This document shows, piece by piece, positions 1-64,000 of a stretch of 64,000 nucleotides of DNA; position 1 is the stretch's first letter, and each line of letters starts with the position of its first letter. This DNA comes from Tistrella mobilis KA081020-065 (GTDB lineage Bacteria; Pseudomonadota; Alphaproteobacteria; Tistrellales; Tistrellaceae): assembly GCF_000264455.2 (NCBI RefSeq), contig NC_017956.1:3516001-3580000 (forward strand), written 5' to 3'. Below the pieces are notes generated by a model. It had not been told where the DNA came from and ran no database searches. It saw only the letters and a list, made by a program, of their open reading frames with translations. Both the position numbers and the translations under genes were made by a program.

Positions 1-146
1 AGATTAGCCACTTCCCCCGCTTCTGTCCAATCCCTATAAGGGTTCCAGGGGCTCCGGTTCCATACGAGAGGTCGAGCCTGCGTCACATGGTCGCAACCTC
101 CGGTCCGGAATATGGACGCCCGATTCTTCCATCGCCGAGGCAGAGA

Positions 147-881
147 ATGAACCCCCTGGTCGTGATCCCCACCCGTCTGGCTGCCACCCGCCTGCCGCGC
201 AAGCCGCTGGCGGACATCAACGGCCGGCCGATGATCCTGCATTGCCTCGACCATGCCCTTGCCGCCGGCGTCGGCCCGGTGGTGGTGGCGGCGGGCGATC
301 AGGAGATCGTGGACGTGGTGGAAGCGGCCGGCGGCACGGCGGTGCTGACCGATCCGGCCCTGCCGTCGGGGTCCGACCGCGTCCAGGCGGCGGCCGAGAT
401 TTTCGACCCCGACCGGCGCCATGACGTGATCATCAACTTCCAGGGCGACATGCCCGCACTGGACCCGGCCCTGCCGCGTGCGGCGCTGGAGGCGCTGGGC
501 GATCAGGCCGATATCGCGACGCTCGTGGTCGAGACCTCGGATCCGGCGGTCCGCGCCAACCCCAATGCCGCCAAGGCGGTGCTGTCGATGGCGCCGGGCA
601 GCCGGATCGGCCGGGCGCTCTATTTCACCCGCGCCAACGCCCCCTGGGGGGACGGGCCGGTTCACCATCATATCGGCTTCTATGCCTTCCGGCGCGGCGC
701 GCTCGACCGCTTCGTCTCGCTGCCGCCCAGCCCGCTGGAGCTGCGTGAGCGGCTGGAACAGCTGCGCGCACTCGAAGCCGGGCTGCGCATCGATGCCGCC
801 ATCGTCGACACCGTGCCCTTCGAAGTGAATGCACCCGAGGATCTGGAGGTTGCCCGCCGGCTGCTGAAGCCTGCGAGCTGA
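147..881 (+). CDS. kdsB: 3-deoxy-manno-octulosonate cytidylyltransferase (CMP-KDO synthetase)
   Basis: This cytosolic enzyme activates KDO with CTP to give CMP-KDO for the lipopolysaccharide inner core. The 244-residue protein opens with the family nucleotide-binding stretch VVIPTRLAATRLPRKPL. It continues with the typical segments SGSDRV, NFQGDMP and HHIGFYAFR, and it ends near EVNAPEDLE. An in-frame ATG 20 codons upstream (87) would add a tail that does not look like the family, so the start at 147 is preferred because the conserved motif begins right after it. The length is normal for KdsB. The gene lies 107 bp upstream of pheA on the same strand. The sequence before it is too short to place a promoter with confidence. 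Confidence 0.95.
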   Translation: MNPLVVIPTRLAATRLPRKPLADINGRPMILHCLDHALAAGVGPVVVAAGDQEIVDVVEAAGGTAVLTDPALPSGSDRVQAAAEIFDPDRRHDVIINFQGDMPALDPALPRAALEALGDQADIATLVVETSDPAVRANPNAAKAVLSMAPGSRIGRALYFTRANAPWGDGPVHHHIGFYAFRRGALDRFVSLPPSPLELRERLEQLRALEAGLRIDAAIVDTVPFEVNAPEDLEVARRLLKPAS

Positions 882-988
882 CACCCCGCCCCCCGTTCCT
901 CAGCCAGGATGTGCATGCGGGGGCCATGGACAGATGCAGCGGGCCGGCGCAAGATGCCGGCCCCTGCCATTCCAGCCGGAATCGATCG

Positions 989-1876
989 ATGCCCGCCGCC
1001 CAGGACATGCCCGCCACGCCAGCCCGCTCCATCGCTTTCCAGGGCCAGCCCGGTGCCTATTCCCACATGGCGTGCCTGGAGATGTTTCCCGAGCTGGTCC
1101 CTCTGCCCTGCCCGACCTTCGCCGATGCGATCGAGGCGGTGCGCGAGGGCAAGGCCGACCGGGCGATGATCCCGATCGACAATACCCTGGCCGGCCGGGT
1201 CGCGGATGTGCACCGGCTGCTGCCGACCTCCGGGCTCCATCTGACCGGCGAGCATTTCATGCGGGTCAGCCACTGCCTGCTGGGCGCACCCGGGGCGCGT
1301 CTGGCCCAGGTGAAGACGGCGCTCAGCCACGTCCACGCCCTTGGCCAGTGCCACCGCTTCATGGACGCGCACGGCATCCGGCCGGTGATCCATTCCGACA
1401 CCGCCAGTGCCGCCGCCCGGGTGGCCGAGCTGCGTGACCCGGCGGTTGCCGCCATCGCCTCGCGGCTTTCGGCCGACATCTACGGCCTGGACGTGCTGGC
1501 CGAGGCGATCGAGGATGCCGAGCACAACACCACCCGCTTCGTGGTGATGATGCGCGAACCGGTGATCCCGGCGCCGGATAACGGGCTGGTGGTGACCAGT
1601 TTCCTGTTCCAGGTGCGCAATGTGCCGGCGGCGCTCTACAAGGCGCTGGGCGGCTTCGCCACCAACGGCGTCAACATGACCAAGCTCGAGAACTATCTGA
1701 TCGACGGCGCCTTCACGCCGGCGGTGTTCTATGCCGAGATCGAGGGCCACCCGGAAAACCGGGCCGTGGCGCTGGCGATGGAGGAGCTGGGCTTCTTCTC
1801 GACCGATGTCCGCATCCTGGGCGTCTATCCGGCAAGCCCGCGCCGGCAGCAGGATCCGGACGCCAGCGCCCGCTGA
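989..1876 (+). CDS. pheA: prephenate dehydratase, monofunctional, with ACT domain
   Basis: The enzyme converts prephenate to phenylpyruvate in phenylalanine synthesis. The N-terminal dehydratase domain (about residues 8-185) shows the opening FQGQPGAYSHMA and the family motif HNTTRF. A C-terminal ACT domain (about 205-280, with LYKALGGFATNGVNMTKLEN) is the usual site of feedback inhibition by phenylalanine. There is no chorismate mutase domain, so it is the monofunctional type common in alphaproteobacteria. An upstream ATG at 911 and a downstream ATG at 1007 are possible; 989 gives 295 residues, close to the family length. It follows kdsB on the same strand. Confidence 0.93.
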   Translation: MPAAQDMPATPARSIAFQGQPGAYSHMACLEMFPELVPLPCPTFADAIEAVREGKADRAMIPIDNTLAGRVADVHRLLPTSGLHLTGEHFMRVSHCLLGAPGARLAQVKTALSHVHALGQCHRFMDAHGIRPVIHSDTASAAARVAELRDPAVAAIASRLSADIYGLDVLAEAIEDAEHNTTRFVVMMREPVIPAPDNGLVVTSFLFQVRNVPAALYKALGGFATNGVNMTKLENYLIDGAFTPAVFYAEIEGHPENRAVALAMEELGFFSTDVRILGVYPASPRRQQDPDASAR

Positions 1877-1882
1877 CCGGCC

Positions 1883-1941
1883 CGTCACGTTACGTTCGTC
1901 ACGGTTACACCCGTCACGGGCACACCCGTCACACTCACACG
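1883..1941 (+). repeat. four-unit tandem repeat of about 15 bp with CGTCAC core
   Basis: CGTCAC occurs at 1883, 1897, 1912 and 1927, with spacings of 14, 15 and 15 bp. The two middle units (CGTCACGGTTACACC and CGTCACGGGCACACC) are nearly identical. The array fills the gap between pheA and the SMR exporter and ends 16 bp before the exporter start, where a GGAG ribosome-binding site follows. It could be an array of regulator sites or a simple tandem duplication. Confidence 0.6.
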
Positions 1942-1957
1942 CGGAGATCTGCAGGCC

Positions 1958-2305
1958 ATGGGTGGCAGCGGAATGGGTGCGGGCCTTGCCTGGGTGCTGC
2001 TTGCCGGCGCCATCATGGCTGAAATCGTCGCCACCACCTCGATGAAGATGTCGGCCGGCCTCACCCGGCTCGGGCCGACGGCGGTGATGGTGGTGGGCTA
2101 TCTGATCGCCTTCGGCCTGCTTGCGGTCGCGCTCAAGCGGATCGAGATCGGCGTCGCCTACGCCATCTGGTCGGGGGTGGGCACGGCGGCCATCGCCACC
2201 ATCGGCGTGCTGGCCTTCGGCGAAAGCATGAACACGATCAAACTGGTCTCTCTGGGGTTGATCGTGCTGGGCGTGATCGGCCTGAACCTGTCGGGCGGCC
2301 ACTGA
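1958..2305 (+). CDS. small multidrug resistance (SMR/EmrE-type) efflux protein
   Basis: A 115-residue inner-membrane protein with four predicted hydrophobic helices. The first helix holds the conserved membrane glutamate (LAGAIMAEIVATTSMK), which in EmrE couples proton and cation exchange. GVAYAIWSGVGTA and the C-terminal LIVLGVIGLNL are standard SMR features. It probably works as a dimer exporting quaternary cations or guanidinium-like compounds; whether it is of the EmrE/QacE or SugE/Gdx branch cannot be settled by eye. It is preceded by the CGTCAC repeat array and a GGAG ribosome-binding site. Confidence 0.9.
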   Translation: MGGSGMGAGLAWVLLAGAIMAEIVATTSMKMSAGLTRLGPTAVMVVGYLIAFGLLAVALKRIEIGVAYAIWSGVGTAAIATIGVLAFGESMNTIKLVSLGLIVLGVIGLNLSGGH

Positions 2306-2372
2306 GCCCACCTCGCCTGCCAGGCCCCCGCCCCCCCGGCGTGTCGCGCGCCGCCGGGGAAAGCGGGAAGGC

Positions 2373-3017
2373 TCAATCCCGGCCGTCGCGCAGATCGCGG
2401 ATGTCGCCGATCACCACCAGGGCCACGGCCGGGCCCTCGCCCAGATTGGCGTATTGATGCGCGACATGGGCCTGATAGAAGATCGCATCGCCGCGCTGAA
2501 GCACGTGGTTGATGCCGCCGACGGTGACGCCCAGCCGGCCTTCCACCACCACCAGATATTCCTCGACGCCATAGCGATGGCCGACGAAGGGCCCCGCCGT
2601 CGCCCCCTGGGGCACGGTCACCTGAACCAGGTCCAGCCCGCGCGAGGGGAAGATCGGCGACATCGACCGGCGCTCGAAACCGGTCTCGGGGTCGACGAAG
2701 GCCGCCTGATCGGCGCGGCGCAACACCAGCACGTCGTGGCGGTCATGTTCGCCCAGCAGGCTGGAGATGGTGACGCCCAGCCCGGCGGCCAGCCGCGCCA
2801 CGGTCGCCGCCGAAGGGCTGGCCTCACCGCGTTCGACCTTGGAGATCATCGACTTCGAGACGCCGGCCTTCTCGGCCAGCGTCTGCAGCGTCATGCCGCG
2901 GTCGCGGCGAAGCTCGCGGATGCGCCGGGAGACACGGCTCTCGATCTGGCCTGCCTCGCCTGGTGCAACGCCGTCCTCGTCGTCTTCGGGTACAGACCCG
3001 GTGTCGTCGATGCTCAT
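2373..3017 (-). CDS. XRE-family regulator with C-terminal cupin domain
   Basis: A 214-residue transcription regulator. Residues about 25-80 form a Cro/C1-type helix-turn-helix (MTLQTLAEKAGVSKSMISKV, then RGEASPSAATVARLAAGLGV). Residues about 140-205 form a cupin barrel (HRYGVEEYLVVVEGRLGVTV, then GDAIFYQAHVAHQYANLG) that probably senses a small ligand. The long open frame extends upstream to 3269, but ATG 3017 begins just before the acidic linker and leaves normal family length. The neighbours are the convergent SMR gene and ilvE upstream on the same strand; a role over either is only inference. The ligand is unknown. Confidence 0.88.
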   Translation of the reverse strand: MSIDDTGSVPEDDEDGVAPGEAGQIESRVSRRIRELRRDRGMTLQTLAEKAGVSKSMISKVERGEASPSAATVARLAAGLGVTISSLLGEHDRHDVLVLRRADQAAFVDPETGFERRSMSPIFPSRGLDLVQVTVPQGATAGPFVGHRYGVEEYLVVVEGRLGVTVGGINHVLQRGDAIFYQAHVAHQYANLGEGPAVALVVIGDIRDLRDGRD

Positions 3018-3206
3018 GATGTTCCTCGGGGTCGCTGACGCTGATCCGGTCGTCGCCAGCGCGTTCGGGGGCGCGCCGCCGGAAGTGGCCCGAGAATAAC
3101 CGCGGGCACCGGTCCCGGTCCAGGTACCGTGAGGGATCGGGTGGAATTCTGTCCAATGGGCGCAGGCGCCCGACGCCGGCCGTCGTTTTTCATCTCCCGA
3201 AACGAT

Positions 3207-3245
3207 GGCGGCGGCCGCAGAGCTGTCCGCTCCACGGCCGCCGCC
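3207..3245 (-). terminator. hairpin terminator after ilvE
   Basis: Perfect 11-bp inverted repeat (GGCGGCGGCCG with CGGCCGCCGCC, 17-nt loop), 20 bp past the ilvE stop in the direction of transcription and followed by ATCGTTTCG. The T-run is short, so termination may be partial. Confidence 0.55.
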
Positions 3246-3265
3246 GGATCGTCGGATGCGCCGGA

Positions 3266-4135
3266 TCAATAGGCCTGATCGCGCGCCCAGGCGAAATACA
3301 GATCCCAGGCCTTGCGGGCGATCGGGCCCGGCTGAAGATTGCGATCCTCGATCCGGTTGACGCTCGCCACCTTGTTGAAGTTGCCGGTCGAGAACAGCTC
3401 GTCGGCATCCTTCAGCTCGTCATAGGTGATCGAGCGCTCGACCACTTCGATACCGTCGGCAGCGAACAGCTCCATCACCCGCTTGCGGGTGACGCCGGCC
3501 AGGAACGTGCCGTTCAGCTTCGGGGTGTGGACCACGCCGTCCTTGACCATGAACAGATTGGCCGAGGCGAATTCGGCGACATTGCCCTCGGGGTCGAGCA
3601 TGACCGGGTTATCGATGCCGCGGCGCGCGCCTTCATTCAGCGCCCGGCCAGTCATCGGATAAAGGCAGGCCGCCTTGGCGTCGGTGGGCGCCATGTCGGG
3701 CCCTGGCCGGCGATAAGGGCTGAGCCCGGTCGAGAAGCTGCCCATCTCGTTCGAGAACGGAATGGCGAAGACCGTCATCACGAATTTCGTGCTGTCGGGG
3801 TTCACCTGCACCATGCCGTCATCAGCATACATCACCGGACGGATATAGGTCGCCACGTCGCGCGGGAAGCGCTTCACACCGTCGATCGCGGTGCCGATCA
3901 CGGTGTCGAGATCGACCTTCGGCTCCAGTTCGAACGACTTCGCCGAGCGGAGCAGGCGGGCGCAATGCCCCTCGAGATCGGGTACCACGCCGTCGAAAGA
4001 GCGCGCGCCGTCGAAGACCATCGAGGCGAACTGATAGCCCTGGGACATCGGTCCCATGATCGGCGGATTGCCTTCGACCCAGCGGCCGTCGATATACGAC
4101 CAGGCCGCCAGGCTCGACAGATTGGCGAATGCCAT
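3266..4135 (-). CDS. ilvE: branched-chain amino acid aminotransferase (class IV PLP)
   Basis: The enzyme transfers the last amino group in valine, leucine and isoleucine synthesis, using glutamate as donor. The 289-residue protein has a fold-type IV layout: the early segment YQFASMVFDGARSF, the PLP lysine at about residue 154 (TDAKAACLYPM), then ALNEGARRGIDN, the glutamate of NVAEFASANLF and the C-terminal cofactor motif TFLAGVTRKRV. ATG 4135 is chosen because the conserved start MAFANLSSLAAWSYIDGRWV follows at once; the longer frame to 4207 lacks support. It is monocistronic, with a recognisable promoter about 200 bp upstream. D-amino acid or 4-amino-4-deoxychorismate specificity is a less likely alternative. 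Confidence 0.92.
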   Translation of the reverse strand: MAFANLSSLAAWSYIDGRWVEGNPPIMGPMSQGYQFASMVFDGARSFDGVVPDLEGHCARLLRSAKSFELEPKVDLDTVIGTAIDGVKRFPRDVATYIRPVMYADDGMVQVNPDSTKFVMTVFAIPFSNEMGSFSTGLSPYRRPGPDMAPTDAKAACLYPMTGRALNEGARRGIDNPVMLDPEGNVAEFASANLFMVKDGVVHTPKLNGTFLAGVTRKRVMELFAADGIEVVERSITYDELKDADELFSTGNFNKVASVNRIEDRNLQPGPIARKAWDLYFAWARDQAY

Positions 4136-4335
4136 GGGGTGCTGCTCCTGCAAGCGATGCCGCTGCCGGTTGCGATCCTGCACGGAAGCGGCGGGCCCGC
4201 GGGACACGGCCGGGGTTGAAACCGGGGTCTCGGGAGGGTCCGGAGGCTCGGGCGCCGGGGGCGGGGCAGCGGGACGTCACTATGCCGGCGCCGCCCTCCG
4301 CACGGGGAGCGGGCATCCGGCATGTTCTGAAAGAA

Positions 4336-4363
4336 AGCATACTCCCTTGCCGCCAACTGTCAA
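4336..4363 (-). promoter_or_regulatory. sigma-70 type promoter of ilvE
   Basis: On the minus strand a perfect TTGACA (4358-4363) is followed after 16 bp by TATGCT (4336-4341). It lies in an otherwise gene-free 303-bp gap (4136-4438) and points at ilvE. Initiation near 4329 would give an untranslated leader of about 190 nt. I saw no leader peptide rich in branched-chain residues. Confidence 0.65.
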
Positions 4364-4438
4364 AGCGAAGCAGTCGGCGTTTTATCGCGTCATACGTTCT
4401 TTTCGCCCTTGCCCGGCAACCCTCAGAGCCGGCGAGCT

Positions 4439-7075
4439 TCACAGACCGGCCCGTTCGCGCAGGATCCGCGCCGGCGGCACGCGCAGCGCGCCGGCCACCG
4501 CCGCCAGCCCCACAACCAGGGCGAGGCCGATGCCCGCCAGGGCCGACGCCGCCACCGGCAGCATCGAGAAGGCGAAATCGATCTCCAGCAGCCAGCGGGT
4601 GATCGCCCAGGCGGCCAGCGTGCCGCCGGCCGCCCCGATCAGCCCCACCACCACCGCCACGATCAGGAATTCGATCGCAAGCCCGGCGGCGATGGTCCGG
4701 CGTGAGGCACCGACAACCTTCATCATCACCGCATCGAAGCGCCGCTTGGACTGGGCAGCCAGAACCGCTGCGGCCAACACCAGCGCCCCCGCCGCCAGCA
4801 CGGCGATTGCAGTGATCCGCACCGCACCGGCCACCCCCTCGATCAGCGCGCCGGCCTGGCGCACGGCATCGCCGACGCTGACCGCCGAGACATTGGGGAA
4901 GCGGTCGGTGACCTCGACCATCAGACCTTCGGCTGCAGCCGGGTCGCCCGAAACGGTGGCGATATGGGTGGCCGGCGCCCCGGCAAGGGCGCCCGGCGAC
5001 AGCACCATCACGAAGTTGAGCGACAGATCCAGCCATTCGATCCGCCTGAGATTGGCGATCTCCACCGTGATGGTCCGGCCCAGAACCAGCACATCCAGCC
5101 GGTCGCCGATCTTCGCGCCCATGCCCCGGGCCAGTTCGTCATCGATCGAGACCAGCGGCGGCCCGGCATAATCGGCCGGCCACCAGCTGCCTTCGGTCAG
5201 CCGGGTACCCTCGGGCATCTCTGCCGACCAGGACATGCCGACCTCGCCGCGGATCGCCCAGCGCTCGCGCTCCACCACATCCGCCTCGTCGATCACCTGG
5301 CCGTTCAGCGCCCGGATCCGGCCACGCAGCGTCGGCATGCGGGCAAGGTTCTCCGGCCCCACCGCCTCGGCCGCCAGGCGATCGAAGACCGGCACCTGGT
5401 CCGGCTGGATGTCCAGGAAGAAGTATTGCGGCGCCCGCGCAGGCAGGCTGCGGTCGATCAGCCGGGTGAGGTTGTCCTGCACCAGGGCAAGGGCGGTCAG
5501 CACCATCAGCCCGGCACCGAGTGCGGCTGCAATCTCGGCCGTGGGCGCCCCGGGGCGGCGCAGCCCCGCGACCCCCAGGCGCAGGGCCGGCCGCCCCGGC
5601 ACCCGCACCCGCCGCGCCACCGCCGCAATCCCGATCGAGGCCGCACGGAAGACCAGCAGCGCCACCGAGATCGACAGGATGGCGACCCCGGCCAGCATCG
5701 GATCCGCAGCACCGCCCACCACCAGGGCCACGACCAGCGTGCCCGCGGCAAGACCGGTCAGAATTCCCCGGCGGCCGGTGCGGGCGGCCAGCGGCACCAC
5801 CGCCGCCCGCAGCAGATCGGCGGGCCGCACGCCCGAGGCACGCCCCAGGGCCGGGGCGGTGAAGGCGATCGCCACCCCGGCGCCGATCAGCGCGGCACGC
5901 GCCAGAGGCAGCAGGTAGAGGTCGGGCAGGATGGGTGTCGGCAGCAGCCCGTCGGCGAAGCCGGCGGCGATCCAGGGCACCGTCGCCCCCGCCACGACAC
6001 CGATCAGGATGCCGAGCGCCGCCACCACGGCCATCTGCATCATGTAGACCACGAAAACCGCCGCCGGGCCCAGCGCCAGCGCCTTCAGCACCGCAACGGT
6101 GCGAGCCCGCGCCTCCAGATGCGCCCGGGCGGCGCCGGCAACGCCGATGCCGCCGATGGCGAGTGCGGCCAGCGCCACCAGTTCCAGATGGGTCGCCAGC
6201 CGGTCGACGAAGCCCGCCAGGCCGGGATTGGCCCGGTCGAGGGTGCGGGCGCGCCAGCTCTCGGCCGGCCAGGCCGCCTCAAGCGCCTCCACGGTGGCGG
6301 TGGGGGAAACACCAGGCGCCAGCAAAGCACGGGTCATGTGGCGGGAGATCGTGCCCGGCGCATCCAGCCCCGCCCGGGCGAGCCCGGCTTGCCCGATCAC
6401 CACCCGGGGCCCGAGCGCGAAGCCGAACCCGCCCTGATCGGGCTGGGCGATCAGCCGGCCGCGAATGGTGAAATCGGCCCCGCCCAGCTGCACGACATCA
6501 CCCGGGGCAAGCCGCAACCGCGCAAGCAGGGTGCCCTCGGCCAGCAGCCCATCAGCCCCCAACGCCGCAGCCGGTGACCCCGTGATCGGCGGCTCCGTCT
6601 CCATCCGGCCCACCAGCGGATAGGCCGCATCCACCGCCAGCACCTGGACCAGGGCGCGGTCATTGACCGGCGCACCCGGCGCCGCCCCCCGTACCGCACC
6701 CCGGGCCCGGACCTCGTCCGGCGTCAGGCGGACCATGCCGCGCAGGTCGACCACGGCCGAGATCGCCGCGGACCGCGCCGCCAGATCGGCCCGGACCGCA
6801 TCGGGCAGCGGCCGGCCGGTGGTGGCGAGCTCCAGATCACCGCCCAGCAGGGCGCGGGCATCGCGGGCCTGGCCGGCGACCACCGCGGCATCCAGCGCGC
6901 CGATGCCGGCCATCGCCGCCACACCCAGCGCCAGAGAGGCGAGCACGATGGCGAACCCGCCGACCCCCCGGCGCAGATCGCGCAGGGCGAAGCGGATCAG
7001 CGCCCGCCAGGGCAGGCCGCGCGCAGACGGCACGGCATGTGAGGCGCGGCCGGCGACCGTTTCGCCCGCGCTCAT
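4439..7075 (-). CDS. ABC transporter permease of the FtsX/MacB family (YbbP-like)
   Basis: An 878-residue membrane protein. After a short cytoplasmic start it has a first membrane helix (about residues 38-60), a large outer domain, a central set of hydrophobic segments (about 300-480), a second outer domain with FFLDIQPDQVPVF, and a C-terminal FtsX-type group of helices (about 740-870) with KRRFDAVMMKVVGASRR. Two FtsX units plus long periplasmic loops match the YbbP layout. The start overlaps the stop of the ATPase gene by 4 bp, so the two are translationally coupled. The substrate is unknown; relatives move lipids or help envelope processes. Confidence 0.88.
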   Translation of the reverse strand: MSAGETVAGRASHAVPSARGLPWRALIRFALRDLRRGVGGFAIVLASLALGVAAMAGIGALDAAVVAGQARDARALLGGDLELATTGRPLPDAVRADLAARSAAISAVVDLRGMVRLTPDEVRARGAVRGAAPGAPVNDRALVQVLAVDAAYPLVGRMETEPPITGSPAAALGADGLLAEGTLLARLRLAPGDVVQLGGADFTIRGRLIAQPDQGGFGFALGPRVVIGQAGLARAGLDAPGTISRHMTRALLAPGVSPTATVEALEAAWPAESWRARTLDRANPGLAGFVDRLATHLELVALAALAIGGIGVAGAARAHLEARARTVAVLKALALGPAAVFVVYMMQMAVVAALGILIGVVAGATVPWIAAGFADGLLPTPILPDLYLLPLARAALIGAGVAIAFTAPALGRASGVRPADLLRAAVVPLAARTGRRGILTGLAAGTLVVALVVGGAADPMLAGVAILSISVALLVFRAASIGIAAVARRVRVPGRPALRLGVAGLRRPGAPTAEIAAALGAGLMVLTALALVQDNLTRLIDRSLPARAPQYFFLDIQPDQVPVFDRLAAEAVGPENLARMPTLRGRIRALNGQVIDEADVVERERWAIRGEVGMSWSAEMPEGTRLTEGSWWPADYAGPPLVSIDDELARGMGAKIGDRLDVLVLGRTITVEIANLRRIEWLDLSLNFVMVLSPGALAGAPATHIATVSGDPAAAEGLMVEVTDRFPNVSAVSVGDAVRQAGALIEGVAGAVRITAIAVLAAGALVLAAAVLAAQSKRRFDAVMMKVVGASRRTIAAGLAIEFLIVAVVVGLIGAAGGTLAAWAITRWLLEIDFAFSMLPVAASALAGIGLALVVGLAAVAGALRVPPARILRERAGL

Positions 7076-7761
7076 GGCCGAACCTCGGCCGGAAGCCCCG
7101 CCGCTTCGGACAGGCGGCCGTCTTCGATCCGCACCACCCGGTCGGCGCGGCGGGCAAGCGCCTCGTCATGGGTGATGACCATGACCGCGGCCCCGGTCTC
7201 GTCGCGATAGCCGAACAGCGCATCGGAAATCAGCCGCGCCGTGGCCCGGTCCAGATTGCCGGTCGGCTCGTCGGCGAGCAGCAGCGACGGGCGATGCACC
7301 ACCGCCCGGGCAAAGGCCACCCGCTGCTGTTCACCCCCCGACAGGGCTGCCGGATAATGATCGAGACGAGGCCCCAGCCCCACCTGTTCCAGCGCCGCCC
7401 GGGCGCGGTCGTCGGCATCGACCGCCCCGGCCAGTTCCAGCGGCAGGGCGACGTTCTCGCGCGCGGTCAGCGTCGGAATCAGGTGGAAAGCCTGGAAGAC
7501 GATCCCGATATGTCGGGCGCGGAGCCGGGCCAGGCCATCCTCGTCGAGCCGGCCCAGATCCTGGCCCGCGATCTCCACCCGGCCGGCGCTCGCCCGCTCC
7601 AGCCCCGCAACGATCGCGAGCAGTGTCGACTTGCCCGCGCCCGAGGGCCCCAGCACCGCCAGCGTGCGCCCGGCTTCGAGATCGAGATCGACCGATTTCA
7701 GCACGTCGACCGCGGCGGATCCGCGGCCGAACGACACCGACACCTGTTGCAGCCGGATCAT
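7072..7761 (-). CDS. ABC transporter ATP-binding protein (YbbA/LolD type)
   Basis: The 229-residue cytosolic ATPase partners the FtsX-type permease downstream. Visible motifs are Walker [10 protein letters not shown] (about residue 38), the Q-loop [11 protein letters not shown], the ABC signature [14 protein letters not shown], Walker [13 protein letters not shown] and the switch histidine in [12 protein letters not shown] 7761 is used; the open frame continues upstream without coding character. The start codon region overlaps the divergent esterase side, leaving about 175 bp to the chosen esterase start. The arrangement esterase / ybbA / ybbP is common in proteobacteria and suggests a functional link in the envelope. 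Confidence 0.92.
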
Positions 7762-7936
7762 GAGATTGAGGAGCCTCCCAGACGTGACCCTGTTCCGACC
7801 GACCGATGCCGGCCCCTGCGACCATCCCCGCCATGCCCCGGGCACGGACAATGCCCGTCGCACGCACGGATCTCCGTCGCCATATGGCGCCGCGACGGGC
7901 GGGATCAAACCGGAAGCCCGTTCCGACGAAGCGGCG

Positions 7937-8653
7937 GTGTCGGTTTCACCACACACCCTTCCTTCACGGGCAGGCTGCGGATCTCCGACGCGGCGGGCGG
8001 TGCTGGGGCTGATCGGCCTCGGCCTCACCGCCCTTCTTGTCCGCCCCGGCCCCCTCGGCGCCGCAGAGAACCAGCCGCTGATCCTGGCGCTCGGCGACAG
8101 CCTGACCGCCGGCTATGGCCTGCCGGAAGGCGAGGGCCTGGTGCCGCAGCTTGAAGCCGCCCTGGCCGCCGCCGGCCGGCCGGCACAGGTTGAGAATGCC
8201 GGGGTTTCGGGCGACACCACCGCCGGTGGTCGGGCCCGGCTCGACTGGGCCCTGGGGGGCCTGCCCCGCCAGCCGGATCTGGTGATCGTGGCACTCGGCG
8301 CCAACGACGCCCTGCGCGGCATCGCCCCCGACGAGGCCAAGGCCAATCTGGACGCCATTCTGGACACGCTCGGCCGCAAGGGCCTGCCGGTGCTGCTGGT
8401 CGGCATGCTGGCCCCGACCAATTGGGGCCCGGACTATCGCAGGGCCTTCGATGCCATTTATCCCGATCTCGCCGGCACCCACGACGTGCCGCTCGACCCC
8501 TTCATTCTGGAGGGCGTGGCGCTGGAGCCGTCACTCGTTCAGCCCGACGGTCTGCACCCGAATGTGGCGGGGGTGGAGAAGATGGCGGCACGGCTGGCAC
8601 CCGTGGTGATCGGGGCACTTGATGCCCGGAAGGTGCCGAAGGTGAGTGACTGA
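7937..8653 (+). CDS. GDSL/SGNH-family esterase (TesA-like), exported
   Basis: A secreted or periplasmic lysophospholipase/arylesterase of about 238 residues. Catalytic blocks are all present: block I LALGDSLTAGYG (nucleophile Ser), block II Gly in GVSGDTTAGG, block III GANDALRG (Asn), and block V DGLHPN (Asp and His). An N-terminal signal with two arginines (PTRRAVLGLIGLGL) precedes AENQ, so export by Tat or Sec is likely. No good ATG fits; GTG 7937 leaves a signal peptide of normal length, while ATG 7760 would overlap the divergent ABC gene. The start is therefore uncertain, the function is not. Confidence 0.85.
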   Translation: MSVSPHTLPSRAGCGSPTRRAVLGLIGLGLTALLVRPGPLGAAENQPLILALGDSLTAGYGLPEGEGLVPQLEAALAAAGRPAQVENAGVSGDTTAGGRARLDWALGGLPRQPDLVIVALGANDALRGIAPDEAKANLDAILDTLGRKGLPVLLVGMLAPTNWGPDYRRAFDAIYPDLAGTHDVPLDPFILEGVALEPSLVQPDGLHPNVAGVEKMAARLAPVVIGALDARKVPKVSD

Positions 8654-8775
8654 TTGAACACAATGAAGCGCAGGCTGTCCCCCGTCCGCAGGAATGCTAG
8701 GATCGCATCAGGAATGCCCCACGCCGGCAGCCTGTTCCGACCGGCGGCAGACGATACGGAAGGACGAGGAAACCC

Positions 8776-9519
8776 ATGGAGCTTTCGGGCGAATACCGCA
8801 TCCCCGCCGCCCCTGAGACGGTCTGGGCAAAGCTGGTCGATCCGGCAGCGCTCAAGGACTGCATTCCAGGCTGCCAGTCGGTCGAGCAGACCGGCGAAAA
8901 CCAGTATGCCGCCGTCGTCACCGCCAAGATCGGCCCGGTGAAGGCGACCTTCAACGGCCAGGTGACCCTGTCGGATTTCGATCCGCCGAAGAGCTACCGC
9001 ATTGCGGGCGAGGGCAAGGGCGGTGCTGCCGGCTTCGGCAAGGGCACCGCCGATGTGACGCTGGAGCCCGACGGCGCGGGCGGCACCATCCTGCGCTACA
9101 CGGCCGATGCCCAGGTCGGCGGCAAGATGGCCCAGCTCGGCGCCCGGCTGATTCAGGGCACGGTGCAGAAGCTGGCCGACGAATTCTTCGCCAAATTCGC
9201 CGAACTCGCTGCGGCAAGTGAACCGGCCGCCCCGGCGGCTGCACCTGCCGCAGCCCCCGCGCCGGCAGACACCCCTCAGCCGGCACCGCAACCCGATCAC
9301 GGAGCCCCGGTCTCGCCGGCCGCCGCCGGCATGAGCGCGGGCATCTCGCCGGCCGCGGCGGCGATGGATATCGCCGGCCATAACGGCCATGACCATGACG
9401 ATCACGGCCATGACGATCATGGTCACGGCCATGGCAGCCACGGCAAGGGCGCGAACCCCGTCGTCTGGCTGGGCGCGCTGGTGGTCGTCTCGCTGGTGAT
9501 GGTGCTGCTGTTCGGCTGA
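8776..9519 (+). CDS. CoxG-like SRPBCC protein with His-rich linker and C-terminal membrane anchor
   Basis: Residues 1-145 form an SRPBCC/CoxG domain (start MELSGEYRIPAAPETVWAKL; DCIPGCQSV; later GTVQKLADEFFAKF). The family member CoxG helps anchor carbon monoxide dehydrogenase to the membrane, but no CODH genes are nearby. Residues 146-200 are an Ala/Pro-rich linker. Residues 202-222 carry nine histidines with aspartates and glycines, a likely metal-binding stretch. Residues 228-246 are a single hydrophobic helix ending in FG. The start has a clear AGGA-type ribosome-binding site. The general layout (domain, linker, tail anchor) is normal for CoxG; the histidine tract is not something I know from the family. 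Confidence 0.85.
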   Translation: MELSGEYRIPAAPETVWAKLVDPAALKDCIPGCQSVEQTGENQYAAVVTAKIGPVKATFNGQVTLSDFDPPKSYRIAGEGKGGAAGFGKGTADVTLEPDGAGGTILRYTADAQVGGKMAQLGARLIQGTVQKLADEFFAKFAELAAASEPAAPAAAPAAAPAPADTPQPAPQPDHGAPVSPAAAGMSAGISPAAAAMDIAGHNGHDHDDHGHDDHGHGHGSHGKGANPVVWLGALVVVSLVMVLLFG

Positions 9520-9535
9520 AGGCCGGACGGCTGAT

Positions 9536-9562
9536 GACGCGGTCTCCCGACGGGACCGCGTC
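9536..9562. terminator. bidirectional hairpin between convergent genes
   Basis: Perfect 9-bp inverted repeat GACGCGGTC / GACCGCGTC with a 9-nt loop, placed between the stop codons of the convergent CoxG-like and gamma carbonic anhydrase genes. There is no T-run, but position and symmetry suit a shared terminator. Confidence 0.5.
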
Positions 9563-9564
9563 GG

Positions 9565-10095
9565 TCAGCCGACGACGCGCAACCCCGTCCTGAACCGTGC
9601 CGCATTGCGGACATAGCCCTCGGCCGAGCCCTGCAGCATCGCAAGCGCTGCCGCGTCGAGCTGGCGCACCGCCTTTGCGGGGGAGCCCAGGATCAGGCTG
9701 CCCTCTGGGAATTCCTTGCCTTCGGTCACCAACGCATGGGCGCCGACCAGGCAGTTGGCACCGATCCGGGCGCCGTTCAGGATGGTGGCACCGATGCCGA
9801 TCAGGGTGTTGTCGCCGATGGTGCAGCCATGGACCATGGCGTGGTGGCCGATGGTGACGCCGGTGCCGATGGTGAGCGGCACGCCCCGGTCGGTATGGAG
9901 CGTGGCGCCGTCCTGGACATTGGTCCGGTCGCCGACCGCGATCAGGTCGTTGTCGCCGCGCAGCACCGCCCCGAACCAGATGCCGACATCCAGCCCCAGC
10001 CGCACCCATCCGATGACATGGGCATCGGGGGCGATCCAGATCCGGGCCGGATCGGCGATCTCGGGTTCCAGGTCGTCCAGGGCATAGAGCGGCAT
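9565..10095 (-). CDS. gamma carbonic anhydrase-like hexapeptide-repeat protein
   Basis: A 176-residue left-handed beta-helix protein of the YrdA/PaaY/gamma-CA group, expected to form trimers. Hexapeptide repeats run from about residue 18 ([19 protein letters not shown]) to about 140. The three metal-ligand histidines appear in ATLHTDRG and IGHHAMVH. The C-terminal helix is present. Carbonic anhydrase activity is possible but many relatives act as thioesterases on CoA esters, which would suit the neighbouring CoA-transferase gene 37 bp upstream on the same strand. The product probably shares that operon. Confidence 0.9.
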
Positions 10096-10132
10096 CGGCA
10101 GGGTCTCCTCTGGCGGGTGGCGGGCGGTCCGG

Positions 10133-11443
10133 TCAGTCGGCCGCCTTGGATGGGGGCGCCGTCACGACGCCCGCTGCCAGGATATCGCCGATCTCGGTCT
10201 CCGACAGTCCCGCCTCGCGCAGCAGCTCGATACCGTGCTCACCCGCCGCGGGCGGCTGGCGGCGCAGACCCGGCCGCCCGCCGGGCAGATGCACCGGCAG
10301 GGCCGGAATGCCGGCCCGCGCAGCCGCAGGCCCCTCTGCCCGACCTTCCGAAGCCGCAAGCTCCACATCCAGCAGCCCGCCCGAGGCCAGAAGATGCGGG
10401 TCGTCAAACAGGTCCGACGGCTTGGCGATCGGCGCGAAGGGCACGCCCAGCCGCTCCAGCCGCGCCATCGCCTCGGCCTTGGTCACCCGCCGGAAGGCGT
10501 CGGCCACCCGGGGCAGAAATTCCGGCCGCGCCGCCGCAAGCCGCGGCACGCTGTCCAGCGCCGGATCGGCCAGCAGATCCTCCAGCCCGAAGGCGCCGCA
10601 GAAGGCACGCCATTGCCCCATGCTCACCACACCGGCAAAGATCTGCTCGCCGGGCCCGGCCGTGTCGAACACGTCATAGACCGGCCAGGGCTTGCGCATG
10701 CCCGGGTCTCCGAAAGGTTCCGGATCGGTCGCCTCGATGGCCGCACGCGCCATGTGCTGGGCGACCAGGATCATGTTGGTCTCGAACAGGCCCGACTGGA
10801 CCAGCCCGCCGCGGCCGGTGCTCTCGCGCTCGCGCAGCGCCGCCAGGATCGCGATCACCCCGAACATGCCGCCCATGATGTCGTTGACCGAAGATCCGGC
10901 GCGCAGCGGCCGGCCACGCGGCCCGGTCATATAGGCAAGCCCGCCCATCATCTGCACCACCTCGTCGAGCGCGGTGCGGTGCTCGTAAGGTCCGGGCAGA
11001 AACCCCTTCAGCGCGCAATAGACCAGCCTGGGATTGACCTCGGCCATGGCAGTCGGCCCCAGCCCCAGCGCTTCCATGGCACCGGGGCGGAAATTCTCGA
11101 TCAGCACATCGGCATCTTCCGCCAGCCGGCGGACCAGGGCCACGCCCTCGGGCCGCTTCAGGTCAATGCACAGGCTGCGCTTGTTGCGGTTGAAGGTCGG
11201 GAAGAAGCCGATCGCCGCCCCGGTCAGCCGGCGGGTGGCATCCCCCGCCGGGCCGGGTTCGATCTTCACCACATCGGCGCCCAGATCCGCCAGGATCATG
11301 CCGCAGGACGGCCCCATGACCATGTGGGTGAATTCGAGCACGCGCAGACCGGCAAGCGGCAGGGCGGGGGCGTCCGGGGAGGAGACTGGCAAGACGGTAT
11401 CCTCTTGCAAAGCAGGGGCAGACAGAGGGGAGACGGATATCAC
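10133..11443 (-). CDS. CaiB/BaiF (family III) CoA-transferase
   Basis: A 436-residue enzyme of the formyl-CoA/carnitine CoA-transferase family that moves CoA between carboxylic acids. Visible features are the N-terminal [30 protein letters not shown] stretch in two parts, [27 protein letters not shown], and the Asp in [11 protein letters not shown] that corresponds to the catalytic aspartate of the family. It starts with GTG, whose last two bases lie in the TGA stop of the HMG-CoA-lyase-like gene, so the two are translationally coupled. In this setting a succinyl-CoA dependent transferase that activates hydroxymethylglutarate or a related acid is a reasonable inference. The exact acid cannot be read from the sequence. 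Confidence 0.9.
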
Positions 11444-12387
11444 CCGGCCATGTGCCAGGTCGGCGGAATGCCGGCAGCGGCAACCCGCCCGTGCAGGGCC
11501 TCGCCGGGCAGGCCGGCCGACAGCAGCTCCCGCGCCCGGATCAGCCGGTCCAGATCGATGCCGGTATCGAAGCCCTCGGATTCCAGCAGATAGACCAGAT
11601 CCTCAGTAGTCACGTTACCGACCGATCCCGGTGCGAAGGGGCAGCCGCCAAGGCCGCCATGGGCGGCGTCGAAACCGCGCACCCCCTCTTCCAGCCCGGC
11701 CAGCACATTGGCGAGGCCGGTGCCGAGCGTGTCGTGCAGATGCAGATTGCCAAGCGGCACCGCCCCCAGTTCGGCGCGCACCGCCCGCACCAGCCGGCGG
11801 ACCTGACGTGGGGTCGCATAGCCCAGTGTATCGGCCAGCGCCACCGCATCGGCCCCGGCCCGGGCCAGCGCGACGGCGGTGTCGATCACGTCCCGCTCCG
11901 GTACCACGCCCTGGCGGGAACAGCCGAAGGCGGTGGAGATGCCGGCCTCGATCCGTGGCCGGCCGGGCCCACCATCGTGCAGGCGGGTCACGATGTCGGC
12001 CACCGCCGCCACCTGTTCGGCACGGCTGCGGCGGAGATTGGCCTGGCTGTGCGCCTCGCTGGCCGAGACCGGCAGAATGATCGTCGTGGCGCCGGCCGCG
12101 ATCGCGGCTTCGACGCCCTTCATGTTCGGGGCAAGCACCACGGCATGCAGATCGGGATGGGTAGCACGGACCCGGGCGGTGACCTCGGCGGCATCGGCCA
12201 TCTGCGGCATCAGGGCGGGCGGCACGAAACTCGCCACCTCCATCTCGCGAAGGCCGGCCGCCACCAGGGCGGCGATCCAGGCAAGCTTGTCGGCCGTGGC
12301 CATCACCGCGCGGGCGTTCTGCAACCCGTCACGCGGGCCGACCTCGCGCACGATCACCCGGGGGCGGTCGCTCGTCTCCTGCGTCAT
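11440..12387 (-). CDS. hydroxymethylglutaryl-CoA lyase family protein
   Basis: A 315-residue TIM-barrel lyase that cleaves HMG-CoA to acetoacetate and acetyl-CoA, or a close analogue. Active-site motifs are present: REVGPRDGLQN near the N-terminus, the metal histidines in LHLHDTLG, and the signature GGLGGCPFAPGSVGN with the catalytic cysteine, followed by TEDLVYLLE. It starts at ATG 12387 behind GGAGGATCTGGAG. It overlaps the CoA-transferase start by 4 bp. Together the two could activate and cleave a branched dicarboxylic acid. Other members of the family act in citramalyl-CoA or leucine breakdown; there are no leucine-pathway dehydrogenase or carboxylase genes here. Confidence 0.92.
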   Translation of the reverse strand: MTQETSDRPRVIVREVGPRDGLQNARAVMATADKLAWIAALVAAGLREMEVASFVPPALMPQMADAAEVTARVRATHPDLHAVVLAPNMKGVEAAIAAGATTIILPVSASEAHSQANLRRSRAEQVAAVADIVTRLHDGGPGRPRIEAGISTAFGCSRQGVVPERDVIDTAVALARAGADAVALADTLGYATPRQVRRLVRAVRAELGAVPLGNLHLHDTLGTGLANVLAGLEEGVRGFDAAHGGLGGCPFAPGSVGNVTTEDLVYLLESEGFDTGIDLDRLIRARELLSAGLPGEALHGRVAAAGIPPTWHMAG

Positions 12388-12490
12388 CTCCAGATCCTCC
12401 CATGCACCTGCGGGTGCAGGCCGTCTGCATGCGGTTTTCTGGAAGAGTGGCTCCTCGGGATACGAAGGGGAATCGCAAAGATGCGGAGGA

Positions 12491-12513
12491 AGCTTCCGTC
12501 ATCGACGGAAGCT
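12491..12513 (-). terminator. perfect dyad after LysR gene (terminator or operator)
   Basis: AGCTTCCGTC, three bases, GACGGAAGCT: a perfect 10-bp inverted repeat that begins on the last base of the LysR stop codon and lies about 105 bp before the lyase start. No T-run follows, so it may be a weak terminator that separates regulator and enzyme genes, or a regulator-binding dyad upstream of the enzyme genes. Confidence 0.5.
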
Positions 12514-13436
12514 CAATCTGCCTCACTCAGGCTGGCGAGGTGATCATGCAGCAGCCGCGCCGCAGGCGGCAGCATGGCGGGAGCACGGCCGACCAGCCGC
12601 AGACGACGATGTGCCCATGGCTCGGCAATCGCCACGCCCACCAGGCCCAGCGCGGGCGAGAAGATGTCGAACACACCGTCGGGGATGACCGCAACGCCCT
12701 GCCCGGCCGCCACCATGCGGATGGCGCTGTCTACCGTCGCCACGCGAAAGGCGGCGCGCGGGTTCAGACCGGCCCGCTCGGCCATGTCGTTCAGCAGCAG
12801 GGTGATGGCGCCGCCCTCGATGATCTCGATCAGCGGCTCGCGCAGCAGCTCCCCCAGACCGATGCCCTCTCGGCCAGGCCCGCCTCTGCCGGCAAGCGGG
12901 TGACCATCCGGCACCACCGCCAGCAGCCGGTCGCGCCCCCAGGGCCGGCCGGTCAGCCCTTCGGGCAGGGCGGTCCCGATGGTGATGATCCCCAGATCCG
13001 CCCGCCCCTCGACCAGCTCGCTCAGAATGGTCAGGCTGGTGCTCTCGATCAGCTCGATTTCGATGCCGGGCCGGGCGTGGCCAAAGGCGGCCAGGGCCTG
13101 GGGCAGCGGATGGCCGGCGACCACCGACATGGTCGCCGCCAGCCGCACCCGGCCGAGCCCGCCGCCCGCTACCGCCCGCAGATCATCGGCCAGCCGGTCA
13201 CCAAAGGCGAACATCGCCCGGGCATGGCGGGCCAGCACCTCCCCCTCGGGGGTGGGGGTGACCCCACGGGCGGCCCGGTCGAGCAGCCGCACCCCAAGTT
13301 CCGCCTCCAGCTCCTGGATGCGCTTGGCCGCGGCCGAAACCGCGATGCCGCAGCGCCCGGCGGCACGGGTGACACTGCCGCAATCGATCGCCGCCAGCAG
13401 GATCTGCAGGCTCCGCCAGTCCGGGGGCAGGGTCAT
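12513..13436 (-). CDS. LysR-family transcriptional regulator
   Basis: A 307-residue LysR protein. The winged helix-turn-helix is at residues about 7-65 (ILLAAIDCGSVTRAAGRCGIA, AAKRIQELEAELGVRLLDR, then TPEGEVLARHA). The substrate-binding domain covers about 90-300 with the usual hinge and FRVATVDSAIRMVAAGQGVAVIP. Its ATG overlaps the stop of the DUF427 gene by 4 bp. It lies upstream of and in the same direction as the lyase and CoA-transferase genes, which is less common than the divergent layout, and it most likely controls them. The inducer is unknown. Confidence 0.9.
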   Translation of the reverse strand: MTLPPDWRSLQILLAAIDCGSVTRAAGRCGIAVSAAAKRIQELEAELGVRLLDRAARGVTPTPEGEVLARHARAMFAFGDRLADDLRAVAGGGLGRVRLAATMSVVAGHPLPQALAAFGHARPGIEIELIESTSLTILSELVEGRADLGIITIGTALPEGLTGRPWGRDRLLAVVPDGHPLAGRGGPGREGIGLGELLREPLIEIIEGGAITLLLNDMAERAGLNPRAAFRVATVDSAIRMVAAGQGVAVIPDGVFDIFSPALGLVGVAIAEPWAHRRLRLVGRAPAMLPPAARLLHDHLASLSEAD

Positions 13437-13858
13437 GCCGGCCCGTCGCCATCGTCTCCGCGACCATCGGTTGCGGGCGCATCATCGGTCTCGATCGCAT
13501 CCACCCGGTCGGGGTAGAAGGCGAGCCGGCCGCTGATCGAGGCCATGGCGGGCAGCGGATCCTCATAGCTCCAGGCCGCATTCTCGCCACGTGTCCCGGC
13601 CGCAGGGATCGAGAAATAGGCCGCCTCGCCCTTATAGGGGCACCAGCTGGTCTGGCTGGTGCGGGCCAGCGCACCCATCGCCACATCGGCGCGCGGCAGG
13701 TAGAAGACCGGCGGATACTCGGCCTCCTTCAGCACCACCGCCTTGCGACTGTCGGCGATCACCCGGCCGCCGGCGCGCACCCGGACCCGGCCGGGCCAGG
13801 CGGTGACGGTGATCGGATGGTCGGGCCCGGGCACCCGGACCGTGCGTGTTCCGGTCAT
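13433..13858 (-). CDS. DUF427 domain-containing protein
   Basis: A 141-residue protein covering one DUF427 domain. Typical family signs are GPDHPITVTAWPGRVRVRAGG, VVLKEAEYPPVFYLPRADV, the SWCPYKGEAAYFS motif, and AWSYEDPLP with a closing segment GRLAFYPDRVDAI. ATG 13858 starts directly at the conserved region. The biochemical role of the family is not established; the CPYKG motif is invariant and may be functional. It is the first gene of the minus-strand run with LysR, lyase and CoA-transferase. Upstream lies a 203-bp gap shared with the divergent hydrolase gene. Confidence 0.9.
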   Translation of the reverse strand: MTGTRTVRVPGPDHPITVTAWPGRVRVRAGGRVIADSRKAVVLKEAEYPPVFYLPRADVAMGALARTSQTSWCPYKGEAAYFSIPAAGTRGENAAWSYEDPLPAMASISGRLAFYPDRVDAIETDDAPATDGRGDDGDGPA

Positions 13859-14061
13859 GGTCTGTCGCTCCTTGCTGGCAGGGGCAGACGCCCTCGACGG
13901 CGCCCGATCGGATCTGGCAGATCTGGGCATGACCAGGGCGGGTCGGCAAGGGGTGGGGGCCGGATCATCCCCTCTGCCCGGTGGCTGATCATCCTGCGGG
14001 TGATCAATCCTGCCCGCAGGGCTATGCTAGCGGCCATGCCCCGAAAAAGCCCGGACCAGAC

Positions 14062-14904
14062 ATGACCCAGATCGCCCCCGCCGAGACTGCCGCCCCGACC
14101 GCCCCCGTGGCGCAGGACCACCTGATCCCGACGCCCAGGGGCCGGCTCTTCGCCCGCAGCTGGACGCCGCCCGCTTCGGAGGAACGAGTGGGGGGCGGCG
14201 GGGTGCCCATTCTGCTCTTCCATGATTCACTCGGCTGCGTCGCGCTCTGGCGCAGCTTTCCGGAACGGCTCGCCGCCGCCACCGGCCGGCGGGTGATCGC
14301 CTATGACCGGCTGGGCTTCGGCCGTTCCGATCCCTACCCCGGCCTGCTGCCGATCGATTTCGTCGCCGCCGAAGCGCGAGAGGCGGTGCCGGCAATCTGT
14401 GACGCGCTCGGCATCGACGGCTTCATCGCCTGCGGCCACAGTGTCGGCGGCGGCATGGGCATCCATACCGCCGCCGCCCTTCCCGAGCGTTGCCGGGCGC
14501 TTGTGACCATTGCCGCACAGGCCTTCGTCGAGGACCGCACCATCGCCGGGATCGAGGTCGCCAAGGCCGGCTTTCAGCGGCCTGAAGAGCTGGCCAAACT
14601 CGCCCGCTATCACGGCGACAAGGCACGCTGGGTGGTCGATGCCTGGACCGAGACCTGGCTGTCACCCGTCTTCGCCGAGTGGACGGTGGATGCGGCCCGT
14701 GCCCGGGTGCGCTGCCCGGTGCTCGCAATCCATGGCGAGCTTGACGAATACGGCTCGCCCGAACATCCCCGCCGCATTGCCGGCACCACCGGCACCGCGC
14801 GCATCCTGGCCGGCATCGGCCATGTGCCCCACCGCGAATGCGAGGACGACCTGGTGGAGCTGATCAGCGGCTTCCTGGCCGGGGCGGTGCCGGCGGCAGG
14901 CTGA
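14062..14904 (+). CDS. alpha/beta-fold hydrolase
   Basis: A 280-residue soluble hydrolase. The nucleophile elbow is GHSVGGG (serine near residue 130), the oxyanion region is LFHDSLGCVALWRSF, the acid is probably the Asp in HGELDEYG, and the histidine is in GIGHVPHRECE. ATG 14062 is used; upstream codons show no domain. The last 41 bp overlap the end of the convergent HXXEE gene. Substrate cannot be assigned; ester, lactone or haloalkane-type substrates are all found in this fold. Confidence 0.87.
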   Translation: MTQIAPAETAAPTAPVAQDHLIPTPRGRLFARSWTPPASEERVGGGGVPILLFHDSLGCVALWRSFPERLAAATGRRVIAYDRLGFGRSDPYPGLLPIDFVAAEAREAVPAICDALGIDGFIACGHSVGGGMGIHTAAALPERCRALVTIAAQAFVEDRTIAGIEVAKAGFQRPEELAKLARYHGDKARWVVDAWTETWLSPVFAEWTVDAARARVRCPVLAIHGELDEYGSPEHPRRIAGTTGTARILAGIGHVPHRECEDDLVELISGFLAGAVPAAG

Positions 14905-15622
14905 TCTGCCGCCCTGCCGTCACCCGTGCGACCAGTGCCGGCGGGATCACCGGATTGACGATCTGGATCAGCACCAGCAGGGCCGTTCCGATCCGCCCCG
15001 CCAGAAAGGCGACCAGAGAGCCCATCAGCACGGCGTGCAGCAACACCCCGCCCGCAACCGTGCCGGCAACCGCCCGCCGCCCCAGATCGGGCCGGCCCAG
15101 CGCCATGCGGAAACTCCACACCGACAGCGGCAGAAACAGAACCAGCGCGGTCAACAGGCCCGGATTATAGGCCCCCTCCACCACGGCCGGCACCAGATGG
15201 GCCATGGTGTTCACCGCCGGCACCCCCAGCCAGGCCAGCGCCAGCGCCGGCCGCCGCCGCCCCAGCAGCGCACAGGCGGGCCCCGCCAGCCAGACCACCG
15301 GGATGTTCACGGCGGTGATGAAGGCCTCAGGGATCGGACAGGCGGCGGGATCCGGAAAGCCGAAGGTGGCGCACAGCATGCCCCGGAAGGCATAGGGCAC
15401 CCCCAGCGCATCGACGCCGTGCTCCTCCACCTGATGGAACAGATAGGCCAGCGTCCCCGCCCAGCACAGCCAGACCGGATCCCGCCAGCGCGTGACGGAA
15501 CGGTCTCCCCGCAATCCCCCACCGGCCAGCACGATCGCCAGCGGCACCGCCAGCACCAGCCCGATCCAGGGCCAGAGGTGCGAGAAGGTCATCGACGGGG
15601 GGAAGAGATCGGCGACGGGCAT
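14864..15622 (-). CDS. HXXEE domain membrane protein
   Basis: A protein of about 252 residues with several hydrophobic helices. It shows the name-giving motif in FHQVEEHGVDALG (near residue 67) and a second conserved histidine in NTMAHLVPAVVEGAYNPGL. The family has no known function. ATG 15622 has a GGAG 8 bp upstream; ATG 15643 and 15700 are alternatives. The 3' end overlaps the convergent hydrolase gene by 41 bp, so the two transcripts are complementary there. Confidence 0.8.
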   Translation of the reverse strand: MPVADLFPPSMTFSHLWPWIGLVLAVPLAIVLAGGGLRGDRSVTRWRDPVWLCWAGTLAYLFHQVEEHGVDALGVPYAFRGMLCATFGFPDPAACPIPEAFITAVNIPVVWLAGPACALLGRRRPALALAWLGVPAVNTMAHLVPAVVEGAYNPGLLTALVLFLPLSVWSFRMALGRPDLGRRAVAGTVAGGVLLHAVLMGSLVAFLAGRIGTALLVLIQIVNPVIPPALVARVTAGRQISLPPAPPRPGSR

Positions 15623-15701
15623 GGGGGCGTCTCCGCTCGGCATGATCCTCGACAGCATCATAGGCCGGGTCACCGACCATGACGATAGCCGCCACAGCAT
15701 C

Positions 15702-15730
15702 CTTCATCGTGGGGCAATCAGACGTATAAT
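15702..15730 (+). promoter_or_regulatory. promoter of the toxin-antitoxin pair
   Basis: A perfect TATAAT (15725-15730) stands 32 bp before the antitoxin ATG. A weak CTTCAT (15702-15707) sits 17 bp upstream of it. The weak -35 fits a promoter that is repressed by its own antitoxin. Confidence 0.55.
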
Positions 15731-15762
15731 CGACCCGCCACCACTTTGGCCGGAGCATCCCC

Positions 15763-16068
15763 ATGGCGAACAAGCAGCCCCGCCCCGAGCGGAAGGTGCC
15801 AGGCCGGGTCGAACGTCTCGGCTTCCGGCTGGACGAAGAGACCAAGGAACTGATCGAGCGGGCCGCCCATCTGTCGCGGCGCAAGGTGAGTGATTTCTGC
15901 GTCACCGCCCTCGTCGAGACCGCCCGCCGCACGATCGCCGAACATGAGACCCTCGCTCTGTCCGACCGGGATCGGGCAGCCTTCTTCGATGCCCTGATCG
16001 CGCCCCCCGAACCGAACGACCGGCTCCGCCGCGCCTTCTCGGAACACGGGCGGCGCGTGGTTTCCTGA
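15763..16068 (+). CDS. tacA: DUF1778 antitoxin (TacA-like)
   Basis: A 101-residue antitoxin. The N-terminal ribbon-helix-helix part includes RLGFRLDEETKELIERAAHLS and SDFCVTALVETARRTI, which should bind the promoter DNA. The C-terminal tail with LSDRDRAAFFDALIAPPEPN is the part that wraps and blocks the toxin in the TacA family. The toxin gene begins 2 bp after its stop. DUF1778 followed by a GNAT toxin is the standard TacAT/AtaRT layout. Confidence 0.9.
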   Translation: MANKQPRPERKVPGRVERLGFRLDEETKELIERAAHLSRRKVSDFCVTALVETARRTIAEHETLALSDRDRAAFFDALIAPPEPNDRLRRAFSEHGRRVVS

Positions 16069-16070
16069 AC

Positions 16071-16586
16071 ATGGCGGCGATGGATCCGGATTTGCGGATC
16101 GACGCTCTTGCACCGCATCACGATCGGGCCGGCTTCTCCTGCGGTATCGACGACCTGGATCGCTATCTCGCGACGCAGGCCGGGCAGGATGTACGGCGCA
16201 AGGCCAATGGCGTCTTCGTGGTAACGGCCTCCGCCCGACCCGAAACCGTGCTCGGCTACTACACCCTGTGCGCCACCGCGCTTGAGCCGGGAGCGGTCCC
16301 CGCTGCTGCCCGGAAGCACATCCCACGCTATCCCCTGGTCAGCGCCACCCTGCTCGGCCGGCTCGCCGTCTCGACGACCTGCCAGGGCACGGGCCTCGGC
16401 GCCATCCTCCTCGCCGACGCCCTGCGCCGCGCTTACGCCTCCGCCACGACAATCGGTTCCTGCATGGTGATTGTTGATGCCCTGAACGCACGGGCAGCGG
16501 CCTTTTATGCCGCCCATGGCTTCATGCAGCTGTCCGACTCGATGCGGCTGGTGTTGCCTATGGTGGTGGGGAAGCTGGTTTTATGA
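16071..16586 (+). CDS. tacT: GNAT-family acetyltransferase toxin (TacT-like)
   Basis: A 171-residue GNAT protein. The acetyl-CoA loop is LAVSTTCQGTGLGAILLADA (residues about 98-117), and the tyrosine of FYAAHGF (Tyr146) matches the catalytic tyrosine of TacT/AtaT toxins. Members of this family block translation by acetylating the amino group of charged tRNA; which aminoacyl-tRNA is hit here cannot be told. ATG 16071 lies 2 bp after the antitoxin stop; ATG 16080 is an alternative. The DNA after the gene becomes visibly more AT-rich, and a tRNA-Arg gene follows 250 bp later. Confidence 0.9.
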   Translation: MAAMDPDLRIDALAPHHDRAGFSCGIDDLDRYLATQAGQDVRRKANGVFVVTASARPETVLGYYTLCATALEPGAVPAAARKHIPRYPLVSATLLGRLAVSTTCQGTGLGAILLADALRRAYASATTIGSCMVIVDALNARAAAFYAAHGFMQLSDSMRLVLPMVVGKLVL

Positions 16587-16836
16587 TTCGGCCACATTAA
16601 CTTTCGACCTCCGTCGGTCGAACGCCACCACGGAGCAAGGAATGAGAGTCTGCATCTATTGCGGCCGTGAAAAACCCGAATGAAGAACTTTCCGACCAAT
16701 AGATATGGCCTAACGCCTTGGGCAACACAAGTGTAGCAACGGCGCGGCAATAGCCGTCGGGAATCCCGAGCCACCGCACAGAGCTAAAATGCCTGCAACC
16801 GGGACCAGCTGATCATGACATTAGGGTAATAGAGAA
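16587..16836. other. gene-free, AT-richer spacer between tacT and tRNA-Arg
   Basis: No convincing gene: short frames on either strand lack motifs and overlap the toxin. Base composition is lower in GC than the surroundings. A short hairpin (CGACC-N6-GGTCG, 16606-16621) follows the toxin stop. No repeat of the tRNA 3' end was found, so an attachment site is not supported. Confidence 0.5.
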
Positions 16837-16913
16837 TGGCGCACTCGACAGGATTCGAACCTGTGACCTCCGCCTTCGGAGGGCGGCGCTCTATCCAACT
16901 GAGCTACGAGTGC
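16837..16913 (-). tRNA. tRNA-Arg (anticodon CCG)
   Basis: Read on the minus strand it has a 7-bp acceptor stem (GCACTCG with CGAGTGC), D arm AGCTCAGTTGGATAGAGC, anticodon stem CCGCC/GGCGG with loop CTCCGAA (anticodon CCG, reads CGG), T arm with GGTTCGAATCC, and an encoded CCA end. All stems pair. The CGG codon is frequent in this GC-rich genome. Confidence 0.97.
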
Positions 16914-17048
16914 GTGGCCGGGGCGAACCTGCGGCGGACGGCGGGGGTGGCCCCCGGCGTCGAGGCCTGGACATTAGCCGAAGGCGGCGGCGGCGTAAAG
17001 TGTTTCGCGCGGGGTTTTCACAGGGGGTGAAAGCCGGGGTGCAGCCGG

Positions 17049-18029
17049 TCAGGCCGCAGCCTCTCCGGCTGCATCGGATTCGCGGGTCAGGCGCAGGAAC
17101 AGGTCTTCCAGGTCGGGTTCGCGGGTGGTGATGTCGGCGACCGTCAGCCCGGCGGCGGTCACGGCGGCCAGCAGGCGGCCGACGGGGGTTTCGCTCGGGC
17201 GGAAGCGGAAGCAGACGGTGCCGGCCTCGGCATCGACAGCGGCGCCGAAGGCGGCGAGCGGTGCCGGCACCTGGCCCGGGGCCAGGGCCTCGGCCACCCG
17301 CACCACCAGTTCCTTGGCATCCAGCTGCGAGAGCAGGGCGTCGGTGCGGTCGCAGGCGATCAGCCGGCCGTGATTGATGATCGCGATCCGGTCGCAGAGT
17401 TCCTGCGCCTCTTCCAGATAATGGGTGGTCAGCACCACGGTGGTGCCGGCCGCATTCAGCTCGCGGACATAATCCCAGAGCTTGCGGCGCAGTTCGATGT
17501 CGACGCCCGCCGTCGGCTCGTCCAGCACCAGCACCGGCGGGTTGTGGACCATCGCCTTCGCGACCAGCAGCCGGCGGCGCATGCCGCCCGACAGCGTGCG
17601 GGCATAGGCATCGGCCTTGTCGTCCAGCCCCACCGCCTTCAGCAGCTCCATGGTCCGGCGTTCGGATTTGGGGACGCCGTAGAAACCGGCCTGCAGCTCC
17701 AGCGCCTCGCGCGGGGTGAAGAAGGGGTCGAGCACCAGTTCCTGCGGCACGATGCCGATGGCCAGCCGGGCATCGCGCTGGCGGCGATCGAGATCGCGGC
17801 CCCAGATTTCCACCGTGCCCGAGGTCTTGTGGACCATGCCCGCCAGAATGTTGATGAAGGTCGACTTGCCGGCGCCATTGGGGCCGAGCAGCGCGAACAT
17901 CGATCCGCGCGGCACCTCGAGCGTCACCCCGTGCAGCGCGGTCTTGCCGCCGGCATAGGTCTTGCGCAGCTCGCGGGCCGAGATGGCGAGGTCGGGAGCG
18001 GTGGCAGAGGCGGTACGGGTCGGGGACAT
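17049..18029 (-). CDS. ABC-2 type transporter ATP-binding protein without adjacent permease
   Basis: A 326-residue ATPase. Walker A is GPNGAGKSTF, the Q-loop lies in GIVPQELVLDPFFTPREAL, the signature is TLSGGMRRRLLVAKAM, Walker B is VLVLDEPTAGVD, and the switch is TTHYLEEAQ. The C-terminal 80 residues form the accessory domain common to drug- or polysaccharide-exporting ABC-2 ATPases (LVVRVAEAL, ending with EPDLEDLFLRLT). ATG 18029 follows a good AGGAAAG site. A permease would normally be next to it, but downstream lies tRNA-Arg and upstream the divergent zinc-finger gene, so its partner is elsewhere. Confidence 0.92.
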   Translation of the reverse strand: MSPTRTASATAPDLAISARELRKTYAGGKTALHGVTLEVPRGSMFALLGPNGAGKSTFINILAGMVHKTSGTVEIWGRDLDRRQRDARLAIGIVPQELVLDPFFTPREALELQAGFYGVPKSERRTMELLKAVGLDDKADAYARTLSGGMRRRLLVAKAMVHNPPVLVLDEPTAGVDIELRRKLWDYVRELNAAGTTVVLTTHYLEEAQELCDRIAIINHGRLIACDRTDALLSQLDAKELVVRVAEALAPGQVPAPLAAFGAAVDAEAGTVCFRFRPSETPVGRLLAAVTAAGLTVADITTREPDLEDLFLRLTRESDAAGEAAA

Positions 18030-18258
18030 CGGCGGGGCTTTCCTGGCGGCGGTCACCGGTGGCTGAGCCTTAAGCCCGGCCGGAGGCCGCGGGACGCACT
18101 TGCGCATGGGCCGACCTTGGGTATCATCGGGCCACCGTCCGGTCAACGCCGGCCGGCCGGGCAGCGTCATCCGGGCGATGCGCGCGCCGGGCCAGGGCCC
18201 TGAATCAGACCGGTCCCAAAACAGATATCGTGTTCAGGCGACATCCGAGGCGAGAAAC

Positions 18259-18438
18259 ATGGAACCCGTTGAGACCATCATCGTCGAGCAGACCCAGCTC
18301 GCATGCGACGGCGGCGTCGGCGCCCTCGGCCATCCGCGGGTCTTTCTGAACATGGAAGGCAAGGGCTATGTCGACTGCCCCTATTGCGGGCGTCACTATG
18401 TGCTGAAGCCCGGCGCCAAGGCCTCGCACGGCCACTGA
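18259..18438 (+). CDS. CHCC-type zinc-finger protein (NDUFS6-like)
   Basis: A 59-residue protein. The conserved pattern is seen in LACDGGVGALGHPRVFLNM, then YVDCPYCGRHYVL: one cysteine, one histidine and a CxxC pair for zinc. The mitochondrial homologue is the complex I accessory subunit NDUFS6, and alphaproteobacteria keep short forms like this. ATG 18259 is chosen from the GAGGCGAG site and the family start. A hairpin follows the stop. Confidence 0.9.
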   Translation: MEPVETIIVEQTQLACDGGVGALGHPRVFLNMEGKGYVDCPYCGRHYVLKPGAKASHGH

Positions 18439-18470
18439 GCCGGCAGCCGGACGCGACCAGCCGACATCCC

Positions 18471-18501
18471 GAACCCGGGTCGCCCGCCGCGGCCCGGGTT
18501 C
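18471..18501 (+). terminator. hairpin after the zinc-finger gene
   Basis: GAACCCGGG and CCCGGGTTC form a perfect 9-bp stem 32 bp after the stop, followed by TTCGTGTC. The missing T-run makes it a moderate call. The remaining gap to polA (to 18663) shows no gene. Confidence 0.5.
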
Positions 18502-18663
18502 TTCGTGTCTGCACCGGCCGCTGACGGCATGGGCGCCCCTTGTTCCACGTCCGTTCGCGGATGGGTTCCGGGCGGCTTTCATGCCATACTGCCCGCCGCG
18601 ATGACCGCGGCCTTCCTGTACCCAGACTTATATCCCAGACTTCCCGGAGCCGAGACGGTAGAG

Positions 18664-21480
18664 ATGAGCGACCAGACCCCGAGCCCCCAGAGCCCCCTCT
18701 ACCTCGTCGACGGATCGGGCTACATCTTCCGGGCCTTCCACGCCCTGCCGCCGCTGAACCGCCCCGACGGCACGCCGGTCAACGCGGTCTACGGCTTCTG
18801 TTCGATGCTGCTGAAGCTGATCGAGGATCTGAAGGCCGAGCGGCTGGCGGTGATCTTCGATGCCGGCCGGCTGAGCTTCCGCAATGAGATCTACCCCGAC
18901 TACAAGGCCCATCGCCCCGAGCCGCCGGAAGAGCTGGTGCCCCAGTTCCCGCTGATCCGCGACGCCACCCGCGCCTTCGCCCTGCCCTGCATCGAGCTGC
19001 CCGGCTATGAGGCCGACGACCTGATCGCGAGCTATGCGAAGGCCGCCCGCGAGGCCGGCCAGGAAGTCGTGATCGTCTCGGCCGACAAGGACCTCATGCA
19101 GCTGATCCAGGACGGCGTCTCGCTGATGGATCCCATGAAGGCCAAGAAGATCGGCCTTGAAGAGGTGATGGCCAAATTCGGCGTCGCCCCCGACAAGGTG
19201 GTCGACGTTCAGGCGCTGGCGGGCGATTCCACCGACAACGTGCCGGGCGTGCCCGGCATCGGGGTCAAGACCGCCGCCCAGCTGATCGGCGAATATGGCG
19301 ATCTGGACACGCTGCTCGCCCGCGCGGGTGAGATCAAGCAGCCCAAGCGTCGCCAGACCCTGATCGACAATGCCGACAAGGCGCGCGTCTCTCGTGAGCT
19401 GGTCCGGCTGCGCGATGATGTCGAGCTGCCCGACCCGCTGGACAGCCTGCATGTCGGCCAGATGAGCGCCGAGGTCGTGCTCTCCTTCCTGGAACAGCAG
19501 GGCTTCACCTCGCTGGTGGCCAAGCTGCGGCCGCATCTGGGCGCATCGAAACCCGCCCATGGCGGCAGCAGCAGCTCGGCCGCCGCAGCAGCGGCCGAAG
19601 ACATGCGTGCGGCGGTGCGCGATTACGAGCTGATCCAGGACGAACCCGCCCTCGCCCACTGGATCGAGATGGCGACCGAGGCGGGCATCGTCGGTTTCGA
19701 CACCGAGACCACCAGCCTCGACGCCCATCGCGCCGTGCTGGTCGGCTTTTCGCTGGCGGTGGCGCCGGGCCGGGCCTGCTATGTGCCGCTTCGCCATGTG
19801 GCGCCGCGCAAGGCCCGGCAGGGTGCGCTCGATCTGGGGGCCGCCGGCGAGGCCGGGGCGGATGAGGGCGCGCCCGAGCAGATCCCGGTCGACCGGGCGA
19901 TCACCCTGCTCCGCCCGCTGCTGGAAGCGCCGGGCGTGCTGAAGGTCGGCCAGAACATCAAATACGACATGATCGTCATGGCGCGCGAAGGCATCGAGAT
20001 CGCGCCGATCGACGACACCATGGTCATGTCCTACGCGCTCGACGGCACCCGCCACGGCCATGGCATGGACGAGCTGGCCCAGATCCATCTGGGGGTGACG
20101 CCGATTTCTTATGACGAGGTCACCGGCAAGGGCCGCGACCGGATCGGCTTCGACGAGGTGCCGCTGGACCGCGCCCGCGACTATGCCGCCGAGGACGCCG
20201 ACGTCACGCTGAACCTGCACCGGCTGCTGAAGCCGCGTCTTGGTCCCGAAGGCGTGCGGGCGCTTTACGAGCGCACCGACCGGGCGCTGGTTCCAGTGCT
20301 GGCGCGGATGGAGCGGCGCGGCATCCGCATCGACCGCGACATGCTGGGCAAGGCCTCGCGGGAATTCGCCGACGGCATGGCGGCGCTGGAAACGCGCATC
20401 CACGAGCTGGCCGGGGAGAGCTTCAACGTCGGCAGCCCCAAGCAGCTGGGCGAGATTCTGTTCGACAAGCTGAGCCTGCCCGGGGGCAAGAAGGGCAAGA
20501 CCGGCGCCTATGCCACCGGTGCCGATATCCTGCAGAAGCTGGCCGCCGACGGCCATGAGCTGCCGGCGAAGGTGCTGGACTGGCGCCAGCTCGCCAAGCT
20601 TAAGAACACCTATGCCGATGCGCTGGCCGAGGCGGTGAACCCGGAAACCGGCCGCATCCACACCAGCTTCGCCCTGACCGTCACCACCACCGGCCGGCTG
20701 TCGTCGAACGACCCCAATCTTCAGAACATTCCCGTGCGCACCGAGGAAGGCCGGCGGATCCGCCGCGCCTTCGTGCCCGAGGCGGGCCATGTGCTGATGT
20801 CGGCCGACTACAGCCAGATCGAGCTGCGCCTGCTGGCCGACATCGCCAACATCCAGGCCCTGCGCCAGGCCTTCCGCGAGGGCATCGACATCCATGCGCT
20901 GACCGCCTCTCAGGTCTTCGGCGTGCCGGTGCAGGGGATGGATCCGATCACCCGCCGCCGGGCCAAGGCGATCAATTTCGGCATCATCTACGGCATCAGC
21001 GCCTTCGGTCTGGCCCAGCAGCTGGACATCCCGCAATCCGAGGCCAAGCGCTATATCGAGGCCTATTTCGAGCGCTATCCCGGCATCCGCGACTATATGG
21101 AGCGCGCCAAGGCCGATGCCCGCGCCCATGGCTTCGTGACCACGATCTTCGGCCGCAAATGCTGGACGCCCGACATCGCCGCCAAGAACCCGGCACTCAG
21201 GGCCTTTGCCGAGCGCGCCGCGATCAACGCGCCGCTTCAGGGGTCGGCCGCCGATATCGTCCGGCTCGCCATGGTGGCGCTGGATGAGGCGCTGGAGGCA
21301 AGCCCGCTCGGCGCGCGCATGCTGCTCCAGGTCCATGACGAAATCCTGCTGGAGGTGCCGGAGGCCGAGGTCGAAGAGACCGCCGCCCTGGTCAAGCGGG
21401 TGATGGAAGATGTGGTGTCGAGGCCGGTGCCCTATGTCGTCGAAGTCGGCACCGGGCTCGACTGGGATGCCGCACATTGA
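18664..21480 (+). CDS. polA: DNA polymerase I
   Basis: Repair and Okazaki-fragment processing polymerase, 938 residues. The 5'-3' exonuclease domain (about 12-300) has YLVDGSGYIFRAFHALPP, ELPGYEADDLIA and GDSTDNVPGVPGIG. The 3'-5' exonuclease domain (about 340-540) keeps its acidic residues in GFDTETTSLD, NIKYDM and YAAEDADVT, so proofreading is probably active. The polymerase domain has motif A DYSQIELR, motif B RRRAKAINFGIIYG and motif C QVHDE. ATG 18664 sits directly before the conserved start; earlier in-frame ATGs fall in non-conserved sequence. alkA follows at once. Confidence 0.97.
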   Translation: MSDQTPSPQSPLYLVDGSGYIFRAFHALPPLNRPDGTPVNAVYGFCSMLLKLIEDLKAERLAVIFDAGRLSFRNEIYPDYKAHRPEPPEELVPQFPLIRDATRAFALPCIELPGYEADDLIASYAKAAREAGQEVVIVSADKDLMQLIQDGVSLMDPMKAKKIGLEEVMAKFGVAPDKVVDVQALAGDSTDNVPGVPGIGVKTAAQLIGEYGDLDTLLARAGEIKQPKRRQTLIDNADKARVSRELVRLRDDVELPDPLDSLHVGQMSAEVVLSFLEQQGFTSLVAKLRPHLGASKPAHGGSSSSAAAAAAEDMRAAVRDYELIQDEPALAHWIEMATEAGIVGFDTETTSLDAHRAVLVGFSLAVAPGRACYVPLRHVAPRKARQGALDLGAAGEAGADEGAPEQIPVDRAITLLRPLLEAPGVLKVGQNIKYDMIVMAREGIEIAPIDDTMVMSYALDGTRHGHGMDELAQIHLGVTPISYDEVTGKGRDRIGFDEVPLDRARDYAAEDADVTLNLHRLLKPRLGPEGVRALYERTDRALVPVLARMERRGIRIDRDMLGKASREFADGMAALETRIHELAGESFNVGSPKQLGEILFDKLSLPGGKKGKTGAYATGADILQKLAADGHELPAKVLDWRQLAKLKNTYADALAEAVNPETGRIHTSFALTVTTTGRLSSNDPNLQNIPVRTEEGRRIRRAFVPEAGHVLMSADYSQIELRLLADIANIQALRQAFREGIDIHALTASQVFGVPVQGMDPITRRRAKAINFGIIYGISAFGLAQQLDIPQSEAKRYIEAYFERYPGIRDYMERAKADARAHGFVTTIFGRKCWTPDIAAKNPALRAFAERAAINAPLQGSAADIVRLAMVALDEALEASPLGARMLLQVHDEILLEVPEAEVEETAALVKRVMEDVVSRPVPYVVEVGTGLDWDAAH

Positions 21481-21485
21481 CGGCG

Positions 21486-22469
21486 ATGCCTGCAGATAGC
21501 GGAGCCGTCGAGGCGGTCGCCCCCGGCCGGATCCGGCTGCCGGCCGGCATCGATCTGGTCACCGCCTTCGCGGGCCTCGCCGCCCATGGCGATGACGGGC
21601 TGGTGCGGCTCGACGGTGACCGGCTCTATACGATCGAGCGGATCGAACGCGCGCCGGTGGCGGTGGAAACCATCCTCACCCCCGATGCCCGGGGCGATTT
21701 GCAGGTGACGGTGGAAACCGGCGCCGTCGACCTGCTCGAGATCGCGACCCGCGCCATTGCCGCCCGTCTGCATCTGCCGGGTGCGGCCTTCGCGGCGCTT
21801 GCCGCCGATGATCCGGTGATCGGCCGGATCGCCGCCGCCCAGGGGGTGCGCCCCACCCTGCTCTACCCCGAGCCCATGGTGGTGATGCTGCGCACGATCA
21901 GCGCCCAGCTGGTCAACCTCGCCTGGGCCGCGACCACCCGCCGTCGCCTGGCCGAAGCCTTCGGCATCCGCCGGCCGGTGGGCAGCGGCTGGGTGATCGA
22001 TATCGACCCGGCCCGGATCGCGGCGATCGACCCCGACGAGATCAAGACCCTGCAGTTCACCGGCGCCAAGGCCCGGGCGATCGTGAGCGTGGCACGGGCG
22101 ATCGTCGACGGCCGGCTGGATGCAGCCGCCATGGCCGCGGCCGACACGCCGGAAATCCGCAGCCGGCTGACCGCCATCTCGGGCATCGGCGACTGGACCG
22201 CAGACTGGGTTCTGGCCCGCGGCCTGGGCCGGCCGGTGGTCGCGACCGGTGATCTGGGCGTGCGCAAGGCCGTGGCCCGCGCCTATCACGATGCCGAGAT
22301 CATTCCCGCGGCCGAGGTTGCCCGCACCACCGCCCATTGGGGGGAAGCCGCCCTCGACGCCCAGACGCTGCTGCTCTCCACCCTCGGCGCCGCCGGGGCC
22401 GAGGGCGCCACCCCGCGGCTTGCCCGCAAGCGGGCCGCCGTCACCTCGCCGGAGGAGAAACGCCCATGA
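21486..22469 (+). CDS. alkA: DNA-3-methyladenine glycosylase II-type (AlkA/HhH-GPD)
   Basis: Base-excision repair glycosylase for alkylated purines, about 327 residues. An AlkA-like N-terminal beta domain is followed by the helix-hairpin-helix GPD fold: ISAQLVNLAWAATTRRRLAEAF, LTAISGIGDWTADWVLARGLG, and the catalytic aspartate in GDLGVRKAVARAY. A TTG at 21477 overlapping the polA stop is an alternative start to ATG 21486. Its end overlaps osmC by 4 bp, so polA-alkA-osmC may be one transcript that links polymerase, alkylation repair and peroxide defence. Confidence 0.88.
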   Translation: MPADSGAVEAVAPGRIRLPAGIDLVTAFAGLAAHGDDGLVRLDGDRLYTIERIERAPVAVETILTPDARGDLQVTVETGAVDLLEIATRAIAARLHLPGAAFAALAADDPVIGRIAAAQGVRPTLLYPEPMVVMLRTISAQLVNLAWAATTRRRLAEAFGIRRPVGSGWVIDIDPARIAAIDPDEIKTLQFTGAKARAIVSVARAIVDGRLDAAAMAAADTPEIRSRLTAISGIGDWTADWVLARGLGRPVVATGDLGVRKAVARAYHDAEIIPAAEVARTTAHWGEAALDAQTLLLSTLGAAGAEGATPRLARKRAAVTSPEEKRP

Positions 22470-22942
22470 GCGGCCGTATCCACCGCTACACCGCCGAAAC
22501 CGTCTGGACCGGCGATACCGGTCAGGGGACGGCCGGCTACCGCAGCTATTCCCGCGATCACGACCTCAAGATCGCGGGCAAGCCGGTCATCGCCGGCTCT
22601 TCGGACCCGGCCTTCCGCGGCGACGCCACGCGCCACAACCCGGAAGACCTGCTGGTCGCCTCGGCCTCTGCCTGCCACATGCTCTGGTATCTGCATCTGG
22701 CCAGCACCCGGGGCATCGTCGTGCGCGGCTATACCGATGCCGCCGAGGGCGAGATGACCGAACGCGCCGATGGCGGCGGCGCCTTCACCCGCATCCGGCT
22801 CAGGCCGCGGGTGACCATTTCCGCCGGCGATCCGGCCGTGGCGCAGTCCCTGCATGCCGAAGCGCATCATCTCTGCTTCATCGCCAACAGCCTGAGCTGT
22901 CCGATCGAGATCGAGGATACGGTCGAGGTCGTCAGCGCCTGA
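22466..22942 (+). CDS. OsmC/Ohr family protein
   Basis: A 158-residue member of the OsmC family, which reduces organic hydroperoxides with a reactive cysteine pair. Cysteines stand in SASACHMLWYLHLA and NSLSCPIEIE at the expected positions. HNPEDLLVASASAC is the usual lead-in. ATG 22466 shares 4 bp with the alkA stop (ATGA) and has GGAGGAG upstream. It is closer to the YhfA/OsmC-like subgroup than to classical Ohr by eye, with low certainty. Confidence 0.9.
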   Translation: MSGRIHRYTAETVWTGDTGQGTAGYRSYSRDHDLKIAGKPVIAGSSDPAFRGDATRHNPEDLLVASASACHMLWYLHLASTRGIVVRGYTDAAEGEMTERADGGGAFTRIRLRPRVTISAGDPAVAQSLHAEAHHLCFIANSLSCPIEIEDTVEVVSA

Positions 22943-22973
22943 GCACGAGCCGAGCCCTCTTGCGGAGCACGTC

Positions 22974-24389
22974 TTGAAGATCCGGATCGATATCGACAGT
23001 CTGCTCGACGAGATCGCCCCTTCGATCGTCAGCCGGGGTGAGCGCTACCACCACGATGGCCGCGTGACCATCCTCGACGCCGATCCCCACCGGGTGCTGG
23101 CCAGGGTGGAGGGCACGGAGCCCTACATCACCCGCCTGTTCATCGACCGGGATGGCCATGTCGATGGCGACTGCAGCTGCCCGGCCTATGAAAATTACGG
23201 GCCGTGCAAGCATATGGTCGCGGTGGGGCTGACCATCCTGAAGACGGGGTTTCAGCCCGATCCCGAGATCGCCCGGACCCGGGCGCGGATCCGCACCCAT
23301 CTGAAAAGCCTGGACGTCGACACCCTGGTGGGAATCGTGCTCGACTGCGCGCTTACCGATCCGGAGCTTTATCGCAGGCTCGATCTGACCGCCTTGCCTG
23401 GCGATGAGAGTGACGACGACGCCTTCACGCGCCTCGCGAAGGTGATCGACGCTGCGCTGCCCGACGTGGAGGATGATGGCTGGGTCGATGCGGATATGGC
23501 CGAGGGCTGGACATTATCGATCGATCCGATCCTGACCGCCCTGCAGACCATGATCGAGACCGGCCGCGCTGAGCTGGCCCGACGCCTGATCGATCATGTC
23601 CATGCCGCCGCCTGCCGTCTGATCGTCGGCATTGAAGGCGACAACACGCCAGTCATCGAGCTGTTCTCCAGGTTGGACCAGCTGCATCTGGCCGCCTGCC
23701 GGGCAGCAGCGCCGCCGCCCGTCACGCTGGCGGCGTGGCTTTTCGCGCGCGATATCATCGCACCGGAAGAGATCGGCAGCCGTACGATTGCGGGTTACGC
23801 AGATCTCCTCGGCCCCGAAGGCCTTGCGAGCTGGCGCCGGCTCGTCGCCGAGGCCTGGGCTGCCGAACCGGTGATTGCCCCCAGGCCTGATAGTGGCACG
23901 CTCCCGGAGATACCGGCGCGGCGCCTCGCGCTGGCGCGGATCATGGAGCAGATCGCGGAGGCTGATGGCGATGTCGAGGCCCGGATCGCCATCCGGGCCA
24001 GAACCCTGACATCGCCCGCCGACTATCGGAAACTGGTGGAGTTCTGCCTGGAAGCCGACCGGCCCGATGCCGCCCGACACTTGCTGGACGAGGGGATCTG
24101 GCTGTTTGAGGGCAGGAAGCAACTTGTCCGGGAGCTGATCACCCTCAAGACCAGGCTAAAGACGCCCGCCAAGGCGTCGTCACCCCCTGCGGATGCAGAG
24201 ATCCAGGCACGTACGGATCGGATCGAAGCGCTGATCGCGACCGGGGGCAGGCCAGCCTATGAACAGGCCTGCCAGCTGCTGAAACAGTTGGCACCGCTGA
24301 GGAGTCCCGCCGCTCATGCGACGCATCTGGACGAGATCAGGCGGCGCTACCGCAGCCGTCGGGTACTGATGAGCCTGCTCGACGTCTGA
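22974..24389 (+). CDS. SWIM zinc-finger domain protein
   Basis: A 471-residue protein of unknown role. Residues about 62-85 form a SWIM zinc finger (DGDCSCPAYENYGPCKHMVA: CxC...CxH), a motif that binds DNA or proteins. The remaining 380 residues are mostly helical with a weakly repeated character; the segment around EIQARTDRIEALIATGG resembles helical repeats in other bacterial SWIM proteins. It starts with TTG behind CGGAGCAC. Its end lies 6 bp from the end of the convergent Nif11-like gene. Base use is slightly less GC-rich than in polA. Confidence 0.82.
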   Translation: MKIRIDIDSLLDEIAPSIVSRGERYHHDGRVTILDADPHRVLARVEGTEPYITRLFIDRDGHVDGDCSCPAYENYGPCKHMVAVGLTILKTGFQPDPEIARTRARIRTHLKSLDVDTLVGIVLDCALTDPELYRRLDLTALPGDESDDDAFTRLAKVIDAALPDVEDDGWVDADMAEGWTLSIDPILTALQTMIETGRAELARRLIDHVHAAACRLIVGIEGDNTPVIELFSRLDQLHLAACRAAAPPPVTLAAWLFARDIIAPEEIGSRTIAGYADLLGPEGLASWRRLVAEAWAAEPVIAPRPDSGTLPEIPARRLALARIMEQIAEADGDVEARIAIRARTLTSPADYRKLVEFCLEADRPDAARHLLDEGIWLFEGRKQLVRELITLKTRLKTPAKASSPPADAEIQARTDRIEALIATGGRPAYEQACQLLKQLAPLRSPAAHATHLDEIRRRYRSRRVLMSLLDV

Positions 24390-24395
24390 CCCGCA

Positions 24396-24683
24396 TCAGC
24401 CGCCGTAGATCTGCCCCTGCGCGACCGAGATCCAGTCGATGCCGGCACCGCCGGTCACGCGCTCCAGTGCCGTGTCGTCGATCGCGCCGTCGGGGCCGAC
24501 CGCATCCCGCGCCGCCTCGATCCGCGCCAGCACCTCGGAGGCCAGGGCAAAGCCGTGGGCATCGGCCGCCGCGGTCAGCAGGGCGTCGCGGGCGGCCGGC
24601 GTCGCCGCATCGGCCAGGGCCGCCGCAAGCCCCGGATCGGCGGCAAGCAGATCGACGAGAAGACGAGCGCTGTCATCGGACAT
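24396..24683 (-). CDS. Nif11-like leader peptide family protein (RiPP precursor-like)
   Basis: A 95-residue small protein. Residues 1-55 match the Nif11/NHLP leader (SARLLVDLLAADPGLAAAL, then TAAADAHGFAL). Residues 71-80 have the cleavage-type motif LERVTGGAG with a double glycine at 78-79, as in natural-product precursors matured by a double-glycine protease/exporter. The remaining core (residues 80-95, AGIDWISVAQGQIYGG) has no cysteine and one serine. No modification enzyme or exporter is in the window. The ribosome-binding site AGGAA is well spaced. It may be an orphan precursor acted on by enzymes elsewhere, or a Nif11 protein with another function. Confidence 0.75.
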   Translation of the reverse strand: MSDDSARLLVDLLAADPGLAAALADAATPAARDALLTAAADAHGFALASEVLARIEAARDAVGPDGAIDDTALERVTGGAGIDWISVAQGQIYGG

Positions 24684-24803
24684 TGGGGCGTTCCTGCAAG
24701 CTGGGTTGCGGCCCGACGGGGCTGGCCGGCGGGGACCGCCGGGGCATGACTGTCGGCTGACGTTATCCTAGCATCATGCCAGGTACCCGGCCGCCAGACG
24801 CAA

Positions 24804-24833
24804 CCGGCCGGTCGACACTCGTCAACCGGCCGG
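24804..24833 (-). terminator. strong hairpin after the hsp20-DUF1150 genes
   Basis: CCGGCCGGT and ACCGGCCGG form a perfect 9-bp stem with an inner GAC/GTC pairing. It lies about 50 bp after the DUF1150 stop in the direction of transcription and before the Nif11-like gene. No T-run. Confidence 0.45.
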
Positions 24834-24884
24834 GAAAGGTCGCGGGGCAAAAGCTCGTAGGGGCAGGATCGCAGGCGACGGCGA

Positions 24885-25151
24885 TCAATGGATCGTCGCC
24901 GGCACCATCTCGTGCTGCAGGATGGCGCCGATCGCAGAGGCGCTGTCGGCCATCACGGCGACGCGTTCACCGCTGGCGGAAAATACGCCGAACATCACGC
25001 CGCCGGCAGTGGTCACCGGGCGGACATAGGCCACCTGCTCAAGCCCCAGCGCCGCGAAGGCTTCGGGCGTCATCCGGCGGATGGCGGCGCGGGCCGCTTC
25101 GGCCACATCGGCAGGGGAACGGGTCGTCTCTTCCAGGTTGAAGCGGGGCAT
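24885..25151 (-). CDS. DUF1150 family protein
   Basis: An 88-residue protein of a family restricted mostly to alphaproteobacteria and usually encoded beside small heat-shock proteins, as here. Family segments are EAFAALGLEQVAYVRPV and FGVFSASGERVAVM followed by AIGAILQHEMVPATIH. ATG 25151 gives the usual length. Role unknown; the position 91 bp downstream of hsp20 on the same strand suggests co-expression under heat shock. Confidence 0.9.
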   Translation of the reverse strand: MPRFNLEETTRSPADVAEAARAAIRRMTPEAFAALGLEQVAYVRPVTTAGGVMFGVFSASGERVAVMADSASAIGAILQHEMVPATIH

Positions 25152-25242
25152 GGGATCAGCCTCCTTCGTCCGCGGCCGTGCCGGGCACCGGATCGGTCGC
25201 CCTGTCGCCCGCGATGGGTCCACGTCTCTTCAGGATAAGCGG

Positions 25243-25701
25243 TCAGCGCTCGTCGAGCAGGCTGCCCGACTGGCGTCCGTCCGGCTGGGTCTTGCGGATC
25301 GAGATCGTCCGCACCGAGGATTGCGGCAGCGGTTGCTCCAGATCGATATGAAGCAGGCCGTTGTCCAGCGAGGCGTCCATCACCTGGATGCCGTCGGCGA
25401 GCAGGAAGGTGCGCTGGAACTGCCGGGCCGCAATGCCGCGATGGATGAACTCCCGGCCGTCATTGGCGTCGTCGTGCTGCCGCCCGCGGATCACCAGCTG
25501 GTTGTCTTCCAGCGTGACCGTCAGGTCGTCCATGGTGAAACCCGCGACCGCAAGCGTGATGCGCAGCCGCCGCTCGCCGAGTTTCTCGATGTTGTAGGGC
25601 GGGTATCCGTCGGAGCCGGTCTTGGCCAGACGGTCCAGCATGCGCTCCATGTGGTCGAAGCCCAGCATCATCGGGTGATTGAAAGCGGTGAACCGCGACA
25701 T
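25243..25701 (-). CDS. Hsp20/IbpA-type small heat-shock protein
   Basis: A 152-residue ATP-independent chaperone that holds unfolding proteins. The alpha-crystallin domain spans about residues 35-130 (YPPYNIEKLGERRLRITLAV, LEDNQLVIRGRQ, IAARQFQRTFLLADGI). The C-terminal region includes RTISIRK. ATG 25701 is preferred over 25710 because GGAGGAG stands 9 bp upstream of it. A sigma-32-like promoter is 190 bp upstream. DUF1150 follows on the same transcript. Confidence 0.93.
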   Translation of the reverse strand: MSRFTAFNHPMMLGFDHMERMLDRLAKTGSDGYPPYNIEKLGERRLRITLAVAGFTMDDLTVTLEDNQLVIRGRQHDDANDGREFIHRGIAARQFQRTFLLADGIQVMDASLDNGLLHIDLEQPLPQSSVRTISIRKTQPDGRQSGSLLDER

Positions 25702-25893
25702 CCCTGACATCTCCTCCGCGACAGACGAGCGAGATCCGGATCCGGCTGCCGTGGCGGCGACCTCCTTGGGGAGCATCCACCGCGCCCGGCCGGCGCGCCG
25801 GCAGGTCCGTCCGACGGGTGGTCTCCGGTCGCTTTCTCCGCCCGCATTCCGGGCCGGAGACGGCGTTCACCGGCCGTTCCATCGGTTATCTGG

Positions 25894-25922
25894 AGATAGG
25901 GAAGCTGAGAGGTCCGTTCAAG
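25894..25922 (-). promoter_or_regulatory. heat-shock (sigma-32) promoter of hsp20
   Basis: On the minus strand CTTGAA (25917-25922) is followed by CCTATCT (25894-25900). The distance from CTTG to CCTATCT is 18 bp. This matches the alphaproteobacterial RpoH consensus CTTG-N17/18-CYTATnT. The gap 25702-26028 holds only this promoter, the leader and the tRNA terminator; no gene. The leader would be about 185 nt, long enough for an RNA thermometer, but I cannot show one. Confidence 0.7.
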
Positions 25923-25990
25923 ACCAGGCAGGCGCGGCACCGGGCACGCGACATGACACCCCGGGCGACAACGCAGCCTGGGCAACGACG

Positions 25991-26022
25991 AAAAAGCCCG
26001 GTACCGAAGCACCGGGCTTTTT
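25991..26022 (-). terminator. rho-independent terminator of tRNA-Ala
   Basis: A 12-bp perfect stem (ACCGGGCTTTTT with AAAAAGCCCGGT, 8-nt loop) directly downstream of the tRNA on the minus strand, ending in a T-run. Also fits as a bidirectional terminator. Confidence 0.85.
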
Positions 26023-26028
26023 CGAAGA

Positions 26029-26104
<76 letters not shown>

Positions 26105-26200
26105 GAAACCTGTCTGATGCCGTTGGCTGCGTGTGACCGGGGTCCCGGTTTCCGCTGCCGTGCGCCGTTTGGGGCGGCGCGCCGTGCGTCAGCGGAGCGG

Positions 26201-26229
26201 AACATAGTGGCCGCGGCCGGGCTTGGCAA
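26201..26229 (-). promoter_or_regulatory. promoter of tRNA-Ala
   Basis: On the minus strand TTGCCA (26224-26229), 17 bp, TATGTT (26201-26206), about 95 bp before the mature tRNA 5' end. Both boxes are one or two bases from consensus and the spacing is ideal. Confidence 0.5.
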
Positions 26230-26328
26230 GCGGTTTTTTTCACGCCACCGTCATCTTCGACGACAGCGGCAGGAACTGTGATGCAAGCCCCTGCTTTTGC
26301 TTACAAAAAGCCGTCCCCTGAAACCGAA

Positions 26329-26358
26329 ACCGGCGCCCCTGGGTCGAGGGGCGCCGGT
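26329..26358 (-). terminator. hairpin after the FYDLN gene
   Basis: ACCGGCGCCCC / GGGGCGCCGGT is a perfect 11-bp stem with an 8-nt loop, 8 bp past the stop of the FYDLN-acid gene. TTTCGG follows, and GGCTTTTTG comes about 20 nt later. Confidence 0.6.
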
Positions 26359-26365
26359 CGCGGGA

Positions 26366-26719
26366 TCAGTTCTCGTCGTCCTCGTCGCCGAGACGGACGT
26401 CACCGACGTCATCGTCACCCAGCTCCGAGGCATCTTCGATGCCGACATCATCCTCGTCGTCATCCTCGAAGGCCTCGTCGAAGCCTTCCTCGTCGACATC
26501 CTCCACCTCTGCCGGCACGACCTTGGCCTTGCGGGCCTGGGCCGCGCGCTCACGGGCCAGCTCGTCGGCCTCCCGTGCGGCCCGGCGGGAACGGGTCTCT
26601 TCGATCTGCGGCTGCTCAGCACCGCATTTGGGGCATGTCACCGGCGTGCGGCGCATATCGTAGAAGCGCGCACCGCAGCTGCGGCAGGTGTGCTTCTGCC
26701 CCCACTCCTCCTTCGCCAC
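26366..26719 (-). CDS. TIGR02300 / FYDLN-acid domain protein
   Basis: A 117-residue protein. The N-terminal zinc ribbon (HTCRSCGARFYD, then VTCPKCGAEQP) carries the family motif, here FYDM instead of FYDL. A short basic helix follows, and the C-terminal third is a run of Asp and Glu with very few other residues. The family is alphaproteobacterial and uncharacterised. The gap of 291 bp to divergent aroA holds promoters for both genes that I cannot place with confidence. Confidence 0.92.
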   Translation of the reverse strand: MAKEEWGQKHTCRSCGARFYDMRRTPVTCPKCGAEQPQIEETRSRRAAREADELARERAAQARKAKVVPAEVEDVDEEGFDEAFEDDDEDDVGIEDASELGDDDVGDVRLGDEDDEN

Positions 26720-27010
26720 GCGACCACCCTTGATAGCTGTTGGACGTGTACAGGAACGAATTCACGGGAACGGGTTGCCGGCACAAGGGGCCGGCCATGG
26801 TGATGGCGCGATCGTGCGCGTCACCCCGTCGGCTGCGTTTGCCACGAAGCGCCGGGGCTGTCAAACCGCTAAATGCGTCCGGGCAGGGTTGCATCGCCGA
26901 CATCGCCATTCGGTGGGGGGCCTGCGATGATGCACAGGGGCCCCTGCTGTGATAGACCAGCCCCGAACCTTTCCCGCTTCCGCCCCGCCTTTCCGGACAA
27001 GGGCCCCGTC

Positions 27011-28378
27011 ATGACCCATGCCGCGCCGCATCCCGCCACCGCCCGCCTCTCCCACGGGCTTTCGGGCGACGTCACCGTCCCCGGCGACAAGTCGATCTCG
27101 CATCGGGCGTTGATGCTGTCGGCGCTGGCGGTGGGGCGCTCCACCGTCGACGGTCTGCTGGAAGGCGAAGACGTGCTCGCGACCGCGGCCGCGATGCGCG
27201 CGCTCGGCGCCGGCATCACCCGCGAAGAGACCGCCGGTCCCGACGATACCCCGGCCATCCGCTGGGTGATCGACGGCGTGGGTGTCGGCGGCCTGGCCGA
27301 ACCGGCCGATGTGCTCGACATGGGTAATTCGGGCACGGCGGCGCGGCTGCTGATGGGCCTGCTCGCCACCCATCCGCTGGTCGCGGTGATGACCGGCGAC
27401 GCCAGCCTGCGCAAGCGGCCCATGGCCCGGGTCGCCACCCCGCTCGAAAAAATGGGCGCGAAGATCGTCACCCGGGCCGGCGGCCGGCTGCCGGCCACCG
27501 TCATCGGCACCCGCAGCCCGGTGCCGATCCGCTACCGCCTGCCGGTGCCCTCGGCCCAGGTGAAGTCGGCCATCCTGCTGGCCGGGCTCAACACTCCCGG
27601 CCGCACCGTGGTTGTGGAACCGGAAGCGACGCGCGACCACACCGAACGCATGCTGGGGGCCATGGGCGCCCGGATCACGGTCGAAACCGAGGCCGACGGC
27701 GCCCGGGTCATCACCCTCGACGGCCAGCCGGAACTCAGCGCCCGCGACATGACCGTGCCGGGCGACCCGTCCTCGGCCGCCTTCCCGCTGGTCGCAGGGT
27801 TGATCACCGAAGGCTCGGCCGTCACCGTGCGCAATGTCTGCCTCAACCCCGGTCGCGACGGATTGATCCGCACCCTGGTCGAGATGGGCGCCGATCTGAC
27901 CGTCACCAACCCGCGGGATGTGGGCGGCGAACCGGTCGGCGATCTGGTCGCCCGCTCGTCCGCACTCAAGGCCGTGACCGTGCCCGCCGAACGCGCGCCC
28001 TCGATGATCGACGAGTTTCCGGTGCTGGCCGCCGCCGCCGCCACGGCCCACGGCACCAGCCGTTTCGAGGGGCTCGCGGAACTCAGGGTCAAGGAAAGCG
28101 ACCGGCTGCAGGCGGTGGCCGACGGCCTGGCCCGTGCCGGCGTCACCGTGCGCACGGGCGAGGACTGGCTGGAAGTAGACGGCTGCGGCGGCCCGGTCCC
28201 GGGCGGCACCGACGCGGTCGTCACGCATCTGGACCATCGCATCGCCATGGCCTTCCTGGTGCTGGGCCTGGCTGCACGCAACGGCATGGTGGTCGACGAC
28301 GATCGGATGATCGCCACCAGCTTCCCCGGCTTCCGCGCCCTGATGACCGGGCTCGGTTGCGACATCACCGATCTCTGA
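27011..28378 (+). CDS. aroA: 3-phosphoshikimate 1-carboxyvinyltransferase (EPSP synthase)
   Basis: Shikimate pathway enzyme joining shikimate-3-phosphate and PEP, 455 residues. Motifs: [85 protein letters not shown], and the C-terminal RVKESDRL with THLDHRIAM. The pattern is of the class II type known from Agrobacterium. At the inhibitor-sensitivity position this protein has glycine (GNSGTAAR), as sensitive enzymes do. ATG 27011 begins right before the conserved domain. cmk follows after 24 bp. Confidence 0.96.
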
Positions 28379-28402
28379 GCCTGCCGGAGCCCGCCGCGCA
28401 TC

Positions 28403-29047
28403 ATGACCCGGACCCTCATCCATCCGCCGGTGATCGCCATCGACGGCCCGGCCGCAGCCGGCAAGGGCACGCTCGCCCGCAGGCTCGCAGCCGAACTGGG
28501 GCTGCGCCATCTCGACACCGGCATGATCTATCGGGCGGCGGCAAGCCGGCTGCTCGCCGGCGGCGGCGATCCGGACGACCCGGCCGCGGCCGCCCTGGCG
28601 GCGCAGACCCTTGGTGCCGACGATCTCGTCCGCACCGACCTGCGGGCCGAGCGCACCGGGGAAATCGCGTCGAAAATCGCGGCACTCGGCCCCGTTCGTG
28701 CCGCCCTGCTCGACTTTCAGCGCAGCTTCGGCCGCACCGCTCCGGGCGCCGTGCTCGACGGTCGAGACATCGGCACCGTGGTCTTTCCCGACGCGCGCGC
28801 GAAGATCTTCGTGACTGCCTCGCCCGAAGCGCGTGCACTCAGGCGACACGAAGAGTTGCGGGGCAAGGGGGTTGCCAGTATATTCGCCGACGTTCTGGAA
28901 GAGATGCGGCTGCGAGACCGTCGCGACCGGGAACGAGCGGTGGCCCCGCTGCGTCCCGCGGACGACGCGGTCACCCTCGACACCACCGACATGTCGGCGG
29001 ACGAGGTTTTCGCGGCAGCGCTCGCGCATGTCACCAGCCGGCTCTGA
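28403..29047 (+). CDS. cmk: cytidylate kinase
   Basis: Phosphorylates CMP and dCMP, 214 residues. P-loop AIDGPAAAGKGTLARRLA, then HLDTGMIYRAAA, the CMP-binding stretch LDGRDIGTVVFPDA, and the lid RRHEELRGKG with RDRRDRERAVAPL. It lies between aroA and rpsA as in most alphaproteobacteria. Confidence 0.95.
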   Translation: MTRTLIHPPVIAIDGPAAAGKGTLARRLAAELGLRHLDTGMIYRAAASRLLAGGGDPDDPAAAALAAQTLGADDLVRTDLRAERTGEIASKIAALGPVRAALLDFQRSFGRTAPGAVLDGRDIGTVVFPDARAKIFVTASPEARALRRHEELRGKGVASIFADVLEEMRLRDRRDRERAVAPLRPADDAVTLDTTDMSADEVFAAALAHVTSRL

Positions 29048-29442
29048 CCGGCCGGGGCAGGGCACGGGCCGGATCGTCACCGGATCGAGGTTTCGCCGGT
29101 CGTCGCCCACCCCCACCCGGGGGAGGAGCGGCGTTTCGGCGCATTGACGACTGAAGCCCGCGGCGGCCGGACGGCCGGGCGTCGCGATCCTGTAAACCAG
29201 CAACCGGCGGGGATGCCCGCCGTATCCGAACCCCCGTCGGTCGGAACCCGCCCCACCCGGCAGCGCCGGTCAAGGAACCGCGGCGTTCAGACGTCCACGA
29301 CGGCCCCGACCCGAAGCGGCAGGATCCGCAACGGCCGGAGCCTCGGCGGGTGCCGGAGCCTCTCCCCAGGCCAGCCACCGACGCCCGGATGGCCCTGGAG
29401 CCGAGGTTCCCCGGCAGGACGGGTGGAGAGGTAGGAGAACCC
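29048..29442 (+). other. 395-bp gap and leader before rpsA
   Basis: No gene is visible. A TTGACG (29144-29149) lacks a matching -10 box. A 7-bp hairpin with loop GATG (CGGCGGG/CCCGCCG, 29205-29222) stands in the leader. Such a long leader is expected for rpsA, which is regulated by its own product in other bacteria, but no specific site can be named. Confidence 0.4.
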
Positions 29443-31167
29443 ATGATCAACACCAGCCCCGCGCCCGAGAAGGACGTCATGTCGGACGAGAATTTCGAAG
29501 CCCTGCTGGCCGACAGCTTCATTGCCCAGGATGGCCTGGAGGGAAGCGTCGTTAAGGGTCGGATCACCGCCATCGAGGGCGACCAGGTCCTCATCGACGT
29601 CGGCCTGAAGTCCGACGGGCGCATCGCGCTCAAGGAATTCGCCCAGCCCGGTCAGGAGACCGAGCTTGCGGTCGGCGACGAGGTCGAGGTCTATATCGAC
29701 CGGATGGAGAACGCCCAGGGCGAGGTCGTCATCAGTCGCGAGCGTGCGCGCCGCGAAGAGGCCTGGACCCAGCTCGAACAGGCGTTCAAGAACGCCGAGC
29801 GCGTCAACGGCGTGATCTTCGGGCGCGTGAAGGGCGGTTGCACCGTCGACCTTCAGGGTGCCGTGGCCTTCCTGCCGGGCAGCCAGATCGACATCCGTCC
29901 GGTGCGTGACATCACGCCCCTGATCGGCACGACCCAGCCCTTCCAGATCCTCAAGATGGACAAGCGCCGCGGCAATATCGTCGTCTCGCGCCGTGCCGTC
30001 CTCGAGGAGAGCCGCGCCGAAGCCCGCAAGGAACTGATCGAGAACCTCAAGGAAGGTCAGATCCTGGAAGGCGTGGTCAAGAACATCACCGATTACGGTG
30101 CGTTCGTGGACCTGGGTGGCGTCGACGGCCTGCTGCACGTCACCGACATCTCCTGGCGCCGCATCAACCACCCGACCGAAGCCCTGACCATCGGTCAGTC
30201 GGTCCGCGTGGTGGTGACCCGCTTCAACCGCGAGACCCAGCGCATCAGCCTCGGCATGAAGCAGCTCGAGGCGGATCCGTGGGAAGGTGTCGAGGTGAAG
30301 TACCCGGTGGGCGTGAAGTTCGCCGGTCGCGTCACCAACATCACCGACTACGGCGCCTTCGTGGAGCTGGAGCCGGGCGTCGAGGGTCTGGTCCACGTCT
30401 CCGAGATGAGCTGGACCAAGAAGAACGTGCACCCGGGCAAGATCGTTTCGACCTCGCAGGAGATCGAAGTGATGGTGCTCGACGTCGACTCGCAGAAGCG
30501 CCGCATCAGCCTGGGCCTGAAGCAGGTTGCCGACAACCCGTGGGAGACCTTCCTGGATCGTCACCCGGTGGGTTCGGCGATCGAGGGCGAGGTCAAGAAC
30601 ATCACCGAGTTCGGTCTGTTCGTTGGTCTCGACGGCGACATCGACGGCCTGGTGCACCTGTCGGATCTCGACTGGAGCCGCCCCGGCGAAGAGGCGCTCA
30701 AGGACTTCCGCAAGGGCGACATGGTCAAAGCCGTGGTGCTGGATGTGGACGTCGAGAAGGAGCGCATCTCCCTCGGCATCAAGCAGCTCGACAAGGATCC
30801 CTTCACCGAGGCGACCCAGGACCTGCGTCGCGGCCAGACCGTCACCTGCACGGTCACCAAGGTCGTCGAGAATGGTCTGGAGATCTCCACGGCCGATGGC
30901 GCCAAGGGCTTCATCCGCAAGTCGGAAATCGCCCGTGACCGCCAGGATCAGCGGACCGACCGCTACAGCGAGGGCGACAAGTTCGACGCCCTGATCACCA
31001 ACATCGACCGGTCGAGCCGCAAGCTCACCCTGTCGATCAAGGCGCTGGAGATGGCGGAAGAGAAGAAGGCCATGGCCGAGTTCGGTTCGTCCGACAGCGG
31101 CGCCAGCCTCGGCGACATTCTGGGTGCGGCGCTCCGCGAGCGCGAGCGGACCCAGGCGGACGATTGA
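29443..31167 (+). CDS. rpsA: 30S ribosomal protein S1
   Basis: A 574-residue RNA-binding protein of the small subunit that helps load mRNAs. Six S1 domains can be counted, the central ones with near-identical cores (NITDYGAFVDLGG, NITDYGAFVELEPG, NITEFGLFVGLDGD). The first two are the ribosome-docking, divergent ones. ATG 29443 follows TAGGAGAACCC; an inner ATG at 29479 is possible. The 3' end has a very strong hairpin. Confidence 0.97.
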   Translation: MINTSPAPEKDVMSDENFEALLADSFIAQDGLEGSVVKGRITAIEGDQVLIDVGLKSDGRIALKEFAQPGQETELAVGDEVEVYIDRMENAQGEVVISRERARREEAWTQLEQAFKNAERVNGVIFGRVKGGCTVDLQGAVAFLPGSQIDIRPVRDITPLIGTTQPFQILKMDKRRGNIVVSRRAVLEESRAEARKELIENLKEGQILEGVVKNITDYGAFVDLGGVDGLLHVTDISWRRINHPTEALTIGQSVRVVVTRFNRETQRISLGMKQLEADPWEGVEVKYPVGVKFAGRVTNITDYGAFVELEPGVEGLVHVSEMSWTKKNVHPGKIVSTSQEIEVMVLDVDSQKRRISLGLKQVADNPWETFLDRHPVGSAIEGEVKNITEFGLFVGLDGDIDGLVHLSDLDWSRPGEEALKDFRKGDMVKAVVLDVDVEKERISLGIKQLDKDPFTEATQDLRRGQTVTCTVTKVVENGLEISTADGAKGFIRKSEIARDRQDQRTDRYSEGDKFDALITNIDRSSRKLTLSIKALEMAEEKKAMAEFGSSDSGASLGDILGAALRERERTQADD

Positions 31168-31214
31168 TCCGATCCCGCGCCCTGGGCATCTGCCCGGCGG
31201 ATCGATGAGCGTCC

Positions 31215-31248
31215 TGCGGCCGGCCCGGAGCAATCCGGGCCGGCCGCA
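31215..31248 (+). terminator. 15-bp GNRA-capped hairpin after rpsA
   Basis: A perfect 15-bp stem (31215-31229 with 31234-31248) closed by a GCAA tetraloop, 47 bp after the rpsA stop, followed by GCCGTTTC. It should end the aroA-cmk-rpsA transcript and marks the left edge of the accessory block. Confidence 0.7.
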
Positions 31249-31307
31249 GCCGTTTCAGGAGGCAGGATCGGCGATTGCCGGCGCGGATCTGCCGCTGATC
31301 ACACCTG

Positions 31308-31343
31308 CCGTCACAGGATTGACATCAATTCATATTATATAAA
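31308..31343 (+). promoter_or_regulatory. PHO-box-like promoter of the PhnZ-like gene
   Basis: CCGTCAC (31308-31314), four bases, TTGACAT (31319-31325): two 7-bp units 11 bp apart, each 5 of 7 to the PhoB half-site CTGTCAT. TATAAA (31338-31343) follows 12 bp later, the place of a -10 box in PhoB-dependent promoters that lack a normal -35. The region is sharply AT-rich in a GC-rich genome. Confidence 0.45.
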
Positions 31344-31344
31344 T

Positions 31345-31374
31345 CTCCACATCATTAATTTTCTCTATGTGGAG
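31345..31374 (+). promoter_or_regulatory. inverted repeat over the predicted start site and ribosome-binding site
   Basis: CTCCACAT (31345-31352) and ATGTGGAG (31367-31374) form a perfect 8-bp dyad with a 14-bp AT-rich centre. The right arm contains the GGAG that serves ATG 31383. It may be a repressor site at the transcription start, or, if fully transcribed, a hairpin that hides the ribosome-binding site. Confidence 0.55.
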
Positions 31375-31382
31375 CCAGCCCC

Positions 31383-31958
31383 ATGTCGGATCCCCGCCGC
31401 CCTCGCGATGCCGCCGCCCGACTGGACGAGATCTTCGGCATCTTCGCGGCCCGTGGCGACGACAGCTATGGCGAGGCGGTGAGCCAGATCGAGCATGCCG
31501 TCCAGTCCGCCGAGATTGCCGAGGCGCAGGGCGACGCCGATACGCTGATCGCCGCAGCCCTGCTGCATGACATCGGCCACATGATCCACCGCGATGCCGC
31601 AGCCGCCTTTCATGACGGCCGGGACGACGCTCATGAACGCCTGGCCGGCAAATATCTGGCCGGGCTGTTTCCGCCGGCGGTGATCCGGCCGATCGAGATG
31701 CATGTGGACGCCAAGCGCTGCCTGGTCACCACCGAACCCGCCTATGCCGCCGCCCTCTCCCCTGTCTCGCGCCGGACCCTGGAGCTGCAGGGCGGCCCGA
31801 TGACCGGGGCCGAGGCCGCGGCTTTCCTGGCCGATCCTCACGCCGCCGACGCCATTGCGCTGCGGCGTATCGACGAAGCGGCCAAGATCGAGGGCGCCGG
31901 CCGCGACGGCGTCGCACGTTTCCGGCCGCTGCTGGAACGGCTGGCACTCGGCCTCTGA
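31383..31958 (+). CDS. PhnZ-like HD-domain oxygenase (phosphonate degradation)
   Basis: A 191-residue HD protein similar to PhnZ, the mixed-valent di-iron oxygenase that breaks the C-P bond of 1-hydroxy-2-aminoethylphosphonate to glycine and phosphate. Iron-ligand candidates are all present: His38 (QIEHAVQ), His62-Asp63 (LLHDIGH), His84 (DDAHERLA), His107 (EMHVDAKR) and the Asp of RRIDEAAK. The lysine of DAKR is also kept. The loop before the first histidine reads SYGEAVSQ, one residue shorter than the YGGE form I recall for PhnZ. No PhnY-type hydroxylase is nearby. The next gene is 40 bp downstream, so they form an operon. Confidence 0.83.
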   Translation: MSDPRRPRDAAARLDEIFGIFAARGDDSYGEAVSQIEHAVQSAEIAEAQGDADTLIAAALLHDIGHMIHRDAAAAFHDGRDDAHERLAGKYLAGLFPPAVIRPIEMHVDAKRCLVTTEPAYAAALSPVSRRTLELQGGPMTGAEAAAFLADPHAADAIALRRIDEAAKIEGAGRDGVARFRPLLERLALGL

Positions 31959-31998
31959 TCCCCATCCCACCCTGCATGCCCAGTCCGGGAGCGCCCCG

Positions 31999-33504
31999 AT
32001 GGCCCGCAATGTCCTGCTGATCATGGTCGACCAGTGGCGCTGGGATCTTTCTCCCGGCCTCGGCAACCCGCTGGTCTCAACACCGGCGCTCGACCGGCTG
32101 GCCGCGCGCGGCGTGGTCTTCACCCGCCATTTCGCCCAGAGCGCGCCCTGCGGCCCGGCCCGGGCGAGTTTTGCCAGCGGACAGTATGTCTTCAACCACC
32201 GGGTCTTTGCCAATCCGGTGCCGATGGCGGCGGGGCGCCGGCTGTTGCAGCACCATCTGCGCACCGCCGGCATCACCCCCTACATGATCGGCTACACCAC
32301 GGCCGTGCCGGATCCGCGCGGCCGCGACCCCAAGGATCCGGTCTTCCACGGCCCCTCGGTCGCCGAAGGCTGGCAGATCCTGCGCGAGATGGACGAGGAC
32401 AAGGCGCACTATACCGCCTGGGCCCGCAGTCAGGGGGCCGATCTCGATCCCGACTATGATGCCGGCTTCGCCCACCATCTCCGCGCCGGCGCGCCGGTCG
32501 AAACCTCTCCCCAGCCCGACGGGCTGCATGACAGCCGCTGGCTGGCCGATGCGGCGGTGGCGTTCCTTGATACCGCACCCGAGCGGCCCTGGCTGCTGCA
32601 TCTGGGCTTCTACCGGCCGCACCCGCCCTTGGCGGCACTTGCCCGCCACCTGGCCCGGGTGCCCGACGCCCCGCCGCTGCCGCCGATCGACGCCGCCGCC
32701 GAGGATGCGATCCACCCCCTGGCCGCCCTGTTCCGCCGGGTGGTGCCGGCATCGATCGCCCATCCGGGCCTGGACGGCCCCGCATCCGCCCTGCCCGCCG
32801 CCACGGTCGCCGCCCTGCGCAAGGCCTATCTGGCCCTGCTGGCCGAAGTCGACGAAGAGGTCGACCGGGTGCTGGCGGCGCTGGAGCGGAGCGGGCGCGG
32901 CCCGGACACCCTGGTCGTGTTCATGTCCGATCATGGGGAGCAGTGGGGCGAGCATGGCCTGTTCGGCAAGCGCGCCATCCACCAGGCCTCGTTCCGGGTG
33001 CCGCTGATCATCGCCGACCCGCGGCCGAGCGCCGATCCGACCCGCGGCGGGCGGATCCACGCCATCACCGAACATGTCGACCTGCTGCCGACCCTGCTCG
33101 ACTGGTTCGGCATCGCCGCGCCTCCGCAATGCGACGGCCGCTCGCTGCTGGGCCTGATCGCCGGCGATCGCCCGTCGGACTGGCGGGATGCCGCGGTCTA
33201 CGAGCATGACTTCCGCGACAAGCTGACCGGCCCGGTTCCGGGCCTCGCCCGCTCGCCGCATGAGGCACAGTTCACCGCCATCCAGGACGAGCGCTGGGCC
33301 TATCTGCACTTCCCCGATGCGGATCCCGTGCTCTTCGACCTTGAGGCAGACCCCGGCCAGACCCGCAACCTCGCCGCCGACCCGGCCTTCGCGCCCATCG
33401 TCCACCGCATGATGCGCCGCCTGCTCGACCACCGCATCCGCCACGCCGACCGTACCCTCTCAGAGGCGCGCGCGGCACCGGGCGGGATGATCGGGCGGTG
33501 GTAG
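31999..33504 (+). CDS. phosphonate monoester hydrolase / phosphodiesterase (sulfatase superfamily)
   Basis: A 501-residue member of the alkaline-phosphatase/sulfatase superfamily. The metal site starts with MVDQWRWD; the nucleophile is Cys51 in APCGPARASF (CxPxR, converted to formylglycine); the second metal half-site is MSDHGEQWGEHGLFGK. FNHRVFANPVPM follows the nucleophile as in known phosphonate monoester hydrolases (PehA type), which also cleave phosphodiesters and sulfate esters. A short choline-sulfatase-like or arylsulfatase role is the alternative. Pairing with a PhnZ-like gene supports phosphonate esters as substrates. The maturase that makes formylglycine is not in the window. The end lies 9 bp from the convergent abi gene. 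Confidence 0.85.
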   Translation: MARNVLLIMVDQWRWDLSPGLGNPLVSTPALDRLAARGVVFTRHFAQSAPCGPARASFASGQYVFNHRVFANPVPMAAGRRLLQHHLRTAGITPYMIGYTTAVPDPRGRDPKDPVFHGPSVAEGWQILREMDEDKAHYTAWARSQGADLDPDYDAGFAHHLRAGAPVETSPQPDGLHDSRWLADAAVAFLDTAPERPWLLHLGFYRPHPPLAALARHLARVPDAPPLPPIDAAAEDAIHPLAALFRRVVPASIAHPGLDGPASALPAATVAALRKAYLALLAEVDEEVDRVLAALERSGRGPDTLVVFMSDHGEQWGEHGLFGKRAIHQASFRVPLIIADPRPSADPTRGGRIHAITEHVDLLPTLLDWFGIAAPPQCDGRSLLGLIAGDRPSDWRDAAVYEHDFRDKLTGPVPGLARSPHEAQFTAIQDERWAYLHFPDADPVLFDLEADPGQTRNLAADPAFAPIVHRMMRRLLDHRIRHADRTLSEARAAPGGMIGRW

Positions 33505-33513
33505 ACCGGCGCA

Positions 33514-34482
33514 TCACCGCCAAAGCGAAAGAGACTGCCAACCCGGGGGAAACCCACTCTGGCCGAAGGTGACGCCGGGGATGGGCGGAAAGGTCTCGAC
33601 ATGTGCTTTCAGCCGTTCCGCCCACGAACTCGACGGATTGATCCGTCGCATGAGCAGCCGGATCATGGCCGCGACGGCGTAGAGACGAGTTTGCGCCAGA
33701 TTGTCCCCAATAAGATGATCGAGAACAGGGACCTCGCCTGGGCGCGGAAGTCTGGGCTGATCTGCAGGAGGTCGATTCCAGAGTCGGCCATGATGCGCGC
33801 AGATATTGCGCACGTGATTGATCGCCCGGACACCGCTGGTGAGCAGCGTACGGCGCGGCAGCCCGTATGACGCGGCAAGGGGATCAAGATCCGCGTCCCG
33901 CATGCCCGCCATGAAGTGCGACAGCCTGCCAAAATCCCAGAGCTCTACAGCCATCCATAAGGGCAGCGGGCCGCCATACTTTTGCTTGAAGTGTGAAGCA
34001 AAAGATTCCTTGGACGACAGCTCAGAAGCATCAAGTTTATTGATCCATCGCTGATGATCGGTCAGCTCGTCCTTCTTTTGTCGCGCAAATCTTGGATGAA
34101 GCAGATCAGCACACCGATGCGCCCACGGATCGTATCGGCCCATTTGCAGCGCAACATCAACCCTGAGGCCAATCTCGATACGTTCGATGGCGTCCAGGAA
34201 CAGCAGCCGGAACTTCTTGTCGAAAACGTAGAGATCCAGAACGCTTGCAAAGCTGGCACCCGGGCGAAACTCATCCAGAACCTGGATTACCTCCCTGCCG
34301 GTCATCGGATCGATGATCGGTATCGATTTTCGCAGGGGATACCAATACCCGCTCAGGCGGTAATACCCGATCCGTTGAAGTGCCGCCTCCGCTCGTGGCT
34401 CGTCGGAAATGTCGAGGCCGCGGCCGCGCAGCAGAGAGAGCTGCTCCTGTATCGTGAGATATGGTTTTGAATAGGGAACCAT
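33514..34482 (-). CDS. Abi-family (AbiD/AbiF, Abi_2) HEPN protein
   Basis: A 322-residue protein of the abortive-infection Abi_2 family. The N-terminus has the family start PYSKPYLTIQEQLSLL and IGYYRLSGYWYPL. The HEPN ribonuclease motif Rx4H is seen as RNICAHH (Arg225 to His230), followed by GRLWNR. Members are thought to stop phage growth by RNA cleavage. ATG 34482 is chosen because the conserved domain starts there; ATG 34518 lies inside the upstream hairpin. Base composition is clearly less GC-rich than in the neighbours, pointing to horizontal transfer. It is convergent with the hydrolase and lies 96 bp after LysR. Confidence 0.88.
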   Translation of the reverse strand: MVPYSKPYLTIQEQLSLLRGRGLDISDEPRAEAALQRIGYYRLSGYWYPLRKSIPIIDPMTGREVIQVLDEFRPGASFASVLDLYVFDKKFRLLFLDAIERIEIGLRVDVALQMGRYDPWAHRCADLLHPRFARQKKDELTDHQRWINKLDASELSSKESFASHFKQKYGGPLPLWMAVELWDFGRLSHFMAGMRDADLDPLAASYGLPRRTLLTSGVRAINHVRNICAHHGRLWNRPPADQPRLPRPGEVPVLDHLIGDNLAQTRLYAVAAMIRLLMRRINPSSSWAERLKAHVETFPPIPGVTFGQSGFPPGWQSLSLWR

Positions 34483-34501
34483 CACCCTGCCCCGATACAA
34501 G

Positions 34502-34540
34502 AAAACCGGCCCGTACATCCAGAGGATGCAGAGGGGCCGG
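34502..34540 (-). terminator. hairpin with T-run between lysR and abi
   Basis: On the minus strand CCGGCCC ... GGGCCGG (7-bp stem, with an inner ATCC/GGAT stem) followed by TTTT. It ends 20 bp before the abi ATG. A second small hairpin, GCGCGT-ACA-ACGCGC (34563-34577), precedes it. It can be the lysR terminator, or part of a structured RNA leader of abi. Confidence 0.6.
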
Positions 34541-34578
34541 CCGTGTTGCTTCGAATATAGCGCGCGTTGTACGCGCCA

Positions 34579-35469
34579 TCAAGCAGAGGCGATGCTGCCA
34601 CCTGCCAATGCCAGAAACGCCGCCACCACCCCGATCCCGGCAAGCTCGGGCAGGCAGGACAGGCGGACATCGGCCGCCAGAAGTTCGGCAGCCGGGCCGG
34701 CGGCGGTCAGGGGGCGGTGGGCCAGGCGGGGGTCGTGGCCGGTCTCGCCGTCGAAAACGATGCCATAGCCGAGGCCGGCGGCGGTCGCTTCGCGGATCAT
34801 CTCGCGGCTGCCCAGGCTGGCCGCCATGCGGGGGGACAGGCCGATCGCCTCGGCGGCGCGCAGGAAGACCTGACGGGTGACCGAACTCGGCTCGCGCAGC
34901 AGCACCGGCAGCCCCGCCAGGGCATCCAGCGGCAGCGGGTCGCCGGACCGGGCAAGAGGATCCGCCGCCGGCACCAGCAGGGCCAGGCGCTGACGCCCCA
35001 GCACCACCCCCGCCAGCCGCGGATCGGGCTCGCTATGGCTGGCGGCGATCAGGTCCACCCGGCAGGCCAGGACATCCTCGATCAGCTGACCGGTATTACC
35101 GGTGGACAGCCGAAGCTCCACCGCCGGATGGGCGTCGGCGAAGCGCTTGGCCAGCCCCATGATCGTTGCCGGCGTGCTGAGCCCCAGCCGCACCAGCCCA
35201 CCCGCCATGGCCGGATCAGAGGCGACCGCCGCCTCAGTGCGGTCCATCAGCAGCATCACTGCCCGGACATGGGCCAGCAGCCTTTCCCCCGCCTCGGTGG
35301 GCACGGCCCCCTGGCCGCGGCGCAGAAACAGGCGCACGCCCAGCTCCGCCTCCAGCCCGCGGATCTGCACCGTCACCGCCGGCTGGGTCACCCCCAGCGA
35401 TTTGGCCGCCGCCGAGAAACCGCCCTCCACCGCCACGGCGTGGAAGGCGCGCATCTGGTTGAAGTTCAT
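34579..35469 (-). CDS. LysR-family transcriptional regulator
   Basis: A 296-residue LysR protein. The helix-turn-helix is at residues 3-62 (MRAFHAVAVEGGFSAAAKSL, GVTQPAVTVQIRGLEAELGV). The effector domain covers about 90-290 with LRLSTGNTGQLIEDVLACRV and GLGYGIVFDGE. It is divergent from the UgpB-like gene across a 150-bp gap that contains nested inverted repeats, the usual place of LysR control. It resembles the regulators found with 2-aminoethylphosphonate genes, but this is by general impression only. Confidence 0.9.
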   Translation of the reverse strand: MNFNQMRAFHAVAVEGGFSAAAKSLGVTQPAVTVQIRGLEAELGVRLFLRRGQGAVPTEAGERLLAHVRAVMLLMDRTEAAVASDPAMAGGLVRLGLSTPATIMGLAKRFADAHPAVELRLSTGNTGQLIEDVLACRVDLIAASHSEPDPRLAGVVLGRQRLALLVPAADPLARSGDPLPLDALAGLPVLLREPSSVTRQVFLRAAEAIGLSPRMAASLGSREMIREATAAGLGYGIVFDGETGHDPRLAHRPLTAAGPAAELLAADVRLSCLPELAGIGVVAAFLALAGGSIASA

Positions 35470-35512
35470 GCTGCGGGCTCCGACTGCATACGTCCGAATC
35501 CATAAGTCATCT

Positions 35513-35549
35513 TCATAAGCATGTCATAGGACATGCGTAGAGTTTATGA
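35513..35549. promoter_or_regulatory. nested inverted repeats in the lysR-ugpB gap
   Basis: Inner dyad GCATGTC-ATAG-GACATGC (35519-35536, 7-bp arms) enclosed by TCATAA (35513-35518) and TTATGA (35544-35549). The inner dyad fits a LysR-type T-N11-A site. Location between divergent lysR and the transporter genes supports an operator. Confidence 0.6.
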
Positions 35550-35619
35550 CGAAGGCGGCATCCAGACCGCTCCGACCGGGCCGATCCCTTCCTTCCCGCC
35601 ATCCCGAGGAACCAGCACC

Positions 35620-36942
35620 ATGACCACCCTCCGTCTGCGCGCGGGCCTCACCGGCCTTGTGGCGCTCACCATCGCAGGTGTCGCTGCCCCGGCCATGGCC
35701 CGGGTCGAGTTCGACCTCTGGCATGCCCATTCCCCCGACATCACGCTCGGCAAGACCATCGCCCGCTATGCGGCCGAGTTCAACGCCGCACAGAGCGACT
35801 ACCAGGTCAATGCGGTCTTCAAGGGCAGCTATGACGATGTGATCAACGGCGCCATCGCCGCCGCCCGGGCCGGCAAGGCACCGGCGATCGTGCAGGTCCA
35901 TGCGCCGGCGGCCCCCACCGTGATCTATTCAAAGGCCGCAAAGCCGGTCGACGAGGTGATGGCGGAAGCCGGTATCCAGGTCGACTGGAGCCGCTATATC
36001 CAGCCGGTCATCGCCGCCTATCAGGAAGGTGGCCACCAGATCGGCATGCCCTTCAACACCTCTACCCCGCTGATGTGGATGAACCGCGACCTGATGTCCA
36101 AGGCGGGGGTCGAGGCTGTGCCCACCACCTGGGACGAGCTGGAGGCCGCCGCCGTCAGGCTGAAGGCCGCCGGGGTGGACTGCCCGGTCGTGCCCTCCTG
36201 GCAGGAATGGACGCTGATCAAGAACTACGCCTTCATCCAGGACATCCCCGTCGCCACCCCGGCCAACGGCATGGAAGGCCCGGGGGCACGCCTCGCCGTC
36301 AACGACCCGCGCATGGTCGCCCATCTCGACCGGCTGCAGCGCTGGGTGAAAGACGGGCTGATGAGCTATCAGGGCCGCCAGTGGACCGGCGCACACGAAG
36401 CCTTCTACGCTCAGCGCTGCGCGATCATGCTGGAAAGCTCGGCCGGGTATGGCGGGATCTCACAGAAGGCCAAATTCGATTTCGCCGCGGCCATGCTGCC
36501 GGTGGAGGCCGAAACCAAGGATCCCAAGAACAGCTTCATCGGCGGCGCCGGGCTGTTCGTGATGAACGGCCAGACGCCCGAGGTCTACAAGGGTGTCGCC
36601 GCCTTCCTCGCCTTCCTGGCCGAGACCCCGCGCCAGCTGGACTGGCACAAGGTGTCGGGCTATGTCCCGATCACGCTGGACGCCTACGAGGCCGCCAAGG
36701 CCGAAGGCTATTACCAGAAATTCCCCCATCAGGAACTGGCCATCCTGCAGCTGACCCGCGGCACCCCCACGCCCAACACCCGCGGCATCCGCCTGGGCTA
36801 TCTGGTTCAGATCGACGAGATCCTGAACGAGGAGCTGGAGAACATCTGGTCGATGAAGAAGACCGCAGCCCAGGCCATGGATGACGCGGTGCGCCGCGCC
36901 AACCCGCTGTTGGAACGCTTCGAGCGCACCATCGGCCAGTAA
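35620..36942 (+). CDS. ugpB: glycerol-3-phosphate-type ABC transporter substrate-binding protein (UgpB-like)
   Basis: A 440-residue periplasmic binding protein. Signal peptide residues 1-27 end at PAMA/RVEF. The mature part follows UgpB of E. coli closely: EFDLWHAHSPDITLGK, FNTSTPLMWMNRDLMSKAG, YAGGISQ-like SSAGYGGISQKAKF, IGGAGLFVM, GYVPITLDAYEAAK, IRLGYLVQIDEI and the C-terminal TAAQAMDDAVRRAN. UgpB binds sn-glycerol-3-phosphate and glycerophosphodiesters. In this context a glycerol phosphonate or phosphodiester is a possible ligand. ATG 35620 starts at the signal peptide; permease genes follow. Confidence 0.9.
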   Translation: MTTLRLRAGLTGLVALTIAGVAAPAMARVEFDLWHAHSPDITLGKTIARYAAEFNAAQSDYQVNAVFKGSYDDVINGAIAAARAGKAPAIVQVHAPAAPTVIYSKAAKPVDEVMAEAGIQVDWSRYIQPVIAAYQEGGHQIGMPFNTSTPLMWMNRDLMSKAGVEAVPTTWDELEAAAVRLKAAGVDCPVVPSWQEWTLIKNYAFIQDIPVATPANGMEGPGARLAVNDPRMVAHLDRLQRWVKDGLMSYQGRQWTGAHEAFYAQRCAIMLESSAGYGGISQKAKFDFAAAMLPVEAETKDPKNSFIGGAGLFVMNGQTPEVYKGVAAFLAFLAETPRQLDWHKVSGYVPITLDAYEAAKAEGYYQKFPHQELAILQLTRGTPTPNTRGIRLGYLVQIDEILNEELENIWSMKKTAAQAMDDAVRRANPLLERFERTIGQ

Positions 36943-37016
36943 TACCGCGGGGCTGCCCCACCCGGCCGGGCGGACTCCTGCGGGTCCGCCCGGCACTACT
37001 TATCCCCGGATTCCCC

Positions 37017-37922
37017 ATGTCCATCCACACCCCGCCTGCCGGTGCGGTCTTCCGCGGCCGCCTGCTGCCCTGGCTGCTGCTTGCCCCACAGCTGGCCATC
37101 CTTGCCCTGTTCTTCTTCCGCCCGGCGGCGGAAGGGCTGCGGCAGGCCTTCCATCTGGCCGATCCCTTCACCGGCCGCGGCATCTATGTCGGGCTCGACA
37201 ATTTCCGGGCGCTGTTCGCCGAACCCGAATACCTGGACAGCATTCGGGCAAGCCTGATCTTCGCCGGTCTGGTGGCCGGCATCGCCATGGCGCTGGCCTT
37301 CGTCTTGGCCGCCGCGGCTGACCGGCTGCTGGGGGACCGCCCGGCCCTGCGCTCGACGATCATCTGGCCCTACGCGGTCGCCCCGGCGGTCGCAGGCGTG
37401 CTCTGGCTGTTCCTGCTGCACCCCTCCTTCGGCGTGATCGCGCGGCTGCTCCACGAGGCGGGACTGGCCTGGAACCCGCTGCTCGACGGCACCGATGCCA
37501 TGGCGCTGATCGTAGCGGCGGCCGTATGGAAGCAGGTCTCCTACAATTTCATCTTCTTCTTCGCCGCCATCCGCTCGGTGCCGAAATCGCTGATCGAGGC
37601 CGCCGCCATCGACGGGGCCGGCCCCCTGCGCCGGCTGCGCGACGTGGTCTGGCCGCTGGTCTCCCCCACCAGCTTTTTCCTGCTGGTGATGAACCTGATC
37701 TACGCCTTCTTCGACAGTTTCGGCATCGTCGACGCCATCACCGAAGGCGGCCCCGGCGGGGCCACCCGGCTGATGGTCTACAAGGCCTATCGCGACGGTT
37801 TTCAGGCCCAGGATCTGGGCGGGTCGGCGGCACAGTCGATCGTGCTGATGGCGCTGGTCGGCGTGCTGACGGTCATCCAGTTCGGCTGGATCGAGCGCAA
37901 GGTGTCCTATGCCCGCAGCTGA
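37017..37922 (+). CDS. ugpA: ABC transporter permease, UgpA-like
   Basis: A 301-residue inner-membrane permease with six helices. It follows E. coli UgpA through most of its length: LPWLLLAPQLAILALFFFRPA, WPYAVAPAVAGVLWLFLLHPS, VWKQVSYNFIFFFAAI, the EAA loop SLIEAAAIDGAGPLRRL, and MNLIYAFFDSFGIVDA. The end overlaps the next permease gene by 14 bp. Confidence 0.93.
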   Translation: MSIHTPPAGAVFRGRLLPWLLLAPQLAILALFFFRPAAEGLRQAFHLADPFTGRGIYVGLDNFRALFAEPEYLDSIRASLIFAGLVAGIAMALAFVLAAAADRLLGDRPALRSTIIWPYAVAPAVAGVLWLFLLHPSFGVIARLLHEAGLAWNPLLDGTDAMALIVAAAVWKQVSYNFIFFFAAIRSVPKSLIEAAAIDGAGPLRRLRDVVWPLVSPTSFFLLVMNLIYAFFDSFGIVDAITEGGPGGATRLMVYKAYRDGFQAQDLGGSAAQSIVLMALVGVLTVIQFGWIERKVSYARS

Positions 37923-38838
37923 TCCGAAAGCCGCTCCGAAAGCCGCACCCGCGGGCGGCATGGTCCGCCGCGACCCGGTCTTCCGGGCGGTCGCCGCCGG
38001 CGTCTTCCTGGCCGGCGCCCTGGTCATGCTGCTGCCGGTCTGGTATGCCCTGGCCATCGCCTCGATGCCCGAAGACGGTCGCCTGTCGATCGGCAGCCTG
38101 CCGGGCCCTGCGCTGATCAACACGCTCGCCGCTGTGATCCTGGATCCGGTGATCCAGCGGCAGCTGTTCAACAGCCTGGTCATGGCGGCGGCGATCACCG
38201 CAGGCAAGATCGCGATTTCGCTGACGGCCGGCTTTGCGGTGGTCTATTTCCGCTTCCGCGGCCGGGCGCTGGCCTTCTGGGCGATTTTCCTGTCGCTGAT
38301 GCTGCCGGTCGAAGTCCGGATCGTGCCGACCTATGCGGTCGCGGCCGATCCACTGGCGCCCCTGATCGGAGGCTTGCGCCTGCTCGGCATCGAGATCGGG
38401 CTCTCGCCCTCGCTGCTCGACACCCATGCAGGCCTGGTGCTGCCGCTGATCGCCTCGGCCACCGCCACCTTTCTTTATCGCCAGGTCTTCCTGGCCGTAC
38501 CGGCGGATCTGGTAGAGGCCGCCCGGATCGACGGCGCCGGGCCGCTGCGCTTCCTGCGCGACGTGGCCCTGCCGCTGGCAGCACCGGCGACGGCGGCGCT
38601 GGCGGTCATCCTGTTCGTCTATGGCTGGAACCAGTATCTCTGGCCGCTGCTGATCACCACCGACGAGCGGATGGCAACCGTGGTGATGGGGGTGGCACGC
38701 ACCCTGCCCACCGACAACGCCGAAACCCGTTGGGGGCTGACCATGGGGCGGGCGCTGGTCGCGATGGCGCCGCCGGTGATCCTGGTTCTGGTTCTGCAGC
38801 GCCGGCTTGTGGCCGGGCTGACCGATGTCGGCAAGTAG
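37909..38838 (+). CDS. ugpE: ABC transporter permease, UgpE-like
   Basis: A 309-residue permease, second half of the channel. EAA loop DLVEAARIDGAGPLRFL, then YGWNQYLWPLLITTDERM as in UgpE. The first 20 residues are Ala/Pro-rich and lie before the first helix; Met18 is an alternative start. In E. coli the operon continues with the ATPase ugpC and the phosphodiesterase ugpQ; both are absent here and the next gene is the peptidase sppA, so an ATPase from elsewhere must energise the importer. Confidence 0.92.
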   Translation: MPAADPKAAPKAAPAGGMVRRDPVFRAVAAGVFLAGALVMLLPVWYALAIASMPEDGRLSIGSLPGPALINTLAAVILDPVIQRQLFNSLVMAAAITAGKIAISLTAGFAVVYFRFRGRALAFWAIFLSLMLPVEVRIVPTYAVAADPLAPLIGGLRLLGIEIGLSPSLLDTHAGLVLPLIASATATFLYRQVFLAVPADLVEAARIDGAGPLRFLRDVALPLAAPATAALAVILFVYGWNQYLWPLLITTDERMATVVMGVARTLPTDNAETRWGLTMGRALVAMAPPVILVLVLQRRLVAGLTDVGK

Positions 38839-38946
38839 CGCCCCCGGCGCTTATCCCCTTGGCCGGCAAGGGTCCAAGCGGCTATAGATGTCGCCGAGGC
38901 GCCGCCGCCGGGCGGCGCGGGACCAAGCCGGAAGGAAGCCGACCCC

Positions 38947-39903
38947 ATGTCTCCGTTCGATGCGTCTCCGTTCGACGCCGACCGTGCGGTCGATCGACGC
39001 CGCCTGAAGCGGGGTCTGACCTTCTGGCGCATCGCCGCCATCGTGCTGGCCGCCATCCTGGGCGGCATCGTCTTCCGGGCCACGGATATCGGTGGCAGCG
39101 GCGCGTTCAAGGGCGACCGCATCGCCGAACTCACCATCGACGGCTTCATCGCCCCGGATGACGAGCTGTACGACCGGCTGGACGAGGCCCGGGAGGATCC
39201 CGCGGTCAAGGCGCTGATCCTGCGCATCGACAGCGGCGGCGGCAGTTCGATCGGCGGCGAGTTGAACTACGAAAAGCTCCGCGAGGTTGCCGCCGAAAAG
39301 CCGGTGGTGGCGGTGATGGAAGGCATTGCCGCCTCGGCCGCCTATATGACCGCCCTCGGTGCCGACCGGATCTATGCCCATGGCGAGACGCTGACCGGCT
39401 CGATCGGCGTCTATCTTCAGGCGGTGGAGGCGACCGAGCTGCTGCGCTCGATCGGCATCGAGGCCGATCTGATCAAAAGCTCGGTGATCAAGGGCCAGCC
39501 CAACCCGCTGGAAGCGCTGAGCGACGAAGCCCGTGCCGCACTCGCCGACGTGGTGGCCGACAGCTACGGCTATTTCCGCGGCCTTGTGGCCGATCGTCGC
39601 AGCCTTGCGGGCGAAAAGCTCGATGCGGTGGCCGATGGCCGGGTCTTCACCGGCCGCCAGGCGCTTGCGGCCGGGCTGATCGACGGTCTTGGCGGCAAAA
39701 AGGCCGCCCTTGCCTGGCTTGAAGGCGAAAAGGGGCTGGACGCGGACCTCCCGATCGAGGATATCACCCCCCGTCCGGAAGACGGGCGTGGGCTGCTGGG
39801 TGCCGCGGCGGATGCCGTGGTCGAAGCCCTGCTCAAAAATACCGAACTGTCAGAACGGCTTAGAGTTGACGGACTGGTATCGGTTTGGCAACCTCGCCCC
39901 TGA
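38947..39903 (+). CDS. sppA: signal peptide peptidase SppA, S49 family
   Basis: A 318-residue membrane-bound serine peptidase that clears cut signal peptides. One N-terminal membrane helix (residues about 27-45) anchors it. The catalytic serine is in GIAASAAYMTALGADRIYAH and the lysine in DLIKSSVIKG, where the short SppA type has it. The first substrate loop reads RIDSGGGSSIGG, where most members have RIDSPGG. The gene belongs to the conserved sppA-ihfB-lapA-pyrF-trp run. Confidence 0.9.
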   Translation: MSPFDASPFDADRAVDRRRLKRGLTFWRIAAIVLAAILGGIVFRATDIGGSGAFKGDRIAELTIDGFIAPDDELYDRLDEAREDPAVKALILRIDSGGGSSIGGELNYEKLREVAAEKPVVAVMEGIAASAAYMTALGADRIYAHGETLTGSIGVYLQAVEATELLRSIGIEADLIKSSVIKGQPNPLEALSDEARAALADVVADSYGYFRGLVADRRSLAGEKLDAVADGRVFTGRQALAAGLIDGLGGKKAALAWLEGEKGLDADLPIEDITPRPEDGRGLLGAAADAVVEALLKNTELSERLRVDGLVSVWQPRP

Positions 39904-40053
39904 CTTGAACATGACGGATGCATGACCGCCGGCGGGCCCTGAATACGGCCCGCGAGGACGGTGGCGCAGTGCCGCCATTTCCGGCCGCCGATCCTGCGGC
40001 CCGCCCCAGGCGCGGCCCGCTTCACATGCCTTCACCAGGGACCATTTACCACC

Positions 40054-40335
40054 ATGACCAAGTCGGAGCTGATTGCCCGCCTCGCTGCGAGCCATCCCCA
40101 TCTCTATCAGCGCGACGTCGAGCAGATCGTGAGCACCGTCTTTGACGAGATCTCCGAAGCGCTGGCGCGAGGCGACCGGGTCGAGCTGCGCGGTTTCGGG
40201 GCGTTCTCGGTGAAGCACCGCCGCTCGCGCACCGGCCGCAACCCGCGCACCGGCGATACGGTCAATGTGCCGTCGAAGTTCGTGCCCTTCTTCAAGACCG
40301 GCAAGGAACTGCGCGACCGCCTGAACGGCGAGTGA
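40054..40335 (+). CDS. ihfB: integration host factor subunit beta
   Basis: A 93-residue DNA-bending protein. It starts [11 protein letters not shown], has the helical dimer part [16 protein letters not shown], and the DNA-arm motif [22 protein letters not shown] with [20 protein letters not shown] 40054 is preferred over upstream frames, since the domain starts there. It pairs with IhfA encoded elsewhere. Confidence 0.95.
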
Positions 40336-40364
40336 CCCCGCGGCCGGTCCACGCAGAGACGACG

Positions 40365-40388
40365 ACGCGCGCCACAGGCGCGCGTTTT
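40365..40388 (+). terminator. rho-independent terminator after ihfB
   Basis: ACGCGCGCC-ACA-GGCGCGCGT, a perfect 9-bp stem, followed by TTTTC. Starts 30 bp after the ihfB stop. Confidence 0.75.
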
Positions 40389-40476
40389 CGGTTATGATCG
40401 GACCATTGCGGACCTGGCCCCCGGTCTCCGTCCGCCGGTTTTTGCCCGTTCGCTCATCCGGAGGATGTAAGGCCCC

Positions 40477-40851
40477 ATGCTGCGCGCCCTGAAACTCGCC
40501 CTGCTCGCCCTGATCGCGATCATCGTTGCCGCCTTCGCGATCGGCAATCGGGATGGCGTGGTGCTGTCGCTGTGGCCCTTCGGTCTGGAACTGGCCCTGC
40601 CGCTGTTCCTGGCGCTGGAGGCGACCCTGCTGATCGGCCTGGTGCTGGGCGGGCTGGTGGCCTGGCTCCGCGCCGGCCGCCACCGGACCCGCGCCCGCCG
40701 CCTGGCCCGCCGGGTGGAAGAGCTGGAGGGAGAGCTGCATCGCCTGCGTTCCGGCGCTGCCCGCCCGGCCGCTCCGGCGGCACCGGCCGGGCCCGCCCTC
40801 GGCACGGCAGAGGCCGCCCCCCGGCTTGCCGGCAGCCGCGACGCCGCCTGA
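40477..40851 (+). CDS. lapA: LapA family (DUF1049) membrane protein
   Basis: A 124-residue inner-membrane protein. Two hydrophobic helices (residues about 3-22 and 39-63) are joined by NRDGVVLSLWPFGLEL. A basic, coiled part (RRLARRVEELEGELHRL) and a Pro/Ala tail follow. LapA works in assembly of lipopolysaccharide in E. coli with LapB; here no LapB gene is adjacent. Alphaproteobacteria usually have this gene between ihfB and the trp genes, as here. Confidence 0.85.
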   Translation: MLRALKLALLALIAIIVAAFAIGNRDGVVLSLWPFGLELALPLFLALEATLLIGLVLGGLVAWLRAGRHRTRARRLARRVEELEGELHRLRSGAARPAAPAAPAGPALGTAEAAPRLAGSRDAA

Positions 40852-41038
40852 TCCGCACCCGATACATGGCCGCCATCCGGCCTGCATCGACCGGCCTGTA
40901 TCGACACAGGCACCCTTGCCCCGCCCCTGCACCGGCCCCATGTGACGCTGCGACCCGCAGCGGCGCGCCCGGAATGGTATAGGAAGCGGGCTTCGGCCTC
41001 TGGTATAAGCCCGGAGGTTCGCGACATACCGGAAGACC

Positions 41039-41800
41039 ATGAGCAAGATCACGCCTCCCCGTTTCGACAATCCGCTCTTCGTCGCCATCGACACGACCGA
41101 TGCCGGCCGCGCCGCGGCACTGGCCCGTGCGGTCGCCTCGTCCGCCGGCGGCATCAAGCTCGGGCTCGAATTCTTCATGGCCAACGGGGCCGGAGGCGTG
41201 CACGCGGTGCGGGCGGCTGCCCCCGATCTGCCGCTGTTCCTGGACCTGAAGTTCCACGACATTCCGAATACGGTCGCAGGTGCGGTGCGCGCCGTGGCGC
41301 CGCTGGCCCCGGCCCTGCTCACCATCCATGCCTCGGGCGGGCCGGCCATGATCCGCGCCGCGCGCGAAGCGGCGGCGGAAGCCGCCGACCGGCTGGGCAT
41401 CGCCACACCGCCGGCCGTGGTGGCCGTCACCGTGCTCACCAGCCTGGACGATACCGACCTCATGTCGGTCGGCCAGCGCGGGCCTTCGGGCGATCAGGTG
41501 CTGCGGCTGACCGACACGGCGCTGGCGCATGGGGCGGCGGGCGTGGTCTGTGCACCCACGGAACTCGTCCGGCTGCGCGGGCGTTTCGGCGCCCAACCGC
41601 TGATGGTGGTGCCCGGCATCCGGCCGGCCGATGCCGCCCGCGGCGATCAGAAGCGGGTCATGACCCCGGCCGAGGCCCGCAGTGCCGGTGCCGACGTGCT
41701 GGTGGTCGGTCGCCCGATCACCGGTGCCGACGATCCGGCGGACGCCGCCGCCCGGATCGCCCAAGAGATTGCGGCGGCCGAACTGACGGGAGCTGCCTGA
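41039..41800 (+). CDS. pyrF: orotidine 5'-phosphate decarboxylase
   Basis: Last step of UMP synthesis, 253 residues, TIM barrel. The active-site block is [20 protein letters not shown] (Asp-x-Lys-x2-Asp), with AIDTTD at the start and VVPGIRP and VVGRPI at the phosphate end. It lies 3 bp before trpF. Confidence 0.95.
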
Positions 41801-41803
41801 CCC

Positions 41804-42508
41804 ATGACCGCGCCGGCCGGCCCTTCATCCACCTCATCCCCCGCGATCAAGATCTGCGGCCTCAACCGGCCCGACATGATCCGGACGGCGATCGAGGCCG
41901 GCGCCACCCATCTGGGTTTCGTGCATTTCGCGCCCTCGCCGCGCCATGTCGATCATGCCGATCTGGCGCGCCTGGCGGACGGCCTGCCCCGAGGCGGCCC
42001 GGCCAAGGTGCTGCTGACGGTCGATGCCGACTGGCCGGTGCTGGATGCAGCGGTGGATGCGCTGGGCCCCGATCTGCTGCAGCTGCACGGCCACGAGACG
42101 CCCGAGCGGATCGATGCGGTGCGCAGCCGCTATCGCCTGCCGGTGATCAAGGCGGCCGGCATCGCCGATGCCGCCGATATCGCGGCGCTGAAGCCTTTGG
42201 CCGCCACGGCCGACCTGCTGCTGCTGGATGCCCGTCCGCCGCGCGATGCCACCCGCCCCGGCGGGCTCGGCCAGGCCTTCGACTGGCGCCTGCTTTCAGG
42301 CGCGGAATTTGCGGCGGCCATCGGCCAAACCCCCTGGTGGCTGGCCGGCGGTCTGACCCCGGCGACGGTGGCGGACGCGATCACCCGGACCCGCCCCCAG
42401 GGTGTCGACGTCTCATCGGGCGTGGAAAGCGCCCCCGGGGTCAAGGATCCCGCAGCGATCCGGGCCTTCGTTTCCGCGGCGCGCGCCGCCTTCGACCTCA
42501 AGACCTGA
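41804..42508 (+). CDS. trpF: phosphoribosylanthranilate isomerase
   Basis: Third step specific to tryptophan synthesis, 234 residues, TIM barrel. Motifs: [12 protein letters not shown] with the catalytic cysteine, [43 protein letters not shown] with the acid, and [13 protein letters not shown] then [14 protein letters not shown]. Codes with trpB and trpA for the last steps of the pathway. Confidence 0.95.
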
Positions 42509-42528
42509 CAGTCAGGAACAGCCGGTTC

Positions 42529-43743
42529 ATGTCGCATACACCCAACACCTACCGTTCCGGGCCGGACGAGCACGGCCGTTTCGGACTGTTCGGCGGCCGT
42601 TTCGTCGCCGAGACCCTGATGCCGCTGATCCTGGAGCTTGAGCGGGCCTACGAGGCGGCGCGGCAGGATCCCGGATTTGCCGCCGAGATGGCCCTGTTTC
42701 AGCGCGACTATGTCGGCCGGCCGAGCCCGCTCTATCTGGCCGAACGGCTGACGGAGCATCTGGGCGGCGCGAAGATCTACTTCAAGCGCGACGAGCTGAA
42801 CCACACCGGCGCGCACAAGATCAACAACGTGCTGGGCCAGCTGCTGGTCGCGAAGCGCATGGGCAAGAAGCGGATCATCGCCGAGACCGGCGCCGGTCAG
42901 CATGGCGTCGCCACCGCCACCATGTGCGCGCGCCTCGGCATGGACTGCGTCGTCTATATGGGCGAAACCGACATCGTCCGCCAGAAGCCCAACGTGTTCC
43001 GCATGCGCCTGCTCGGCGCCGAGGTGCGCGGCGTGTCGTCGGGCACCGCGACCCTCAAGGATGCGATGAACGAAGCCCTGCGGGACTGGGTGTCGAATGT
43101 CGACGACACCTTCTACTGCATCGGCACCGCGGCCGGGCCGCACCCCTATCCGATGATGGTCCGCGATTTCCAGTCGATCATCGGCGAGGAGACGAAGGCC
43201 CAGGTTCTGGAGCGCGAAGGCCGGCTGCCCGACATGCTGGTCGCCTGCATCGGCGGCGGTTCCAACGCCATCGGCCTGTTCCATCCCTTCCTCGACGACG
43301 ACGGGGTACGGATGATCGGCGTCGAGGCGGCGGGCCACGGCATCGAGACCGGCGAACATGCCGCCTCGCTGGCCGGCGGCCGTCCGGGCGTGCTGCACGG
43401 CAACCGCACCTATCTGCTGCAGGATGCCGACGGGCAGATCCTGAACGCCCATTCGATCTCGGCCGGCCTGGACTATCCCGGCATCGGCCCCGAGCATTCC
43501 TGGCTGCGCGATATCGGCCGGGTGGAATATGCGGCCGTCACCGACCGCGAGGCGCTCGACGCCTTCCAGCTCTGCGCGCGCCTTGAAGGCATCCTGCCGG
43601 CGCTGGAACCCGCCCATGCGGTGGCGCAGGTGGTCAAGACCGCCCCCACCCTGGCCCGCGACGCCATTCTGGTGATGAACATGTGCGGCCGCGGCGACAA
43701 GGACGTCTTCACCGTCGCCGAAGCCCTGGGAGTGGACCTGTGA
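42529..43743 (+). CDS. trpB: tryptophan synthase beta chain
   Basis: Joins indole and serine with PLP; 404 residues. Motifs: [24 protein letters not shown]-like [12 protein letters not shown], the PLP lysine in [37 protein letters not shown] and GRGDKDV. ATG 42529 is the conserved start. The alpha chain starts inside its stop codon. Confidence 0.97.
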
Positions 43744-44612
43744 GCGCCATGGCTGAGACCCTCGACCGTTCCGCCGTGCCGGGTGGCACCGCCCGCATCG
43801 ATCGCCGTTTCGCGGCGCTGAAGGCCGAAGGCCGGGCCGGGCTGGTCACCTTCGTGACCGCGGGCGACCCCGATCTCGACACCGGCGCCCGGGTGCTGGC
43901 CGCGCTGGCCGAAGCGGGTGCCGACGTGATCGAGCTGGGCGTGCCCTTCACCGACCCGATGGCGGACGGCCCGGCGATCCAGCGGGCGGGGCTGCGTGCC
44001 CTCGCCGCAGGCGTCACCATGATCAAGGTGCTGGACATGGTCCGTGCCTTCCGGGCGACCGATACCGATACCCCCGTTATCCTGATGGGCTATTACAATC
44101 CGATCTACGCCTATGGTGCCGAGCGCTTCGCCGCCGATGCGATGGCCGCCGGCGTCGACGGGCTGATCGTGGTCGATCTGCCGGCCGAGGAAGAGGAGGA
44201 GCTGGTCCGCTTCACCGATCCCGCGGGTCTTGCCCTGGTCCGCCTGGTCGCCCCCACCACCTCGGTTGAGCGTCTGCCCTCGGTGGTCGGGCGGGCGAGC
44301 GGCTTCCTCTATTATGTCTCGATCACCGGCATCACCGGCACCGCCTCGGCAGACATCTCCAGGGTGGCACCGTCGGTCGCCCGGATTCGCGCGGCGAGCG
44401 AATTGCCGGTGGCGATCGGTTTCGGTATAAAGACTCCCGAACAGGCAGCCGCCTTCGCGGCGATCGGTGATGCCGTCGTGGTCGGCTCGGCGATCGTGCA
44501 GGAGGTCGAACAGGCGGTGGCCGACGGCGCGCCTGAAACCGCGCCGGACCGGGTCCGCGATCTGGTCAGCCGGCTGGCAGGCGGTGTGCAGAGCGCTGCC
44601 GCCCGCGCCTGA
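43740..44612 (+). CDS. trpA: tryptophan synthase alpha chain
   Basis: Cleaves indole-3-glycerol phosphate and passes indole to TrpB; 290 residues. Catalytic acids are in [20 protein letters not shown] and [10 protein letters not shown] region; the phosphate end has [13 protein letters not shown] 43740 overlaps the trpB stop and has GGGAG 7 bp upstream, so it is preferred over ATG 43749. Confidence 0.95.
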
Positions 44613-44667
44613 CGGCGACGTCCGTGACCCGCCCCGCCCCAGGCATCCGAACGGAGACCCCAACCGC

Positions 44668-45687
44668 ATGAGCTGGCTGTCGAACTTCGTCCGTCCGAAG
44701 ATCCAGGCCCTGGTCCGCAAGCCCGACGCGACGCCGGACAATCTCTGGCACAAGTGCCCGTCCTGCGAGCAGATGATCTTCCACCGCGATCTGGTGGAAA
44801 ATCTGCATGTCTGCACCAATTGCGGACATCACATGCGCCTGCCGGCGAAGCAGCGGCTCGCCATGCTGTTCGACGACGGCGCCTATGACCGGATCGACAC
44901 CCCCAAGGTGACGGCCGATCCGCTGCGCTTCCGCGACCGCAAGCGCTATACCGACCGTCTGCGCGAGGCCCAGGCCAAGACCGACGAGACCGACGCCATC
45001 CAGGTGGGCGAGGGCCGCATCGGCGGCGTGCCGGCCGTGGCTGCGGTGTTCGATTTCGATTTCCTGGGCGGATCGATGGGCATGGGCGTGGGCGAAGGCC
45101 TGGTCAAGGCCGCCGCTGTCGCCGTGCAGAAGAAGCGTCCGCTGATCGTCTTCCCGGCCTCGGGCGGTGCCCGCATGCAGGAAGGCGCGCTGTCGCTGAT
45201 GCAGATGGCCCGCACCACGGTCGCCGTCGACCGGGTGAAGGAAGCCGGCCTGCCCTATGTCGTGGTCTTCACCGACCCGACCACCGGCGGCGTCACCGCC
45301 TCCTTCGCCATGATCGGCGACATCCACATCTCCGAACCCGGGGCCCTGATCGGCTTTGCCGGCCAGCGGGTGATCGAGACCACCATCCGCGAGGCCCTGC
45401 CCGAGGGCTTCCAGCGCGCCGAGTACCTGATGGAACACGGCATGCTCGACATGGTGGTGCCGCGCAACGCGCTGAAGGAAACGCTGGCCCGGACGCTGAA
45501 GCTGTTGCTGAAGCTGCCGCCGGTGGCAGCCCCCAAGCCCGGCACCGCGCTTGCGGAGCCGGTGACCAACACCGTCACCCCGCCGCGCAAGCCCGCCGGC
45601 AATGCCACGGCCAGGCCCGCCGAGGCGACACCGCGTGCCGAGCCCGCCCTGGGCACGGCTGCGACCGACGAGCCGCGCAAGGCCTGA
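44668..45687 (+). CDS. accD: acetyl-CoA carboxylase carboxyltransferase subunit beta
   Basis: Part of the complex that makes malonyl-CoA for fatty acids; 339 residues. The N-terminal zinc ribbon is KCPSCEQM and VCTNCGHHM. The carboxyltransferase core has [27 protein letters not shown] and [14 protein letters not shown], then [10 protein letters not shown]-terminal Pro/Ala-rich tail of about 50 residues has no conserved motif and varies between species. Start from CGCATG behind GGAGA. Confidence 0.96.
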
Positions 45688-45693
45688 TACTGC

Positions 45694-45716
45694 GCCCGGG
45701 CCCCGAAGGCCCGGGT
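45694..45716 (+). terminator. hairpin between accD and folC
   Basis: GCCCGGGCC-N5-GGCCCGGGT, a 9-bp stem closing with one G-U pair, 6 bp after the accD stop. No T-run. Probably attenuates the transcript before folC. Confidence 0.45.
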
Positions 45717-45745
45717 GCCATCCGACGTGAAGGGGCTGCCGGCCC

Positions 45746-47083
45746 ATGGATGACAGCGCCACCATCCTCGACCGGCTGGGCCGGCTGCACGCGACCGAGA
45801 TCGAACTCGGTTTCGACCGGATCCTGCGTCTGCTCGCCGATCTCGGCAATCCGCAGGACCGGTTGCCGCCGGTCATCCATCTGGCCGGCACCAACGGCAA
45901 GGGCTCGGTGGTGGCCTGTCTCGGGGCGATCGCCCGCGCCGCCGGGCTCCGCGCCCATGCCTATACCTCGCCGCATCTGGTCCGCTTCCACGAACGCATC
46001 GCCCTTGGCGGCCGGCCGATTGCCGAACCGGTTCTGGCCCGGCTGCTGGCCCGGATCGAAGAGGTCAATGCCGGCCGCCCGATCACCTTCTTCGAAATCA
46101 CCACCGCGGCCGCCTTCCTCGCCTTCGCCGAAACCCCGGCCGATCTGGTGATCCTGGAAACCGGGCTCGGCGGGCGACTGGACGCCACCAACCTGGTCGC
46201 CCGGCCGGCCGCGGTCGGCATCACCCGCATTGCGCTCGACCACATGGAATTCCTGGGCGACACCCCGGCGCTGATCGCGGCCGAAAAGGCGGCGATCATC
46301 AAGCAGGGTCGCCCCGCCGCCACCGTCGCCCAGACGCCCGATGCCGCCGCCGTCATCCGTGCCGCCGCCCTGCGCATGCAGGCCCCCTTTACCGAAGGCG
46401 GCCGCGACTGGCAGGCCTCGCTCGACACGGACCGGCTGGTGATCAGCGGCGGCCCGGCTGCGGGCGCCTGGCCGCTGCCGGCCCTGATCGGCGACCACCA
46501 GGCCTGGAATGCCGGTCTCGCACTCACCCTCGCCCGGCTTGCCGCCGCGGACATACCGGCACTGGCGCCGCTCGGTCGGGCCGACGCCCTGGCCGAAGGG
46601 CTGCGCACCACCCGTCATCCCGGGCGGCTGCAGCCGGTGACGGCAGAGATCGCCCGGGCGCTGCCGGCGCTCGATCCGGCCGGTCGGCACGAGATCTGGA
46701 TCGATGGCGGCCATAATCCCGATGCGGTGGATGCGCTCGTCCGCCACACCCTGGGCCCCTGGTCGGACCGGCCGCTGCTGATGGTGCTGGGCCTGCTCGC
46801 CCGCAAGGATGCCACAGCCGTGATCGCGGGGCTCGCGCCGCTCGCCGGCCGGGTCCGGCTCGCGACCATCGCCATACCCGGTCATCCCTCGCATGACCCG
46901 GACATGCTGGCCGGTCTCGCCCGCCGGGCGGGGATCGACGCCGCCCCCGCCGCAGGCTGGCAGGCCGCGATCGCCGCCGCCGATCCCGACATCGCCCACC
47001 GCATCCTGATCTTCGGCTCGCTCTATCTGGTCGGCGATGTCCTCGCCGCCGTGGAAACCGCCGATGCCGAGGCTGCCGCCTGA
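45746..47083 (+). CDS. folC: bifunctional folylpolyglutamate / dihydrofolate synthase
   Basis: Adds glutamate to dihydropteroate and to folates; 445 residues, Mur-ligase fold. P-loop HLAGTNGKGSVVACLG, YTSPHLVRFHERI, the acid in LETGLGGRLDATN, TRIALDHMEFLGDT, and the C-terminal IDGGHNPDAVDALV. Usual neighbour of accD. Confidence 0.94.
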   Translation: MDDSATILDRLGRLHATEIELGFDRILRLLADLGNPQDRLPPVIHLAGTNGKGSVVACLGAIARAAGLRAHAYTSPHLVRFHERIALGGRPIAEPVLARLLARIEEVNAGRPITFFEITTAAAFLAFAETPADLVILETGLGGRLDATNLVARPAAVGITRIALDHMEFLGDTPALIAAEKAAIIKQGRPAATVAQTPDAAAVIRAAALRMQAPFTEGGRDWQASLDTDRLVISGGPAAGAWPLPALIGDHQAWNAGLALTLARLAAADIPALAPLGRADALAEGLRTTRHPGRLQPVTAEIARALPALDPAGRHEIWIDGGHNPDAVDALVRHTLGPWSDRPLLMVLGLLARKDATAVIAGLAPLAGRVRLATIAIPGHPSHDPDMLAGLARRAGIDAAPAAGWQAAIAAADPDIAHRILIFGSLYLVGDVLAAVETADAEAAA

Positions 47084-47116
47084 CCCGTGCCCGATCTCCG
47101 TTCAGGATCTGCATCC

Positions 47117-48007
47117 ATGACTGCCATACCCGCCTTTTCCGTCGCCGATCTGGGGCACGTCGCCATCGCCCATGCCCTGCTGCCGGCAGACCGGCCCGGC
47201 GGGCTGCCGGTGGTGTTCGTCCACGGGCTGTCGATGCAGGGGCCTGAATGGCCTGCGGCCTTCCTGGACGAGCTTGGTGCAGACCATCCGATCCTGCTGC
47301 TCGACAATCGCGATGCCGGGCTCTCTTCCGCCTTCGGACCGGTGGTGCTGGGAGAGCCGGACGCCCCGCCGCCCCAGGCCTACGACCTGTTCGACATGGC
47401 CCGCGACGTCATCGCCCTGCTCGACCGTCTGGGCCTCGATCGGGTGCATCTGGTCGGCTATTCGATGGGTGGGCGGATCACCCAGATCATCGCCGCCACT
47501 GAGCCGGCCCGCGTGGCCTCGCTCACCTGCCTGTCATCGACCGGCGGCCGCCGGCAGGTGGAAGCGAAGGCCGATGTCCGCGACGCCCTGGGCGCCGCCC
47601 GGGCGGAACGCCTGCTCCATGCCCCCGATATCGAGCTGTTCGTCGCCCAGTCCCGCCTGCTCGACGGCACGGCCCTTCAGGCGTCCGACGACGAGCACCG
47701 GCGGCGGATCACGCAGGCGGTCACCCGCAGCTACCGGCCGCTCGGCACCGGCCGCCAGATGGCGGCGATCGAGAGCACGATGGATCGCCGCGAACTGCTG
47801 GGCCGCATCACATGCCCCACCCTGTTCATCCACGGCACCGCCGACCCGGTGGTGGCGCTGGACCGGGCGCGGGAAGGTGTAGAGCGGATCCCGAATGCCC
47901 GCCTGCACGTCATCGAGGGGCTGGGTCATCTGATCACCGAGGCGGCGACGCCACTGTTCCTCGCCCCACTCGCCGCCCATATCCGGACCGCGGAAGCGAC
48001 CGGTTGA
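47117..48007 (+). CDS. alpha/beta-fold hydrolase
   Basis: A 296-residue hydrolase. FVHGLSMQG is the oxyanion part, GYSMGGRI holds the nucleophile serine, HGTADPVV the acid, and EGLGHLIT the histidine. Substrate unknown. ATG 47117 is used; GTG 47087 is possible. It ends directly against the stop of the convergent cyclase-DUF429 gene with no space, so there is no room for a terminator. It opens the accessory block between folC and trxA. Confidence 0.88.
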   Translation: MTAIPAFSVADLGHVAIAHALLPADRPGGLPVVFVHGLSMQGPEWPAAFLDELGADHPILLLDNRDAGLSSAFGPVVLGEPDAPPPQAYDLFDMARDVIALLDRLGLDRVHLVGYSMGGRITQIIAATEPARVASLTCLSSTGGRRQVEAKADVRDALGAARAERLLHAPDIELFVAQSRLLDGTALQASDDEHRRRITQAVTRSYRPLGTGRQMAAIESTMDRRELLGRITCPTLFIHGTADPVVALDRAREGVERIPNARLHVIEGLGHLITEAATPLFLAPLAAHIRTAEATG

Positions 48008-50353
48008 TCACGAAAAACTGTCCTCGGGCAGTTTCAGCTCGGCCGGGGACTGCCCCAGGATCCAGCCCTCCACGGTCGTGACCGGCGCCAGCCGCGGCTC
48101 TCCCGTGGGTCGGGCCCCGGCCAGCACCTGCAGCATGCCCATCAGCCCGACCACGGCATCGAACTGGTCCTCGCCCCGGGCACCATTGCCGAAGCCGTCA
48201 CCCAGTTCGGCAACCAGCGGCATGTCGATGACGAAATCCAGCCGGCGTGCCGCTTCCATCAGTGTCGCGGCATTGGCGGCACGATCGTTGCGGTTGCGCT
48301 TGCTGCCCCGGCCATTGGCCGCCTGACGGCCCAGCCGTACCCCCAGATGGCGATGGAAGGCCGCCGGATAGGCCTCGACCACGGTAACGGTATGGCGGGC
48401 GACCAGTTCGCCCAGCCGGCCATCGAAGGGCCAGAGCCCCAGATCCAGCCCCGCGCGGCGGGCCGGGATCAGCAGATGCCGCCAGACATGGGCGGCCGCA
48501 CGGCCGACCTGGGCGGGGCCCATGGTCCAGAACAGCGGGGCCGCCGCCCGACGGGCGATGGTCGCATGCTCGCAGATCCGCCGCAGATCGTCGGGCCCGT
48601 CCAGCCCCAGCCGGCGGGCAAGCTCGGCCGGGCCGCCCTGCCCCTGCCCCGGGCGGCGCGGAAAGAACGGCCGCTCGGGCGAAATCTCCTCGGGCCGGGC
48701 CGCCGGCTCAAGCCCTTCGGGCGCGGCCGCGAAGCGGTCGAGGGCGTCGGAGAAGCGTTCGGCCCGGAGCAGCCCGGCATAGGCCGCCGGCAGGCCCAGC
48801 ACCACGTCCAGCCCCAGCAGCACCCGCCCACCCCGGCTACGTCCACCCCGGGCACGCTCGATCAGCCGGGTGATCAGGCTGTCGACCGGCCCCACCGGTT
48901 CCGGGACACCCGCGGCATAGCGGCCATCCTCCATCCGCGTCGCCACCGCCATCCAGCGCTTGCGGGCATCGACGCTCCAATCGGCATGAACCACCAGATC
49001 GGGCGGCACGGGGCAGGGCGGCCCGCCCGCATCGGTGCCGGCAGCCAGGGCCAGGCGGTTGGCGGCAGGCGCCGGGGTGAACACCTCCTGTTCCCGCGCC
49101 GAGCCGCGCAGCTGCACCCGGCCCAGCGACCGCCAGGCGGCGGTGGCCCTGGCGGCAAAGGTGCCACTGGCGATGATCCGGTGGCCAAGCGTCTTGCTCA
49201 AATCCTCCAGCCGCGCCGCCTCGTTGATCGACCGGTCGATGGCGGTGAACTGCAGCCGTTCGGCGGTGCCGATATTGCCGAACATCACCCGCCCCAGATG
49301 CAGGCCGATGCCGAAATCGACCCGCGGCTCGCCCTCGGCCGCGCGTTCGCGGTTCCACAACTCCAGCCGGCGCTCGGCATCGCGCGCCGCCGCAAGCGCC
49401 GCATCGCAGGCCGCCTCCACCTCGTCGCCATAGACCGCCAGCGGGAAGATCGCGAGCACGCTGTCGCCCATCAGCGACAGCACTTCGCCCCCCGCGCCCA
49501 GCACCGGTTCGGCCGCGCATTCGAAATAGCGGTTCACCAGTTCCATGAACCGGCCGACGCCCAGCCGCTCGGCCATGGCGGTGGACCCGCGCAGATCCGA
49601 CAGAAAGATCGCCGCCGGAATCAACTCGCCGTCGCCGCGGCGGATCTGGCCCGACAACACCCGCCGACCGGCATGCTGGCCCAGATAGGTCATCGCCACC
49701 GTATCCGATACCTGGGCCGTGAAGGCCAGCCGGCAGGCTGCCGCCAGATGCACCTGCAGGGCCGAAAGGATGGCCAGATCGCGATCACTGAACCCGTCGG
49801 GTGCGTCGGCGGCCCACGAGGCGAGCACGCCGTTGCCGCCAAGCCCGCTGCCGAAGGCGGTGGCGGTGGCGACATAGTCGGTCATGCCCTCCGCGACCAG
49901 ATCCTCGAACAGCGCGAATTCCCGGCTCGCCTCGGGCCCGGTCAGCCGGCGGCGCATCCAGTGCATGTCGTGGGTCAGCATGTAGTTGAGCGGCGACCGC
50001 TGCCAGGCCTCGGACACGCCGGTCAGGCCATGTGCCATCACCATGCGCTCCACCGGCTGCCCGGCCTGCCAGAAGAAGGACACGGCCGCAATCAGCGGAT
50101 GGAGGGTCCGGAAAGCGAGATACACCCGGCGAACCGGCAGACCGGCCTCGACCAGGCTGCGGTTCATGCCGTCGAAGACCTGCTCAAAACTTCCGGCCTG
50201 GATCAGATCCCCGGCCATCCGCCCCGCGACCGTCGCGACGACGGCGGCAGCCTCTGCATCCAGCGGCATCGATGCGGGCAGGCGCAGCTGCAGGCGTCCC
50301 ATCACGTCGTCGCGGCTGCGGGGGGCGACGTCACGGCGACTGCGATCGGGCAT
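48008..50353 (-). CDS. class III nucleotide cyclase fused to DUF429 domain
   Basis: A 781-residue two-part protein. Residues about 30-235 form an N-terminal sensory region. Residues about 245-425 form a class III cyclase: metal aspartates Asp253 (FLSDLRGST) and Asp297 (SLMGDSVLAIFP), and transition-state Asn377 and Arg381 (INEAARLE). The lysine that usually selects adenine is Ser293. After a Pro-rich joint (425-452), residues 452-781 form a complete DUF429 domain, a predicted RNase-H-fold nuclease: VVHADWSVDARKRWMAVA, EISPERPFFPRRPG, APLFWTMGPAQVG, LWPFDG, EAYPAAFHRHLG, ELGDGFG, EDQFDAVVGLMGML and VEGWILGQ. No stop or ribosome-binding site divides them. The start overlaps the Mur-ligase-like gene by 23 bp. 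Confidence 0.85.
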   Translation of the reverse strand: MPDRSRRDVAPRSRDDVMGRLQLRLPASMPLDAEAAAVVATVAGRMAGDLIQAGSFEQVFDGMNRSLVEAGLPVRRVYLAFRTLHPLIAAVSFFWQAGQPVERMVMAHGLTGVSEAWQRSPLNYMLTHDMHWMRRRLTGPEASREFALFEDLVAEGMTDYVATATAFGSGLGGNGVLASWAADAPDGFSDRDLAILSALQVHLAAACRLAFTAQVSDTVAMTYLGQHAGRRVLSGQIRRGDGELIPAAIFLSDLRGSTAMAERLGVGRFMELVNRYFECAAEPVLGAGGEVLSLMGDSVLAIFPLAVYGDEVEAACDAALAAARDAERRLELWNRERAAEGEPRVDFGIGLHLGRVMFGNIGTAERLQFTAIDRSINEAARLEDLSKTLGHRIIASGTFAARATAAWRSLGRVQLRGSAREQEVFTPAPAANRLALAAGTDAGGPPCPVPPDLVVHADWSVDARKRWMAVATRMEDGRYAAGVPEPVGPVDSLITRLIERARGGRSRGGRVLLGLDVVLGLPAAYAGLLRAERFSDALDRFAAAPEGLEPAARPEEISPERPFFPRRPGQGQGGPAELARRLGLDGPDDLRRICEHATIARRAAAPLFWTMGPAQVGRAAAHVWRHLLIPARRAGLDLGLWPFDGRLGELVARHTVTVVEAYPAAFHRHLGVRLGRQAANGRGSKRNRNDRAANAATLMEAARRLDFVIDMPLVAELGDGFGNGARGEDQFDAVVGLMGMLQVLAGARPTGEPRLAPVTTVEGWILGQSPAELKLPEDSFS

Positions 50354-51653
50354 CGGCTCCGGTCCTGATGGCGGCGCGCACAAGGCGCAGGAAGGTCTGG
50401 GTGCCGACCGCAAGCACGGGGGCCGCATCGGCACCGCCGGTATCGTACAGCAGCCGGACCATGGCCGGCACGTCGTCATGATCGATGGGCCCGTAAAGCG
50501 GCGCGTCCGGCCCCTGTCCCAGCCGGGCCGCCAGCCGGCGATGCACGCCCGGACCATGAACCAGCGGCCCGCGCCGCCCCTGAAGCACCACGCCGTGGGC
50601 AGGAAGCCCCGCTATGGCAAGCGCGTCGATCAGCCCGTCGACATCCTTGTCGTCGGTGACCGACAGCAGGACCCGCCAGCCCGCCTGCCCCAGCCGGGCA
50701 AGGCGTCCGGCATCCAGGCTCGCCGCCTGCACCGCCGCCTCCCAGCCGATCTCGCGCCCGTCTGCGGTCGTGGCTCGCCCCCAGGAGGGCACCGAAGCCG
50801 CCATCCGGTCCAGCGCCTCGGCGACCACGGCTGCCATGGGGTCGATCTCGTCGGCCACAAGCGCCGCACGGGCCAGCGCCAGATCCTGGCGCAGCCAGCC
50901 CGGCCGGTCATCGGCCGCATCGACCGGCGGCGCCCCGACGACCAGAGCATCGGCAAGACGGATCCCCGCGTCCCTGCCGGTCCTGGCGGCGGTGGCGGTC
51001 AGAATGGTCCGGCCGCACCGCCCATGGATGTCGAGCTTCTCGGCCGCGACATCGGCGAGTGTCGGCCCCAGCCGGTCCAGATGTTCAGGCAGGATCGCGG
51101 TCACTACGCCGATCCGCGCCCGAAGCCGGCCGGCCTCGTCATGGGCAGCGCCCCGGCCGGTTTCGATCACCAGCCGGTCGGCCCCGACCTCCCGCGCATG
51201 GGACAGGGCGATGGCCAGGAACTGGCCGAAGGGCGACAAGGCCTCGCCCGCCGGCAAACCGGCGGCCAGGGCCTCGAATTGCGGGGCGAGCGCCGCATGG
51301 TGGCGCAGGAAATCCTCCGCCCCGATCACCGCGCCGTCCAGGCGGATGCGGTCGAGCGCGGTGGTCTCTTCGGGCGAGGTGAACAGCAGGGTCCGGCGGC
51401 CGGCGGCCGTCTCCCCCGCCGCGATCAACCGGGCGGTACTGCCCTTGCCCTTCGATCCCGTCACCAGGATCACCCGGTCCGGATCGGGCATCAGCCCGGC
51501 GGCGGCGATCAGCCCCAGCAGCCGGTCCGGCCGGCGCAGATCCCGGTCGAAGCCCGGTCTGGCCGGACGTGCCGCCATGGCACCGGCATAGATCGCATCC
51601 AGCGCGCATCCCGTCGCGGCACCGGGGTCGGGCGCCGCAGGACCGCCGGACAA
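50331..51653 (-). CDS. Mur-ligase/FolC-like ATP-dependent ligase
   Basis: A protein of about 440 residues with Mur-ligase fold. The P-loop is LVTGSKGKGSTARLIA, then LFTSPEETTALDRIRLDG, the block VIETGRGAAHDEAGRLRA where FolC has ETGLGGRLDATN, and TAILPEHLDRLGPTLADVAA in the place of the metal histidine. The C-terminal third (KDVDGLIDALAIAGLPAHGV) resembles the third Mur domain. It is not the housekeeping FolC, which is at 45746. CapB or cyanophycin-type activity is possible. The start is unsure: homology begins before ATG 51578, and TTG 51653 lies right after a hairpin. It overlaps the cyclase-DUF429 gene. Confidence 0.72.
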   Translation of the reverse strand: MSGGPAAPDPGAATGCALDAIYAGAMAARPARPGFDRDLRRPDRLLGLIAAAGLMPDPDRVILVTGSKGKGSTARLIAAGETAAGRRTLLFTSPEETTALDRIRLDGAVIGAEDFLRHHAALAPQFEALAAGLPAGEALSPFGQFLAIALSHAREVGADRLVIETGRGAAHDEAGRLRARIGVVTAILPEHLDRLGPTLADVAAEKLDIHGRCGRTILTATAARTGRDAGIRLADALVVGAPPVDAADDRPGWLRQDLALARAALVADEIDPMAAVVAEALDRMAASVPSWGRATTADGREIGWEAAVQAASLDAGRLARLGQAGWRVLLSVTDDKDVDGLIDALAIAGLPAHGVVLQGRRGPLVHGPGVHRRLAARLGQGPDAPLYGPIDHDDVPAMVRLLYDTGGADAAPVLAVGTQTFLRLVRAAIRTGADARSQSP

Positions 51654-51655
51654 AG

Positions 51656-51693
51656 CGAAGCCCGCACCGCCCCCGGGGACGATGCGGGCTTCG
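51656..51693 (-). terminator. hairpin after trxA
   Basis: CGAAGCCCGCA / TGCGGGCTTCG, a perfect 11-bp stem with a 16-nt loop, 31 bp after the trxA stop, then CTTTG. It separates trxA from the Mur-ligase-like gene, whose possible TTG start lies directly behind it. Confidence 0.6.
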
Positions 51694-51724
51694 ACAGCGT
51701 TTCCGGCAGGACCGGAAGCGGAAG

Positions 51725-52048
51725 TCAGCCGACGACCGACTTGATCCACTTCGCCAGATCGCTCTTCTGCATCGCGCCGACCTTGGTCGCCGCGATCTGG
51801 CCGCCCTTGAAGACCATCAGGGTCGGAATGCCGCGCACACCGTATTTCGACGGGGTCTGCGGGTTGTGGTCGATGTTCAGCTTGGCGATGGTGACCTTGC
51901 CGTCGAATTCCTTCGACAGGTCTTCCAGCGCCGGAGCGATCATCCGGCAGGGGCCGCACCACTCGGCCCAATAGTCGACCAGGACGGGCGTTTCGGACTT
52001 CAGCACATCCTGCTCGAACGAGCTGTCGGTGACGGTGGCGATGGCCAT
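51725..52048 (-). CDS. trxA: thioredoxin
   Basis: A 107-residue cytosolic disulfide reductase. Active site WAEWCGPCRM, the buried acid in DYWAEW, the cis-proline in RGIPTLMVFKGG. ATG 52048 is the family start. It follows addA at 164 bp on the same strand, the usual place in alphaproteobacteria. Confidence 0.97.
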   Translation of the reverse strand: MAIATVTDSSFEQDVLKSETPVLVDYWAEWCGPCRMIAPALEDLSKEFDGKVTIAKLNIDHNPQTPSKYGVRGIPTLMVFKGGQIAATKVGAMQKSDLAKWIKSVVG

Positions 52049-52212
52049 GGGAGTTGTCCCCTCAAATCGTGAGCGGCCGCGGAGGCCGGCGGAAGCCGGC
52101 ACGACGAGGCCGGCGGGCACGCTTGGCTCAATGTAGAAAGCCGCGCGAAGACGGTCAAGCACACCGACCTTTGCGTCGGATGCACGGCGGCAATCCGTTG
52201 ATCGGGCGCAAT

Positions 52213-55200
52213 TCAACCAGGGTGTTCCAGAAGATCGCCGGGATCCGGATCCGGGGCCCAGCGGTCGAGCAGGCGGTCCGGCAGGTGCATCAGCGACGGC
52301 CCGTCGGTCCAGACCAGCGCCGTCTCCACCTGCCGGCCGGGATAGATCCGGCGCAGCACCGCACGATAGGCGGCCATCTGGCGCAGGTAGTGCCGGGCCA
52401 CCCTGTCCGGATCGGATGGCGGCGGCCGGTCGGTCTTGTAGTCCACCACCAGCACGCGGTCGGCAGAAATCAGCAGCCGGTCGACCGCGCCGGAAACCAC
52501 GCGGGATCCGATCACGGCACCCAGCGGCACCTCGGCACGCGAGCCCGGCCCGAAGATCGGCGCGAAATCCGGGTGCATCAGCACCGCCTCCACCTCTGCG
52601 GCCAGTCCCTCGACCTCGTCGGGTGCCAGGCCATGGGCGGGGGCGGCCAGGAAGCGGCGGGCGGCCCCGGCGCGGGCTTCCGGATCCAGATCCGGCAGCA
52701 CCTGCAGCAGGCGATGCACCAGCCGGCCGCGCCGGAAATGGCGCACGCCGGCGTCGCCCAGCGGCGATCGGGCGGGCGGCGGGTCGTCATCGGGACGCGA
52801 CGGCGCCAGCGGTCGCGACGGCACCGGTTCGGGCGGTACCCCCCGATCGGGATGCAGTGCCGCCGGCAGGCCGACCGTCACGACGTCGGGTTCCGCCACC
52901 TCGGCGGCTTTCCGCTCAACAGCGCCATCCTGCGGGCAGGTGAGCCGCCAGCCGGGGCCGGCAATACCGCCCGGCAGCACCATCTCCACCGGTGCCGCCA
53001 TCCCTGCCAACGCCCCCTGAACCAGGGCATACCAGCTGTCCGCGGGCGCCTCGGTCTTGCCGTGCCAGCCACAGACATACAGCCGGTCGGCCGCCCGGGT
53101 CATGGCGACGTAAAGCAACCGGCGGTATTCCTGCCGGTCTTCCACCGCCGTCACCGCCTGGGCGTCGCGCACCGTGTCGGAGACATCCGCCGATCCGGGC
53201 GAGATCAGCAGCATCGGCGCCGGATCCTCCAGCCAGACCGGCCCTGCCGGCGGGCGTGGCAGGCGGATCGTGTCGGGCAGGAACACCACCGGCGCCTGCA
53301 GCCCCTTGGCGCCGTGCACGGTCATGATCCGGACCTCGTCGCGGCCCTGCTCAAGGTCGCGCTTGACCTCCACCGCACTGCGCCCGACCCAGGCGAGGAA
53401 GCCTTCCAGGCTCGGCGGCTCGGTCTGCTCAAAGGCAAGCGCCAGGTTCAGGAACTCGTCGATCGCATCCTCGGCCTCGGGACCAAGCCGCGCCACCAGC
53501 CGCTGCCGCCCACCCCGGGCCGCCAGCAGATCGGCGTAGAAATCATAAGGCCCCATCCGGTCGGCCGCGCGGGCCAGCGTCGACAGGGTCCCGGCCGCGG
53601 CGCGAAGCTCGTCATCCCCGCGGGCCCGCTCCCGCAGGGCCCGGATCAGCGGCATCCGTCCCTCGGGCGTGCGGCGATCCACCGCCGCCCGGTAGAGCGC
53701 CGCCTCGTCCAGGCCGATGATCGGTCCCTTGAGCACCGCCGCCAGGGTCAGATCATCCTCGGGCAGCAGCAGGGCGCGCCCCAGCGCCACCAGATCGGCC
53801 ACGGCGATCTGGTCGATCAGCGCCATGCGGTCGACACCCGCCACCGGCACGCCCGCCATCTTCAGCGCCCGGGCCATCCGGCCGACGAAGGCGTTGCGGC
53901 GCTGGACCAGAATCAGCACATCGCCCGCCCGGATCGGCCGGCCCTGCGCCTCCAGCATCTCGCCCTCGTCCAGCCAGCGGCGGAGCGTGTCGGCGATGGC
54001 ATCTGCCACCCGGCCCATCGGATCGTCCTGGGGTTCGCGCACCACCGGCGCCACCCAGGCATCGTCCGGGTCCGGCTTTTCGGCCACCGCCAGCGGCCAG
54101 ACTTCCACCACCCCGGCCTGACCGATGCGGGCCGCCTCGTGCCTGAGGGTCCGGCCGGGTTCGACCACGCCGTCGGCCGCCGGCTGGCGGGCGAAGACCG
54201 CATCCACCGCATCCAGCACCGCGCGGACCGACCGGAAGGACTGGCGGAGTTCGACCGGCCGCCACCCGCGCGCAGCCCCGGTCACCCGGGCCTCGAAAAA
54301 GGCCTGCATGCGCTTGAAGCCGGCCGGGTCCGCGCGCTGGAAGCGGTAGATCGACTGTTTCGGATCACCGACGGCGAACACGGTGCGGGCCAGCGGCAGG
54401 CCGTCCGCATCGCTGCCCGCCTGCTCGTGGACCGCACCGTCGCCGGCGAAAAACTCTTCGGTCAGCCGCTCGACGACCTTCCACTGTTCGGGGCTGGTGT
54501 CCTGGGCCTCGTCGAGCAGCAGATGCATGATGCCGCCGTCGAGCTTGTAGAGCACCCAGGGCGCGATGCCGGGCGTATCCAGCAACCGCCCCGCCCCCAG
54601 GATCAGATCGTCATAATCGAGCCGCGCCCGGATGCGCTTCTGTCCGTCATACAGTTCCGCCAGCCGGTGCCCCACCCGGAGCAGCGCCACCGAGGCCGCG
54701 ACCGTCGCAGCCGCGCGGCGCTGATCCTCCAGCTCCACCATCCGGTCCTGTTCGCGGCGGAGCGCCGCAAAGGCCGCTGGCGCCGCTTCCTGGGTCGCCT
54801 TCACCATCAGCCGGGCACGCGGCTTGCGCTCGGCGGTCATGGTGGCGCCCAGCCGGTCCTCGAAGCGGGTGACGCGCTCCGCCTCACCGGCCGCCAGCCA
54901 GCCGGCCAGCGCCCGGCCGCGCACCACATCGTCCTTGCCGGACGACGCGACCAGGGCCTCGGCTGCGGCCTTGAGCCCCGCCTCGTCGAAGCCGCCCGGG
55001 GCACAGGCGGCCGCCAGCTCGCTTTCGGGCGTCGCCCGCGGATCGAGGTCATGGGCCGCCGCCACCCGTCGGCAGGCGGCCTCCAGCGATCCCGCCGCGG
55101 CCACGATCCGGCCCAGCCGGTGGCGTTCGCCGATCACCGTGGTCATCAGCCCGGCGAAGGCCTCGGCATCGAACAGGGTCGCCAGCCGGTCGACCGCCGC

Positions 55201-55704
55201 CCCCAGTTCGGCATCGCCCGCCGCCTCGGCGAACAGCCGCTCGCGGGCGCCGGCGATCAGCTCGGCGGCATCGCGCTCGTCCATCAGTTCGAAATGCGGC
55301 GGCAGCCCGGCTTCCAGCGGGAAGCGCCGCAGCAGCGACTGGCAGAGCGAATGAATGGTCTGGATGTTCATACCGCCCGGCGTGTCGAGCAGCCGCGCGA
55401 ACAGCCGCCGTGCCGCGGCGAGTTCAGGAGCTTCGGGAGAGCGCCCGAGCAGAGTGATCAACTCCTCCATCAGCAGCCCGGCATCCGCCGTCGCCCAGCG
55501 CGCCAGGCGGCCCGACAGGCGAAGCGCCATCTCCGCCGCAGCCGCCTTGGTGAAGGTGATGCACAGGATCCGTTCGGGTGCCGCCCCGGCCAGCATCAGC
55601 CGCAGCACCCGGTCGGTCAGCACCTTGGTCTTGCCGGTGCCGGCCGAGGCACCCACCCAGACCGACAGGGCCGGATCGGCCGCGATCGCCTGTTCCCGGC
55701 TCAT
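52213..55704 (-). CDS. addA: double-strand break repair helicase AddA
   Basis: Helicase-nuclease subunit that resects broken DNA for RecA; 1163 residues. UvrD-type motifs: GASAGTGKTKVLTDRVLRL (Walker A), ILCITFTKAAAAEMA, LLLDEAQDTSPEQW, FAVGDPKQSIYRFQRADP, VRIMTVHGAKGLQAPVVFL. The C-terminal RecB-like nuclease has VDYKTDRPPP. ATG 55704 overlaps the addB stop (ATGA). Confidence 0.95.
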   Translation of the reverse strand: MSREQAIAADPALSVWVGASAGTGKTKVLTDRVLRLMLAGAAPERILCITFTKAAAAEMALRLSGRLARWATADAGLLMEELITLLGRSPEAPELAAARRLFARLLDTPGGMNIQTIHSLCQSLLRRFPLEAGLPPHFELMDERDAAELIAGARERLFAEAAGDAELGAAVDRLATLFDAEAFAGLMTTVIGERHRLGRIVAAAGSLEAACRRVAAAHDLDPRATPESELAAACAPGGFDEAGLKAAAEALVASSGKDDVVRGRALAGWLAAGEAERVTRFEDRLGATMTAERKPRARLMVKATQEAAPAAFAALRREQDRMVELEDQRRAAATVAASVALLRVGHRLAELYDGQKRIRARLDYDDLILGAGRLLDTPGIAPWVLYKLDGGIMHLLLDEAQDTSPEQWKVVERLTEEFFAGDGAVHEQAGSDADGLPLARTVFAVGDPKQSIYRFQRADPAGFKRMQAFFEARVTGAARGWRPVELRQSFRSVRAVLDAVDAVFARQPAADGVVEPGRTLRHEAARIGQAGVVEVWPLAVAEKPDPDDAWVAPVVREPQDDPMGRVADAIADTLRRWLDEGEMLEAQGRPIRAGDVLILVQRRNAFVGRMARALKMAGVPVAGVDRMALIDQIAVADLVALGRALLLPEDDLTLAAVLKGPIIGLDEAALYRAAVDRRTPEGRMPLIRALRERARGDDELRAAAGTLSTLARAADRMGPYDFYADLLAARGGRQRLVARLGPEAEDAIDEFLNLALAFEQTEPPSLEGFLAWVGRSAVEVKRDLEQGRDEVRIMTVHGAKGLQAPVVFLPDTIRLPRPPAGPVWLEDPAPMLLISPGSADVSDTVRDAQAVTAVEDRQEYRRLLYVAMTRAADRLYVCGWHGKTEAPADSWYALVQGALAGMAAPVEMVLPGGIAGPGWRLTCPQDGAVERKAAEVAEPDVVTVGLPAALHPDRGVPPEPVPSRPLAPSRPDDDPPPARSPLGDAGVRHFRRGRLVHRLLQVLPDLDPEARAGAARRFLAAPAHGLAPDEVEGLAAEVEAVLMHPDFAPIFGPGSRAEVPLGAVIGSRVVSGAVDRLLISADRVLVVDYKTDRPPPSDPDRVARHYLRQMAAYRAVLRRIYPGRQVETALVWTDGPSLMHLPDRLLDRWAPDPDPGDLLEHPG

Positions 55705-58700
55705 GCCTCGTCCTCCCCGGCCTGCCATTCCTGGACGCGGGCGAGATGGACGTAATCCGAGTAGCGCGGGGCCGCCCAGGCGCGCGGTCGGGCATGGTAG
55801 GGCTGGTCGGGCCGGTCGAAGGCGGTGATCAGCCGCACCAGCCCCGCCGCCGCATCATCGATCAGCGCCCGGGCATCCCCGCCGGGCTTGAGCACGAAGC
55901 GCTGCTCCCCGGCCGGCCGCCGGCCCGACAGCCGCCAGAAGGCCAGTTCCGACACGGTCGCACCGGGCACGCCGGCAAACCCGCCACGATCCAGAATGGC
56001 CGCCTCCAGCGGCAGCTGCGGGGCCAACCCGCGCTGCACCTCCTTGGTCGAGGGCGGTGCACCGGTCTTGTAGTCGATGATCGCGAAGGATCCGTCGGGC
56101 AGCCGGTCGATCCGGTCGGCGATCGCCGACAGCACGAACCGCCCGCCAGGTGCATCAAAGGCGAACTCGCCGCGGATCTCGGTCAGGGTGGCGGAAATAT
56201 GGGCGCGACGGGCGCGTTCGATGCCGGCGAACCAGGCGGCGATGCGCTCGAAACGCGGCCACCAGAAGGCCAGCACCGCAGGCGGCAGGCGCAGCTCGTC
56301 CGTAACCCGTCGCCCCAGCGCCAGCAGCCGCTCGACCGCATCCTCGGGCAGAGGGGCAGGGGCCGGCGCCTGTTCGCGCAGGAACCGGTCCAGCACCGCA
56401 TGGATGAACCGGCCGCGCTCGGCGGCACCCGGGTCGGCATCCACCGGATCCAGCGCCTCCAGCCCCAGAACATGGCGGGCATAGACGGCGTAAGGGTCGC
56501 GCATCAGGGTCTCGATCTGGGTGACCGACAGCCGGCGCGGCCGCCGGTCGACCGGCGGCACCGGTGCCGGCGGGCCGGGGCGGGGGCCCGGCGCCACCAT
56601 GTCCAGCGCCCGCGCCCAGGCGATCAGCGGTATGGCCACCCGCGCTGCCGCCTCGGCCCGGGCCAGACCGGCACCGGCAATCACCGCATCCAGCCTGAGC
56701 AGCCAGCGCGAGGGCACGGTCGGCGTGCCGTCGACCTTGGCCGAGCGGGTCACCATCACATTGGGGCTCGACAGCAGGGCCCAGGCGTCATGCGCCGACA
56801 GGCCGATCCGCCGTTCGGCCGGCGGGAAGCCCGCCTGCCGGCGCATGGCCGGGCTGAGCCAGGGGTCGGGGCCCGGATCACGCGGCCAGTCGCCCTCGTT
56901 CATCGCCCCCAGAATGACCAGATCGGCCGAGAGCAGTCGCGCTTCCAGCGGACCCAGCACCTGCAACCGGGGATGGCTGCGCCAGCGCGGCCTGAGCGTG
57001 CGTTCGGCCAGCAAGGCCGACAGCAGGGCGGGATAGCGCGCGGTCGGCACATCGCCCAGAACCCCCGCCTCGTCGCGCAGCTCCGCCAGCGCCTGCATCA
57101 GCGCCTCGCCGGCCTCGCCGCGCCAAAGCCGTTCGGCACCGGTCTCGGGCAGGGCGGCGGTGCCGCCCGCGGCCATCGCCTCGGCAAGATCGGCGGCCGC
57201 CACCTCGGCCAGCGCCTCGGCCGCGGCGACATGGGCGTCGAGCAGAGCATCGAACGGCGCCTCACCGGCCGTCATCGCCGCGGCGAAATCGCCGAGACAG
57301 GCCTCCAGCCGGTCGATCCAGGGCCTGAGTTCCGCGGCCGCGCGGCGGATGCGTCCGGCCTCGCGTGCCTCCCCGTCCGCCAGCGCGCCGTCGAGCGCCG
57401 CGCGCAGCCCGGCGATGTCGGCCGCGGGCCGTGGCCCGCGCAGCAGGCTGCGTTCCAGCAGCCGCCCACCCGCCCGGAACCGTCCCGGCGCCAGGCCGCC
57501 GCCGGCCAGCGGATGCTTCACCAGGGCCAGCAGCGGCACCGGCGCCATGCGCTCGGCGGCCACCCGCGCGATCAGGTCCAGAAACACCGCCGGTCCCGAC
57601 GACATCAGCGGCCGTCCGGCACTGTCGTCGATATCCAGCCCCCAGCGGCGGAGTTCGCCGGTCACCCGGCGGGCAAGGCGGCGGTCGGGGGTGACGAGCA
57701 TCGCCGTCCGACCCGGCACTTCCAGCGTCTCGCGCAGGGCGAGTGCAATGGCCGTCGCCTCGGTGCGGGGATCCGGCGCCTCCAGCCGGGTCAACCCCTC
57801 CAGCGCCGCCGCCCGGACATGGGAGAGGTCGGCCCAGCGGTCTGTGGTCTCCGCCGGGCGGAAGGCCTCGGCCAGCAGCACCCGCCGGTCGCGGCCGGCC
57901 CGCACCGCCGCCGCCGGCACACCGGGCCAGACCGGTATGGCCGCGGGCCTCAGGCCCAGCTCGTCGAGCAGTCGGGTCAGGCCATGCTGGGGATGGGTCG
58001 GATCCTGGCGGATGGCGGCACGGGTATCCTCGTCCGGGGTTTCGTCCAGCGCCGGCAGCACCACCGCCCCGTTGGGCAGGCGGGCGATCACCCGGATCAG
58101 CGCCCGCGTCGCCGCCTGGCTGCCGGTCGAGCCGGCCACGATGACGGGGTCGGCGGGCGGCATGGCTTCCAGCCGCGCCGCCTCGGCCCGGATCAGCCGG
58201 TTGCGGCGGTCGATGGCGTCGATCGCGCCCGATTCGGCCAGGATCTCGGGCCAGAAGCGGCGGACGATGTCGACGAAGGCCAGCACCTCCTGCCAGTGCT
58301 TCGCATAGGCTTCGGGCACCAGCCGGTCCAGGCAGGCCAGATCCACATCCTCGACCAGCGCCTCGTCGAGCAGGCGCGCCAGTGCATCGGCCAGCCGCGC
58401 CGCTTCATCCAGCGTCAGGGCCTGACCGTGATCGCGGGCGCTCCAGCGCTCGATCAGCCGCGCCAACCGCAGTCGGCGGGCCAGCGGCGACATGGCCGGC
58501 GGCAGGTCCAGGATGTCGGCGGCGCTGCCGGGATCGCCCGCCTCCGCCAGCATCAGCTCTTCGGCCTCGACATCGCCGAGCGGCTTCAGCCGCGGCAGCA
58601 AGGCCGCCTCGCCGTCGGCGGCGATCAGAAAGGCCCGGGCCAGTTCGTCGATCGCGCGCCGGGTCGGCAGCAGCACGGTCATCCGCCCCAGCCGGTCCGG

Positions 58701-58796
58701 ATCACCATCGGCCGCGGCGATTAGCCCCCGGGCCAGCGCATCCAGAAAGCCGGCCCCGGCCGGGATGCGCCAGACCCCTTGCGGCCAGCGGGCCAT
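55701..58796 (-). CDS. addB: double-strand break repair protein AddB
   Basis: Partner of AddA; 1031 residues. An N-terminal degenerate helicase part (TVLLPTRRAIDELARAF, VIVAGSTGSQAATRALI) and a C-terminal nuclease with FAIIDYKTGAPPS and QLPLEAAIL. RRLSVTQIETLMRDPYAVYARHVLGL lies before the nuclease. ATG 58796 fits the family start and leaves 4 bp to the murU stop. Confidence 0.93.
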   Translation of the reverse strand: MARWPQGVWRIPAGAGFLDALARGLIAAADGDPDRLGRMTVLLPTRRAIDELARAFLIAADGEAALLPRLKPLGDVEAEELMLAEAGDPGSAADILDLPPAMSPLARRLRLARLIERWSARDHGQALTLDEAARLADALARLLDEALVEDVDLACLDRLVPEAYAKHWQEVLAFVDIVRRFWPEILAESGAIDAIDRRNRLIRAEAARLEAMPPADPVIVAGSTGSQAATRALIRVIARLPNGAVVLPALDETPDEDTRAAIRQDPTHPQHGLTRLLDELGLRPAAIPVWPGVPAAAVRAGRDRRVLLAEAFRPAETTDRWADLSHVRAAALEGLTRLEAPDPRTEATAIALALRETLEVPGRTAMLVTPDRRLARRVTGELRRWGLDIDDSAGRPLMSSGPAVFLDLIARVAAERMAPVPLLALVKHPLAGGGLAPGRFRAGGRLLERSLLRGPRPAADIAGLRAALDGALADGEAREAGRIRRAAAELRPWIDRLEACLGDFAAAMTAGEAPFDALLDAHVAAAEALAEVAAADLAEAMAAGGTAALPETGAERLWRGEAGEALMQALAELRDEAGVLGDVPTARYPALLSALLAERTLRPRWRSHPRLQVLGPLEARLLSADLVILGAMNEGDWPRDPGPDPWLSPAMRRQAGFPPAERRIGLSAHDAWALLSSPNVMVTRSAKVDGTPTVPSRWLLRLDAVIAGAGLARAEAAARVAIPLIAWARALDMVAPGPRPGPPAPVPPVDRRPRRLSVTQIETLMRDPYAVYARHVLGLEALDPVDADPGAAERGRFIHAVLDRFLREQAPAPAPLPEDAVERLLALGRRVTDELRLPPAVLAFWWPRFERIAAWFAGIERARRAHISATLTEIRGEFAFDAPGGRFVLSAIADRIDRLPDGSFAIIDYKTGAPPSTKEVQRGLAPQLPLEAAILDRGGFAGVPGATVSELAFWRLSGRRPAGEQRFVLKPGGDARALIDDAAAGLVRLITAFDRPDQPYHARPRAWAAPRYSDYVHLARVQEWQAGEDEA

Positions 58797-58800
58797 GGCC

Positions 58801-59568
58801 TCAGCCGATCCGGTCGTACCGGCCGCGGACCACCCGGTCGGCCAGTCTGACCGCGTCGGGCGTGCCCACGGCGACGAAGGCGCCGTCATGGACCACGCCG
58901 TAAAGCCGCTCGCGCTCGATCGCCCGATCGAACAGCAGGTTCAGCGAGAATTTGCCGGCGGGCGCGTCCTCGAACAGCGCCGGGCTCAGGATCTGCAGGC
59001 CGGAATAGAGGAAGGGGGCGACCTCGCGTTCCCGCCGGCGGCGCAGGCGGCCGGTCTGGTCCATGACGAAATCGCCGGTGCCGCCGACGCTCAGCGCATA
59101 GGGCATCGGCACCAGCAGCAGCAGCGCATCCATCCGCCCGGCATCGAAGGCGCGGGCCAGCACCTCGGCCGCGGGCCGCGGACCGTTCAGAAGCAGCTGG
59201 TCGGCATTGCTGACGAAGAAGGGGGCATCGCCCAGCAGCGGCAGCGCCTTCGCCACGCCGCCGCCGGTTTCCAACAGATCCTCTTCGTGGCTTTCCAGCA
59301 GTTCCACCCCGGCCGGCAACCGCGGGCGCACCGCGTCCAGATGGGCGCGCATCTGCCCGGCATGATGGTAGGTATTGACCACGATCCGACGCACACCCGT
59401 CTCTGTCAGCCGGTCCAATGTCCAGTCGATCAGCGGCCGGTCGGCCACCTCGACCAGCGGCTTGGGACGGGTCTCGGTCAGGGGCCGCATGCGGGTGCCG
59501 AGCCCTGCCGCCAGCACCATGGCCGTCCGGGGCGCACCGGCAAAGCGGATGGGGTCGGTCCTGGTCAT
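58801..59568 (-). CDS. murU: N-acetylmuramate alpha-1-phosphate uridylyltransferase-type nucleotidyltransferase
   Basis: A 255-residue sugar-nucleotide transferase. The start MVLAAGLGTRMRPLTETRPKPLVEV is the nucleotide loop; NADQLLL holds the metal aspartate (NAD where relatives have NxD). With AmgK it forms UDP-MurNAc in peptidoglycan recycling, bypassing de novo synthesis and fosfomycin. It overlaps amgK by 4 bp. Confidence 0.9.
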   Translation of the reverse strand: MTRTDPIRFAGAPRTAMVLAAGLGTRMRPLTETRPKPLVEVADRPLIDWTLDRLTETGVRRIVVNTYHHAGQMRAHLDAVRPRLPAGVELLESHEEDLLETGGGVAKALPLLGDAPFFVSNADQLLLNGPRPAAEVLARAFDAGRMDALLLLVPMPYALSVGGTGDFVMDQTGRLRRRREREVAPFLYSGLQILSPALFEDAPAGKFSLNLLFDRAIERERLYGVVHDGAFVAVGTPDAVRLADRVVRGRYDRIG

Positions 59569-60644
59569 GCGGGATCTCCTTCAGTCGTCGTCGTGCCGGC
59601 CGCGTCCGGATCGCGCGGCCGGGTGCAGCCGCGGGCATCCCAGGGCAAGGTCTCGTCCAGCCAGTCGGCCAGCGCATGCAGGGCGGGATGCACCAGATCG
59701 CGCTCGATCAGCCCCCAGACCCGCGGCTGGTAGTTCAGGTAGCGCGGCTTGCCGTCGCGCAGATGCAGCCGGGCGAAAATGCCGGCGATCTTCATGTTGC
59801 GCTGGACCCCAAGGATGGCCAGCGCCGTGCGGAAGGTCTCGCCGTCCAGGGCATCGCGCCTGCGCCGCAGATAGCGCTCCACCATCGCCTCGGCCAGATC
59901 CGGCGCCACGTCGCGGCGGGCATCCTCCAGCAGCGAGACCAGATCATAACCGGGATGGCCGATCAGCGCGTCCTGGAAGTCGATCAGCCCCACCCGCGAC
60001 AGCCCGCGCCGGGCCGGCATCCACAGCAGATTTTCGGCATGATAGTCGCGCAGCACCAGCACCTCGGGCCGAGCCACCTGGTCGATCAGCGGTCTCAGCC
60101 GGTCGAGGAAGCCTGCGCGCTCGGCCGCGGTCGCCGCGCGGCCGAGCGCAAGCGGCCAGTACCAGTCGATCAGCAGCAGGGCCTCGCGTTCAAGCGTCGC
60201 CGCGTCATAGACCGGCACATCCAGCGCCGCCGCCCCCGGCCGGTCGTGCAGATCGGCCAGCAGGTCGACGGCCGCCGCATAGATCGCGGTCTCGAGCGTC
60301 GGGTCGCGGTCCAGCACCACCCGCACCAGATCGTCGCCCAGATCCTCCTGCAGCACGAAGCCGGTCTCGGCGTCGGCCGCCAGAATGGTGGGTGCTGCAT
60401 AGCCCATCGCCTTCAGATGGGCCGCCACCTTCAGGAAGGGGCGCACATCTTCATGCGGCGGCGGCGCGTCCATCAGCACGGCGGTCTGGCGATCGAGCTT
60501 CAGCCGGTCATAGCGCCGGAACGAGGCATCGCCCGCCAGCACCGTGCGTTCGGCACCGCGCCAGCCGGCACGGGCGACGAAGCGGGCGCGATCGAGATCG
60601 CGGGCATCGGTCGGGACCGGGGCTGCGGAAGGGGTATCGGTCAT
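59565..60644 (-). CDS. amgK: sugar kinase of the aminoglycoside phosphotransferase family (AmgK-like)
   Basis: A 359-residue kinase for the anomeric position of N-acetylmuramate and GlcNAc. Motifs: GDASFRRYDRL with the nucleotide loop, VLRDYHAENLLWM with the catalytic Asp, and GLIDFQDALIGHPGYDL with the metal Asp. ATG 60644 overlaps the tsaE stop (ATGA). Neighbour of murU as in other alphaproteobacteria. Confidence 0.9.
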   Translation of the reverse strand: MTDTPSAAPVPTDARDLDRARFVARAGWRGAERTVLAGDASFRRYDRLKLDRQTAVLMDAPPPHEDVRPFLKVAAHLKAMGYAAPTILAADAETGFVLQEDLGDDLVRVVLDRDPTLETAIYAAAVDLLADLHDRPGAAALDVPVYDAATLEREALLLIDWYWPLALGRAATAAERAGFLDRLRPLIDQVARPEVLVLRDYHAENLLWMPARRGLSRVGLIDFQDALIGHPGYDLVSLLEDARRDVAPDLAEAMVERYLRRRRDALDGETFRTALAILGVQRNMKIAGIFARLHLRDGKPRYLNYQPRVWGLIERDLVHPALHALADWLDETLPWDARGCTRPRDPDAAGTTTTEGDPA

Positions 60645-61213
60645 GAGCATGTCCGTGGCGGTGAACCGGGCGCGGCCGGGTTCCCAGAGGTAAGATGGCC
60701 GAGCCGCGCCGTCCAGTCGCCGGACGGGTGGAGCGTGACCAGCCGTGCGCCGTCGGGCGCGATGGCGATCGACAGGCGCAGCGCCCCCGGATCGAGCCGG
60801 CCGCCGGCACGATCCGGCCATTCGATCAGCGCCAGCCCGTCTTCCGCGGCCTCCCACAGCCCCAGCTCGTCGATCTCGTCCGGATCCTCGATCCGATAAA
60901 GATCGGCATGAACGACCGGAAGGTCCGGCAGATCATACAGCTGGACCAGGGTGAAGGTCGGGCTCGGCACCTCGATCGGGGCACCGGCAAGCGCCCGGAT
61001 CAGCGCGCGCGAAAACGCCGTCTTGCCGGCCCCCAGATCGCCGTCGAGCAGGACCATGCCGCCGGCGGCCATCACCGGCGCCAGGCGCTGCGCAAAGGCC
61101 TCCGTCTCCGCCTCGCTTGCGAGGCGGATCACCGGCGCCGGGGCACCGGTTCCGCCGGTTTCGGGGGCCCGACAGAGACGGGATCCCGGGCCGGCGCCAT
61201 GGCGGATCGTCAT
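60641..61213 (-). CDS. tsaE: tRNA threonylcarbamoyladenosine biosynthesis ATPase TsaE
   Basis: ATPase of the t6A37 complex with TsaB and TsaD; about 190 residues. P-loop LDGDLGAGKTAFSRALIRAL, then EVPSPTFTLVQLYD, VHADLYRI and the terminal LIEWPDRAG. The start may be 61213 or 61219. It begins the minus-strand operon tsaE-amgK-murU-addB-addA. Confidence 0.93.
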   Translation of the reverse strand: MTIRHGAGPGSRLCRAPETGGTGAPAPVIRLASEAETEAFAQRLAPVMAAGGMVLLDGDLGAGKTAFSRALIRALAGAPIEVPSPTFTLVQLYDLPDLPVVHADLYRIEDPDEIDELGLWEAAEDGLALIEWPDRAGGRLDPGALRLSIAIAPDGARLVTLHPSGDWTARLGHLTSGNPAAPGSPPRTCS

Positions 61214-61542
61214 GCACATCCGCGGGTTCTAGCCTGTCGGCGCGGCCGCGGCAATGGCCGCTTTGCGGCAGCGACTTGACAAGGGCCACCGGATTGAGTC
61301 ACAAGCCTGTCTTCGCGCGAGGGCGGGCGACATCCGCCGCCATCACCCTTGTGCGGAACGTCACGCCGATCGATCTTCAGCATCACCACCCTGGAACGGG
61401 GGCCGATGCCGGGGGCCGGCCGGCGCCCGCCCGGTCGGGCGATACGGACCTTCGGCGACGAAGGCATGTGTCCCCGCCGATGGGAGCATCAGAGGCCGGC
61501 GATCGTCGCCGGCCCGCTCCGAGCGAGACGGAAACCGATACG
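61214..61542. other. divergent gap between tsaE and ffh
   Basis: 329 bp without a gene. Contains a probable ffh promoter (61276-61304). No clear minus-strand promoter for tsaE was seen. Confidence 0.4.
61276..61304 (+). promoter_or_regulatory. probable sigma-70 promoter of ffh
   Basis: Perfect TTGACA (61276-61281), 17 bp, TCACAA (61299-61304). The -10 is weak. Leader about 230 nt. Confidence 0.45.
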
Positions 61543-62898
61543 ATGTTCGAGAATCTGACCGGCCGGCTCGGCGAGGTCTTCGACCGCCTGAAGCGCCGTG
61601 GTGCGCTGACCGAAGCCGACGTGACCGCGGCGCTGCGCGAAGTGCGCATCGCGCTGCTGGAAGCCGATGTCGCCCTCCCCGTCGTCAAGGACTTCATCTC
61701 CGCCGTGCGCGAACGCGCCGTCGGCCAGGAGGTGCTGCGTGGCATCAACCCCGCGCAGATGGTCATCAAGATCGTCCACGATCATCTGACGGACATGCTG
61801 GGCGGCGACGCGGTCGAGGTCGACCTGAACGCGCCGGCCCCGGTCGCGATCATGATGGTCGGCCTGCAGGGCTCGGGCAAGACCACCACCTCCGCCAAAC
61901 TCGCCCGCCGTTTCCGCCTGCGCGACAAGAAGCGCGTTCTGCTCGCCTCGCTCGACGTCTACCGCCCGGCGGCGCAGCAGCAGCTGGAAGTTCTGGCGAA
62001 GCAGGCCGAGGTCGGCAGCCTGCCGATCGTCTTCGGCGAAAAGCCGGTGGCGATCGCCGAGCGCGCGATGAAGATCGCCGCCCGCGAAGGCTATGACGTC
62101 GTCATCCTCGACACCGCCGGCCGGCTGCATATCGACGACGTGCTGATGGACGAGGTCGCGGCGGTCAAGTCGAAGGCCCGCCCGCACGAAACCATCCTGG
62201 TCGCCGACGCCATGACCGGCCAGGACGCGGTGACCATCGCCAAGACGTTCCAGGACCGTGTCGGCCTGACCGGCATCGCACTGACCCGCGTCGACGGCGA
62301 CGCCCGCGGTGGTGCGGCGCTGGCCATGCGTTCGGTCACCGGCAAGCCGATCAAGCTGCTGGGTCAGGGCGAAAAGCTCGACCAGCTCGAGACCTTCCAC
62401 CCCGAGCGCATCGCCTCGCGCATTCTCGGCATGGGTGACGTGGTCTCGCTGGTGGAGAAGGCGGCCGAGACCATCGACCGCGAAGAGGCCGAAAAGCTCG
62501 CCGCCAAGATCCAGAAGGGCACGGGCTTCGATCTCGACGACATGGCCAAGCAGCTGCGCCAGCTGCGCAAGATGGGCGGCATGAAGGGCATGCTCGGCAT
62601 GCTGCCGGGTGTCGCCAAGATGAAGGCGCAGCTGAACGACGCCAAGCTGGACGAGAAGATCCTGGTTCGTCAGGAGGCGATCATCATGTCGATGACGCCG
62701 AAGGAACGCCGCAATCCCGAGATCATCAAGGCCTCGCGCAAGAAGCGCATCGCCGCCGGCTCGGGCAGCAGCGTCCAGGACGTGAACAAGCTGCTCAAGC
62801 AGCACCAGGACATGGCCAAGATGATGAAACAGGTCGGCAAGCTCGGCAAGAAGGGCATGATGCGCGGCGGCCTGCAGAACCTGTTGCCGCGCATGTGA
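61543..62898 (+). CDS. ffh: signal recognition particle protein Ffh
   Basis: GTPase that carries nascent membrane proteins to FtsY; 451 residues. N domain [21 protein letters not shown] domain [44 protein letters not shown] and [15 protein letters not shown]; methionine-rich M domain with [12 protein letters not shown] and [13 protein letters not shown] 61543 follows GAGCGAGACGGA. Upstream frames are not coding. Confidence 0.96.
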
Positions 62899-62996
62899 TC
62901 CGGGCCATTCCGCCCCGCCTCATCCCGCGCGCACGCTTCCCAAGATCCCCGTCTTTCCAAAGAAGACACCACCTCCGATACAGGACCCTCCATCCG

Positions 62997-63362
62997 ATGT
63001 CCGTGAAGATCCGCCTGACCCGCCTGGGTGCGAAGAAGAGCCCCGTCTACCGCATCGTCGTCGCCAATTCGCGCAACGCCCGCGACGGCGCCTATATCGA
63101 GAAGATCGGCACCTACAACCCGCTGGCGGCCAAGGACGATCCGAACCGGATCGTGCTGAACACCGAGCGCGCCCAGTACTGGGTCGGCGTCGGCGCCCAG
63201 CCGACCGATCGCGTCGCCCGCTTCCTGGCCGCCGCCGGCATCATCGCCAAGGTCGACCGCAGCAACCCGAGCAAGGGCAAGCCGAAGGCGAAGGCGCAGG
63301 AGCGCATGAAGGAAGCGGCCGCCGCCGCTGCCGCCGCCGAAGCCGCTGCCGCCGAGGCCTGA
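62997..63362 (+). CDS. rpsP: 30S ribosomal protein S16
   Basis: 121 residues, start [20 protein letters not shown], then GTYNPL and the conserved [17 protein letters not shown]. The C-terminal Ala/Glu tail of about 30 residues is typical for alphaproteobacteria. Confidence 0.97.
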
Positions 63363-63411
63363 TCCGGGCCAAGGCTTCCGGCCCGATCCATAGAGGGAAC
63401 ACCGTTCGTCC

Positions 63412-63993
63412 ATGTCCCGCCCCGGACGTCCCGCCGGCCCCACCGGGGGCCGGGCTGCCCCGCCGCAGCCCGCCCCGGTCGATCCGGCAGAACTGGTCTG
63501 CATCGCCGAGTTTGCCGCCCCCCAGGGGGTGCGCGGGCTGGTGCGTCTGCGCCCGTTCACCGAGGATCCCGAGGCGGTGGCCGATTACGGCCCCCTCTAT
63601 GACCGCACCGGCACCCGCGCCTTCCGCATCCGCATCACCGGCCCCCACAAGGTGGGGCTGGTGGTGAAGGTGGATGGCGTGGACGACCGCGATGCCGCCG
63701 CCGCCCTCACCGGCACCCGGCTCCACGTCCCCCGCTCCGCCCTGCCGGCGATCGAGGATGACGAAGAGACCTGGTATCAGGCCGATCTGATCGGCCTCGA
63801 GGTGGTGGATCAGGCGGGCGCCGTGGTGGGCCGCGTGCGGGCCGTCCACGATTTCGGCGCGGGCGACATTCTGGAGATCGACCGGCCGGGCGACCGGGCA
63901 TCGATGATGCTGCCCTTCACCCGCGCCTATGTTCCCGAAGTGTCGGTCGCAGCCGGACGGATGGTGATCGATCCGCCGGAGGGGCTGGAATGA
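63412..63993 (+). CDS. rimM: ribosome maturation factor RimM
   Basis: Helps assemble the 30S head; 193 residues. N-terminal beta-barrel VCIAEFAAPQGVRGLVRLRPFTEDPE, then GVDDRDAAAALTGTRLHVPR, and a PRC barrel with YQADLIGLEVVDQAGAVVG and MLPFTRAYVPEV. Follows rpsP as usual. A Pro/Gly-rich N-terminal stretch precedes the fold. Confidence 0.94.
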   Translation: MSRPGRPAGPTGGRAAPPQPAPVDPAELVCIAEFAAPQGVRGLVRLRPFTEDPEAVADYGPLYDRTGTRAFRIRITGPHKVGLVVKVDGVDDRDAAAALTGTRLHVPRSALPAIEDDEETWYQADLIGLEVVDQAGAVVGRVRAVHDFGAGDILEIDRPGDRASMMLPFTRAYVPEVSVAAGRMVIDPPEGLE

Positions 63994-64000
63994 GCGGCCC
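63990..64000 (+). CDS. trmD: start of next gene, probably tRNA (guanine-N1)-methyltransferase
   Basis: ATG at 63990 overlaps the rimM stop (ATGA) with GGAGGGGCTGG upstream. Only 11 bases are in the window. The identity rests on the near-universal order rpsP-rimM-trmD, not on its own sequence. Confidence 0.4.

Follow-up and report, generated by a model that had tools for sequence, protein, structure and literature searches.

The open reading frame at positions 24396-24683 of the 64,000-nucleotide stretch of Tistrella mobilis KA081020-065 DNA analysed here (the window) is a genuine gene under purifying selection, and is best explained as a functional Nif11-leader (N11P) precursor, stand-alone in its genus. 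Its core is constrained at least as strongly as its leader. As far as the sequence can tell, it is somewhat likely that an NHLM system acting in trans cleaves the precursor and exports its core; less certainly, the core would be little modified or unmodified, giving a small secreted peptide. This kind of secreted bacterial peptide is already known, and the window precursor is new to it.

The precursor gene and its surroundings

The translation of the frame on the minus strand agrees with the one on which the original prediction was based, and the features discussed below are collected in Table 1. The gene is convergent with a SWIM-domain gene, the stop codons of the two lying 6 bases apart, and DUF1150, which itself follows hsp20, is found 201 bp upstream. 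The position of the gene is the same in the sister species, where the order precursor/DUF1150 is also retained (L014). The hairpin in the gap to DUF1150 has z values of -3.5 and -4.3 and recurs in the sister species as a 12 bp version; it may be a terminator-like element without a T tail that separates the precursor gene from hsp20-DUF1150. Because this GC-rich hairpin is conserved, the precursor gene probably has its own transcript, and a promoter and terminator scan returned no consensus promoter or terminator near it. Elsewhere in the window, at 16822-16913, ARAGORN calls a tRNA-Arg on both strands at the same place, and one of these two calls is likely a symmetry artefact.

Table 1. Coordinates of the precursor gene, its parts and the related loci of the source genome (G000).
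Feature	Location	Strand	Remarks
Precursor gene	24396..24683	-	95 aa, ATG start, TGA stop
Nif11-like leader, residues 1-79	24447..24683	-	Sub-threshold TIGR03798 match; profile A2 against profile A3, E=7.6e-13
Double-Gly codons G78-G79	24447..24452	-	Predicted C39 cleavage after G79; V-4, L-7, I-12
Core AGIDWISVAQGQIYGG	24399..24446	-	16 aa, no Cys, one Ser, one Asp, no Lys or Arg
Shine-Dalgarno-like AGGA	24692-24695	-	8 nt upstream of ATG; read from sequence
13-bp GC-rich hairpin	24804..24833	.	Between DUF1150 gene and precursor gene
Two tandem Nif11-like precursors with adjoining enzyme genes	G000:C1 ~660.4-670.1 kb; L009:12393-13699 and L010:1781-8077	-	Cores AASAAMILPGGWTFGG and VAVNGAYMPLGGGWMISGN
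Class II lanthipeptide locus, LanM and Nif11 precursor	L025:8264-11401	+	Core GSPYCIFTKGCYCIFTK, three Cys
Complete NHLM exporter L027	G000:C1 ~1.680-1.687 Mb		HlyD, ABC1 with C39 and ABC2 all above NCBIfam cut-offs
Second NHLM exporter L026	G000:C1 ~1.616-1.622 Mb		GG-leader protein adjoins

Conservation and selection

Two other genomes of the genus contain orthologs: that of the sister species (G001), in which the protein is 88% identical, and a second genome of the same species (G058), which shows a single amino-acid difference, located in the leader, and one silent change in the core. Between the source genome and the sister species, 32 base changes fall on codon positions 7/3/22, with a dN/dS of 0.23. 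Codons 77-94, which span the end of the GG site and nearly the whole core, carry no base change at all; if the changes were placed at random, an unchanged run of at least 18 codons would arise with p~0.02. The first 15 of the 16 core residues, AGIDWISVAQGQIYG, are the same in all three genomes.

Membership of the Nif11 family

The precursor matches both library models of the family under their curated cut-offs, with E=0.0034 and 18.1 bits for PF07862 (cut-off 23.8) and E=0.002 and 18.3 bits over residues 1-79 for TIGR03798 (cut-off 32.3). In the TIGR03798 search, the leader is Nif11-like and not nitrile-hydratase-like. A PF07862 search of its own genome gave no match, because the model is too strict for the group to which the precursor belongs. 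A profile of the window-type peptide and the tandem pair at 661 kb (A2) was compared with a profile of 17 related precursors (A3), which include LanM-adjacent and NHLM-adjacent ones and of which 16 match TIGR03798. The two profiles align at E=7.6e-13 over 70 columns up to the GG site, which shows that the leader is homologous to those of recognised Nif11 precursors and supports the Nif11-like leader originally proposed, even though the library matches are sub-threshold. A double-Gly site followed by a short variable core (the cores of the paralogs differ) and two sets of NHLM exporter genes in the same genome complete the family picture. Orthology, paralogs and the profile-profile match are three independent lines, and the gene is therefore not a product of chance.

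Scans of genome contigs with profile A1 and with the protein, among which near genomes may be absent, returned no relative, nor did a plasmid tblastn with the precursor. The phylum-wide A2 search found the window-type peptide in its own genome only, together with two weak matches. A weak protein match in another genome (G039) was rejected, as its codon bias is wrong and a better ORF occupies the opposite strand.

The genome encodes at least five other GG-leader precursors, in a list that profile searches supplied and that is possibly incomplete. The close paralogs are the tandem pair at ~661 kb, which is the closest (37-42% identity), and the LanM partner at 2.691 Mb (L025), whose core is near-identical in three other genomes (G001, G136 and G317). 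The leaders of these paralogs end alike, in DD..L..V(A/T)G(G/A). Other alphaproteobacterial relatives are found beside LanM-like genes (L063, L064), beside NHLM exporters (L065, L066) or as solitary genes (L067-L070).

Cleavage site and exporters

The leader of 79 residues closes with LERVTGG, and its end, IDDTALERVTGG, places V at -4, L at -7 and I at -12. The window contains 266 ORFs of 50-160 aa, and of these the precursor alone has a C39-type pattern, defined as hydrophobic residues at -12, -7 and -4, then xGG, and a core of 5-60 aa. The double-Gly site read from the sequence earlier is borne out; these three residues and the GG are retained in all three orthologs. In the LahT150 co-crystal, Val-4, Leu-7 and Leu-12 occupy a hydrophobic groove of the C39 protease, and LahT cleaves Nif11 and NHLP leaders carrying varied cores (PMC6363468).

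The original prediction had called for a genome search for maturation enzymes and a C39 exporter, and this search found LanM, YcaO and radical SAM proteins as well as two NHLM exporters. In the second exporter (L026), HlyD is above its NCBIfam cut-off, ABC1 just under and ABC2 under. As read from the sequence, the C39 domains of both exporters have the Q, C, H and D that such domains should carry. The genome combines a GG leader with a C39 exporter, as for unmodified exported peptides of the microcin or EbfG kind. NHLM ABC1 occurs in 32 of 385 alphaproteobacterial genomes (23 of 277 genera), and every genome with a strong Nif11-like precursor (E<1e-3) has it (8/8 genomes, 5/5 genera). This co-occurrence (Fisher p=9e-10 by genome and p=2.6e-6 by genus) is a genomic association drawn from few precursor genomes and not proof of substrate identity, and it matches the phylogenetic link drawn by Haft et al. 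for the NHLP family (PMC2887384). Weak precursor matches (E 0.001-0.01) mostly lack NHLM ABC1 and are probably noise.

One of the two NHLM systems, encoded ~1.9 Mb away, would read the leader through its C39 domain and cleave after the GG, whereupon the 16-residue core would be exported. Less certainly, the core would reach the outside largely or wholly unmodified, as a signal, a microcin-like peptide or a surface peptide. Such a fate is suggested by a core with no Cys, one Ser and no Lys or Arg, by the lack of an adjacent enzyme gene, and by Cys-less Nif11 precursors that adjoin NHLM exporters without a recognised RiPP enzyme in at least one other genus. The latter arrangement is found in G108 (L066), where no gene in the neighbourhood is recognised as a RiPP enzyme; the Cys-less precursors of G051 (L065) are likewise NHLM-adjacent, though a GT41 glycosyltransferase lies nearby. 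Dispersal of precursors is known from prochlorosins, whose precursors also have Nif11 leaders (PMC10783134), and the GG peptides EbfG1-4 are exported by the C39 transporter PteB and have a physiological role (PMC4997328).

Candidate maturation enzymes and alternative explanations

A scan of nine flanking proteins (18505-29047), with the remainder of the window listed only, found no maturation enzyme. The description of the gene as an orphan holds locally and fails genome-wide, where at least five other GG-leader precursors are encoded along with a LanM, two NHLM exporters with intact C39 domains and a TOMM YcaO pair. A processing enzyme in the genome and conservation of the GG site and core, in whose absence the original prediction was to be given up, both exist. 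It is very improbable that the precursor is a substrate of the LanM, radical SAM or YcaO proteins and matures into a lanthipeptide, an epimerised peptide or an azole peptide. The genome does encode a LanM (L025) and TOMM SagC- and SagD-like proteins (L029, in which the YcaO is the SagD-type protein next to the SagC-like one), and a LanM that serves dispersed precursors is known from the prochlorosin system. However, with no Cys and one Ser the core could not form lanthionine and could yield one oxazoline at best, in line with the earlier view that this is not an ordinary lanthipeptide, and the LanM lies 0.85 Mb off beside a Nif11 precursor of its own, which has three Cys. Genes for a B12 radical SAM protein, a TglI-like protein and a small acidic peptide accompany that of the LanB-like protein (L097), a locus with its own carrier peptide that matches the tmo pearlin cluster, which has been described from Tistrella mobilis and is reported to occur in KA081020-065 (PMC9303977). 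LanM, PEARL and YcaO enzymes were thus rejected as maturases on core composition and on their own substrates. The proteusin-like epimerisation once suggested finds no support, as no PoyD-type epimerase was matched in three genomes, a weak negative in which no positive control matched either. A single SPASM radical SAM protein (L098) was found in the genome, and it is accompanied by its own DUF1843 peptides.

Tailoring of the core in trans by the enzymes at 661 kb, followed by NHLM export, is possible though rather doubtful. The DUF6445, FemAB-like, NRPS (C-A-T-TE), hydrolase and halogenase-like flavoprotein genes that adjoin the tandem precursors are conserved in the sister species, and DUF6445, the FemAB-like protein, the NRPS module and the halogenase-like protein, plausible tailoring enzymes all, are the only enzymes beside close paralogs. 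The locus is possibly a RiPP/NRPS hybrid cluster with its own two precursors; the cores of both, like that of the window precursor, are Cys-less, aromatic and Gly-rich near the end, and the HxD...H pattern of DUF6445, read by eye, resembles that of 2-oxoglutarate oxygenases. Yet apart from a loose aromatic-Gly ending the three cores have no motif in common, the precursor gene lies 2.9 Mb from the cluster, searching by sequence turned up no structure relative for DUF6445, and the enzymes may serve an unrelated NRPS product. It is improbable, in turn, that the precursor stays in the cytosol as a Nif11-like protein or is a relic in decay, neither cut nor exported. Its solitary position beside housekeeping genes, sub-threshold Nif11 score and lack of a promoter match would fit such a protein, whereas the dN/dS, the near-invariant core and the retained GG site argue for a functional precursor.

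Side observations and wider implications

A second solitary GG-leader peptide (L071:9267-9566, minus strand, G000:C1 ~2.016 Mb) ends in VGNMR, and the GG-leader protein that adjoins the L026 exporter (L026:10523-11260, minus strand) ends in IGNMR; the common tail may link the former gene with that exporter. At L066 in G108 (8011-9855, plus strand), an NHLM exporter is accompanied by three small peptides that all end in KQW, and two of the three have Nif11-like GG leaders. A solitary NHLP-family precursor at ~755 kb (L084:1099-1674, plus strand, G000:C1) has two NHLP stretches and a VAGG site. At L065:4940-10185 (plus strand) in G051, three Nif11-like precursors accompany the NHLM exporter, with the GT41/SPINDLY-type glycosyltransferase 1.5 kb upstream, and the products are possibly glycosylated peptides. 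In G206, a Nif11-like precursor whose core starts with KGHHHHHHHHG (L100:4647-4997, minus strand) lies at most 10 kb from an NHLM exporter, and the peptide is perhaps metal-binding.

Short common C-terminal tails thus occur in two Tistrella peptides (GNMR) and in three peptides of another genus (KQW), while an aromatic-Gly-Gly tail is found in the window core and one paralog. In a broader and distinctly long-shot reading, a scattered, mostly Cys-less set of GG-leader peptides would share the two NHLM exporters in trans, the tails would sort the peptides to exporter, enzyme or receptor, and the core would be an invariant genus-wide signal or a product tailored by DUF6445 or the FemAB-like protein. 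Solitary, sub-cut-off precursors tend to escape cluster-based genome mining, and a single alphaproteobacterium can hold dispersed Nif11-type precursors together with NHLM exporters, as is the case for prochlorosins in cyanobacteria. A specific 16-residue peptide and specific exporter genes are now named as targets.

Comparison with known systems

With the N11P family (TIGR03798; Haft et al. 2010, PMC2887384) the window precursor shares the leader layout, the GG site, paralogs with different cores and NHLM (TIGR03794/6/7) exporters in the genome; unlike its members, it is under the curated cut-off and solitary, and its core is without Cys and nearly without Ser/Thr. The peptides LahA1-9, cut by LahT, likewise have Nif11 leaders with V-4, L-7 and a hydrophobic residue at -12 and undergo a core-tolerant C39 cut, although they are clustered with their transporter (PMC6363468), which the window precursor is not. 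The prochlorosin precursors (ProcA/SyncA) combine a Nif11 leader with single dispersed genes far from enzyme and exporter, as here, whereas their cores are lanthionine substrates of one LanM (PMC10783134) and the window core is not. EbfG1-4 of Synechococcus elongatus are also small GG-motif proteins, served by the C39 peptidase transporter PteB and with no modification known; unlike the window precursor, they are longer, are encoded in one operon and have a role in biofilm (PMC4997328).
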